Origin: Pseudomonadota bacterium
GTDB lineage: Bacteria > Pseudomonadota > Gammaproteobacteria > Steroidobacterales > Steroidobacteraceae
Direction of reading: 5' to 3'
Length of the DNA: 43,137 nucleotides
NCBI GenBank assembly: GCA_021809525.1
Contig: JAKAYU010000006.1
Span: forward strand, 1-43,137
Shown in pieces: positions 1 through 43,137 of this stretch. The position numbers and the translations under genes are program-made. Each line of letters begins with the position of its first letter. The stretch's first letter is position 1. The notes beneath the pieces are model-generated. The model saw only the letters and a list, made by a program, of their open reading frames with translations, had not been told where the DNA came from and did not search any database.

Positions 1-2
1 GC

Positions 3-2924
3 GCGGCGCGCGCACACGCGCGCGCCCGCTCGCTGGTCGAATCCCTGCTCGGGCAGTTCGCGCTCGACAGCGCCGAAGGCAAGGCGCTGATGAGCCTCGC
101 CGAGGCGCTGCTGCGCACGCCCGATGCACTGAGCGCGGATCGTCTGATCGCCGAGCGACTCGCCGCGCTGCGCACCGGGGGGGCGGACGCTAGCCTGAAG
201 GTGCGGCTCGGCCTGGCGCTGCTGCGCAACGCGGGCCGGGTGCTGCCCGATGCGCGCGTGCTGCTCACCGAGACGCCCGCGCGGCGCCATCTGCTCGCGC
301 CGGCGACCCGCAGGATCATGCGCCGCGCCATGCGGCTGATGGGTCACGCATTCATCGTCGGGGAGTCGATCGAGGCGGCGCTCGCGCGCGGGACGAAACA
401 CCCCGAGCTCGCGCTGTGCTCCTTCGACATGCTCGGCGAGGGCGCGCGCACCGAGGCGGACGCCGAGCGCTATTTCCAGGCCTACCACAGCGCCATCGAG
501 GTGCTCGGCCGGCAGCCGGCCGGCGCCGTGTACGCCCGCTCGGGCATCTCGGTGAAGCTCTCGGCGCTCGAGCCGCGCTACCTGCTCACGCAGCGGCCCC
601 GTGTGCTCGAGCGGCTGGTGCCGCGAGCCCGGGAGCTCGCCCGCGCGGCCTGCCGCGCCGGCATCGGACTGACCATCGACGCCGAGGAGGCCGACCGGCT
701 CGACCTGTCGCTCGATGTCATCGAGGCGCTCGCGCGCGATCCGGAGACCCTCGCCTGGGAGGGGCTCGGACTGGCGGTGCAGGCCTACGGGCGCCGCGCC
801 CCGCTCGTGATCGAGTGGGTCGCCGCGCTCGCGCGCGCGGCAGGCCGGCGCATGAGCGTGCGGCTCGTCAAGGGCGCCTACTGGGACGCCGAGATCAAGC
901 GCGCGCAGGAGCGGGGGCTGGCGAGTTTCCCGGTCTACACCGCCAAGGCCGTCACGGATGCCAGCTATCTGGTGTGCGCGCGACGGCTGTTCGCCGCGCA
1001 GGATGTCCTCTATCCGCAGTTCGCCACCCACAACGCCCTCACCGTGGCCGCGGTGGCCGCGCTCGCCCCCACAGGGGCGCGCTACGAGTACCAGCGGCTG
1101 CACGGCATGGGCCAGGCGCTCTACGGCGTGGTGCGCGCCGAGCGGCCGGATGTGCCGCCGGTGCGCGTCTATGCGCCGGTCGGCACCCACCAGGAGCTGC
1201 TGCCCTACCTCGTGCGCCGGCTGCTCGAAAACGGCGCCAACACGTCCTTCGTCCATCACTTCCTCAACAAACGCATTCCCGTGGAACACGTCGTGGGACA
1301 GATCCTTCCCGAGAGCCCCGAGGGGTCCTTGAGCGTGCGCGAGCCGCCGCGCCTGTACGGCTCGCGCGCCAACTCGCACGGCGCGGATCTCGGCAATCCG
1401 CAGGAGCTCGCCGCGCTGTGCGCGGGCCTCGAGGCCGCGCGCGGCCGCCGTTACAGCGGCGGGCCGATTCTCGCCGCCGGCACGCTCGCCCCGCCCGATG
1501 TGCCGGTGCGCTCGCCGGCCGACGGGCAGATCGTCGGCATGAGCCGCGATGCCAGCGAGGCGCAAATCACCGCCGCGATGCAATCGGCCGCCGAGGCCCA
1601 GCCGGCCTGGGACCGCCGCCCCGCCGCCGAGCGGGCCGAGTGCCTGGAGCGCGCCGCGGCGCTGCTCGAGCAGCGCCGCGAGCTGTTCCTCGGCCTGCTG
1701 GTGCGCGAGGCCGGCCGCACGCTCGCCGATGCCCTCTCCGAGGTGCGCGAGGCGAGCGATTTCTGCCGCTACTACGCCGAGCAGGGCCGCCGGCTCTTTG
1801 GCACGGCGCAAGCCCTGCCGGGCCCGGTGGGCGAGCGCAACGAACTGTGGCTGCAGGGCCGCGGAGTGTTCGCCTGCATCAGCCCGTGGAACTTCCCGCT
1901 CGCGATCTTCACCGGTCAGATCACCGCAGCCCTCATGGCCGGCAACTCAGTGCTCGCCAAGCCCGCCCCGAGCACCCCGCTCGTGGCGCACGCCATGGTG
2001 AGCCTGCTGCACGAGGCGGGCGTTGCGCGCGAGGTGCTGCAGCTGACCCCGGCCGACGGACCGCTCTTCGGCCGCACCGCACTCACCCATCCGGCCCTCG
2101 CCGGCGTGGCGTTCACCGGCTCGACCGCCACGGCGGCGACCATCAACCGCACGCTCGCCGGCCGCGACGGCCCGATCGTGCCGCTCATCGCCGAGACCGG
2201 CGGGGTGAACGCCATGATCGTCGATGCCACGGCGCTGCCCGAGCAGGTGGTCGACGATGTGGTCACCTCGGCGTTCACCAGCGCCGGCCAGCGCTGCTCG
2301 GCGCTGCGCGTGCTGTATCTGCAGGAGGAGATCTCCGCGCGGGTCATCGAGATGCTGATCGGCGCGATGCGCTGCCTCACGCTCGGGGACCCCGCCGATC
2401 CGGCCACCGACGTCGGACCGCTCATCAGTGCGCAGGCGCTCGCGCGGCTCACGCGGCACGCCGAGCGCATGCGCCGCGAGGCGAAGCTCCTGTACGCCTG
2501 CCCGACCGATCAGTGCCCCGCGGGCGGGCATTTCTTCGCGCCGCAGCTGTTCGAACTCGCCGCGCTCGATCAGGTGAGGACCGAGGAGTTCGGTCCCATT
2601 CTGCACGTGGCCCGCTACCGTGCCGAGCAGTTGCCGCAGGTGCTCGCAGCGGTCCGCGCCACCGGCTTCGGCCTCACGCTCGGCGTGCACAGCCGGCTCG
2701 AGACCATGGCCGAGCACGTGTTTCACTCGCTGCCCGCGGGCAACACGTACGTCAACCGCAACATGATCGGCGCGGTGGTCGGCGTACAGCCCTTCGGCGG
2801 ACAGGGCCTCTCGGGCACCGGCCCGAAAGCCGGCGGCCCGCACTACCTGGTGCGCTTCGCCACCGAGCGCACGCTGACGATCAACACCGCGGCGATCGGC
2901 GGCGCGGTGGAGCTGCTGGCCTGA
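3..2924 (+). CDS. putA: Bifunctional proline dehydrogenase / glutamate-semialdehyde dehydrogenase PutA (5' end outside window)
   Basis: PutA oxidises proline to P5C with FAD, then P5C/glutamate semialdehyde to glutamate with NAD+. The frame is open from base 3, so the N-terminus (including any ribbon-helix-helix repressor domain) lies outside the window; 973 codons remain. The proline dehydrogenase barrel comes first, with SVKLSALEPRY, LTIDAEEADRLDL, RLVKGAYWD and the QRLHGMG and NGANTSFVHHFL segments. The aldehyde dehydrogenase domain follows, with SPWNFPLAIFTGQI, FTGSTATA, ETGG and the catalytic Cys in GQRCSALR (codon 2295-2297). It ends soon after GGQGLSGTGPKAGGP, so there is no extra C-terminal domain, as in the short (type A) PutAs. 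It converges with the next gene with one base between stop codons. Identity is secure; whether it also acts as a repressor cannot be seen here. Confidence 0.97.
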   Translation, partial: AARAHARARSLVESLLGQFALDSAEGKALMSLAEALLRTPDALSADRLIAERLAALRTGGADASLKVRLGLALLRNAGRVLPDARVLLTETPARRHLLAPATRRIMRRAMRLMGHAFIVGESIEAALARGTKHPELALCSFDMLGEGARTEADAERYFQAYHSAIEVLGRQPAGAVYARSGISVKLSALEPRYLLTQRPRVLERLVPRARELARAACRAGIGLTIDAEEADRLDLSLDVIEALARDPETLAWEGLGLAVQAYGRRAPLVIEWVAALARAAGRRMSVRLVKGAYWDAEIKRAQERGLASFPVYTAKAVTDASYLVCARRLFAAQDVLYPQFATHNALTVAAVAALAPTGARYEYQRLHGMGQALYGVVRAERPDVPPVRVYAPVGTHQELLPYLVRRLLENGANTSFVHHFLNKRIPVEHVVGQILPESPEGSLSVREPPRLYGSRANSHGADLGNPQELAALCAGLEAARGRRYSGGPILAAGTLAPPDVPVRSPADGQIVGMSRDASEAQITAAMQSAAEAQPAWDRRPAAERAECLERAAALLEQRRELFLGLLVREAGRTLADALSEVREASDFCRYYAEQGRRLFGTAQALPGPVGERNELWLQGRGVFACISPWNFPLAIFTGQITAALMAGNSVLAKPAPSTPLVAHAMVSLLHEAGVAREVLQLTPADGPLFGRTALTHPALAGVAFTGSTATAATINRTLAGRDGPIVPLIAETGGVNAMIVDATALPEQVVDDVVTSAFTSAGQRCSALRVLYLQEEISARVIEMLIGAMRCLTLGDPADPATDVGPLISAQALARLTRHAERMRREAKLLYACPTDQCPAGGHFFAPQLFELAALDQVRTEEFGPILHVARYRAEQLPQVLAAVRATGFGLTLGVHSRLETMAEHVFHSLPAGNTYVNRNMIGAVVGVQPFGGQGLSGTGPKAGGPHYLVRFATERTLTINTAAIGGAVELLA

Positions 2925-2925
2925 A

Positions 2926-5013
2926 CTACGCGCGCAGCGCTTCGGCGAGCGCCGCGAAGGAATCGAGCGGCTCGCCGCAGACGCTGCCGCGGCACAGGTA
3001 GGCGCAGGCCGCCCCGCGCGGCGGCTTCGTGGCAATCGCCGCCGGCAGATCGGCGGCATCGGCCGCCGCGGCGAGCACCATGCGCCGCGGCGCATACAGA
3101 CGCGCGAGCTCAAGCCGCCACGACTCGATGGCCTGTGGCTGCCCGCGCAAGATGACGATCTCGGGCGGATCGAGCAGCTCCTCGAGCGCATTCAACAGCG
3201 TCGCATGCGCCTGCGGATGGTGCACAATCGGCGCCCAACCGGCCCGCACGATATCTTCGGCCGCCTGCAGATAGCGGCTCTCCCCGAGCAGGTACCCCAG
3301 GCGCACCAGCACCCGGGCCGCGACCGCGTTGCCGGCCGGCAGCGCCTCGTCGGCGAAGGTCTTCATCCGGTGCAGCAGCGGCTCGTGATCGTCCGAGGTG
3401 AAGAAGAACCCGCCCTCCGGGGCGGCGAAGTGACCCAGCACGACCTCCATCAGCTCGCAGGCGAAGGCGAGCTCCGCCGGCCGCAACCGCAGTTGCTGCA
3501 GCTCGAGCACACCCTCGGCGAGGAACGCATAGTCGTCGAGATAGGCGTTCAGCCGCGCGCGCCCCTCGCTGCAGGTGGCCGCGAGACGCCCGTCTCGCCA
3601 GAGCGTGCGCCGCGCGAACTGCAGCGCGCGGCTCGCCGACTCCTCGAGCCCGGCGCACTCGAGGGCGCGGGCGGCGCGGGCGAGGCCCGCGATGGCCAGT
3701 CCGTTCCACCCCGTGAGGATCTTCTCGTCGCGCATCGGCCGCTCGCGCCGCTCCCGTACCGCCAGCAGCTTCCCGCGGGCGCTCTCGAGCAGCCCCCCCA
3801 GACGCTCGGCGGACAGATCGAGCTCGTTGGCGATGGCGGCCGCCTCGCGCGCGACGTACAGGTGCCAGCGGCCCTCGAAGTTCGCGGGCTGATCGAGGCC
3901 GTAGCAGGGCGCGAACGCGGCGTACTCCTCCTCGCTGAGCGCGGCGCGCACCGCATCGCGATCCCACACGTAGAAGCTGCCCTCGTGGCCGGCCGAATCC
4001 GCATCGAGACTGGAGTAAAAGCCGCCCTCCTCGGATTGCATCTCGCGCCGCATCCAATCGGCGGTGTCGCGCGCAACGCGCGCATACAGCTCATCGCCGC
4101 TCGCCACGTACGCATCGGCGTACACCGACAGCAGCCAGGCGTTGTCGTAGAGCATCTTCTCGAAGTGCGGAATCCTCCACAGCTCATCGACCGAGTAGCG
4201 GCAGAACCCGCCGCCGAGCGCATCGTGGATCCCGCCCTCGGCCATGCGCTTGAGCGTGAGACTCGCCATGTAGAGCGCCTTGAGGTCCGGCGGCTCGCGG
4301 TGTGCGCTCGCGCGCCAGTGCCGCAGCAGCCGCTCGATCGAGCCCGGATGCGGGAATTTCGGCGCACCGCCGAAGCCGCCGTGGCGCGCATCGAAGCTCG
4401 CCTCGAGCTGCGAGCGGGCGCGCTCGAGGGGCGAGGCATCGAGACGCAGCTGCGCCTGCGGCGGCGGTGGATCGATGCTCGCGAATGCCGCGGCGAGCTC
4501 CTCGCCCTGCGCATCGAGCTGCGCACGGTGCTCGGCGTAGTAGCGCGCGATGCGTCCGAGCAGATCCTTAAAGCCCGGCAGCCCATGGCGCGGCTCGGGC
4601 GGGAAATACGTGCCGCCGAAGAACGGCAGGCGCTCGCTGGTCAGGAACATCGTGAGCGGCCAGCCGCCCGGCCCGCGGGTGAGCATCTGTTGGGCGATCT
4701 GGTAGATGCGGTCGATGTCGGGCCGCTCCTCGCGATCGACCTTGATGTTGACGAACCGCTCGTTGAGCAGCTGCGCGGTCTCGCCGTCCTCGAAACTCTC
4801 CATGGCCAGCACGTGGCACCAGTGACAGGCGGCGTAGCCGATGCTGAGGTGCACCGGACGGCCGAGTTCGCGTGCCAATTCGAACGCCTCATCGCCCCAG
4901 GGGTACCAGTCGACCGGATTGTGCGCGTGCTGGCGCAGGTAGGGGCTGGTCTCGTGTATCAGCCGGTTGGTGTATTTCGGCGTGCCGTCGGCGTTGCGAT
5001 GTCGGCTTTCCAT
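2926..5013 (-). CDS. DUF255 thioredoxin-domain protein (YyaL / SPATA20 family)
   Basis: A 695-residue member of the DUF255 family: an N-terminal thioredoxin-like domain joined to an (alpha/alpha)6 barrel resembling N-acylglucosamine 2-epimerases and glycosidases. The family signature is clear: [21 protein letters not shown], then CHWCH with Cys63 and Cys66, ESFED, and [21 protein letters not shown] and GGTYFP complete the thioredoxin part. Barrel motifs include [29 protein letters not shown] and [11 protein letters not shown] chose the ATG at 5013 because it begins the conserved N-terminus and has GGGAG four bases upstream; longer frames enter the divergent rlmI promoter. The biochemical role of bacterial members is not established. 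A redox function is suggested by the Cys pair but not proven. Confidence 0.93.
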
Positions 5014-5087
5014 GGGACTCCCGCGGGTGCGCCCGGCGGAGGATAGGGGTGCCGAGCATAGCGCGCGCGGCGCGGCGCGAGCGCCTG

Positions 5088-5093
5088 TATACT
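5088..5093 (+). promoter_or_regulatory. Putative -10 box of rlmI
   Basis: TATACT matches the sigma-70 -10 consensus at five of six positions. It lies in the 112-bp divergent gap between the DUF255 gene and rlmI and would start transcription near 5100, about 26 bases before the proposed TTG start. No convincing -35 box is visible. Confidence 0.4.
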
Positions 5094-5125
5094 GCCGCCC
5101 CCTCAAATCGCCGCCGACCGCACCC

Positions 5126-6355
5126 TTGAACGCCCCGCCGCCCGCCGCCGAGACCCCCACGCACGCCGCCCACGCACTGCGTCTGAAGCGCGGCGAGGAG
5201 CGCCGGATCCTCGCCGGGCATCCCTGGGTGTTCAGCAACGAGATCGACGAGAGCACCCCGCTGCGGGCATTTTCCCCGGGACAGACCGCCCGGATCGAGT
5301 CGCACCGCGGACAGTTTCTGGGCTACGCCTACGTAAACCCGCACGCGCTCATCTGCGCGCGCATCGTCAGCCGCGACGCCGCCCGGCCCATCGACCGCGC
5401 ACTCATCGAGGAGCGGCTCGAGGGGGCGCTGCGGCTGCGCGAGCGGCTGTATCGGGAACCGTACTACCGGCTCGCGTTCGGCGAGTCCGATGGCCTGCCG
5501 GGCCTGGTGCTCGACCGCTACGGGGATCTGCTCGTCGGGCAGATCGCCACCGCCGGGATGGAGGCGCTGCGCGGGACGATCGAGGCTGCCGTGCGCGGGC
5601 GGCTCGCCCCGGCGGGGCTCTTCTGGAAGAACGACTCTGGCGCGCGCATGCTTGAGGACCTGCCGCGCATCGCCGAGCCGGCCTTTGGCGAGATCCCCGC
5701 CGATGTGACGGTGCGGGAGGCCGGTCTCGGCTTCACCGCGCCGCTCGCCGCGGGCCAGAAAACCGGCTGGTTCTACGACCAGTGCGCCAACCGCGCGCGG
5801 CTCAAGCGCTTCCTGAGCCCCGGGGCGCGCGTCCTCGATGTGTGCGGCTACGTCGGGGCGTGGAGCCTCACGGCGCTTGCCGCCGGGGCCGCTGGCGCAC
5901 TGTGCGTCGATGCCTCCGAGTCCGCACTGCAGTACGCCGAGCGCAACGCTGCGGCCAACGGACTCGCCCTCGAGACTTTGCGCGCAGAGGCGTTCGAGGC
6001 GCTCACCGCGCTGCGCGAGCGCGGCGAGCGCTTCGATGTGGTCGTGCTCGATCCGCCGGCCTTCATCAAGCGCAAGAAGGACATCCCGCGCGGCCAGGCC
6101 GCCTACCGCAAGCTCAACCAGCTGGCGATGGCGCTGATCGGCGAGGAGGGGCTGCTGGTGTCGTGCTCCTGTTCGTATCACCTCACGGGCGAAGCGCTCA
6201 CCGAGATCCTGCAGGCGGCGGGGCGGCACAGCGGCCGGGGCGTACAGATCCTCGAGGCCGGCGGGCAGTCGCCGGACCATCCGATTCACCCCGCCGTCCC
6301 CGAGACGCGCTACCTGAAGGCGTTCTTCTGCCGCATCAGCGCCCAGGTCGGCTAA
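5126..6355 (+). CDS. rlmI: Class I SAM-dependent 23S rRNA (cytosine) methyltransferase, RlmI-like
   Basis: RlmI places a methyl group on C5 of a cytosine in 23S rRNA (C1962 in E. coli) using S-adenosylmethionine. The 409-residue product is close to the E. coli length (396). It opens with a PUA-type RNA-binding domain ([22 protein letters not shown]), then [25 protein letters not shown] and a Rossmann methyltransferase fold. The RlmI-type motif DPPAF is at about residue 309 and the second Cys motif is VSCSCSYH. There is no ATG in a sensible place. The TTG at 5126 gives the expected length and follows a plausible -10 at 5088, but it has no clear Shine-Dalgarno, so the start is uncertain. The stop overlaps a possible -10 for lgt. 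Confidence 0.9.
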
Positions 6356-6358
6356 ACT
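6353..6358 (+). promoter_or_regulatory. Possible -10 box close to the lgt start
   Basis: TAAACT overlaps the rlmI stop codon and lies eight bases before the lgt ATG. No Shine-Dalgarno is seen in those eight bases. If used, it would give an almost leaderless lgt mRNA; otherwise lgt is simply co-transcribed with rlmI. The match is weak (four of six). Confidence 0.25.
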
Positions 6359-6366
6359 GCACCGCC

Positions 6367-7179
6367 ATGATCAAGTACCCCGACATCAATCCGATCGCCT
6401 TCCGTATCGGCCCGCTCAAGGTGCACTGGTACGGCATCATGTACCTGCTCGGCTTCGCCGGCGCCTGGGGCCTGGCCCGCTATCGCGCCTCGCGCCCCGA
6501 GTCCACCTGGAAGGCGGTGGACGTCGATGACCTGATTTTCTACTGCATGCTCGGGGTCATCCTCGGCGGGCGCATCGGCTACGTGCTCTTCTACGGGATG
6601 ACGTTCTGGACCCCGCAGAACCCGTGGTACCCGATCGAGGTGTGGGACGGGGGCATGTCCTTCCACGGCGGCCTGCTCGGGGTCATCCTGGCGATGACGC
6701 TGTTCGCCTGGCGCCGCAAGCGCAATGCCGCCGACGTGTTCGACTTCACCGTGCCGCTGCCGGCCCTCGGGCTGTTCTTCGGCCGTATCGGCAACTTCAT
6801 CAACGGCGAGCTGTGGGGCAAGCCGACGACGCTGCCCTGGGGCTTTCTGTACCACGGCGTGGTGCGCCAGCCCTCGCAGCTCTACGAGGCGTTCTTCGAG
6901 GGCGTGGTGCTGTTCACCACCATGTGGCTGTTCACCGCCAAACCCAAGCCGCGCCTGGCCGCCTCGGGGCTGTTCCTGCTGCTGTATGGCACGTTCCGCT
7001 TCCTGGTGGAGTTCGTGCGCCTGCCGGACCCGCAGCTCGGCTACCTCGCCTGGGGCTGGGTCACGATGGGCCAGGTGCTCTCCTTCCCCATGATCGTGAT
7101 TGGCGCCGGACTGCTCATCTACGCCTATCAAGCGCGCAAGACCTCGGGGAACTACCTTCCGGCCGCCGCCGCGCATTGA
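6367..7179 (+). CDS. lgt: Phosphatidylglycerol--prolipoprotein diacylglyceryl transferase
   Basis: Lgt transfers a diacylglyceryl group from phosphatidylglycerol to the lipobox cysteine of prolipoproteins, the first step of lipoprotein maturation in the inner membrane. The 270-residue protein is strongly hydrophobic with about seven membrane segments. It shows the family motifs: HWYGIMYLLGF near the start, GGRIGYVLFY, WDGGMSFHGGLLG with the essential His, and GRIGNFINGELWG with the essential Arg and the Lgt signature. The ATG at 6367 begins the usual IKYPDINPIAF N-terminus. It lies 11 bases after rlmI and six before thyA; lgt-thyA adjacency is common in Proteobacteria. Confidence 0.97.
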   Translation: MIKYPDINPIAFRIGPLKVHWYGIMYLLGFAGAWGLARYRASRPESTWKAVDVDDLIFYCMLGVILGGRIGYVLFYGMTFWTPQNPWYPIEVWDGGMSFHGGLLGVILAMTLFAWRRKRNAADVFDFTVPLPALGLFFGRIGNFINGELWGKPTTLPWGFLYHGVVRQPSQLYEAFFEGVVLFTTMWLFTAKPKPRLAASGLFLLLYGTFRFLVEFVRLPDPQLGYLAWGWVTMGQVLSFPMIVIGAGLLIYAYQARKTSGNYLPAAAAH

Positions 7180-7185
7180 GCCGCG

Positions 7186-7980
7186 ATGCGCCCGTATCTC
7201 GATCTGATGCGCCGCATCCTCGAGAGTGGCACGCCGAAGGCAGATCGCACCGGCACGGGCACGCTCTCACGCTTCGGCGAGCAGCTGCGCTTCGATCTGG
7301 CCGCGGGCTTTCCGCTGGTGACCACCAAGCGCATCCACGTGCGCTCGGTGATCTGCGAGCTGCTGTGGTTCCTGCGCGGCGAGACCAACGTGCGCTGGCT
7401 GCACGAGCACGGCGTGAGCATCTGGGACGAGTGGGCCGACGAGCACGGCGAGCTCGGGCCGGTCTACGGCAAACAGTGGCGCGCGTGGACCGCGGCCAAC
7501 GGTGAGAGCATCGATCAGATCAGCGCGGCGATCGAGCTGATCCGGCGGGACCCGGATTCGCGGCGCATCGTGGTGAGCGCCTGGAACGTCGGGGATCTGC
7601 CGCGGATGCGCCTGCTGCCCTGCCATGCGCTCTTTCAGTTCCATGTCGCGGCCGGCAGGCTCTCCTGCCAGCTCTACCAGCGCAGCGCGGACGTGTTTCT
7701 CGGCGTTCCATTCAACATCGCCAGCTACGCGCTGCTCACCCATATGGTCGCCCAGCAGTGCGGTCTCGAGCCCGGGGAGTTCATCTGGACCGGCGGGGAC
7801 TGCCACCTGTACCGCAATCACCTCGAGCAGGCGCGAACGCAGCTCGCGCGCGAACCGTACCCGCTGCCGCAGCTGCGCATCGGGCGCCGCCCGGACAGCC
7901 TGTTCGACTACCGCCCCGAGGATTTCGAATTCGTGAACTACCAGCATCACCCGGCCATCCCCGCGCCGGTGGCCGTCTGA
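7186..7980 (+). CDS. thyA: Thymidylate synthase
   Basis: ThyA converts dUMP to dTMP using 5,10-methylene-THF and releases dihydrofolate, which FolA (encoded 2.5 kb downstream) recycles. The product is 264 residues, the same length as E. coli ThyA. The nucleophile Cys146 sits in [12 protein letters not shown] at the same number as in E. coli. Other signatures are [32 protein letters not shown] and [22 protein letters not shown]. The start is the ATG at 7186, six bases after the lgt stop. Nothing is missing or unusual. Confidence 0.98.
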
Positions 7981-7991
7981 GGGGGCCGCCC

Positions 7992-8555
7992 GTGACCGGC
8001 AAGAGCGCCGCGCGCGGCGCGCCCTACTTCAAGGTCCGCCGCTCGCGGGTGCACGGCCGCGGCGCTTTCGCGCTGCGGCGCATCCGCAAGGGCACGCGCA
8101 TCATCGAGTACCTCGGCGAGCGGGTCACGCACCAGGAGGCGGACCGCCGCTACGAGGACCGCGGCGAGCGCGACAACCACACCTTCCTGTTCATCGTGGA
8201 TGCGCGCACCGTGATCGATGCCGGCGTGGGCGGCAACGACGCACGCTTCATCAACCACTCGTGCGGACCGAACTGCGAGGCGGTGATCGAGGGCAAGCGG
8301 GTGTTCATCGAGGCGATCCGCACCATCCAGCCGGGTGAGGAGCTGAACTACGACTACCAGCTCGGCCGCTCGGCGGACGATCCGCCCGACGTCGATGAGA
8401 TCTACGCCTGCCGCTGCGGGCAACCCGACTGCCGCGGCACCATGCTCTGGCCGGCGAAGAAGAATCCGCCGCGATGCGCATCGGCGGGCAAGCGCCCGGG
8501 CAAGCGGCCGAAGAAGGCCTCGCGCGGCGCATCCCACCGGCGCTCCGCCCGGTGA
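7992..8555 (+). CDS. SET-domain protein-lysine methyltransferase with basic C-terminal tail
   Basis: A 187-residue SET-domain protein, expected to methylate lysine side chains with SAM. Visible SET motifs are the start segment RRSRVHGRGAFALRRIRKG, then GGNDARFINHSCGPNCE (the NHSC active-site knot) and GEELNYDYQ (catalytic Tyr region). A post-SET zinc-binding segment, CRCGQPDCRGTM, follows the NHSC cysteine in the usual way. After it comes a tail of about 35 residues rich in Lys, Arg, Pro and Ser, resembling DNA- or RNA-binding tails. The start is GTG at 7992, six bases after GAGGGGG, and 11 bases after thyA; kup begins four bases downstream. The substrate is unknown. SET proteins occur in scattered bacteria, and acquisition from eukaryotes has been proposed for some. 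Confidence 0.92.
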   Translation: MTGKSAARGAPYFKVRRSRVHGRGAFALRRIRKGTRIIEYLGERVTHQEADRRYEDRGERDNHTFLFIVDARTVIDAGVGGNDARFINHSCGPNCEAVIEGKRVFIEAIRTIQPGEELNYDYQLGRSADDPPDVDEIYACRCGQPDCRGTMLWPAKKNPPRCASAGKRPGKRPKKASRGASHRRSAR

Positions 8556-8559
8556 TGCG

Positions 8560-10431
8560 ATGAGCTCGAGCCCCGGGCACTCGCGCGGCTGGACCCTGGC
8601 GGCGGTCATCGGGGCGACCGGCATCGTCTACGGGGACATCGGCACCAGCCCGCTCTATGCGCTCGAGGAGACTCTCACCGAAGCCGGCCACTTCGATCAC
8701 CTCGCGGTGCTCGGCTCGCTCTCGCTGATCGTCTGGGCGCTGACCATCTCGGTCACCGTCAAGTACATCAGCATCATCATGCGCGCCGACAACGAGGGCG
8801 AAGGCGGTATCCTCGCGATGTTCGCGCTCGCGCAGCGCAACAGCGTCGCCGGCAGCCTCTGGGCGCGCATGGTGGTGTGGCTGGCGCTCGCCGGCACGGC
8901 ATTCTTCTTCTGCGATTCGCTCATCACCCCGGCCATCAGCGTACTCAGCGCGGTGGAGGGACTGCAGGTGTTGAGCCCGGATCTGCAGCACGCGGTGGTG
9001 CCGCTCACCGTGGGGGTCATCACCGGACTGTTCGCCTACCAGCGCCGCGGAACCGCCCGGGTTGGCGCCCTGTTCGGCCCCGTCATGATCGTGTGGTTCC
9101 TGGTACTGGCGGTGACCGGCATCCAGGCGATCCGCGCCGATCCGGTGGTGCTGTACGCGCTCAACCCCGGCTACGGCGCTGAGCTGCTGGCGCACCGCCC
9201 CGGGGTGGCGCTCGCGGTGATCGGCGCGGTGTTCCTGTGCCTCACCGGCGGGGAGGCGCTCTACGCGGACATGGGCCATTTCGGCAAAGAGCCGGTGCGC
9301 GCGGCCTGGTTCTCGCTCATCTGGCCCGCGCTGCTGCTCAATTATCTCGGCCAGGGCGCGCTGCAGCTCAAGCAGGGCCACTTCATCCCGCTCACGCTTT
9401 ATTTCATGGTCTCGGGCTCAGCGCTGCCGTGGATGGTCATGTTGGCGACCGCCGCCACGGTCATCGCCTCGCAGGCCGTCATCTCCGGAGCGTTCTCCAT
9501 GGCGCGCCAGGCGGTGCAGCTCGACCTGCTGCCGCGCATCCGGGTGCTGCAGACCTCCGCCACCGAGCTCGGTCAGATCTACGTGCCGGTGGTCAACTGG
9601 CTGGTGTTCATCGCCGTCGTGGCGTTCGTGGTGGGCTTTGGATCCTCGAACGCCCTGTCGGCCGCGTACGGCTCGGCAGTGGTCGGCACCATGCTGATCA
9701 CCACCGTGCTCGGGGCGTTCGTCGCGCTGCAGCAGTGGAACTGGCCGAAGTGGGTCGTCGGGCTGGTGTTCGGTGTGCTGTTCCTGGTCGATGCCGTCTT
9801 CTTCCTCGGCAACATGACGAAGGTGCCGAGCGGCGGCTGGATTCCTTTGACGCTCGCAGCGATGCTGTTCATCGTGTTCATGACCTGGCGCAGCGGACGG
9901 CTGGAGCTGCGCGCGGCGCTGGCTCGCCAGGCCATTCCGCTCAGCGAGCTGCCCAAGCTGCTCGCCGGCGTGCATCGTGTGCCGGGGACGGCGGTGTTCC
10001 TTGCCAGCACCCCGGATCTGGTGCCCTCGGCGCTGATCCGCAATCTCGAGCACAACCGTGTGGTGCACGAGCGGCTCATCATCCTCAACCTCGAGATCGT
10101 GCGCACGCCGCGCCAGGATCCGGCCAACCGCGTGGAGATCGACCAGACGCTGCCCGGGGTCTATCTGGTGACCGCACGCTTCGGGTTCATGGAGACGCCC
10201 GACGTCGCCGAGGCGCTGCGCGGCTGCCGCGCCCGCGGACTGAAGGTGTTCATGGAAGACAGCTCGTTCTTCGTCGGCCAGCACGTGGTCCGCGCGCGCG
10301 ATCTGCCCGGCTGGCGCGGGCTGCAGCGCATTCTGTTTGCCCGCATGCAGCGGCACAGCACCCAGGCCGCGGAGTTCTTCCGCATGCCCTCCCGCGGCGT
10401 CGTCTCGCTCAACACCGTGGTGGAAATCTGA
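8560..10431 (+). CDS. kup: Low-affinity potassium transporter Kup (Trk D)
   Basis: Kup imports K+ by proton symport across the inner membrane. The 623 residues match E. coli Kup (622). Twelve membrane segments occupy the first two thirds, starting with the family signature GIVYGDIGTSPLYAL. ADNEGEGGILAMFAL, LTGGEALYADMGHFG and WPALLLNYLGQGA are also diagnostic. The last 170 residues form the cytoplasmic domain, with PGTAVFLASTPDLVPSAL. The ATG at 8560 lies four bases after the SET gene stop, so the two are probably co-translated from one mRNA. Confidence 0.97.
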   Translation: MSSSPGHSRGWTLAAVIGATGIVYGDIGTSPLYALEETLTEAGHFDHLAVLGSLSLIVWALTISVTVKYISIIMRADNEGEGGILAMFALAQRNSVAGSLWARMVVWLALAGTAFFFCDSLITPAISVLSAVEGLQVLSPDLQHAVVPLTVGVITGLFAYQRRGTARVGALFGPVMIVWFLVLAVTGIQAIRADPVVLYALNPGYGAELLAHRPGVALAVIGAVFLCLTGGEALYADMGHFGKEPVRAAWFSLIWPALLLNYLGQGALQLKQGHFIPLTLYFMVSGSALPWMVMLATAATVIASQAVISGAFSMARQAVQLDLLPRIRVLQTSATELGQIYVPVVNWLVFIAVVAFVVGFGSSNALSAAYGSAVVGTMLITTVLGAFVALQQWNWPKWVVGLVFGVLFLVDAVFFLGNMTKVPSGGWIPLTLAAMLFIVFMTWRSGRLELRAALARQAIPLSELPKLLAGVHRVPGTAVFLASTPDLVPSALIRNLEHNRVVHERLIILNLEIVRTPRQDPANRVEIDQTLPGVYLVTARFGFMETPDVAEALRGCRARGLKVFMEDSSFFVGQHVVRARDLPGWRGLQRILFARMQRHSTQAAEFFRMPSRGVVSLNTVVEI

Positions 10432-10474
10432 GGCCGCGCGTGCAGGATCGCGACCCGATGCGCGTGGGGTGCCG

Positions 10475-11002
10475 ATGAGCCTGGCGCAACCGCAAGTCTC
10501 CCTGATCGTGGCGATGGCCGAGAACGGCTGCATCGGCCGCGACAACGCTCTGCCCTGGCGCCTGCCGCAGGACCTGCGGCGCTTCAAGTCCCTCACGCTC
10601 GGCAAGCCGATCCTGATGGGACGCAAGACTTACGAATCGATCGGCCGCCCGCTGCCCGAGCGGCGCAACCTGGTGCTGACGCGAGACCACCATTGGCGGC
10701 GCGAAGGGGTGCTCGCCGTGCACTCCCTCGGCCACGCGCTCGGCTGTGTCCGCGGCGATGCGGAGCTGATCGGCATCGGCGGCGCGGAGGTGTACCGGCT
10801 GCTGATGCCGTTCGCCCTGCGCATCTACCTGACGCTGGTGCACGGCGAGATCACCGGCGACACGTTCTTCCCCGCTCTCGATCCGACCCAATGGGCGGAC
10901 GTCGAATGTCATCACCACGCAGCCGGCGAACACGACGCCTATGCGTTCACCTTCATGACACTCGAGCGCAAGAGCGCCCCGCAACCTCCGGGGGCCTACT
11001 GA
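10475..11002 (+). CDS. folA: Dihydrofolate reductase
   Basis: FolA reduces dihydrofolate to tetrahydrofolate with NADPH and is the target of trimethoprim. The 175-residue protein has the N-terminal strand VSLIVAMAENGCIGRDNALPW, with the active-site Asp33 in LPQDLRRFKSLTLG (equivalent to Asp27 in E. coli). PILMGRKTYESIGRPLPERRNLVLTR and IGIGGAEVYRLLMP are typical NADPH and folate contacts. The ATG at 10475 follows GTGGGG. It ends the rightward run that contains thyA, with a 43-bp gap after kup, and overlaps the convergent aminotransferase gene by seven bases. It is a chromosomal-type enzyme with no sign of transfer. Confidence 0.97.
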   Translation: MSLAQPQVSLIVAMAENGCIGRDNALPWRLPQDLRRFKSLTLGKPILMGRKTYESIGRPLPERRNLVLTRDHHWRREGVLAVHSLGHALGCVRGDAELIGIGGAEVYRLLMPFALRIYLTLVHGEITGDTFFPALDPTQWADVECHHHAAGEHDAYAFTFMTLERKSAPQPPGAY

Positions 11003-12192
11003 CCGAGCGCCTGGGCGATCGCCTGGGCGAAGTACGGGATGTTCTCCGGGCGCAGCCCGGCGATGTTGATGCGGCTGTCATCGGTCATGTAGAGGTGATG
11101 CGCCTCGCGCAGCCGCCGCACGGTGTCCTTGTCGAGGCCGAGGTAGGAGAACATGCCGCGCTGGCGCACGAGGTGGCTGAAGTCCTTGCGCGGACAGGCC
11201 GCCGCAAGCGCCGCGGCTGTCGCGGTGCGCAGCTGCACGATCCGCGCGCGCATCGCGGCGAGCTCGCGCTGCCAGGCTGCGCGCAGCGGCTCCTCGCTGA
11301 GGATTTCCGCCACGATGGCCGCGCCGTGATCCGGCGGCATCGAGTACAGGCCGCGCGCGATGCGCACCAGCTGCGAGAGCGTGGCCTCGGCCGCCGCGCC
11401 GCTCTGCCCGACGACCAGGAGACATCCGACACGCTCGCGGTATAGCCCGAAGTTCTTCGAGCACGACACGGCGATCAGCGCTTCCGGCAGCTGCTCGGCG
11501 AGCAGCCGCAGACCGTAAGCGTCCTCGGCAAGGCCGCGGCCGAGGCCCTGATAGGCCATGTCGATGAACGGCAGCAATCCACGACGCTCAAGCACTGCCC
11601 CGAGCGTACGCCATTGCGCCTCCTCGAGGTCCGCGCCGGTGGGGTTGTGGCAGGAGGCGTGCAGCAGCACCACCGAGCGCGGCGGCAAAGCCTCGAGCGC
11701 GCTCAGCATGGCCTCGAACGCGACCCCACCGGAGACGGCATCGAAATACGGATAGCGCTCGAGCTTCAGGCCGCACCCTGAGAGCAGCGGCACGTGATTG
11801 GCCCAGGTCGGGTTGCTGACGTGCACGACCGCTTCGGGCCGCGCGACGCGGATGAGCTCGGCACCGAGACGCAGTGCACCGCAGCCCCCGGGCGCCTGTA
11901 CGGCGCAGACTCGCTCGGAGCGCGCCAGGGGAGAGCCGTCCCCGAGCGCCAGCCGGCGCATCGCTTCGTTGAAGCCTGCGTTGCCGGCGGGCGCCACATA
12001 CGTCTTGGTCGTCTGGCGCTCGAGCACGGCCCGCTCGGCATCCCTCACGGCCTGCATGACCGGTGTCTCGCCGCGCTCGTCACGGTAGACGCCGACGCCC
12101 AGATCCACCTTGCGGGGGTCGGAATCGGCGCGGAAGGCGGCCATCAGGCCCAGGATGGGGTCCGGCGCCAGCCGGTCGAGATGCTCAAGCAC
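10996..12192 (-). CDS. Aromatic amino acid / aspartate aminotransferase (class I)
   Basis: A PLP-dependent class I aminotransferase of the AspC/TyrB subfamily, 398 residues (E. coli AspC 396, TyrB 397). It exchanges amino groups between aspartate or aromatic amino acids and 2-oxoglutarate. Motifs: DPILGLMAAFRADSDPRKVDLGVGVYRDE at the N-terminus, VHVSNPTWANH, HASCHNPTGADL, FIDMAYQGLG and the PLP lysine in SCSKNFGLYRERVG. The start is GTG at 12192, six bases after GAGGAG on this strand. Sequence alone does not decide between AspC and TyrB specificity, so no symbol is given. It faces motAB across a 197-bp divergent gap and overlaps the end of folA by seven bases. Confidence 0.93.
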   Translation of the reverse strand: MLEHLDRLAPDPILGLMAAFRADSDPRKVDLGVGVYRDERGETPVMQAVRDAERAVLERQTTKTYVAPAGNAGFNEAMRRLALGDGSPLARSERVCAVQAPGGCGALRLGAELIRVARPEAVVHVSNPTWANHVPLLSGCGLKLERYPYFDAVSGGVAFEAMLSALEALPPRSVVLLHASCHNPTGADLEEAQWRTLGAVLERRGLLPFIDMAYQGLGRGLAEDAYGLRLLAEQLPEALIAVSCSKNFGLYRERVGCLLVVGQSGAAAEATLSQLVRIARGLYSMPPDHGAAIVAEILSEEPLRAAWQRELAAMRARIVQLRTATAAALAAACPRKDFSHLVRQRGMFSYLGLDKDTVRRLREAHHLYMTDDSRINIAGLRPENIPYFAQAIAQALGQ

Positions 12193-12226
12193 GTGGGTCT
12201 CCTCGCCGCAAGCCTCGGGCGGCGCA

Positions 12227-12265
12227 GGGGCCAGTTTACACGTTCAGCGTCACAGTTCTGGCCCC
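12227..12265. repeat. Inverted repeat GGGGCCAG / CTGGCCCC in divergent promoter region
   Basis: Perfect 8-bp arms (12227-12234 and 12258-12265) are separated by 23 bp. It overlaps a possible leftward -10 (TAAACT on the minus strand, 12238-12233) of the aminotransferase gene and lies just upstream of the sigma-28 promoter of motA. It could be an operator or an mRNA hairpin; no known regulator site is recognised. Confidence 0.35.
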
Positions 12266-12272
12266 CGGTTCT

Positions 12273-12299
12273 TCAAGATCGGCCTGCTGCCGCCGATAC
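12273..12299 (+). promoter_or_regulatory. Sigma-28 (FliA) promoter for motAB
   Basis: TCAAGATC, an 11-bp spacer, then GCCGATAC. The enterobacterial FliA consensus is TAAAGTTT-N11-GCCGATAA, so the -10 matches seven of eight and the spacer is exact. Transcription should start near 12306, giving a leader of about 84 nt before the motA GTG. It indicates that motAB belongs to the late flagellar regulon although no other flagellar gene is nearby. Confidence 0.75.
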
Positions 12300-12389
12300 T
12301 CGCATCAGTATCGCTGCACAGCGGAACGGCTCGCGCGCACCGGCGCCAGGGACCCCGCTCGGCACCCTTAGTACAGGCTTGCGCAGTTC

Positions 12390-13259
12390 GTGATTCAGAT
12401 CATCGGAAGCGTCGTCGTCCTCGCCTGTGTGGCTGTGGGCTTCATGATCGAGGGCGGGAAGCTCCTCGCGCTGTGGCATCCGGCGGAATTCCTCATCATC
12501 GTCGGAGCCGCCTTCGGCGCCTTCCTCACCAGCAACCCGATCAAGATCGTCAAGGCCACCTTCGCGGACATCGTCGCGCTCGTCCGCCAGGAGCGCTACG
12601 AGCACGACGATTACGTCTCGCTGTTGAAGTTGCTCTACGACATCCTGGTGAAGATCCGCAAGGAAGGCCTGATGGCGATCGAGTCGGACATCGATGCCCC
12701 GGACGGCGGCGCGTTGTTCAAGAAATACCCGCGCATCGCCCAGGACCATCATCTGCGCCAGTTCATCACCGACTGTCTGCGCCTGATGGTCGGCGGCAAT
12801 CTCGACCCGCACGAGTTCGAGAGCCTCCTCGATCAGGAGCTCGAGACCTTCCACCAGGAGATCCATGAGCCCTCCCACGCGGTGCAGCGCATGGCCGATT
12901 CACTGCCGGGATTCGGCATCGTGGCCGCTGTGCTCGGCATCGTGAACACCATGGCCTCGATCGCGGGCGCCGACACCGCGAGCATCGGCGCACGCGTCGC
13001 CTCCGCACTCGTCGGCACCTTCCTCGGCATTTTGATCTCCTATGGCTTCGCCGGTCCGCTCGCGGCGGCCATGGCGCACGCGGCCAACGACGAGGCCAAG
13101 GCCTTCGAGCTGGTCAAGATGGCCCTGGTTGCCAGCGTGCGCGGCTACGTCCCGGCGGTCGCCATCGAGTTCTCGCGCAAACTGCTCTTCAGCGACGTGC
13201 GCCCGACGTTCGCCGACCTCGAGGCCCAGCTGAAGGGTAAAGCCAGAGCCAGCGCCTGA
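12390..13259 (+). CDS. motA: Flagellar motor stator protein MotA
   Basis: MotA forms, with MotB, the proton channel that drives flagellar rotation. The 289-residue product aligns with E. coli MotA from residue 1. It keeps the cytoplasmic charged residues Arg90 and Glu98 that contact FliG at the same numbers, and the functional prolines Pro173 (SLPGFGIVAAVLGIV) and Pro223 (YGFAGPLA). There are four membrane segments, about residues 2-20, 32-50, 172-192 and 203-225. The start is GTG at 12390; its Shine-Dalgarno is weak. Its stop overlaps the motB start (TGATG). A sigma-28 promoter lies about 90 bp upstream. Confidence 0.96.
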   Translation: MIQIIGSVVVLACVAVGFMIEGGKLLALWHPAEFLIIVGAAFGAFLTSNPIKIVKATFADIVALVRQERYEHDDYVSLLKLLYDILVKIRKEGLMAIESDIDAPDGGALFKKYPRIAQDHHLRQFITDCLRLMVGGNLDPHEFESLLDQELETFHQEIHEPSHAVQRMADSLPGFGIVAAVLGIVNTMASIAGADTASIGARVASALVGTFLGILISYGFAGPLAAAMAHAANDEAKAFELVKMALVASVRGYVPAVAIEFSRKLLFSDVRPTFADLEAQLKGKARASA

Positions 13260-14281
13260 TGGCCGCCAACGCCAACAAAGACGACAAGGCGCCCATCTTC
13301 ATCAAGCGCAACAAGCGCCGCGCGGCCGAGCATCACGGCGGGGTGTGGAAGGTCGCCTACGCCGATTTCGTCACCGCCATGATGGCGTTCTTCCTGGTCA
13401 TGTGGATCGTCACCGCGGTCAACAAGGCCGAGCGGGCGGCGATCTTCAACTACTTCAAGAACCCGAGCATGCAGTCCGGGCACAGCACCCACGCGGCCCC
13501 CGGTCCGATGGGCCCGGGCGGGGCGAGCACCAGCCCGATCAACCTCGGCGGCGGTCTGAACGGGCTGAACTCGACCCCACATCAGGTGATCGACGTCGAG
13601 GCGCCCGAGAAGGGGCCCGGCAGCAACAGCTTCGCCGAGCCGCAGCCCCACACGAGCCTCGAGCAGGCGAGAAAGCAGGTTCAGGGCGCCGACCACAAGC
13701 GCCTGCAGTCGCTGATGGTGCAGCTGCGCAGGGCGGTCAACAAGAGCCAGGCGCTCAAGCCGTTCAAGAATCAGTTGCTCATCGACATCACCCCCCGGGG
13801 CGTGCGCATCCAGATCGTCGACGCGAAGAACCGCCCGATGTTCGATCTGGGCAGCGCGAAGCTGCGCAGCTACACGCTGCGCATCCTCAAGACCCTAGCC
13901 CCGTATCTGAACTCCGTGCCCAACCAGATCGCCATCATCGGCCACACGGACGCGCACCAGTACCCGCGCAAGGCCCGCTACACCAACTGGGAGCTGTCGG
14001 CCGATCGCGCCAACGCCGCGCGCCGCGCGCTCGTCGAGGGCGGCCTCGCGCGCGGCAAGGTCGCCCGGGTGGTGGGCCTCGCCTCGACTGTGTTGTTCGA
14101 CAAGGCGAACCCCTACGACCCCATCAACCGCCGCATCAGCATCATCGTCATGACCCGGCGCGAGGCGCAGGCCGCCCTGCGCGCCGATACCGGCTCCTCG
14201 AGCCTTGCGGCGCCGCAGAGCCCGCCTGGGGCGGCGGGCGGTGCGCCGGCGGCGAGCGCCGGCCACACCCCACCGCGCTGA
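13259..14281 (+). CDS. motB: Flagellar motor stator protein MotB
   Basis: MotB anchors the stator to peptidoglycan and carries the proton-binding residue. The 340-residue protein has a short basic N-terminus, one membrane helix (VWKVAYADFVTAMMAFFLV) with the essential Asp36 (Asp32 in E. coli), a Gly/Pro/Ser-rich periplasmic linker, and a C-terminal OmpA-like domain: IAIIGHTDAHQY, NWELSADRANAARRALVEGG and NRRISIIVM are the peptidoglycan-binding signatures. Proton rather than sodium coupling is inferred from the MotA/MotB similarity. An Ala/Pro-rich tail of about 35 residues ends it. It overlaps motA by one base. Confidence 0.96.
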   Translation: MAANANKDDKAPIFIKRNKRRAAEHHGGVWKVAYADFVTAMMAFFLVMWIVTAVNKAERAAIFNYFKNPSMQSGHSTHAAPGPMGPGGASTSPINLGGGLNGLNSTPHQVIDVEAPEKGPGSNSFAEPQPHTSLEQARKQVQGADHKRLQSLMVQLRRAVNKSQALKPFKNQLLIDITPRGVRIQIVDAKNRPMFDLGSAKLRSYTLRILKTLAPYLNSVPNQIAIIGHTDAHQYPRKARYTNWELSADRANAARRALVEGGLARGKVARVVGLASTVLFDKANPYDPINRRISIIVMTRREAQAALRADTGSSSLAAPQSPPGAAGGAPAASAGHTPPR

Positions 14282-14448
14282 GAGCTGCCGATTTCCTCAC
14301 CCGCTGCTGACCGCGGCACGCATAACGTTGCGCTGCTGCGGCCCGGCAACGCACCACGATGAACCCCGCCGCGCACCAGCGCGGTGCACCGCCCGTGCCC
14401 AGGCGGCGCAAGGGCTTCATTTGCAGGCCACTCCTGCCGCGCCAGCGC

Positions 14449-14464
14449 TGGCACGGCGCGTGCT
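14449..14464 (+). promoter_or_regulatory. Candidate sigma-54 promoter for the porin gene
   Basis: The sequence TGGCACGGCGCGTGCT fits the sigma-54 pattern TGGCACG-N4-TTGCW with one mismatch, and the invariant GG and GC are correctly spaced. The predicted start near 14475 leaves about 36 nt before the porin ATG. A perfect palindrome, GTGTCCGACAC (14474-14484), sits on the start site. No upstream activator site was identified, so this is tentative. Confidence 0.4.
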
Positions 14465-14510
14465 TGGCACCCCGTGTCCGACACCCGACAGCGGTCACGA
14501 AAGGTTCAGC

Positions 14511-15620
14511 ATGCGCAGACTCGTCCCGACCTTGCCCGTCCTCGCGACGCTCACCGCCCTCGGCTCCGCACTCGCGCACGCCGCCGATTCACCGGTCAAG
14601 ACGCTCGAGGGGCTGCTGGCCAGCTCCGGCATCACGACATCGGGCTATATCGCCGCCTCGTACTACACCTCCTCCGGGGGCAACACTTTTCATCAATTCG
14701 ACACGGCGCACGATGCGTTCCAACTCGATCAGGCCGGGCTGACGGTCGGCTACCAGCCCCAGCAGGGCTTCGGCGCGGTGGTGGACATGATCGCCGGCAG
14801 CGACGCCAAGATCGTCAACGCCGCCGAGAGCGGCTCGGCCTCGAGCAACAACGCCTTCGACGTGCTGCAGGGCTACCTGCAGTACGTCGACGGGGGGCTC
14901 ACGCTGCAGGCCGGCAAGTTCACCACGCTCGCCGGCGCCGAGGTCATCGCACCCACGGGCGATACGAACTTCTCGCGCTCGCTGCTCTTTTACGCCGAGC
15001 CGATGACGCACACCGGCGTGCGGGCCACCTATGCATTCAGCAGCGCGCTCAGCGTGATCGTGGGCGTCAACAATGGCTGGAACTACACGAACGTCACCTC
15101 CGGGTCGAAGACCGTGGAGCTCGGCATCGCCTTGAATCCCACCTCGAGCTTCTCCCTCACTGCGCAGAGCTACATCGGCAATGATCCGATCGACCTCGCC
15201 CGGCGCACACTCATCGATACCGTCGCCACCTACAACGCCACCTCGGCGCTGCAGTTCGTGGCCAGCTACGACTGGGGCCGCCAGGACGCGAGCGCCGTGA
15301 CCGCTGGCGGGGAGTGGAGCGGCGTGGCCGCGTACGTCAACTACCGACTGAGCAGCCGGTGGCGTGTCTCGCTGCGCGGGGAATCGCTCGATGACCGCAA
15401 CGGATTCATCTCCGGCACCGCCCAGAATCTCAAGGAGGGCACCGTGACCTTCGGCTACGATCCGACTTCCGACTTCGAGCTGCGCATCGAGGGGCGCTAC
15501 GACACCTCGAACCGGCCGACCTTCTACTACGCGCATGTCGATGCGCGCACCGGCCGGACGCTCACCCAGTACAGCGGCCAGCAGAGCGAGTTCGCGCTCC
15601 AGGGCGTGTACTCGTTCTAG
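14511..15620 (+). CDS. Outer-membrane beta-barrel porin, BBP2-like
   Basis: A 369-residue outer-membrane protein. The signal peptide is clear (MRRLVPTLPVLATLTALGSA, cleavage probably after ALAHA). The mature part is a run of alternating amphipathic strands rich in Gly, Tyr, Ser and Thr, such as GYIAASYYTSSGGN, LQAGKFTTLAGAEVIAPTGD and NFSRSLLFYAEPMTHTGVRA, and it ends in Phe as BAM-dependent barrels do. These features match the putative beta-barrel porin-2 family (PF07642). The ATG at 14511 follows AAGG by about eight bases. Substrate unknown. It stands alone, 229 bp after motB; that gap holds no gene, only the candidate sigma-54 site. Confidence 0.85.
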   Translation: MRRLVPTLPVLATLTALGSALAHAADSPVKTLEGLLASSGITTSGYIAASYYTSSGGNTFHQFDTAHDAFQLDQAGLTVGYQPQQGFGAVVDMIAGSDAKIVNAAESGSASSNNAFDVLQGYLQYVDGGLTLQAGKFTTLAGAEVIAPTGDTNFSRSLLFYAEPMTHTGVRATYAFSSALSVIVGVNNGWNYTNVTSGSKTVELGIALNPTSSFSLTAQSYIGNDPIDLARRTLIDTVATYNATSALQFVASYDWGRQDASAVTAGGEWSGVAAYVNYRLSSRWRVSLRGESLDDRNGFISGTAQNLKEGTVTFGYDPTSDFELRIEGRYDTSNRPTFYYAHVDARTGRTLTQYSGQQSEFALQGVYSF

Positions 15621-15700
15621 CCGGCCGGGACCGCCCGCTGCCGGCGGAACGTGATATGGTATGGGAGTCTCTATTCATCGCCCCCGAGCGCGCAGTGCCC

Positions 15701-16870
15701 ATGTCGAACTCATCCGCCCCGATCCAGCCGTCCACTGCATCGTCGGCGCCGCCGATCTGGACAAATATCATATTGTTTTCATTGACTTTTCTGGCCGCGA
15801 TCGTGCTCGTGCCCTGGTACGGCATCGCGCACGGCTACAGCACCGCCGCCTGGGTGGTGTTTGCGGTATTTCTGGCCGCGAACGAGCTGTCGATCACCGC
15901 CGGCTACCACCGGCTCTGGGCGCACCGCACCTACGAGGCACACTGGAGCGTGCGTCTGGTATACCTGCTGTTCGGCACCATGGCGCTGCAGAACAGCGCG
16001 TGGGTGTGGTGCAGCGGGCATCGCCGCCACCACCTGAACGTCGACGACGAGGAGCTCGACCCGTACTCGGCACGTCGCGGCTTCTGGTTCTCGCACATCG
16101 GCTGGATGATCCGCGAGTACCCGAGCGGTCAGCCGGACTTCAGCAATATTCCCGACCTGCGCCGTGACCGCATGCTCGCCTTCCAGCACCGGCACTACGT
16201 GGCGCTCGTGCTCATCACCAACATCGGCCTGCCGCTCGCGGCCGGCTGGCTGCTCGGCGATGTGTGGGGCGTGTTCCTGCTCGCCGGCGTGCTGCGCTTG
16301 GTGCTGAGCCACCATTTCACATTTTTCATCAACTCTCTTGCGCACATGTGGGGCTCGCGACCGTACACCGAGGAGAACACCGCCCGAGACAATCCCGTGC
16401 TCGCGGTGCTCACCTTCGGCGAGGGCTACCACAATTTCCACCACATCTTTGCGCACGACTACCGCAACGGCGTGCGCTGGTGGCAGTGGGATCCGACCAA
16501 GTGGCTGATCGCCGGCCTGCAGTTCGTCGGACTGACCCGCAAGCTCAAGCGCACGCCGGTGTTTCAGATCCAGCGCGCGCTGCTCGCGATGCAGTTCGCG
16601 CGGGCGCAGAGCTCTCTCGCCCGGGTGGCGCCGACCGCCCCGCCCTCGCGCATCAGCGAGCTGCACCTGCACATCGCGCGCGAATACGAGAGTTTCCTCG
16701 CGGCCATCGCCGACTGGGCCAAGGTGAAGGAGCAATGGCTCACCGAGAAGAAACGCGCCGTGGTCGAGCACTGGGAGCACGCCAGCTTCCAGCTGCGCTT
16801 CAAGGAGCTCGAGCAGCGGCTGCGGCTGCAGCGGCGCAGGCTGCGCATGCTCCAGGCGCAGCTCGCCTGA
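15701..16870 (+). CDS. Acyl-CoA / fatty acid delta-9-type desaturase
   Basis: A membrane di-iron desaturase, 389 residues, that should introduce a cis double bond into fatty acyl chains, adjusting membrane fluidity. The three histidine boxes are intact: HRLWAH (70-75), HRRHH (107-111) and HNFHH (about 244-248). NSAWVWCSGHRRHH and FGEGYHNFHHIFAHDYRNG are typical of the acyl-CoA delta-9 group. Hydrophobic segments flank the first and second boxes. After about residue 300 a charged, helical extension of some 85 residues follows, likely a coiled coil. The start could instead be ATG 15656, which has a better Shine-Dalgarno (GGA seven bases before); ATG 15701 gives the usual family N-terminus (PIWTNIILFSLTF close to the start). 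Confidence 0.9.
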   Translation: MSNSSAPIQPSTASSAPPIWTNIILFSLTFLAAIVLVPWYGIAHGYSTAAWVVFAVFLAANELSITAGYHRLWAHRTYEAHWSVRLVYLLFGTMALQNSAWVWCSGHRRHHLNVDDEELDPYSARRGFWFSHIGWMIREYPSGQPDFSNIPDLRRDRMLAFQHRHYVALVLITNIGLPLAAGWLLGDVWGVFLLAGVLRLVLSHHFTFFINSLAHMWGSRPYTEENTARDNPVLAVLTFGEGYHNFHHIFAHDYRNGVRWWQWDPTKWLIAGLQFVGLTRKLKRTPVFQIQRALLAMQFARAQSSLARVAPTAPPSRISELHLHIAREYESFLAAIADWAKVKEQWLTEKKRAVVEHWEHASFQLRFKELEQRLRLQRRRLRMLQAQLA

Positions 16871-16902
16871 TCCGGCCGACTGCTCAAGCCCGGTAGTCTT
16901 CC

Positions 16903-17625
16903 ATGGGACGCATCTTCGAAGTCCGCAAGCACACTATGTTTGCGCGCTGGAACCGCATGGCCAAGCAGTTCGCGCGCATCGCCAAGGACATCACCATGGC
17001 GGTGAAGTCCGGCGGACCCGATCCGGCGAGCAATCCGGCCCTGCGGCGCGTGATCCAGAACGCGCGCGCGGTGAACATGCCCAAGGACAAGGTCGAAGCG
17101 GCCATCAAGCGAGCCACCGGCCGCGACGCCACCCACTACCAGGAAGTGCACTACGAGGCCTACGCCCCGCACGGCGTGGCGCTGCTGATCGAGGCGGCCA
17201 CCGACAATCCCACGCGGACCGTGGCGCAGGTGCGCAACATCGTCACCAAGGGCGGGGGCAACCTGGCGACCTCGGGCAGCGTCAGCTTTCTCTTCAAGCA
17301 CATGGGCGTGTTCCGCCTGGCCCCGGCGGGCATCGACCAGGACGATCTGGAGCTGTATCTGATCGATCACGGGCTCGAGGAGATGGGGGAGAGCACCGGG
17401 GAGAATGGCGAGCCGCAGCTGCTCATCCGCTGCGCGTTCGAGGACTTCGGCAAGGTGCAGGAAGCGCTCGAGGCGCGCGGCGTCACGCCGCTGTCGGCCG
17501 AGCACGAATACATCTGCACCGCGCCGACCGAACTGCCCGAGGAGCAGGCGCAGGAAGTGCTCGCGCTCATCGACAAGCTGGAGCAGGACGAGGACGTGCA
17601 GCGGGTGTTTCACACCCTCGCCTGA
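16903..17625 (+). CDS. YebC/PmpR-family transcriptional regulator / translation factor
   Basis: A 240-residue YebC-family protein. It has the ordered family blocks: [35 protein letters not shown], then [48 protein letters not shown], and the acidic C-terminal domain. The N-terminus ([22 protein letters not shown]) differs from the classical MAGHSKWANIKHRK, placing it in the variant group with MGR-type starts. YebC proteins bind DNA as regulators in some species and help ribosomes at proline stretches in others; which applies here is unknown. It is not in the usual ruvC-ruvA-ruvB context. It converges with def, 16 bp apart. Confidence 0.92.
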
Positions 17626-17641
17626 GCGCGGCGCCGGCGGA

Positions 17642-18172
17642 CTAGTCCGGCATCGGCCGCATGCGCGCGCCGAGCACATCCTCGAAGCCGAAGTTGCGCA
17701 GGTCCTGGATACGCCGCGGGTAGAGGATCCCGTCGAGATGATCCACCTCGTGCTGCACGACCCGCGCATGGAAGCCCTCCACGGTGCGCTCGATCGGCTC
17801 CCCGTGCAGACCCGATCCGCGGTAGCGCAGGCGCGTGTAGCGCGGCACCAGCCCGCGCAGGCCCGGCACCGACAGACACCCCTCCCAGCCTTCGGCTTGC
17901 TCGCTGCCGAGCGGCGTCAGCTGCGGGTTGACCAGCACGGTGTAGGGCACGGGGGAGACGTGTGGATAGCGCGGGTTGTCGGCCACCTCGAAGATCACCA
18001 CCCGCAGGCTGACGCCGATCTGCGGCGCGGCGATTCCGGCGCCGTTCAGGGAGCGCATGGTGTCATCCATGTCGCGCACCAGCGCTTGCAGCTCGGCATC
18101 GAAGCGCTCCACGGGCGCGGCCACCTGCTCGAGCAGCGGCTCGCCCATCTTCAACACCCGTCGTACAGTCAT
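17642..18172 (-). CDS. def: Peptide deformylase
   Basis: Def removes the formyl group from the N-terminal methionine of new proteins. The 176-residue protein has all three metal-site motifs: GAGIAAPQ (44-51), EGCLS with the metal ligand Cys99, and HEVDH with His141, Glu142 and His145. The ATG at 18172 begins MTVRRVLKMGEPLL, the normal N-terminus. Possible -10 boxes (TACTGT) end six and 11 bases before this ATG on the minus strand, so its mRNA may have almost no leader. The gene is not beside fmt as in many bacteria; it could be a second deformylase copy, which the window cannot settle. Confidence 0.95.
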   Translation of the reverse strand: MTVRRVLKMGEPLLEQVAAPVERFDAELQALVRDMDDTMRSLNGAGIAAPQIGVSLRVVIFEVADNPRYPHVSPVPYTVLVNPQLTPLGSEQAEGWEGCLSVPGLRGLVPRYTRLRYRGSGLHGEPIERTVEGFHARVVQHEVDHLDGILYPRRIQDLRNFGFEDVLGARMRPMPD

Positions 18173-18215
18173 GGGTGTACAGTACAGTATTTGCGGTCCT
18201 CGGGAGTGACGGCAG
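18173..18215. promoter_or_regulatory. Divergent promoter region between def and the DUF3014 gene
   Basis: This 43-bp gap contains two overlapping copies of TACAGT (18178-18183 and 18183-18188) that read as TACTGT in the other direction. Each is a fair -10 box on its own strand. Rightward use would start near 18195, with GGGAG (18202-18206) as Shine-Dalgarno nine bases before the ATG at 18216. Leftward use leaves about no leader for def. The two promoters would share bases and so compete. Confidence 0.4.
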
Positions 18216-19064
18216 ATGTGGAACAAGACTGACCCGGAAGAGTCCTTTCGCAACAAAGTCATCTGGCTGGCCGCCGGAATCGTTGCGGCCGCGCTGATCG
18301 GCGTTGGCGTCTATTACCGGTTCCACGCGCCGCAGCCAGCCCCCTCGAGCGGCATCGTCCAGCCCGCCCCGCAGGCGGCGGCTCCCGTGCCCACCCCGCT
18401 GCCGAGCACGCCCCAGGCCCCCGCGGTGCAGCATCCCGTTCCGGCGCAGGCCGCCGCCCCGAACGCCAAGCCGCTGCCGCCGCTCAATGGCAGCGACGCG
18501 ACCGTGCTCGCGGCGTTGAACGCGCTGATCGGACACCCCGCCGTGGCGCGCTTCGTGGTGCCGAAGAACATCATCCGGCGCGTCGTGGTCACCGTGGACA
18601 ATGTGCCTCGCGCCAAGATCGCCGCGGACCTGCGCCCCATCCGGCCGACCCCGGGCGAGACGGTGGTCGACCGGCAGGGCGGCATCACGGTGCTCAGCCA
18701 GCGCAACTACGCCCGCTACGCGCCGTTCGTCGCCGTGGTCAGCCATCTGAACGTGCAGAAGCTGGCCACGCTGTACTTCCGGCTGTACCCGCTGTTCCAA
18801 CAGGCCTACGAGAGCCTGGGCTATCCGGGCAAGTACTTCAACGACCGCCTGGTGCAGGCCATCGACAGTCTGCTCGCCACGCCGACGGTGAACGGGCCGG
18901 TCACCCTGGTGCGCCCGAAGGTGTTCTGGCAGTTCGAGAACCCCAAGCTCGAGGCGTTGCCGGCCGGCCAGAAGCTTCTGCTGCGCATGGGACCGCAGAA
19001 TGCGGCCATCATCGAGGCGAAGCTGCGTCAGTTCCGCGCGCTCATCGTCAAGCCGCCGCAGTAA
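18216..19064 (+). CDS. DUF3014-domain membrane-anchored protein
   Basis: A 282-residue protein of unknown function. It has a short cytoplasmic start, one membrane helix (VIWLAAGIVAAALIGVGVYY, about residues 15-34), a Pro/Ala-rich linker to about residue 85, and a conserved periplasmic domain. That domain shows the DUF3014 pattern: LNALIGHPAVARFVVPKNIIRRVVVTVDNVPR, RNYARYAPFV, LYFRLYPLFQQAYESLGYPGKYFNDRLVQAID and a C-terminal VFWQFENPKLEALPAGQKLLLRMGP. The ATG at 18216 is preceded by GGGAG. It faces away from def and converges with the HIT gene. The layout suggests a periplasmic envelope role, but no activity is known. Confidence 0.88.
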   Translation: MWNKTDPEESFRNKVIWLAAGIVAAALIGVGVYYRFHAPQPAPSSGIVQPAPQAAAPVPTPLPSTPQAPAVQHPVPAQAAAPNAKPLPPLNGSDATVLAALNALIGHPAVARFVVPKNIIRRVVVTVDNVPRAKIAADLRPIRPTPGETVVDRQGGITVLSQRNYARYAPFVAVVSHLNVQKLATLYFRLYPLFQQAYESLGYPGKYFNDRLVQAIDSLLATPTVNGPVTLVRPKVFWQFENPKLEALPAGQKLLLRMGPQNAAIIEAKLRQFRALIVKPPQ

Positions 19065-19070
19065 TGCGCC

Positions 19071-19529
19071 TCACGGGCGCTCGGGCCGCTCGAGCTCCCG
19101 GCGCAGCCGCGCCGCCAGATCGCCGTAGGCCTGCGGATCGAACGGCGCGCCCGCCTGCCAGTCATAGACCCAGGGGTGCGCCGTGCGCAAGCCCTCGGGC
19201 TCCTCGGCATAACGGGGGATGACGTGTGCGTGCAGCGCCGGCTCGAGGTTGCCGAGAATGGCGTAGTTGATGCGCAGCGCGCCGGTCGCTGCGAGCACCG
19301 CATCGCCGAGGCGGGCCAGGTCGAGCAGAAAGCGCGTGCGCGCGCTGGTATCGAGCGCATTGAGGCTCGGCACCACCGGATCGGGCAGCAATAGCACATA
19401 GCCGCGCAGGAACTGCCGCTCGCCGAACACCGCCCAGCCGCAGGCGAGGCGCGCGATCACCCGCGGATCGGCTCCGGCGCGCGCGGCCGCGACCTGCCGG
19501 TGAATGGCGGTCGCAGCCCCGCTCAGCAT
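19071..19529 (-). CDS. HIT-family protein with altered triad
   Basis: A 152-residue protein with a histidine-triad-type core: GYVLLLPDPVVPSLNAL and NYAILGNLEPALHAHVIPRY. Aligned on the PR end of the motif, His100 corresponds to the catalytic middle His of HIT proteins and His102 to the third, while the first His position is Ala98. HIT proteins hydrolyse or transfer nucleotides; the reaction here is not predictable. Its ATG lies inside the end of the HAD gene (7-bp overlap), so the two are probably translated together. It is the last gene of the long leftward run that begins at gcvT. Confidence 0.85.
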   Translation of the reverse strand: MLSGAATAIHRQVAAARAGADPRVIARLACGWAVFGERQFLRGYVLLLPDPVVPSLNALDTSARTRFLLDLARLGDAVLAATGALRINYAILGNLEPALHAHVIPRYAEEPEGLRTAHPWVYDWQAGAPFDPQAYGDLAARLRRELERPERP

Positions 19530-20116
19530 GCGACCCCCAGCGCGCGCAGCGCGCTCACCGTGCTGGCGTGGCTCGTGTGCTCGATCGCCTGCCAGCCGCG
19601 GCCGCGCGCCGCGCGCACGTTCTCGGGCCGGTCGTCGATGAACACCGTGGCGGCCGGCTCGAGGGCAAAGCGCTGCTCGGCCTGTGCGTAGATGCCCGCA
19701 TCGGGCTTCATCACGCCGGCGAGAAACGACGGCAGCGCGCCGTGACCGATGCGGTGCAGGCCGTATTCGCGCGACAGGTGCGCCCAGTGCAGATCCCCGA
19801 TGTTAGAGAGCAGATACACCCGGTAGCGCTCGCTCAGCCCCTCGGCGAGCCGCACCATGGCCGGCTGCAGCTCGAACATGCCCACCCAGCTCTCGTGCGC
19901 AGCGGCCAGATCCATCGGCCGGCGCGCGAGCGCCGCGAAGCGCTCGAGCAGCTCCTGCCCGCTGAGCCGCCCGCACTCGTGCTCGTTGAGCGCGACGCGC
20001 GTCAGCACCGAGTTCAGGTCCTCGGCATCGGCCTCGTGCCGGCGCAGGAATTGCAGAAACGGCCCGGTGTGCAGGTGCACGAACACCCAGCCGATATCGA
20101 ACACGACATTACGCAT
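19523..20116 (-). CDS. HAD-superfamily hydrolase (YihX-like)
   Basis: A 197-residue HAD hydrolase of the IA / YihX type, probably a phosphatase for a small sugar phosphate or nucleotide. The nucleophile Asp7 is in VVFDIGWVFVH; the second position of the usual DxD is Gly, as in YihX (FDLGNV). Motif II is VYLLSN, motif III the Lys in MKPDAGIY, and motif IV is FIDDRPENV. A helical cap lies between residues 15 and 85. The ATG at 20116 was chosen over a start 33 bases upstream because MRNVVFDIG is the family N-terminus. It follows the decarboxylase gene by 29 bp and overlaps the HIT gene. Confidence 0.88.
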   Translation of the reverse strand: MRNVVFDIGWVFVHLHTGPFLQFLRRHEADAEDLNSVLTRVALNEHECGRLSGQELLERFAALARRPMDLAAAHESWVGMFELQPAMVRLAEGLSERYRVYLLSNIGDLHWAHLSREYGLHRIGHGALPSFLAGVMKPDAGIYAQAEQRFALEPAATVFIDDRPENVRAARGRGWQAIEHTSHASTVSALRALGVAC

Positions 20117-20145
20117 CACGCAGTCCGCTCCCCTGGCAGCGCCGC

Positions 20146-21327
20146 TCACAGCGGGAACGGCATCACCATCCCGGCATCGCCGGGTGTCAGGTTGACGGCC
20201 ACCACCGTGGCCTTGGGAAAGAAGTTGAACTCCGAGGCGCTCGCCCAGGTGTAAGCGCCCATTGCCCGCCCGATGATCAGATCGCCCGCCTCGAGCTTCG
20301 GCAGCAGCAGGTTCTCGGCGATCACATCGATGCTGTCGCAGGTCGGACCCGCGAGCACCGATGGCAGCCGCTCCTCGGAGTCCTTCAGCGGCTCGACCGG
20401 GTAGCGCGCGTGATCGTAGAGCTGGCCGCTGTAGGAGCCGTACAGGCCGTCATCGAGGTAGTACCACCAGTGTCCCTCGCGGCGTGCCCGTCCCATCACC
20501 GAGGCGACGCCGATGGCGGCCGGCCCCACGATGAAACGCCCGGGCTCGGCGATCACGCGCACGCGCTTGGGCAGCTCATCGAGCGCCGCGCGCAGCGGCT
20601 CGCAGAAGCGCTCGATGTCCTGCACCGGCTGGGTATAGTCGATCGGAAAGCCGCCGCCGATATCGAGCGTGTCGAGCACGCCGAGCTTGCGGCGCCGGCC
20701 GGCCGCCATCAGGCGCACGCACGCGTGCAGCGCCTCGACGTGCTTGGCCGAATCCCCGGCCTGCGAGCCGACATGAAACGACAGGCCCCGCACGGTGACG
20801 CCGAGCTCGGCGGCCAGCCGCGCCAGCGTGAGGACATCCTCCGGGTCGCAGCCGAACTTGCGCGACAGGTCGCACACCGCGCCGGGGCTGCGGAACGAGA
20901 CGCGCAGCAGCAGTTCGGCGCGCTCGGCGAAGCGCTCGAACTTGCGCACCTCATCGGGGTTGTCGGCCACGAACGTGCGCACCCCGTACTCGAGCGCGTT
21001 GCGGATGTCCTGCGGGCGCTTGATCGGATGGGTGTGAATGCAGCGCGCCGGGTCGACCCCGAGACGGCGCACGAGCTGCACCTCGCCGCTCGTGGCGAGG
21101 TCGAGAAAGCCGCCCTCCGCGAGCACGGTCTGCACCACGGCCGCATGCGGCATGGGCTTCAGCGCGTAGTGCAGGTCCACGCGCCCGAGCGCCGCGCGCA
21201 GCTTGCGGAACTGCACGCGCACGCGCTCGCAATCGAGTATGAGCAGCGGCGAGCCGAACTGGCGCACCAGGCGGCGGATCTCCGCCGGCTGAAACGGATC
21301 TATGAACCGGTTGCGTCGGGTACTCAT
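20146..21327 (-). CDS. Type III PLP-dependent ornithine/lysine decarboxylase
   Basis: A fold-type III (alanine-racemase-like) basic amino acid decarboxylase, 393 residues, likely making putrescine from ornithine or cadaverine from lysine. The PLP lysine is Lys57 in DLHYALKPMP. His185 in GLSFHVGSQ, the glycine loop LDIGGGFP (221-228), EPGRFIVGPA (261-270) and the catalytic GPTCDS with Cys330 and Asp331 are all in place; YLDDGLYGSY supplies the second-subunit active-site residues. The ATG at 21327 overlaps the sua5 stop (ATGA), indicating translational coupling. Ornithine is the more likely substrate, but sequence alone cannot exclude lysine or a dual enzyme. Confidence 0.93.
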   Translation of the reverse strand: MSTRRNRFIDPFQPAEIRRLVRQFGSPLLILDCERVRVQFRKLRAALGRVDLHYALKPMPHAAVVQTVLAEGGFLDLATSGEVQLVRRLGVDPARCIHTHPIKRPQDIRNALEYGVRTFVADNPDEVRKFERFAERAELLLRVSFRSPGAVCDLSRKFGCDPEDVLTLARLAAELGVTVRGLSFHVGSQAGDSAKHVEALHACVRLMAAGRRRKLGVLDTLDIGGGFPIDYTQPVQDIERFCEPLRAALDELPKRVRVIAEPGRFIVGPAAIGVASVMGRARREGHWWYYLDDGLYGSYSGQLYDHARYPVEPLKDSEERLPSVLAGPTCDSIDVIAENLLLPKLEAGDLIIGRAMGAYTWASASEFNFFPKATVVAVNLTPGDAGMVMPFPL

Positions 21328-22328
21328 GGCGCCTCTGCCTGTGTGTTCGCATCCGCCGAGCCGGCGCCGGCGGCCGCACGGCGCAGCCGGTCGCGGATCG
21401 CCGCCCAGGCCTCCCCTTCGGGGACCTCCTGCACCAGGATGCGCTCGAAGCCGCCCTTGTCGAGCCGGCGCAGGTGCGCATACAGGTCGTGGCCGTATTG
21501 CGGCGCGTGCGCCGCAGCGTCGATCCAAGTGACCGATGGAACCGCGGCGCGGGGGGCGCGCCACGCCAGCACCGCGATGCGCCGCCCGTCACGGGCAAGC
21601 GCCGCGCTGTGCGCATCGATCTGCTCGGCCGCCACGATACTGAGCGGCGTCGTAGGGGCGTAGTGCGCCGCGGTGCTGCCCGGAACACGCGGGGAGGCCA
21701 GGTCCGCCCCGATCGCCAGCTCCCCGATCAGCGCGCGGATGTCCGCGGCGGTGATCCTCCCCGGCCGCAGCAGCCGCGCGGCGCCGTGCTGGAACGCGAC
21801 GATGGTCGACTCCAGGCCGATCGGACAGTCCCCGCCGTCGAGCACCAACTTGACGGCATCGCCGAACTCCTCGCGCACGTGCTCGGCGCGCGTCGGGGAC
21901 AGCCGGCCGTAGCGGTTGGCTGAGGGCGCGGCGATGCCGCCGCCGAAGGCCGAGAGCAGTTGCTGGGCAACCGGGTGCGCCGGCACGCGCAGCGCGACGG
22001 TGTCCTGGCCGCCCGTCACGCTGTCATCGACGGCCGCGCAGCGCGGCAGCACCAGCGTGAGCGGTCCGGGCCAGAACTGTTCGGCGAGCCGCCGCGCCGC
22101 CGGCGGCACCTCGCGGGCCCATTCGGGCAGCTGGCCGACGTCATGCAGATGGACGATCACCGGGTGGCGCGCCGGGCGGCCCTTGAGCGCGAAGATGCGC
22201 CGCACCGCCTGCGGATTGCCCGCATCGGCCCCGAGGCCGTAGACCGTTTCCGTCGGAAAGGCCACCAGTTCCCCGGCGCGCAGCGCGCGCACCGCGGCCT
22301 CGAGATCCGCCGCTGTGACCCGCTCCAT
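21324..22328 (-). CDS. L-threonylcarbamoyladenylate synthase, Sua5 type
   Basis: It makes threonylcarbamoyl-AMP from threonine, bicarbonate and ATP for the t6A37 modification of ANN-decoding tRNAs. The 334-residue product has the YrdC/TsaC domain first: FPTETVYGLGADA, IFALKGRPARHPVIVHL, FWPGPLTLVL, VALRVPAHPVA and APSANRYGRLSPT. A linker with LLRPGRIT and GSTAAHYAPTTPL leads to the smaller Sua5 domain, so this is the long Sua5 form and not short TsaC. The ATG at 22328 is 21 bp after the tandem-protease gene; the stop overlaps the decarboxylase start. Confidence 0.94.
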   Translation of the reverse strand: MERVTAADLEAAVRALRAGELVAFPTETVYGLGADAGNPQAVRRIFALKGRPARHPVIVHLHDVGQLPEWAREVPPAARRLAEQFWPGPLTLVLPRCAAVDDSVTGGQDTVALRVPAHPVAQQLLSAFGGGIAAPSANRYGRLSPTRAEHVREEFGDAVKLVLDGGDCPIGLESTIVAFQHGAARLLRPGRITAADIRALIGELAIGADLASPRVPGSTAAHYAPTTPLSIVAAEQIDAHSAALARDGRRIAVLAWRAPRAAVPSVTWIDAAAHAPQYGHDLYAHLRRLDKGGFERILVQEVPEGEAWAAIRDRLRRAAAGAGSADANTQAEAP

Positions 22329-22349
22329 CTGCCCTCTCCGCCGCGGCGG

Positions 22350-25244
22350 CTACTTCAGCGCGCGCCGCACCCATCCGTGCGGGGTCCGCAGCAGCTCGTA
22401 CGCCGGCCAATAGTGATCATCGAGCGTCAGGGTGATCACCTGCGGGGCGTTGTTCCAGCCGAGCGCGGTGATCCGCACCGAGGAGTGATCCGGACGGTTC
22501 GCCACCGCGCGCAGGAACGCATCGAGGTCGGGCGTCGGCTTGCCGTCGACCGCCACGATCCGCAGTCCCGAATACAGACCATAGCGGGCCGCCGGCGAGC
22601 CGTAGTCGAAATCATCGACGTACACCCCGACCGGCGGGACACCGCGCTGCGCCAGCATGGAGTGGAATGGCGCCTGCAGCGTCGCGCCCGCCCACTCGAC
22701 CACTCGGTGCAGGCGGCTGCCGGAAAGCACTACCGTCGGCACGGTCAGGGTCAGGGCCTGCCGGCCGCGCCAGATCGTCAGGCGCACCGCGCTACGCCCC
22801 GCGGTGGCCTGCTCGACCTGCTCGAAGCGCGTCACCACGTGCCCGTCGATCGCGAGCAACAGGTCGCCAGGCTCGAGCAGCCGGGAGGCCGGCGAGCCGC
22901 CGGTGGTGCGGATCACTGTCAGCACCACGCGCCGGGTGGCGCTGTGCGCGGCGAGCCGCTCGACCCACTTGGGCGCGAGTCCGATCAGCTGCGCGCTCGC
23001 GAGCGGAGTGAGCGCGAGCTCGACGTCGAGCGAATGCAGCGGCTGGCCACTGCGCATGCGCTCGATCATGTCGCGCACCGGCGCGATCGGCACGCCCTGC
23101 AGATCCTGGCCCACACCATTGGCGGTATCGAACGCGAAGCTCGACCACAGCCCGAGCACCTGCCCGTGCGCGTTCGTGAGGACCCCATCGAAGTTGTCCG
23201 GCGGATTGACCAGCTGGATGCTCTCGATGTTGGTGTCGCGGAAGCGCATGGTGCGCGAGAGCGGCAGCTCGAGCGGCTCGATGCTCGAGACCTGGGTGCT
23301 GCGGAAATGCAGATCGTTGTCCCCGCCGATGCCGACCACGTCGATCGGCTCGCCCGCCTGCAGGCGCTGCGGCACGAGTTGCGCCGAGCGCACCGGAGTC
23401 GAGCCGATCAGCCGCGGGTCATAGGCGACCACGGCCAGATTGTGGATGGGGCTGACATAGATCACGCGGCCCGGCACCTGCAGCGTCCCGGCGAAGGTGA
23501 TCGTGACGTCCCCGAGGGAGACCGGCACCGTGTTGCGGTCGACCACCACCCAGCCGCGCTTGGCGTCCACCACCAGGCCCGTGCCGTGGTAATAGTGCTC
23601 GGTCACCCCGGAGACCGAGTACGGCATGCTGAAGGTCACCGACACGAGCGAGTGGGCCAGACGATTCAGCAGCGCGTTGCGGTAGACCGGGAAGCGGGTG
23701 GACATCACCGGCTGCGGCGGCGGGGGCGGCCCTGCGGGCAGCGGCGTGCACGGCCAGATGCCGAGCTCATCGTCACGCACGCAGTACTCGGCGGGGAACC
23801 AGCGCCGGTCCATGCGGAAGTAGGCGAGCTGGGTGCTGTTGGGATCGGCGGCAAGCGTGAAGCGCACGGTGGCGTACTGGCCATTGGCGAGCTTCGAGAT
23901 CGCCCGGCGCAAGTCCTGCACGGTGTCGATCGGCCAGGAGTCGATGCTGTGGATCACCGCCCCGCGCGGCACGCCGGCCGCGCCGAACACGAAGCCGGGA
24001 TTGGCGACCCATACCCCGCGCGGCGGCACGTTCAGCTGCAGCGCCATCTCGTAGGAGAGCGTGTTGAGCACCGCGTTGCCGAACTGCAAGTAGGCATCGG
24101 GCGTGATGGCATTGAGATTGCCGACCGGCAGCGTGACGGAGATTTTCTCCCCTCCGCGCTGCAGCTCGAGGTGGACCTGACGGCCCACCGAGCGATCGAG
24201 GAGGCGCTCGAGCGGCCAGAACGTCGTCACGTAGTGCCCGTTGAGGCGCACCAGAACATCCCCCGGCTGCAGCACCCGCGCGCTCGGCGAGCCGGGCAGC
24301 ACGTTGCTCACCACCAGCATGCCCGTGCGCTGCGGATAGGCCTTGCGGACCTGCGCCTCCACCGCGCGCGGCAGGCCGAGCCGCTCCAGCTCATCGAACG
24401 GGGTGTAATGGAACACCGTGTACAGCGTGCCGCGCGTGACGGGCCTGCCCGCCTCGATCCGCTTCAGCGCGCGCTGCACGGGCGCGAGCGGCAGGTAGAA
24501 GCTCGAGGCGGCGTTGCTGGCGCCGCCGGCGTTGAGCGCCACCACGTTGCCGCGGATATCGATCACGGGGGAGCCGGAGGACCCGCCGGAGGTCCCGGAG
24601 GCGGCCTGCAGGTAGAACGTGTTGAAGTCGTTGTAGTTGCCAAACCCGTAGTCCGGGGCGCGGCGGTGCAGCCGCGCGAGCGTACCGGCCAGGATCGACA
24701 GCTGCTCACCGGCGTTGTTGCCGACGACGCGGATCTCGCGGCCGACCCGCGCGCCCGCCGGATCGAGCTTCAGCGCCTTGGGATGGATGTAGTGCAGCAG
24801 CTTCGGGTTGAAGCGATAGAAGCCGAAGTCGTGTACCGGATCGCGGTAGATCGGATAGATCGGGATCTGCTCGCGGTCGAGGAAGGTCGCCGTGGCCGTC
24901 ACCGGGCCCGGCGTGACCACGTGGCGGTTCGTGAGGATGATGCCGCGCTTGGCATCGACCACGAAGCCGGTCGCCTCGGCCGTCTCGTTGACGTCGGTAT
25001 CGAAGGCGCGGTCCTGATTGAAGTTGATCGACACGACGCTGCTCGCGATGCGCGCGAGCGTCGCCGCCCAGGTCGGGTTCGACTCGAGCGCCGCGGCCTG
25101 CCGGGCGATGTGCGCCGCGACGGCCGTCCCGGCCGGCAGCGGCCGTCTCTCAGGCGGGCGGCCCGGGCCGGGAGGCGCGGCCGCAGCGGCCAGGGTGAAT
25201 GGCACCATGAGCACAGACAGGCACAGCAGTCGCAGCAATCGCAT
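22350..25244 (-). CDS. Exported tandem HtrA-like protease/PDZ protein, Nma111-like
   Basis: A 964-residue protein with a signal peptide (about 1-22, MRLLRLLCLSVLMVPFTLAA then AAA). The first trypsin-like domain has a full triad: His108 (TNRHVV), Asp139 (RDPVHDFGFY) and Ser223 (GGSSGSPV). A PDZ pair follows: about 290-375 (GSPSARVLQPGDVLVRLNG) and 400-465 (RGAVIHSIDSWPIDTVQDL). A second protease-like domain (about 525-720) has lost the triad: Asn571, Asn602 and no serine. A second PDZ pair ends the protein: GSPASRLLEPGDLLLAIDG and GLRIVAVDGKPTPDLDAFL. This protease-PDZ-PDZ-dead protease-PDZ-PDZ order, and phrases such as IPIYRDPVHDFGF and YNDFNT, recall fungal Nma111, not DegP. It lies 22 bp after dgkA and 21 bp before sua5. 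Periplasmic location is inferred from the signal peptide. Confidence 0.88.
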   Translation of the reverse strand: MRLLRLLCLSVLMVPFTLAAAAAPPGPGRPPERRPLPAGTAVAAHIARQAAALESNPTWAATLARIASSVVSINFNQDRAFDTDVNETAEATGFVVDAKRGIILTNRHVVTPGPVTATATFLDREQIPIYPIYRDPVHDFGFYRFNPKLLHYIHPKALKLDPAGARVGREIRVVGNNAGEQLSILAGTLARLHRRAPDYGFGNYNDFNTFYLQAASGTSGGSSGSPVIDIRGNVVALNAGGASNAASSFYLPLAPVQRALKRIEAGRPVTRGTLYTVFHYTPFDELERLGLPRAVEAQVRKAYPQRTGMLVVSNVLPGSPSARVLQPGDVLVRLNGHYVTTFWPLERLLDRSVGRQVHLELQRGGEKISVTLPVGNLNAITPDAYLQFGNAVLNTLSYEMALQLNVPPRGVWVANPGFVFGAAGVPRGAVIHSIDSWPIDTVQDLRRAISKLANGQYATVRFTLAADPNSTQLAYFRMDRRWFPAEYCVRDDELGIWPCTPLPAGPPPPPQPVMSTRFPVYRNALLNRLAHSLVSVTFSMPYSVSGVTEHYYHGTGLVVDAKRGWVVVDRNTVPVSLGDVTITFAGTLQVPGRVIYVSPIHNLAVVAYDPRLIGSTPVRSAQLVPQRLQAGEPIDVVGIGGDNDLHFRSTQVSSIEPLELPLSRTMRFRDTNIESIQLVNPPDNFDGVLTNAHGQVLGLWSSFAFDTANGVGQDLQGVPIAPVRDMIERMRSGQPLHSLDVELALTPLASAQLIGLAPKWVERLAAHSATRRVVLTVIRTTGGSPASRLLEPGDLLLAIDGHVVTRFEQVEQATAGRSAVRLTIWRGRQALTLTVPTVVLSGSRLHRVVEWAGATLQAPFHSMLAQRGVPPVGVYVDDFDYGSPAARYGLYSGLRIVAVDGKPTPDLDAFLRAVANRPDHSSVRITALGWNNAPQVITLTLDDHYWPAYELLRTPHGWVRRALK

Positions 25245-25266
25245 CTGTCCCCCGATCGATAAAGCG

Positions 25267-25653
25267 CTAACGGCCGGTGAGCACCAGCAGCCACACCGTC
25301 GCGAGCAGGACGAACGACATCAGCACCGCAGCCGAGCCGATGTCCTTGGCGAGACCGGCGAGCACGTGCCGCTCGAGCCCGATACGATCGACGGTCGCCT
25401 CGATGGCGCTGTTGATCAGCTCCACCACCAGGATGAGCAGCACCGGCGCGATGAGCAGCGCCCGCTGGGTGCCATCGTGCCCGAGCCACAGCGCGGAGGG
25501 AATCGCCAGCGCCGCAAACGCCAGCTCCTGACGGAACGCGGCCTCCTCGCGGAACGCGCCGGCAAGGCCCCGGGCGCTCGCGCCGAAGGCGCGCAGCACC
25601 CGGGTGAGGCCTCTCGGCTTGGTTCGCTCAAGGGCTATGGGGCCGCTTTCCAC
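25267..25653 (-). CDS. dgkA: Diacylglycerol kinase
   Basis: DgkA phosphorylates diacylglycerol to phosphatidic acid in the inner membrane, recycling lipid left by envelope glucan synthesis. The 128-residue protein has three membrane helices and the family active site [33 protein letters not shown], with the catalytic Glu at the head of that block; [11 protein letters not shown] is the N-terminal amphipathic part. The GTG start at 25653 gives an overlap of 19 bases with gcvPB; a later start is possible but would shorten the protein below the family length. Confidence 0.95.
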
Positions 25654-27122
25654 GCAAGATCCAGCTGCTTGGCCGCCCGCACGTCATCGAGCCGCCGTAC
25701 CGGCATGGTATGCGGAGCGCTCGTGACGCGCTCGGGTTCTTGCGCGGCCTCGAGCCCAATGCGCGTCATGGCCTCGACGAAGGCATCCAGGGCCGCCTTG
25801 CTTTCGGTCTCCGTCGGCTCGATCAGCAGGCATTCCGGCACCAGCAGCGGGAAATAGGTGGTCGGGGCATGCTGGCCATGATCGAGCAGGCGCTTGGCGA
25901 AGTCCATGGCCGTCACCCCATGCTCGCGCGCCTGGCGCTTGACCGTGATGATGAACTCATGGCTGGCGCGCCGACGCGGGTAGGCCGCATCGAAGCCTGC
26001 CCGGGTGAGCCGCGCAAGCAGGTAGTTGGCATTGAGGGTAGCGTACTCGCCCACTTTGGCCATGCCGTCGCGGCCGAGCATGCGCATGTAGATGTACGCC
26101 CGCAACAGCACCCCGACATTGCCCGCGAAGGCTGACAGGCGGCCGATCGTCTGCGGCAGGTCCCGCTCGGTGAGCCACACGTATCGCTCGGCGCGGCGCG
26201 CCACGACGGGCACGGGCAGGAACGGGGCCAGCCGGGCCGCGACTCCGACGGGGCCGGCCCCCGGGCCGCCGCCGCCGTGGGGGGTGGAGAAGGTCTTGTG
26301 CAGATTGACGTGGATGACGTCGAAGCCCATGTCTCCGGGACGCACCTTGCCGAGAATGGCATTGAGGTTGGCGCCATCGTAGTAGAGCAGTCCGCCCGCG
26401 GCGTGCACGATGCGGGCCACCTCCTCGATGCGCCGCTCGAAGACCCCCAGGGTCGAGGGGTTGGTGAGCATGATGCCGGCGGTCTTCGGCCCGACCGCAG
26501 CCTTGAGCGCCTCTAGATCGACGTCGCCCTCGGCATCCACCGGCACTTCGCGCACCACGCAGCCGCACATGCTCGCCGTGGCTGGATTGGTGCCGTGCGC
26601 CGCCTCCGGCACGATGATCTCGTTGCGCGCGAGATCCCCGCGCGCGCGGTGGTAGGCGCGGATCATCGCGACGCCGGCGTACTCGCCCTGGGCGCCCGCC
26701 ATGGGACTCAAGGCCACCGCCTGCATGCCGGTGACCTCCTTGAGCATCTCCTGCAGCTCGTACAGGCACTCGAGCACGCCCTGGCCGGCCGACTCCGGCG
26801 CGAGCGGATGGCGCGCGAGGAACTCCGGCAGCATCGCGTACTGATTGCACGCCTTGGGGTTGTACTTCATCGTGCACGAGCCGAGCGGATAGAAGTTCGT
26901 GTCGATTGAGAAGTTCAGCTGCGAGAGGCGCGTGAAGTGGCGCACCACCTCCAGCTCGCTCACCTCGGGCAGCCGCGGGGGGCTCGCGCGGCGCTGCGCC
27001 GGCGGCAGATCCTCAGGCTCGGGCGCCTCGCAGGCGGCCGGCCACTGGTCCTCGGCGCCGCGGCCGCTCACCGAATATTCGAATATCAGCTTTTCCAGAC
27101 GATTGGTTCGTTCAGTGCTCAT
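25635..27122 (-). CDS. gcvPB: Glycine dehydrogenase (decarboxylating) subunit 2
   Basis: The C-terminal half of the P-protein of the glycine cleavage system, encoded separately. With GcvPA it decarboxylates glycine and passes the methylamine group to lipoyl-GcvH. The 495-residue protein carries the PLP lysine, Lys276, in [24 protein letters not shown]. Other signatures: [41 protein letters not shown] and [13 protein letters not shown] chose the ATG at 27122, six bases after GAGAG; another ATG (27137) overlaps the gcvPA stop. It overlaps dgkA downstream. Split gcvPA/gcvPB occurs in many bacteria but not in E. coli. Confidence 0.96.
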
Positions 27123-27136
27123 CGGCAGCTCTCGCA

Positions 27137-28510
27137 TCACGCGGCGCGCGCTTCGCGCAGACACTCATCGAGCGCGGCGCGGTAGCGCTCGATGTCCTGA
27201 CGGGTCTTGGTCTCGGTGGCGCACACCAGCAGCGCAGGGCCGAGCTCCGGATAGTGCTCGGCGAGATCCCAGCCGCCGAGGATCCCGCGCGCGGCCAGCC
27301 GCTCGAGCAGCGCAGCGACCGGCCGCTCGAAGCCGAGCGCGGCCTCGTGGAACACCGGCTGGCCGAACAGCCGCCGCACGCCGGGCAGAGCGGTGAGGGC
27401 GCCGATCAGCTCCTCGGTGCGCGCGTGCGAGGCCGCCGCGGTGCGCCGCAGGCCCTCGGCCCCGAGCAGCGACAGATGGATGGTGGCGGCCGTGACCATC
27501 AGCCCCTGATTGGTGCAGATGTTGGAAGTGGCCTTGGCGCGGCGGATGTGCTGCTCGCGCGCCTGCAGCGTCAGGGTGAAGCCCTGCCGCCCGTCTGCAT
27601 CCACGGTACGCCCGACGATGCGCCCGGGCATCTGGCGCACGTGCGCCATGCGGGTGGTCATGAAGCCGAAATACGGCCCACCCGAGGAGAGCGGAATCCC
27701 GAGCGGCTGGCCGTCCCCGACCGCGATGTCTGCGCCCTGCGCGCCCCACTGGCCCGGGGGCTTCAGCAGCGCGAGGGAGACCGGATTGACCACGGCGATG
27801 ACGAGCGCCTTGTGCGCATGCGCCCAGTCGGTCAGCGCATCGACGTCCTCGAGCCGCCCGAACACGTTGGGCTGCTGGATGACGAGCGCGGTGATGTCCT
27901 CGCCCGCATAGCGCTCGAGCCCCTTGAGCGCCGTGCTGCCGCTCTCGGGCGACAGCGCCAGCTCCTCGAAGGACAGGTCCTGGTTGCCGGCGATACCGAG
28001 CGCCGCGCGCCGGTAATGCGGGTGCACGGTGCGCGGCACGAGAATGCGCCGCGAGTTCGAGTGCCGGTTGGCGCGCACCGCCATCAGGCTCGCCTCGGCG
28101 AGCGCGCTCGCGCCGTCGTACAGCGAGGCGTTCGAGACGTCCATGCCCGTCAGACTCGTCATCATGCTCTGGTATTCGTACAGCAGCTGCAGCGTGCCTT
28201 GACTGGCCTCGGCCTGATAGGGCGTGTAGGCGCTGTAGAACTCCCCGCGCGTGGCCACCGCCCAGACGGCCGAGGGAATGTGGTGCTCGTAGGCGCCGGC
28301 ACCGATGAAGCACAGCGGCCGGCCGTCGCGCCGGGCGCGCTCGCTCATCAGCCGCGCGAGCTGCATCTCGTTGAGCGCCTCGGGCACCCCGGCGAGCGAG
28401 CCGATGCGCATGCCCGCGGGAATCTCCTCGAACAGACGCTCGATGCTCTCGACGCCGATGGCATCGAGCATCGCCGCGACGTCCTCGCGGGTGTGCGGAA
28501 TGAACGCCAT
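27137..28510 (-). CDS. gcvPA: Glycine dehydrogenase (decarboxylating) subunit 1
   Basis: The N-terminal half of the split P-protein, 457 residues. It forms the heterotetramer with GcvPB; it has the same fold but lacks the PLP lysine. Family signatures are [87 protein letters not shown] and [13 protein letters not shown]. The ATG shares one base with the gcvH stop (TGATG), and the stop touches the first in-frame ATG of gcvPB, so the three are probably translationally coupled. Confidence 0.96.
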
Positions 28511-28899
28511 CAGTTGCCCTCCTCCGCCGTCAGCTTCTCGTACTCGGCCGCCGTCAGCAGCGCCCCCTGGGCGCCCGAGGGCCGCACCCGCGCCAGCCAG
28601 CCGCCGCCGTATGGATCGGTGTTGATGGTCTCCGGCGCGCTCGCGAGCGCCGGATTGCCCTCAGTCACCTCGCCGCTGATCGGCGCATAGACGTCGGAGG
28701 CCGCCTTGACCGACTCGACCACGGCGAACGGCTCCCCCGGGGTGACCTTGCGGCCCGCCTCCGGAACCTCGACGAACACCAGATCGCCGAGGGCATGCTG
28801 CGCGTGATCGGTGATGCCGACTTCGACGGTGCCGTCGGGCAGCGTCCGCAGCCATTCGTGGGTGCGCGTGTATTTGAGATCGGAAGGAACCTTGCTCAT
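28510..28899 (-). CDS. gcvH: Glycine cleavage system H protein
   Basis: GcvH carries the lipoyl arm that shuttles the aminomethyl group from the P-protein to GcvT and is reoxidised by lipoamide dehydrogenase (not encoded here). The 129-residue protein is the usual size. The lipoylation site is Lys65 in [15 protein letters not shown], as in E. coli. [27 protein letters not shown] begins the lipoyl-domain fold. It follows gcvT after an 81-bp gap without recognisable signals, and its stop overlaps the gcvPA start. Confidence 0.98.
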
Positions 28900-28980
28900 G
28901 CGACGCTCCGTGGAGTCGAATCGATGTGTGTGGATGGATGGTGGGCGGATGAAATTCAGCGACGGGCGGACCGGGGCGGC

Positions 28981-30066
28981 TCAACCGACGAGCGACTTGC
29001 CGTGCCGCACGAACGGCGGTTTGACAACCCGTGCGGGCAGGAGTTTGCCGCGCACGTCGACCTGGACCTGCTCGCCCGCCGCGGCCGGAATGCGCGCCAG
29101 TGCGATGGAGCGCTCGAGCGTCGGAGAGAAGGTCCCGCTGGTGATCTCGCCCTGCCCGGCGGGGCCGGCGAGCACGCGCTGATGGGCGCGCAGCACGCCG
29201 CGCTCCTCGAGCACCAGCCCGACAAGCTTGCGCTCGATGCCGCGTACGCGCAGGGCCTCGAGCGCCTCGCGGCCGATGAATGCGCGACCCGCGCTCAGCG
29301 CGACCGTCCAGGCGAGACCCGACTCGAGAGGATTGGTGCTCTCGTCCATGTCGTTGCCGTAGAGGTTCATGCCGGCCTCCAGACGCAGCGTATCGCGTGC
29401 CCCGAGGCCACAGGGGGTGACGCCCGCCGCGCCGAGGGAGTGCCACAGCGACTGCGCCCCGCCCGCCGGCAGCATGATCTCGAAGCCGTCCTCCCCGGTG
29501 TAGCCGGTGCGGGAGATGAACCACTCGTCGATCTGCGCTGCGCAGAACGCCCCGAGCGCGAGCGCGCGAGCGGCTGCGGCGCTCGAGAGCAGCCCCGCCA
29601 CGCGCGCGCGCGCCTCGGGGCCCTGCACGGCGAGCATTGCCAGGTCGTCCCGCTCGCGCACGGTGACGCCGAACGGCTCGGCATGCCGGCGGAACCAGGC
29701 GAGATCCTTATCGCGGGTGCCGGCATTGACCACGGCGCGGAACCACCGCTCGCCGAGGTAGTAGACGATGAGGTCATCGATGACCCCGCCGCGCTCGTTG
29801 AGCAGGCAGCCGTAGAGCGCCTTGCCGGGCGTGGTGAGCTTGCTCACGTCGTTGGCGAAGAGCTTCAGCAGGAACGGCCGGACCTGATCGCCCTCGAGAT
29901 CAACCACGCACATGTGCGATACGTCGAACACGCCAGCGGCGCGCCGCACGGCGTGATGCTCGGCGATGAGCGAGCCGTACTGCAGGGGCATGTCCCAGCC
30001 GCCGAAATCGACGATGCGCGCGCCGGCGGCCTGATGGACGGCAAATAAAGGGGTACGTCGTGCCAC
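28981..30066 (-). CDS. gcvT: Glycine cleavage system T protein (aminomethyltransferase)
   Basis: GcvT releases ammonia from the lipoyl-bound intermediate and forms 5,10-methylene-THF, the donor that ThyA uses. The 361-residue protein has [30 protein letters not shown], the SHM segment ([13 protein letters not shown]), [38 protein letters not shown] and [18 protein letters not shown]. The start is GTG at 30066, five bases after a strong GGAGG; this lies just beyond the terminator of the upstream glycine riboswitch. It heads the gcvT-gcvH-gcvPA-gcvPB cluster and probably a longer transcript. Confidence 0.96.
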
Positions 30067-30082
30067 AGATCCTCCAGGAAAC

Positions 30083-30111
30083 AAAAAAAGCGGCAGGTTG
30101 CGACCTGCCGC
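30083..30111 (-). terminator. Riboswitch-controlled intrinsic terminator upstream of gcvT
   Basis: On the minus strand a perfect 9-bp stem (GCGGCAGGT / ACCTGCCGC, loop CGCA) is followed by seven T residues. It sits between the second glycine aptamer and the gcvT Shine-Dalgarno, so it is the expression platform: glycine binding would be expected to prevent the stem and allow read-through into the gcv genes. Confidence 0.9.
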
Positions 30112-30310
30112 CCCTCTGTCCGGTGACCTGAGAGATCGGGCGCCTGGCGCCTCTCCCCTTCGGTGGGCCGGCGCCATGCGCCTGCCGCTCTCCAGAGACC
30201 CCGCGCAGAACCTTTCGGCCTGCGCAATCTGCCGTTCGTGTGCCTGAGCGTTTCCGGGCGGAATTTGCGCCTTCGGCGTTCCGGCCTGCCGGCCGGACCC
30301 TCTCCGTGCA
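30112..30310 (-). promoter_or_regulatory. Tandem glycine riboswitch (two aptamers)
   Basis: Two copies of the glycine-aptamer pattern lie on the minus strand. Aptamer 1 is about 30310-30225: GGAGAGGG, GCCGAAGGCGCAAA and CGCUCAGGCACACGAACGGCAG. Aptamer 2 is about 30198-30112: CUGGAGAGCGG, CACCGAAGGGG, AUCUCUCAGGUCACC and GGACAGAGG. These match the conserved GGAGAG, CCGAAGG and CUCAGGU...GGACAGAG elements. The terminator follows at once, then GGAGG and the gcvT GTG. Glycine riboswitches in front of gcvT are established activators of glycine catabolism. Confidence 0.92.
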
Positions 30311-30332
30311 GATTGATTTTCGGAGTTTGCGG

Positions 30333-30338
30333 ATGATA
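30333..30338 (-). promoter_or_regulatory. Putative -10 box of the gcv transcript
   Basis: TATCAT on the minus strand (five of six matches). It would start transcription near 30326, just before the first glycine aptamer. No good -35 box is seen 16-18 bp upstream. Confidence 0.4.
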
Positions 30339-30420
30339 GCAGCCTTTCCGGTCCGATTGGAGCGTCGCTCGCGCGCCGCTCGCGCTTGCGGCTGTGGTCG
30401 CGGCAGGCGGCCCGGCCCGG

Positions 30421-30426
30421 TAAAAT
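30421..30426 (+). promoter_or_regulatory. Putative -10 box of ispG
   Basis: TAAAAT matches the -10 consensus at five of six positions and would start transcription near 30433, 37 bases before the ispG ATG. It stands out in GC-rich surroundings. No clear -35. Together with the riboswitch, the gcv promoter and the terminator it accounts for the 403-bp gap between gcvT and ispG; nothing else was recognised there. Confidence 0.4.
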
Positions 30427-30469
30427 CCCCCGTCCACCCGCAAGGTCCCGAAGTCACTGGCAGGTTCGC

Positions 30470-31714
30470 ATGTCGCCCATTTCACGCCGCTCCTCCGTTC
30501 AGGTCACGATTGGCTCCGTGCGAATCGGCGGCGCCGCGCCGATTGCCGTGCAGTCGATGACCAATACCGACACGGCCGACGTGGAGGGCACGGCGCAGCA
30601 GGTCAAGTCGCTCGCGCGCGCCGGCTCGGAGCTGGTGCGCATCACGGTGAACTCGGCGGAAGCCGCCGCGGCGGTGCCGCACATCCGGGAGCGGCTCGAT
30701 CAGATGGGCGTCGGGGTACCGCTCATCGGCGATTTTCACTTCAACGGCCACAAGCTGCTGCGCGAGCACCCGGCCTGCGCCGAGGCGCTCGCCAAGTACC
30801 GCATCAACCCGGGCAACGTCGGGCGCGGCAGCAAGCGTGACCCGCAGTTCGCCGAGATGATCGAGACCGCCTGCCGTTACGGCAAGCCGGTGCGCATCGG
30901 GGTCAATTGGGGCAGCCTCGATCAGGACCTGCTGACGCGCATCATGGATGAGAACGCCACGCGCACCGAGCCGCTGAGCGCGCAGCAGATCATGCGCAAC
31001 GCGGTGGTGCTCTCGGCTCTCGAGAGCGCCGAGCGCGCCGAGGCCCTCGGCATGGCCCACGATCGGATCATCCTCTCGGCCAAGGTGAGCGGGGTGCAGG
31101 ATCTGATCGCAATCTACAGTGATCTGGCCGCCCGCTGCGACTACCCGCTGCATCTCGGCCTCACCGAGGCCGGAATGGGCTCCAAGGGCATCGTTGCCTC
31201 GACCGCGGGCATGGCGGTGCTGCTGCAGCGCGGGATCGGCGACACCATCCGCGTGTCGCTCACCCCGGAGCCCGGCGGCGACCGCACGCAGGAGGTCATC
31301 GTCGCGCAGGAGATCCTGCAGACCATGGGACTGCGCTCGTTCCTGCCGCTCGTGACCGCCTGCCCGGGCTGCGGCCGCACCACCAGCACGGTGTTCCAGG
31401 AGCTCGCCCAGCGCATCCAGAGCCACATCCGCCACCGCATGCCCGAGTGGCGGCGCGAGTACGACGGGGTCGAGGACATGACCGTGGCGGTCATGGGCTG
31501 CGTGGTCAATGGCCCGGGAGAGAGCAAACACGCCAACATCGGCATCAGCCTGCCCGGCACGGGCGAGCGGCCGGTCGCGCCGGTGTACGAGGACGGCGAG
31601 AAGACCGTGACGCTCAAGGGCGATCACATCGCCGAGGAATTCCAGGCGCTGCTCGAGCAGTACGTGGCGCGCAAGTTCAGCAAAAAGGCCGCGCAGGACA
31701 CGGCCGCCGCCTGA
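30470..31714 (+). CDS. ispG: 4-hydroxy-3-methylbut-2-en-1-yl diphosphate synthase
   Basis: IspG (GcpE) converts MEcPP to HMBPP in the MEP isoprenoid pathway using a [4Fe-4S] cluster. The 414-residue protein has the N-terminal barrel ([60 protein letters not shown]) and the C-terminal cluster domain. The ligands are Cys298 and Cys301 in [10 protein letters not shown] and Cys344 in [14 protein letters not shown], with the Glu of PGE as the fourth. The ATG at 30470 gives the usual [17 protein letters not shown] start. It is divergent from gcvT and 35 bp upstream of phhB. Confidence 0.97.
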
Positions 31715-31749
31715 GGGCGGCGCGGGTCACTGCGCGCGGGAGCGTGATT

Positions 31750-32088
31750 ATGAGCGAGCTGACCGCCAAGAGATGCAGACCGTGCGAGGGCGGTGTGGCG
31801 CCGCTGACGCGCGCGCAGGCCGAAGTGCTGCTCGGCAAGCTTGCAGGCGGCTGGGTCCTCTCGCAGGAGGGCCCGTATCTGCGGCGCGAGTTCCGCTTCC
31901 CGGATTTCTACCGCACGATGAGCTTCGTCAACGCGCTCGCGCACGTCGCCAACCTAGAGGACCATCATCCGGACCTCGAGGTCGGCTACAACTACTGCCG
32001 GGTGCAGTACACGACGCACGCCATCGGCGGGCTGTCGGAGAACGACTTCATCTGCGCCGCGAAGATCGACCGCATCGAGCTCAGCTGA
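31750..32088 (+). CDS. phhB: 4a-hydroxytetrahydrobiopterin dehydratase (pterin carbinolamine dehydratase)
   Basis: PhhB dehydrates 4a-hydroxytetrahydropterin, regenerating the cofactor of phenylalanine hydroxylase. The 112-residue protein has the family core: LREFRFPDFYRTMSFVNALAHVANLEDHHPDLEVGYN with the catalytic His pair, then VQYTTHAIGGLSENDF. The Cys-containing N-terminus (RCRPCEGG) is common in the family. Its ATG at 31750 lies 35 bp after ispG. No phhA is in the window, so a role outside phenylalanine breakdown is possible. Its stop overlaps the convergent ubiI-like gene by eight bases. Confidence 0.94.
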   Translation: MSELTAKRCRPCEGGVAPLTRAQAEVLLGKLAGGWVLSQEGPYLRREFRFPDFYRTMSFVNALAHVANLEDHHPDLEVGYNYCRVQYTTHAIGGLSENDFICAAKIDRIELS

Positions 32089-33337
32089 ACGCCGCGGCGC
32101 GCGCGCGGGCCGCCGTCGGCAGCTCCCCGGCGAGCCCGAGCGCCCGGCCGATGAACAGCCGCTTCGCCGCTTCGCTGCGGTTCACCCACACGAGCCCGTG
32201 CTGCGCGAGGTGTGCGAGCGGCCCGGAGTCATGGGCGAGGAAGCGGTTGAAGGCGTCGATCGCGAGCATCATGGGGGCCAGTTCGCTCTTGCGCCAGCGC
32301 TCGTAGCGGCGCAGCGCAGCGGCCGCGCCCGGATCCTCGCCCCGCTTAAGCGCCTCAAGCACGCAGTCGGCGAGCGCGGCCGCATCGAGCAGCCCGAGGT
32401 TCACGCCCTGCCCGGCGAGGGGATGCACCACGTGCGCGGCATCACCGAGCAGTGCGCAGCGCGCGGCGCTGAGGCGCTCGGCGCGCAGCCTGCGCAGCGG
32501 CAGGCCCACGCGCTGCGTGCACAGCTCGAGCGCACCGAGCACACCGTCGGAGGCGCTGAGCAGTTCCTGCTCGAACTGAGCCGCCGGCAGGGCCAGCCGC
32601 TCGCGGGCCAGCGCCTCCTGCACGGACCACACGATCGAGCTCGACCCGTCGGCGAGCGGCAGGAACGCCAGCGTGCCGGCGCCGAGGAAGCGCTGCCAGG
32701 CGGTACGCTCGTGCGCCCGTTCGGTGCGCACGTTGGCAACGATCGCGGTCTGCTCGTAGCTGGTGATTCTCGTCGCCACCCCGAGCGCATCGCGCACCCG
32801 CGAGCGGGCGCCGTCGGCTCCCACCAGCAGTTTGCAGGAGAGCACCTGCTCTGCCGCGCGTACCTGCACCTCATCCTCGTGGATCTCGAGGCCCGAGAAT
32901 CCGCCGGGAAGGATCGTGCCGCCCGCAGCCTCGAAGGCATCGAGCGCCGCACACTGCACGAGCCGGTTCTCGGCGATGGACCCGAGGTTCGACTCGCCCA
33001 CGTACGCCGCATCGAACCGCAGCGCATCGGCGCTGCGCGCCGGCATATGCGCCGGCCACACGCACATGCGCTCGTAGGGCTGGATCCGCTCGGCGGCCAT
33101 CCTCTGCCATGCGCCGGCGGCGCTGAGAATCCGCTCGCTCGAGCGCGACCAGGCCGACACGCGCGCATCGAGCGCGGTGCCGGCAGCCGGCGGCGCGGGC
33201 CGGGCCGGCTCGAGCAGCCCGATGCGCAGCGGCCGGCGCGCGGCGCCGCCGGCGCGCTGCAACAGCGCGCCGGCGCATGCGCCCACCGGCCCGCCGCCGA
33301 CGATCAGCACGTCCCAACGCGTATCGGCGCCACTCAT
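32081..33337 (-). CDS. Ubiquinone-biosynthesis FAD monooxygenase, UbiI/VisC-like
   Basis: A 418-residue flavoprotein hydroxylase of the UbiH/UbiF/UbiI family. The position next to ubiH-pepP-ygfB matches E. coli ubiI (visC), which hydroxylates C5 of the ubiquinone ring. Motifs: FAD-binding LIVGGGPVGACAGALL, the DG motif LLVGADGARSRVRDALG and the GD motif LLGDAAHVVHPLAGQGVNLGLLD. The ATG at 33337 overlaps the ubiH stop (ATGA). A much longer in-frame extension upstream lies antiparallel in phase with ubiH codons and is not coding. UbiF- or UbiL-type regiospecificity cannot be excluded. Confidence 0.9.
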   Translation of the reverse strand: MSGADTRWDVLIVGGGPVGACAGALLQRAGGAARRPLRIGLLEPARPAPPAAGTALDARVSAWSRSSERILSAAGAWQRMAAERIQPYERMCVWPAHMPARSADALRFDAAYVGESNLGSIAENRLVQCAALDAFEAAGGTILPGGFSGLEIHEDEVQVRAAEQVLSCKLLVGADGARSRVRDALGVATRITSYEQTAIVANVRTERAHERTAWQRFLGAGTLAFLPLADGSSSIVWSVQEALARERLALPAAQFEQELLSASDGVLGALELCTQRVGLPLRRLRAERLSAARCALLGDAAHVVHPLAGQGVNLGLLDAAALADCVLEALKRGEDPGAAAALRRYERWRKSELAPMMLAIDAFNRFLAHDSGPLAHLAQHGLVWVNRSEAAKRLFIGRALGLAGELPTAARARAAAFS

Positions 33338-34575
33338 GTGAGCGGCAGCCCCCGGGCCAGGCGCGGGGCCGGCCCCCCGAACCCGAGACTGACGCGGGCG
33401 AGCGCCCGCTTGGCCGACGGCGACAGATCGAACGCCACCAGACCGAGATTGCGCACCAGGCTCGCCCCGGGCAGACGACTCGCGAACAGCTTGACCAGCG
33501 AATCGGTGAAGCGCACCACCCCGCCGCGGTCGGCCGCGCGCGAATCGCTGTACCCGCGCAACAGCTCGGGGGCGCCGGGATCCTCGGCCCCGACGATCCG
33601 CTCGGCGAGCAGCGCCGCATCGCGCAGGCCGAGGTTGAAGCCCTGACCGGCGATGGGGTGCAGGCCCTGCGCCGCGTTGCCCACCAGCACCGTGCGCAGG
33701 CCCACCGTCGCGGCGGCCCGGGAGAGTTTCAGAGGATACGAGGCGCGCCTTCCGGCGCGCAGGAACCGCCCCGCCCGCCAGCCGAAGCGCTCCTGCAGCG
33801 CCTCGAGATAGGCCGTGTCGCTGAGTGCGAGCAACTCGGCCGCGCGCATCGGCTCGCAGGCCCACACCGTGCCGTAGCCGCCGCCATGCAGCGGCAGAAC
33901 CGCCACGGGGCCGGTGGGCGTGAAGCGCTCGTAGGCGGTGCCATCGTGCGGCCGATCCGTCTCGACCGCCGTCGCGATCGCGACCTGAGCGTAATCCTCG
34001 AGCTGCGCTGCGATGCCCGCAGCCGTGCGCACCAGCGAGTTGGCCCCATCGGCGGCCACCAACAGCCGCGTGCTCACGGTCTCGTGCGCCCCGTCGGCGC
34101 CGAGCACCGTCAGGGCCGCCCCGTCCGCGGCGATCTCCACCGCGGTCACCCGCGCCGGCACGCGCACCGTGACACCGCCCGCGCGGCGCAAGCCGCGCCA
34201 CAGCGCCGCCCCCATCACCCTGTTGGGAATAACGTAGCCGAAGGCCTCCACACCCTGCTCCTCGGCGCGCAGCTGCGCGTTGCCGAAACGGCCCGCCTCG
34301 GACACGTGGATGGTGCGGATGGCCGCCGCTTCGGGCGCCAGATCGTCCCAGACCCCGAGCCCTTGAAAGATGCGCCGGCTGGCGTTGCCGAGCGCAGTCG
34401 TGCGCTCATCGAAGCTCGGCTGCGCGCTCGAGTCGGGCGCTACGCCCTCGATGAGCAGCACCCGCACGGCGCTGCCGGCGAGCGCGAGCGCCAAGCTCGC
34501 ACCGACGAGACCGCCGCCGACGACCGCGACGTCGAATTCCCGCGGCGCATCGCCGCTCGCCTCATGCTCGGGCAC
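33334..34575 (-). CDS. ubiH: 2-octaprenyl-6-methoxyphenol hydroxylase
   Basis: UbiH hydroxylates C1 of the ubiquinone precursor ring using FAD and O2. The 413-residue protein has VAVVGGGLVGASLALAL near the N-terminus, FDERTTALGNASRRIF, the DG motif LVAADGANSLVR and the UbiH-typical GD motif VLVGNAAQGLHPIAGQGFNLGLRD. The start is GTG at 34575, four bases after GAGGG; it overlaps the pepP end by 14 bases. Together with the neighbouring UbiI-like gene it supplies two ring hydroxylations of aerobic ubiquinone synthesis. Confidence 0.94.
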   Translation of the reverse strand: MPEHEASGDAPREFDVAVVGGGLVGASLALALAGSAVRVLLIEGVAPDSSAQPSFDERTTALGNASRRIFQGLGVWDDLAPEAAAIRTIHVSEAGRFGNAQLRAEEQGVEAFGYVIPNRVMGAALWRGLRRAGGVTVRVPARVTAVEIAADGAALTVLGADGAHETVSTRLLVAADGANSLVRTAAGIAAQLEDYAQVAIATAVETDRPHDGTAYERFTPTGPVAVLPLHGGGYGTVWACEPMRAAELLALSDTAYLEALQERFGWRAGRFLRAGRRASYPLKLSRAAATVGLRTVLVGNAAQGLHPIAGQGFNLGLRDAALLAERIVGAEDPGAPELLRGYSDSRAADRGGVVRFTDSLVKLFASRLPGASLVRNLGLVAFDLSPSAKRALARVSLGFGGPAPRLARGLPLT

Positions 34576-35953
34576 GCTGCCCTCGCCGCGGCCGAGCGCG
34601 CGACCGCGCGGGTGTGCTCTGCTCGGCGCCCCCGTGCGGCTCAGCCATCAGTGCCTCGATCAGATCGGGATCCTTCGGCACGCCATCGGTGAGCACTTGC
34701 GCGCCGCTCTTGGTCACCACGACGTCATCCTCGATGCGCACGCCGATCCCCTGGAAGCGCTTCGGCACGCCGCGCGCGCCGCGGGGGATGTAGATGCCCG
34801 GCTCGATCGTGAGCACCATGCCGGGCTCGAGCGCCCGCCAGGCTTCCCCGATCTTGTAATCGCCCACATCGTGCACATCCATTCCAAGCCAATGTCCGGT
34901 GCGGTGCATGAAGAAGCGCCGGTAGGCGCCATCGCGCTCGAGCTTGGCGACCTTGCCCTTGAGCAGCCCGAGCCGTACCAGTCCCTGGGTGATCACGTGC
35001 ACCGCCGCCTCGTGCGGCGCGTTCCAGTCGTTGCCGGGGCGCACCTTGGCGATCGCCGCGAGATTGGCCTCGTGTACGACCTCGTAGACCGCCCGCTGCT
35101 CGGGGCTGAAGCGCCCGCCGACCGGGAAGGTGCGGGTGATGTCGGAAGCGTAATACTCGTATTCGCAGCCGGCATCGATCAGCACCACCTCACCGTCGCG
35201 CAGCGGCTGGTCGTTTTCGTTGTAGTGCAGGATGCAGCTGTTCGCGCCCGAACCAACGATGGGGTAATAGGAAGTATCGGCGCCGTGGCGGCGGAATTCG
35301 TGCACGATCTCGGCCATGAGCTCGTACTCCATGCGCCCGGGCCGGCAGAAGCGCATGGCGCGCACGTGCGCCAGAGCGCCGATCCGCGCCGCTTCACGCA
35401 TCAGCCCGAGTTCGGTGCGGGACTTGAACAGGCGCAGCTCGTGCACGACCTGATCGAGCGCCACGAACTCCTGCGGCGGATGCCGCCCGTTGCGCGCCTG
35501 CGTGCGCAGGCCGTTCACCCAGCCGACGACCCGCTGGTCGAACTCCGGGTACATGCCCATGGCGTAGAACACCTTGGCGCGGTTCTCCATCAGCCCCGGC
35601 AGGATCTCGTCGATGTCCGTGATGGGAAACGCATCGTCCGCGCCATAGACTCGGCGCGCGCCGGCCGGCCCGGCGCGCCGGCCGTCCCAGGTCTCGCGCG
35701 CCGGATCGCGCTCGCGCACGAACAGAATGTACTCGGCCTGCTCTCGCCCCGGGATCAGCACCGCCACCGACTCCGGCTCGCGAAAGCCGGTCAGATAGTG
35801 AAAGTCGCTGTCCTGGCGATACGGGTAGGCGACGTCGTTGTTGCGCTGGCGCACCGGTGCGGCCGGGACGATGGCGATGGCCTCGCGCCCCATCAGACGC
35901 ATCAGCGCGGCGCGGCGGCGGGCAAACTCTTCAGCGGGGCTCTCGGGCTTCAA
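34562..35953 (-). CDS. pepP: Xaa-Pro aminopeptidase (aminopeptidase P)
   Basis: PepP removes an N-terminal residue that precedes proline; it is a di-manganese enzyme of the pita-bread fold. The 463-residue protein aligns with E. coli PepP (441). N-terminal domain: EEFARRRAALM, PYRQDSDFHYLTGF and PESVAVLIPG. Catalytic domain: SCILHYNEND, VVLIDAGCEYEYYASDITRTFPV with the two metal Asp residues, FFMHRTGHWLGMDVHDVG, VLTIEPGIYI and GIGVRIEDDVVV. There is no ATG near the conserved start. The TTG at 35953 shares TTGA with the ygfB stop and is the best candidate. A basic tail of about 25 residues overlaps ubiH. Confidence 0.93.
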   Translation of the reverse strand: MKPESPAEEFARRRAALMRLMGREAIAIVPAAPVRQRNNDVAYPYRQDSDFHYLTGFREPESVAVLIPGREQAEYILFVRERDPARETWDGRRAGPAGARRVYGADDAFPITDIDEILPGLMENRAKVFYAMGMYPEFDQRVVGWVNGLRTQARNGRHPPQEFVALDQVVHELRLFKSRTELGLMREAARIGALAHVRAMRFCRPGRMEYELMAEIVHEFRRHGADTSYYPIVGSGANSCILHYNENDQPLRDGEVVLIDAGCEYEYYASDITRTFPVGGRFSPEQRAVYEVVHEANLAAIAKVRPGNDWNAPHEAAVHVITQGLVRLGLLKGKVAKLERDGAYRRFFMHRTGHWLGMDVHDVGDYKIGEAWRALEPGMVLTIEPGIYIPRGARGVPKRFQGIGVRIEDDVVVTKSGAQVLTDGVPKDPDLIEALMAEPHGGAEQSTPARSRARPRRGQRARA

Positions 35954-36510
35954 TGGAATGGCGCTCCAGGTGAGGCGGGCGGCGGGTCGCGCAGCGGCGC
36001 AAGCTCCTCGAATACCACTTGCACACTGACACGGATGAATTCGACGAGTTCGGCGTAGGCCTCCTCGTTCGACTCCTCGCTCTGCGTCGTGTCCACCGCG
36101 GCGCTGCCGATTTCCGTGATGTCGCTGACGATCTCGCTCACTTCGCCGGGCATGTTCGCCGCATCGCGCAGCACCCCGAGGCCGAGTCCGTACAGAAATC
36201 CCTGACACCACAGCGCGAGCGCTCCGGCGCGTTCGATGATCGGACGGTCCTCATCGGGCAGCAGCAGATCGAATTGCATCTGCGGCCCGGTGAGCGCCCC
36301 GGCGGTGTGCCGGTACAGCGCGCGCAGCACCCGGGCGCTCGGCGGCCGGGCCTCGCCCTCGGGCAGGATATCGAGCAGCCAGTCCTCGAAGCGATACCCG
36401 GGCGCCGAGCACAGCGAGCCGGCGAGCGTGCCGTGAGCCTCGGCCGCATCGGTGAGGGAGTGCTCGTCGGTGAGAACACTCTGGATTTCGGCATAGTTGG
36501 CGCTGATCAT
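35950..36510 (-). CDS. ygfB: UPF0149 / YgfB-YecA family protein
   Basis: A 186-residue all-helical protein of the UPF0149 family. It shows LTDAAEAHGTLAGSLCSAPG near the N-terminus, FDLLLPDEDRPIIERAGALALWCQGFLYGLGLG in the middle and an acidic end (SNEEAYAELVEFIRVSVQVVFEEL). The position upstream of pepP-ubiH matches E. coli ygfB. Members influence gene regulation (in Pseudomonas YgfB is linked to AlpA-dependent beta-lactamase control); the function here is not known. The ATG at 36510 lies only eight bases after a CATAAT box. Confidence 0.92.
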   Translation of the reverse strand: MISANYAEIQSVLTDEHSLTDAAEAHGTLAGSLCSAPGYRFEDWLLDILPEGEARPPSARVLRALYRHTAGALTGPQMQFDLLLPDEDRPIIERAGALALWCQGFLYGLGLGVLRDAANMPGEVSEIVSDITEIGSAAVDTTQSEESNEEAYAELVEFIRVSVQVVFEELAPLRDPPPASPGAPFH

Positions 36511-36518
36511 TGCCGGCC

Positions 36519-36524
36519 ATTATG
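36519..36524 (-). promoter_or_regulatory. Putative -10 box of the ygfB-pepP-ubiH-ubiI operon
   Basis: CATAAT on the minus strand (five of six matches) ends eight bases before the ygfB ATG. No Shine-Dalgarno lies in those eight bases. A start seven bases downstream would fall within about two bases of the ATG, giving a leaderless mRNA. No convincing -35. Confidence 0.45.
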
Positions 36525-36585
36525 CCGCATGTCTGCGCCGGCGGATCCCCGCCCGCGCTCCCCCCGGGGAGAATGTGCGGCCGCA

Positions 36586-36615
36586 TTGACCGCGTGGAGA
36601 GCCCGGCACTATAGT
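36586..36615 (+). promoter_or_regulatory. Sigma-70 promoter of the coiled-coil gene and zapA
   Basis: TTGACC (36586-36591) and TATAGT (36610-36615) are separated by 18 bp, the best sigma-70 promoter in the window. The expected start is near 36622, only about three bases before the ATG at 36625, and there is no Shine-Dalgarno. The mRNA is probably leaderless. Confidence 0.65.
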
Positions 36616-36624
36616 CGCGCCAGC

Positions 36625-36855
36625 ATGAGCGCTGCCGCATCCTCCCCCCTCGAGACCGAGCTCGACCGCCTGACCCGGCGGATTGAGGAGCTGCTCGCCG
36701 CGCTGGAGCAGCTGCGCGAGGAGAACCGTGCCCTGCGGCAGCGGCACGAATCACTCTCCAGCGAGCGCGCGACGCTGCTGCAGAAGAACGAGCAGGTGCG
36801 CGCGCGGGTCGAGGCGATGATCGGGCGGCTGAAGACCCTGGAGCACGGCGCGTGA
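36625..36855 (+). CDS. Small coiled-coil protein, TIGR02449-like, partner candidate of ZapA
   Basis: A 76-residue protein that is almost wholly one coiled coil: ETELDRLTRRIEELLAAL, then LREENRALRQRHESLSSERATLLQKNEQVRARVEAMIGRLKTLE. It matches the TIGR02449 family found next to zapA in many gammaproteobacteria. Its stop overlaps the zapA GTG (GTGA), so the two are translationally coupled. In Caulobacter a coiled-coil protein encoded beside zapA (ZauP) binds ZapA, and E. coli ZapB is a similar short coiled coil; a role at the division ring is therefore a reasonable inference, not shown here. Confidence 0.85.
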   Translation: MSAAASSPLETELDRLTRRIEELLAALEQLREENRALRQRHESLSSERATLLQKNEQVRARVEAMIGRLKTLEHGA

Positions 36856-37166
36856 GCCAAGACCCTGCGCGTGTCAGCGTACGGATTCTCGACCGAGACT
36901 ACATGGTCGCCTGCCCGCACGAGGAGCGCCCCGCGCTGCTCGATGCCGCAGAGTACCTGAACGCCCGCATGCGCGAAGTGCGCGACAGCGGCAAGGTGGT
37001 CGGGCTCGACCGCATCGCGGTCATGGTGGCGCTGAATATGGCGAACGAGCTGCTGCAGGTGCGCGAGCGCGGCAGCCGCGTCGCGGTCGAGGCCGGCGAC
37101 AAGGTGCGCGCCCTGCGCGAGCGGGTCGAGACGGCGCTCGGACACAGCCAGCCGCTCGAGCTGTGA
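36852..37166 (+). CDS. zapA: Cell division protein ZapA
   Basis: ZapA binds FtsZ filaments and promotes their bundling at mid-cell. The 104-residue protein has the ZapA domain first (VSVRILDRDYMVACPHEERPALLDAAEYLNARMREVRDSGKVVGLDRIAVMVALNMANELL) and a C-terminal coiled coil. The start is GTG at 36852, overlapping the upstream coiled-coil gene by four bases. It is followed by the 6S RNA gene, the standard gammaproteobacterial order zapA-ssrS-fau. Confidence 0.95.
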   Translation: MSQDPARVSVRILDRDYMVACPHEERPALLDAAEYLNARMREVRDSGKVVGLDRIAVMVALNMANELLQVRERGSRVAVEAGDKVRALRERVETALGHSQPLEL

Positions 37167-37209
37167 GCCGCGCCGCGGCGCGATACCTGCGCCCGAGGGG
37201 GCTTTGGTG

Positions 37210-37215
37210 TACAGT
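37210..37215 (+). promoter_or_regulatory. Putative -10 box of 6S RNA
   Basis: TACAGT (four of six) lies seven bases before the first base of the 6S closing stem, so the predicted start (37222) agrees with the RNA structure. No clear -35 was found. Confidence 0.5.
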
Positions 37216-37221
37216 GCTCCC

Positions 37222-37417
37222 AGCGTCGCCTGCGGTGTTCGACACGCGGGCCGGGTTACCTCGGACCCTAATTGAAACACCCATGGGACATCAGGGCTTG
37301 CCGGCAGAATTGTGCAAGTCCGCCCTGAGCGGAAAGCCTTACCTGCCGCAGTCCGTCCCACTTGTTGCTCCGGTTCGAGAGCAACGGTTCGCACCGGCAC
37401 AGGCGGGTGACGCTCCC
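37222..37417 (+). ncRNA. ssrS: 6S RNA
   Basis: 6S RNA mimics an open promoter and sequesters sigma-70 RNA polymerase in stationary phase. The interval lies between zapA and the 5-FTHF cyclo-ligase gene, its normal place. The closing stem is AGCGTC-GCCTG (37222-37232) with CAGGC (37400-37404) and GACGCT (37409-37414). Next to it, GTGTTCGACACGCGGGCC resembles E. coli GAUGUUCGCAAGCGGGCC, and GGAAAGCCTTACCTGCCGC resembles GAGAAGCCUUAAAACUGCG. The length of about 196 nt is typical (184 in E. coli). Exact ends are inferred from the stem. Confidence 0.88.
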
Positions 37418-38075
37418 TGATTCCAGCCTACAGCAGGTCCGCGCGCAGTTGCGGACCGCGCTGCGGCGGGCGCGCCGGGGCATCCCTGCCGCCGAGCGGA
37501 CCCGCAGCGCGCGCTGCATCGCACTCCTCGCCGATCACATGCAGCTGCTGCGCGCGCAGTGGCGCATCGGCCTTTACCGCTCGCTTCCCGAGGAACTCGA
37601 TACCGCCCCGCTGCTCGCGCTCGCCCGCCGCCGCGGCTGCCGCGTGTATCTGCCGCGCATCGGCGCGCAGCCGTCGGCAGGGTCGATGCAGTTCGTGCGG
37701 CTGAGCGCGCGCCTGCAGCGCAATCGCCTCGGCATCCCCGAGCCGCTCGGGCCCGCGCTGCCGAGCGCGCGCATGCTCGATATCATCTTCGTCCCGCTCG
37801 TCGGATTCGATCGCCGCGGCAACCGACTCGGCATGGGCGGCGGTTATTACGATCGGGCACTGGCGTTCGCGCGCACGTGCGCCGCCGCGGACCGACCACT
37901 GCTCATCGGACTCGGCTACGCACTGCAACGGCTCGAGCGCATCGAACGCGCTGCGCACGATGTGCCGCTCGACATGGTGATCACAGAGCGCGGCGTCATC
38001 CGTTGCGCCGGCACGCGCGCCGTTCAGCGAGTAACGGGCGCATGGCGCATCGATCGCGCAGCGTGGCATCTGTGA
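37407..38075 (+). CDS. 5-formyltetrahydrofolate cyclo-ligase
   Basis: It converts 5-formyl-THF to 5,10-methenyl-THF with ATP (YgfA/Fau/MTHFS). The 222-residue product has an N-terminal LRTALRRARRGIPAAERTRS, YRSLPEELDTAPLL, RLSARLQRNRLGIPEP and the active-site block IFVPLVGFDRRGNRLGMGGGYYDRALA. The first usable start, GTG at 37407, falls inside the 3' strand of 6S RNA; a TTG at 37449 is an alternative that would free the RNA. Co-transcription with 6S RNA is known for the E. coli homologue. Folate recycling links it to the gcv, thyA and folA genes of this window. Confidence 0.94.
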   Translation: MTLPDSSLQQVRAQLRTALRRARRGIPAAERTRSARCIALLADHMQLLRAQWRIGLYRSLPEELDTAPLLALARRRGCRVYLPRIGAQPSAGSMQFVRLSARLQRNRLGIPEPLGPALPSARMLDIIFVPLVGFDRRGNRLGMGGGYYDRALAFARTCAAADRPLLIGLGYALQRLERIERAAHDVPLDMVITERGVIRCAGTRAVQRVTGAWRIDRAAWHL

Positions 38076-38106
38076 CCGTCCGTTAGCACATCCTCTAATG
38101 ACTTGC

Positions 38107-38134
38107 TTGTATTTTTGTTTCGCATGTATATACT
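38107..38134 (+). promoter_or_regulatory. Promoter of the 17-residue peptide gene
   Basis: TTGTAT (38107-38112) and TATACT (38129-38134) with a 16-bp spacer, inside a distinctly AT-rich patch (38085-38135) of otherwise GC-rich DNA. Expected start near 38141, about 30 nt before the ATG. Confidence 0.6.
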
Positions 38135-38170
38135 CGGCCCTCGGACTAACCCGTCAACTGGAGAGCCAAC

Positions 38171-38224
38171 ATGGCGAAGGCAAAGAAGAAGGCCGCGAAG
38201 AAGAAAGCTGCGAAGAAGAAGTAA
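38171..38224 (+). CDS. Tiny Lys/Ala-repeat peptide gene (MAKAKKKAAKKKAAKKK)
   Basis: A complete 17-codon frame, ATG to TAA, encoding MAKAKKKAAKKKAAKKK: 11 lysines and five alanines built on a KKKAA repeat. This is the composition of the tails of bacterial histone H1-like and AlgP-type proteins, but with no other domain. Translation looks real: GGAGAG lies five bases before the ATG and a promoter is about 35 bp further up. The two full repeat units differ at synonymous sites (AAG/AAA, GCC/GCT), which argues for selection on the peptide and not a simple DNA repeat. A strong hairpin starts five bases after the stop. Binding to DNA, RNA or acidic proteins is likely from charge alone. It could also be the stub of a longer H1-like gene that varies in repeat number. 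Confidence 0.65.
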   Translation: MAKAKKKAAKKKAAKKK

Positions 38225-38228
38225 GGCC

Positions 38229-38266
38229 TTTCGCTCGGCGGCCGCTTCGGCGGCCGCCGAGTGAAA
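38229..38266 (+). terminator. 17-bp hairpin with UUCG loop after the peptide gene
   Basis: Arms 38229-38245 and 38250-38266 pair over 17 bp with one G-U, closed by a TTCG tetraloop (C-G closing pair). The core CTCGGCGGCCGC / GCGGCCGCCGAG is perfect. There is no T tract behind it, so it may stabilise the short mRNA 3' end or act as a non-canonical terminator. Confidence 0.6.
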
Positions 38267-38283
38267 CAAAGTTCGATGCCCTC

Positions 38284-38310
38284 GTGCCCGCGCAAGCGGG
38301 CACATTCGTT
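38284..38310 (+). repeat. GNRA-capped palindrome followed by T-rich stretch (REP-like or terminator)
   Basis: GTGCCCGC (38284-38291), loop GCAA, GCGGGCAC (38296-38303): a perfect 8-bp stem, then ATTCGTTTT. It lies 21 bases before rpiA. The core resembles the dispersed CCCGCG-AAGCGGG palindromes of many Proteobacteria, and with the T-rich tail it could also end the peptide transcript. Confidence 0.5.
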
Positions 38311-38330
38311 TTCAGACCCGGGAAAAAGCC

Positions 38331-39017
38331 GTGACAGACACCACCGCCGCAGGCTCGAAAGACACCGACGCCCACCTGAAGAAGCGCCGCTGCGCCGAAG
38401 CGGCGCTGCGCTACGTCGAACCGGGCAGCGTGCTCGGCGTCGGTACCGGTTCAACCGTCGGTTACTTCATCGAGGCGCTTGCGGCGCGGCCCGGGCTGAT
38501 CCGCGCGGCCGTCTCGAGCTCCGAGGCGTCGAGCCGCCTGCTGAGCGCCGCCGGCATCCAGATCCTTGACCTCAATGAGGTGGCCGGCCTGCATCTGTAC
38601 ATCGACGGCGCCGATGAGGCGACCCGCGCGCGGCACCTGATCAAGGGCGGCGGCGGCGCGCTTACGCGCGAGAAGATCGTGGCGAGCGCGGCGGAGCGGT
38701 TCGTGTGCATCATCGACGACAGCAAGCTGGTCGAGACGCTGGGAGCCTTCCCGCTGCCGGTCGAGGTCATTCCCATGGCCCGCTCGCTGGTGGCCCGCGC
38801 GATCGAGGCGCGCGGGGGACGACCGGTATGGCGGCGCGGCACCGTGACCGACAACGGCAACCACATCCTGGACGTGCACGGACTGTCGATCACCGATCCG
38901 CCAGCGCTCGAGCGCGAGCTCGGTGAGATCACCGGGGTGGTGACCGTCGGATTGTTCGCAGCGCGCCCCGCGGACCTGCTGCTCGTCGGCACCGCAACGG
39001 GAACCGCGACGATCTAG
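38331..39017 (+). CDS. rpiA: Ribose-5-phosphate isomerase A
   Basis: RpiA interconverts ribose 5-phosphate and ribulose 5-phosphate in the pentose phosphate pathway; ribulose 5-phosphate is also the substrate of Rpe, encoded 3 kb downstream. The 228-residue protein (219 in E. coli) has [56 protein letters not shown] with the catalytic Asp/Glu/Lys region, and [23 protein letters not shown]. The start is GTG at 38331, eight bases after GGGA. rpiA near the ygfA-ssrS-zapA block also agrees with E. coli order. Confidence 0.96.
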
Positions 39018-39027
39018 AGCCCGAAGT

Positions 39028-40374
39028 TCACGCGCCGCTGCCGGCAGCGACCACGAGCGCCGGCCGGGGAGGCTCCTGCACCAGATCGCGCAGCGTGAGC
39101 TCGCCGCATCGGCTGTGGCGAGCCTCGTCGATGGCGCTCAGCAGACGATCAACCGGCGGGATGGGCACGAGCCGCGGCGTGAAGCCTCCGGAGCGGCGGG
39201 TGCGCGCCACATCGAGGATTTCGGCCAGCCGGATCCGCCCGAGATCGCGTCCCGGCAGTAGTTCGTCCTCCTCGGTGACCACCAGGATCCCGCTGTGCTC
39301 GAGCGCCGTGACCATCTGCGCCACCGCGATGCCCGGCAGTCCGAGTTCCGCCGAGAGCGCGTTGAGATTCCAGCGCTTCTCGCCGGTGAGATACGCGCGC
39401 CCCACCAGGTACATCATGCGCAGCGCGAGCTGCTCGGCCTCCGCGCCCGAGAGCTTCAGCTCCTGCAGTCCGAGCCGCAGGTAGGTCGGATTCTGGATGT
39501 AGAACGACAGCTGCGCGCCGGCGAGCAGGATCAGCCAGCCCAGATACGTCCACAACAGCCCCGCCACGATGAACGCGAAGCCCGCATAGACGATCGCCAG
39601 GCGCGTCGAATGCACCACGAAGGCCGTAAACACCCGCCCAACCGCGGCCCACAGCACGCCCGCCACCACCGCGCCGATCAGCGCCGGGCGCCATTGCACG
39701 CGCGTGTTGGGCACCAGCAGGTAAAGGCCGGTGAAGGCCACCACCACCATGACATAGGGAGCGAGCTTGATGCCCGCGGTGGTCAGCAGGTCGACCCACG
39801 GCAGGCGGCTCAAATCGCGGAACGGCGCGCTGTCGATCGCACGGTGCGACATGCCGATGAACATCACCAGCACCACCGGCCCGCCCACCACCAGCGTGAG
39901 ATACTCGGTGACGCGCCGGGCGAGGCTGCGCGGCTTCTGCACGCGCCAGAGGAAGTTGAAGCTGTCCTCGACCTTCTTGATGGTGCCGATCAGCGTCCAG
40001 GCGAGCAGCGCGAAGCCCACAGAGCCGAGCACTCCGCCGCTGACGTGATCGGCGAACAGCACCACCCGGGAGGTGACCTTGGCCGCATCCGCGGGCCCGA
40101 GCGCGCTGAAGAACTGATAGACGACCGGCTCCAGATCGCCGCGGGCACCGAACAGCTTGAGGATCGCGAAGCTGAACGCGGCGAGCGGGATCAGGGTCAA
40201 CAGGGTGGTATAGACGAGCCCCATGGCGCGCAGGTTGATCTGCCCGCCCGCCAGATCGCGCACCACTGCATACAGATAGCTCAGCCCGCGTATGAGCTTG
40301 CCGCGCACCGGGCCGCCCCGCTCGGCGGTGCCGAAGAACCAGTCATCCAGAAATGCCCAGATTCTCGCCCACAT
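39028..40374 (-). CDS. YihY/BrkB-family inner-membrane protein with C-terminal winged-helix region
   Basis: A 448-residue membrane protein of the YihY (UPF0761) family, once wrongly called RNase BN. Six membrane helices lie between about residues 45 and 300; family motifs are GLVYTTLLTLIPL, FALLAWTLIGTIKKVEDSFNFLWRV, and IVYAGFAFIVAGLLWTYLGWLILLAGAQLSFY. The last 130 residues are soluble and resemble a winged helix (NLNALSAELGLPGIAVAQMVTALEHSGIL), an extension found in a subset of the family. Function unknown; transport or envelope roles have been suggested. The ATG at 40374 begins MWARIWAFLDDWFFG. It converges with rpiA and sits 47 bp after djlA. Confidence 0.9.
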   Translation of the reverse strand: MWARIWAFLDDWFFGTAERGGPVRGKLIRGLSYLYAVVRDLAGGQINLRAMGLVYTTLLTLIPLAAFSFAILKLFGARGDLEPVVYQFFSALGPADAAKVTSRVVLFADHVSGGVLGSVGFALLAWTLIGTIKKVEDSFNFLWRVQKPRSLARRVTEYLTLVVGGPVVLVMFIGMSHRAIDSAPFRDLSRLPWVDLLTTAGIKLAPYVMVVVAFTGLYLLVPNTRVQWRPALIGAVVAGVLWAAVGRVFTAFVVHSTRLAIVYAGFAFIVAGLLWTYLGWLILLAGAQLSFYIQNPTYLRLGLQELKLSGAEAEQLALRMMYLVGRAYLTGEKRWNLNALSAELGLPGIAVAQMVTALEHSGILVVTEEDELLPGRDLGRIRLAEILDVARTRRSGGFTPRLVPIPPVDRLLSAIDEARHSRCGELTLRDLVQEPPRPALVVAAGSGA

Positions 40375-40421
40375 GCGGCCGGAAGATTAAGCCGCCGGGT
40401 GTGCCCCTGTCACCCATGCGC

Positions 40422-41219
40422 TCAGGTGCGCATGCCCCGCCGCTCACGGATCAGCTCGTAGGCTTCGATGATCTGCTGGGTGCGCTGTTTGGCGTGCTCG
40501 ATCATCGAGTCGGGCAGGCCGTTCGCCTTGAGCTTGTCCGGGTGATGCCGGCTCAGCTGCCGCCGGTAGGCTTTGGTGATCTCCCGGTCGCCGTCGGCGG
40601 CATTGACCCCAAGCACCCGGTAGGCGCGCTCGAGATCCCCGGCCGCATCCCCCGCGGTCTGCGGCCCGAAGCCGCGCGCATGAATCCGCAACGCCGCCTC
40701 GATCTGCGCGAACTCGAAGGAGGAGACCCCGAGCCGCTCGGCGATCCGGCCGAGCAGCGGCCGCACCGGCCCATCGAGGTTGTTGCCGGCGAGGGCCGCG
40801 CGGATCTCGAGTTCGATGAACACGCGCTTCAGATGCGCTCGGCCGAGACAGACGCGGTTGAGCTCGGCGAGCTCGCCATCGAGATCGAACCCCGGCCGTT
40901 TGCCGGCGGTGAAGTGCTCGATGGCCGAGTGCACCTGCGCCGGGGTGAGCCTCAGCTGCATCATCACCGCCCGCGCCGCAGCGATTTCCTGCTCGGACAC
41001 CCGCCCGTCGGCCTTCGCCAGGAACCCCATGACACGGAAGGTCGCGCGGAAGAAGCGCTCCCCGACCGCTGCGGCGTGCGCCGTGCGAGCGCCCGCGCCG
41101 CGCTGCTCGGCGTGGGCGTCGAACTGGTGGCCGATCAGCGCCCCGAGCACCGCCCCCACCGGCCCGAAGCCGAGCACGAAGCCGAGCAGGCCGCCGGCGA
41201 GCTTGCCGGTGTATCTCAT
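40422..41219 (-). CDS. djlA: Membrane-anchored DnaJ-like co-chaperone DjlA
   Basis: DjlA is a type III J-protein that stimulates DnaK at the inner membrane. The 265-residue protein (271 in E. coli) has a glycine-rich membrane anchor ([26 protein letters not shown]), a central TerB-like helical domain ([26 protein letters not shown]) and a C-terminal J domain with [23 protein letters not shown] and the essential HPD in [18 protein letters not shown] chose the ATG at 41219, which puts the anchor at the N-terminus as in the family; a longer form would start at 41270. The gap to purC is 49 bp, divergent. Confidence 0.94.
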
Positions 41220-41255
41220 GGGTGCGGCGGGACGTGCGGGCTGTGCATGCGCTGC

Positions 41256-41261
41256 TATAGT
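41256..41261 (+). promoter_or_regulatory. Putative -10 box of purC
   Basis: TATAGT (five of six) ends seven bases before the purC ATG. With the usual spacing the start would be about 41268, so the purC mRNA is probably leaderless. No Shine-Dalgarno and no good -35. Confidence 0.5.
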
Positions 41262-41268
41262 AGCAAGC

Positions 41269-42165
41269 ATGGATGCACCGACTGTCTACCGCACTTCACT
41301 GCGCGGCCTCGAGAAGATCCACGAGGGCAAGGTTCGCGACATCTATGCCGCGGGCCCCGACGCTCTGCTGATCGTGACGACCGACCGGCTGTCGGCCTTC
41401 GACGTGGTGCTGCCGGACCCGATCCCGGGCAAAGGACGGGTGTTGAACTGCATCTCGCAGTTCTGGTTCGAGCGCACCCGGCACATCGTCCCGAACCACC
41501 TGACCGGGCGCGCGCTCGACTCGGTGGTGAGTGACCCGGCCGAGCGCGCGCTGCTCGCCGAGCGAGCCGTGATCGTCAAGCGGCTGAAGGCGCTGCCGAT
41601 CGAGGCCGTGGTGCGCGGCTATCTCATCGGCTCGGGATGGAAGGATTACCAGAAGAGCGGCGCAGTGTGCGGCATCGCCCTGCCGGCGGGGCTCGCGCTC
41701 GCCGCGCCCCTGCCGGCACCGATCTTCACCCCGGCGACCAAGGCCGCCGCCGGCGAGCACGACGAGAACATCTCCTTCGCCGAGACCGAGCGGCTGATCG
41801 GCGCGCCACTCGCCGCGCAGGTGCGCGAGACCGCCATTGCGCTGTACGAGTTCGCCGCCGCCCACGCGCGCGCGCGCGGGATCATCATCGCCGACACCAA
41901 GTTCGAGTTCGGTCTCGACGAGCACGGCACGCTCACGCTCATCGACGAGGCGCTCACGCCCGACTCCTCGCGCTTCTGGCCGGCCGACGCCTACCGCCCG
42001 GGCGCGAGTCCGCCGAGCTTCGACAAGCAGTTCGTGCGCGATTACCTCGAGACGCTCGATTGGAACAAGCGCGCGCCGGGCCCGAAGCTGCCGCCCGAAA
42101 TCATCGCGCGCACCAGCCAGAAGTACCACGAGGCGCTGCGCAGGCTGACCGGACCGGCCGCATGA
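41269..42165 (+). CDS. purC: Phosphoribosylaminoimidazole-succinocarboxamide synthase
   Basis: PurC joins aspartate to CAIR with ATP, making SAICAR in purine synthesis. The 298-residue protein is of the longer form found in many bacteria and yeast Ade1 (E. coli 237). Motifs: [98 protein letters not shown] and [16 protein letters not shown]. The ATG at 41269 follows a -10 box with almost no leader. Its stop overlaps the rpe start (ATGA). Confidence 0.97.
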
Positions 42166-42830
42166 GCGCGCACTGGATCGCCCCGTCCATCCTGTCGGCG
42201 GATTTCGCGCGGCTCGGGGAAGAAGTCGACGCCGTCATCGGCGCGGGGGCCGATCTGATCCACTTCGACGTGATGGACAACCATTACGTCCCGAATCTCA
42301 CCATCGGGCCGCTGGTGTGCGAGGCACTGCACAAGCGGGGCGTGAAGGCCCCGATCGACGTGCATCTGATGGTCCGTCCGGTCGACCGCATCGTGCCGGA
42401 TTTCGCGCGCGCCGGCGCCCGGTTCATCACCTTCCACCCCGAGGCGAGCGAGCACGTCGACCGCACCATCGAACTGATCCGCGAGCACGGCTGCCAGCCG
42501 GGCCTCGCGCTGAATCCGGCTACACCGCTCGAGTGGCTCGATTACACCCTGGAGAAGCTCGACCTGGTGCTGATCATGTCGGTCAATCCGGGCTTCGGCG
42601 GGCAGAAGTTCATCCCCTCGGCGCTCGGCAAGCTCGAGGCGGTCCGCCGGCGAATCGACGCGAGCGGCCGCGCGGTGCGGCTCGAGGTCGACGGGGGCGT
42701 GAAGGTTGAGAACATTCAGGCGTGCGCGCGCGCCGGGGCCGATACGTTCGTGGCCGGATCGGCCATCTTCGGCAGCCCGAACTACGCCGAGACGGTGCGC
42801 GCCATGCGCGCGCAGATCGCCGCTCTGTGA
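42162..42830 (+). CDS. rpe: Ribulose-phosphate 3-epimerase
   Basis: Rpe interconverts ribulose 5-phosphate and xylulose 5-phosphate. The 222-residue TIM barrel has the expected blocks: [78 protein letters not shown], and [31 protein letters not shown]. Metal-binding His and the two catalytic Asp residues are present. It starts within the purC stop (ATGA), so the two are probably coupled. Confidence 0.97.
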
Positions 42831-42846
42831 CCGCCGCGCGCGGCGG
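42831..42846. repeat. 16-bp perfect palindrome between convergent rpe and crp-like genes
   Basis: CCGCCGCGCGCGGCGG, directly after the rpe stop, can form a 6-bp hairpin with a CGCG loop. It has no T tract on either side. It may act as a weak bidirectional terminator or simply reflect high GC. Confidence 0.3.
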
Positions 42847-42857
42847 TGTGCCGCGGA

Positions 42858-43137
42858 CTACTCTTCCTGACCGGAACCGGCCGGCCGCGCGCCCTTGCCG
42901 CTCTGCTTGACCGGCACCACCACCGGGCGGGTACGCATCTTCGGGCGCGCGTTGAACACGACGATGGTCTTGCCGGTGGCGCGCAGCAGGCCCTGATCCT
43001 CGAGCACCTTCAGGACGCGTCCGGCCATCTCGCGCGAGCAGCCGACCAGGCGCGAGAGCTCCTGGCGGCTCACCTTGATCTGCATGCCCTCGGGGTGCGT
43101 CATGGCGTCCGGCTCATCGCACAGGTTGTTGATGGCG
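42858..43137 (-). CDS. Crp/Fnr-family transcriptional regulator (C-terminal part; 5' end outside window)
   Basis: The frame is open to the right edge of the window. The visible 92 codons begin in the helix before the DNA-binding domain ([25 protein letters not shown]), continue with the helix-turn-helix [25 protein letters not shown] and the wing [12 protein letters not shown]. The CSREM(A)GRVL recognition helix is that of Crp/Vfr, so a cAMP-Crp-like DNA specificity is likely. The cAMP-binding N-terminal domain would lie outside. It has an unusual basic tail of about 25 residues ([18 protein letters not shown] onwards) beyond the usual Crp end. It converges with rpe. Confidence 0.88.

Follow-up and report, generated by a model that had tools for sequence, protein, structure and literature searches.

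Introduction

The closest described systems are proteins built from lysine-rich repeats. Hc2 (HctB) of Chlamydia contains lysine-rich pentamers, measures 165–237 residues with strong length variation, and is reported to bind both DNA and RNA, its affinity for RNA being higher than that of Hc1 (passages of PMC2848022). A bpH1 knockout in Bordetella is reported in the same passages to grow like the wild type. In Pseudomonas aeruginosa, AlgP joins a 124-residue N-terminal domain to a C-terminal tail of proline-containing KPAA repeats; according to passages of PMC9239181, peptides made of KPAA repeats bind DNA in vitro, and polyphosphate granules are spaced by AlgP with its tail. Polyphosphate is also described as binding polylysine stretches (passage of PMC12345225).

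The genomic surroundings studied here have a described counterpart as well. The ZapAB-SsrS-FAU1-EVE neighbourhood, found with RpiA, has been interpreted as a growth-mode switch, and the passages of PMC7641849 on rpiA, histone, lysine and ssrS, covering 12 of 13 such places in the text, name no lysine-rich gene at the locus. In the open-access literature on H1-like proteins, Lys-rich proteins, microproteins and the surroundings of ssrS, fau and rpiA, no free Lys/Ala peptide like the one described below was among the matches listed.

We analysed a small unit within a stretch of 43,137 nucleotides from a member of the Steroidobacteraceae (hereafter, the window). Its locus has zapA, 6S RNA, fau and rpiA in common with the neighbourhood above. 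The peptide that it encodes resembles Hc2 and BpH1 in its Lys/Ala-rich pentads and in the strong length variation of its relatives, but these measure 14–26 residues in the window's family instead of the chlamydial range. The AlgP tail is likewise a Lys/Ala repeat, but AlgP has a helical N-terminal domain and KPAA units, whereas the window peptide amounts to a bare tail with no N-terminal domain and no proline. The algP gene sits at another locus. With fair probability, we consider the unit to be a gene that stands on its own and encodes a minimal histone-H1-like polycation.

Results and Discussion

A small complete unit lies between fau and rpiA

Read directly from the sequence, the unit is complete and spans positions 38107–38312, between fau and rpiA (Table 1). 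Gene order around it is zapA, 6S RNA (37224–37413, 63.1 bits), fau (ending at 38075), the unit and rpiA (38331–39017), the names zapA, fau and rpiA being our reading of the translations. GC content falls locally to 42–45% over 38070–38159, against 62–80% over 37500–38069, which is the AT-rich island noted in an earlier sequence-only reading of this DNA. That reading had also proposed a promoter with a 16-nt spacer, a Shine-Dalgarno sequence and a 17-residue ATG–TAA frame; all were found, although a consensus promoter scan returned no promoter at the site. The strong hairpin that it placed after the stop codon is real but has no T-run, and the terminator-like element is a second hairpin that the reading lacked; the predicted end of the transcript therefore moves to this second hairpin.

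Table 1. Features of the unit, with positions in the window.
Feature	Position	Strand	Evidence
Promoter: TTGTAT (38107–38112), 16-nt spacer, TATACT (38129–38134)	38107..38134	+	Sequence; TATACT nearly invariant in an alignment of 68 sequences
Conserved 5′ leader with CGGACTAACCCG (38142–38153) and Shine-Dalgarno GGAGAG (38160–38165)	38135..38170	+	68-sequence alignment; K-rich frames of other families recovered by a leader-only profile
17-residue Lys/Ala peptide gene, MAKAKKKAAKKKAAKKK, TAA at 38222–38224	38171..38224	+	Identical peptide in 19 units; 16 or 17 residues in 38/38 readable same-genus relatives
AAGGCC, codons 7–8, arm 1 of a putative mRNA stem	38189..38194	+	Present in 52/53 units
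GGCCTT just 3′ of the stop, arm 2 of the putative stem	38225..38230	+	GGCCTT in 46/53 units; GGCC near the stop in 51/53
Hairpin 1, 12-bp stem counted (a few outer pairs besides), no T-run	38234..38261	+	37 sequences: pairing kept in 99.5% of cells, both sides changed in 4/12 pairs
Hairpin 2 (38284–38303) with T-rich tail ATTCGTTTT, terminator-like	38284..38312	+	Pairing kept in 100% of cells over 8 pairs, both sides changed in 2 of them

Most of the genus has TTGTAT or TTGTAA as the upstream hexamer of the promoter, and other families have a different one. GGAGAG ends 5 nt 5′ of the ATG at 38171. Few parts of the unit are as well conserved as the leader motif CGGACTAACCCG, which could be a binding site or an element of the start region. 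In the window's own genome, TATACT followed after 3–10 nt by GGACTAAC occurs at one site, and a DNA search for a paralogue returned only the site itself and its own palindrome.

The gap between fau and rpiA is 256 bases in the window. Among the listed distant loci with rpiA identity below 69.5%, many have fau ending about 700–990 bases before rpiA, which leaves space for an extra gene; an EVE-domain gene would fit the surroundings in the passages of PMC7641849.

The 17-residue frame is conserved throughout the genus

We located the place through rpiA, searching 80 genomes (own among them), of which 70 gave a match, together with 80 named loci; 60 upstream regions were then fetched. A frame of 16 or 17 residues was present in all 38 same-genus relatives with a readable upstream region, the outcome of a search of the fau–rpiA interval that the earlier reading had put forward as a check. 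The same-genus set numbered 48, of which 39 were fetched, one of them cut off (L105); the other nine fell outside the count, seven having no rpiA match and two having rpiA at a contig edge. Once equal flanks were collapsed, 53 units remained, 19 with 17, 32 with 16 and 2 with 15 residues. One of them (L083) differs from the window, so far as it could be read, solely in having a truncated flank and is a separate unit for that reason.

The 19 units of 17 residues, the window among them, encode an identical peptide by nine coding sequences, with 0, 0 and 4 variable sites at codon positions 1, 2 and 3. In the 32 units of 16 residues (23 coding sequences) the corresponding numbers are 2, 1 and 12, while the expected synonymous fraction of random change is 0.23. 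Such a distribution over codon positions indicates selection on the peptide. Because the same peptide appears in 19 units with nine different coding sequences, the frame is more than chance, and conservation rules out a chance frame. Two other frames over the site, a 78-residue plus-strand frame and an antisense Phe/Ala frame, were set aside because the third-position pattern belongs to the ATG–TAA frame. With frame, Shine-Dalgarno sequence and peptide all kept in relatives, the unit is, judged by comparison among genomes, a conserved gene, and the self-standing Lys/Ala peptide gene first proposed from one sequence holds.

The same leader precedes long H1-like proteins in other families

We built a sequence-only model (R1) of promoter, leader and first codons from 68 sequences; it extends 15 bases into the coding sequence, and the sequences it was trained on include several long loci. 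Within the order, R1 matched 237 genomes out of 296; a class sample gave 20 of 369 and a phylum sample 2 of 398, own genome counted in each. The window's family accounted for 88 matching genomes, with one miss among the misses listed; 39 further misses in the order seem, by sort order, to lie outside that family. A K-rich frame followed in 108 of the 109 loci read behind the leader, one of which (L241) is partly masked by N. The exception is L191, where the match precedes a frame reading like rpsB; at L293, the sole phylum-sample match besides own genome, the next frame is not K-rich either. That these two matches precede other genes counts against a minimal H1-like polycation.

The frames form a size series. 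In the window's family outside the genus, 51 loci (of 66 matched genomes) give 14–26 residues, one being cut by a contig end, and the common 21-mer consists of M followed by four A(A/T)KKK units. Behind the leader in other families, and in Gammaproteobacteria beyond the order, the frames are mostly 58–201 residues long, with H1-like Lys/Ala/Arg repeats. One family (f15) has both, short frames of 20–24 residues in five genomes and long ones of 86–165 in four, and five named loci of unassigned family (L028, L033, L035, L039 and L072) have 24–30 residues. Upstream of rpiA in other families, too, stand longer Lys-rich frames with a promoter and leader resembling those of the short genes.

From 42 rows of the window's family, stripped of coding bases, we made a profile of the leader alone and ran it on 47 outside loci, most of which had come through R1 and 12 through rpiA synteny, not the leader. 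It gave 33 matches at E ≤ 1 and none at that threshold in the other 14 loci; letter-shuffled sequence gave one match. All 26 matches under 0.02 were followed by a K-rich frame, and six of the 12 rpiA-synteny loci were among them; one weaker match (L184) fell outside the range that was read. Leader homology is thus strong inside the order but weak beyond it. As Lys/Ala repeats can be convergent, the homology rests on leader and position. Because the same leader precedes H1-like repeat proteins of 58–201 residues in order and class, the 14–26-residue peptides of the window's family are miniature counterparts of H1-like proteins under a shared promoter and leader, in keeping with the likeness to H1-like and AlgP tails that the earlier reading had drawn.

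A short Lys-rich frame followed by hairpins, the second terminator-like, and lying upstream of rpiA might instead be a regulatory leader peptide, in which translation of the Lys codons would control termination before rpiA. We regard this as highly improbable. The alanines are fixed as firmly as the lysines in the 17-residue clade, and the same kind of leader precedes the proteins of 58–201 residues. In addition, rpiA is not a constant partner, because it was found in 8 of the 19 leader loci of the class search whose flanks were fetched, while fau was found in 15; we know of no link of rpiA to lysine supply.

Constraint at the RNA level

Of the 20 pairs in the two hairpins, 6 have changed on both sides, and none of 500 shuffles scored as high; covariation was computed on 37 of 52 prepared rows, with 15 (near-copies and the most divergent) left out beforehand. 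Third positions of the peptide gene were identical to the window at 278 of 288 sites (96.5%, 18 relatives), against 339 of 524 (65%, 17 relatives) at the K/A codons of rpiA. Controls from 16 chosen genomes, a set not exactly that of the peptide gene, gave 96 of 136 (71%, 14 relatives) for rpmH, or 186 of 221 (84%) over all identical residues of its codons 2–17, and 139 of 182 (76%, 13 relatives, three fragment loci left out) for rpsU. That third positions are more constrained here than in rpmH and rpsU suggests that the peptide is not all that is conserved, and counts against a role as a polycation pure and simple. Because of this excess, the covarying hairpins and the capacity of codons 7–8 to pair 3′ of the stop, an added RNA-level role is possible.

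The putative pairing across the frame joins AAGGCC to GGCCTT. Both are missing in L121, and in L201 and L232 AAGGGC is accompanied by GCCCTT. Conversely, L045 keeps AAGGCC with GGCC missing, L250 combines AAGGGC with GGCTTT, and an arm of this kind is absent from several loci of the window's family. In five loci of that family (L199, L203, L210, L167 and L173), an apparent small local hairpin stands where GGCCTT would follow the stop, as though it had taken over from the pairing with the frame. Pairing between frame and post-stop sequence exceeded the shuffled mean in 74 of 84 units and lay within the best tenth of shuffles in 44, but the own post-stop sequence did better than a swapped one in only 50 of 84, a weak result. 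We regard this pairing as a suggestive second layer.

The transcript (about 38141–38312) might have a role as a structured RNA in addition to that of an mRNA, or even chiefly so, with the peptide possibly secondary. The third-position identity, the covariation, the paired changes across the frame and the excess over shuffles speak for such a dual function, as does a fold z of −4.25, although the latter is largely driven by the two GC-rich hairpins. The codon-position pattern and the length changes by whole codons nevertheless fit a peptide, and the frame reaches 201 residues behind the same kind of leader. With the weak swap result and the loci lacking an arm also against it, we judge a dual-function RNA unlikely.

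A likely non-specific polycation

The preferred reading, a minimal H1-like polycation, was compared with known protein families. The window peptide comprises 10 K, 6 A and 1 M in 17 residues, with no acidic residue and no proline. It contains the KKKAA spacing of the HC2 pentad repeat and, as a strongly basic Lys/Ala repeat without acidic residues, has the composition of a loose class of bacterial H1-like Lys/Ala proteins. The minimum for the profile scan being 20 residues, ten longer counterparts were scanned instead of the 17-mer. For eight of them neither Pfam nor NCBIfam gave a match at E ≤ 0.1. The remaining two, L127 with 33.1 and L138 with 25.8 bits, matched Pfam HC2 (PF07382) below its 40-bit cut-off. 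This outcome counts against an H1-like assignment, and since the longer counterparts fail the cut-off and an HC2 search of own genome gave no match, we do not file the peptide as HC2. By position and leader it belongs with the H1-like repeat proteins of the locus, and probably works like them.

HC2-like Lys-rich stretches occur elsewhere in the genome in nine of the 48 same-genus relatives (G007, G011, G021, G025, G029, G031, G035, G037 and G042), only that of G011 exceeding the cut-off.

The likely function is that of a non-specific polycation binding DNA, RNA or polyphosphate. Made in quantity, a peptide with 10 lysines in 17 residues and no acidic one would bind polyanions without sequence specificity, be it nucleoid DNA, RNA and/or polyphosphate, as its composition and the published H1-like proteins suggest. 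The bound polyanions would be neutralised and compacted, as H1-like tails are thought to do, and the few pentad-like units (AAKKK/ATKKK) that the window's family retained may suffice for charge neutralisation. The wild-type growth reported for the Bordetella knockout weighs against this reading.

The partner of the peptide might be the ribosome or RNA, the peptide then acting as an RNA chaperone or assembly helper and not as a nucleoid compactor. The higher affinity for RNA reported for Hc2 relative to Hc1 favours this. So does the GC-rich stretch directly 3′ of TATACT, which we take to resemble growth-rate-controlled promoters. We hold this version to be possible but rather doubtful.

Possible contraction from a longer repeat protein

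Contraction from a longer protein is the simpler reading of the size series, because the class-level counterparts are long. On the rpiA tree, four changes are needed between the short and the other states (quick method, 69 rows, 8 rows skipped); the contraction may have been a single event or a repeated one. More tentatively, and with doubts that outweigh our confidence, we propose that in the whole family, almost without exception, a much longer repeat protein has shrunk to a bare H1-like tail of 14–26 residues that exists as a protein by itself, while promoter and leader stayed the same, and that its mRNA is a conserved structured RNA pairing with its own coding sequence.

If this is true, the peptide would perhaps be the smallest histone-H1-like protein and its gene one of the smallest independently transcribed protein genes. 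A peptide of 14–17 residues under strong selection, with its own predicted transcription unit, comes close to the minimum size of a protein-coding gene and is too short for usual annotation. The size series behind one promoter and leader amounts to a natural experiment on how long an H1-like tail has to be. It suggests that a protein packing DNA or RNA may be reducible to little more than a charged tail, and the role of bacterial H1-like tails would become testable with a synthetic peptide. The leader model also provides a means of finding such genes by their regulatory sequence where the coding part is too short or simple for protein searches.

Elsewhere in the window, tandem glycine riboswitch aptamers (46.8 and 38.6 bits) lie on the minus strand at 30113–30318, just 5′ of a minus-strand gcvT-like frame (28981–30177), which is an ordinary arrangement.
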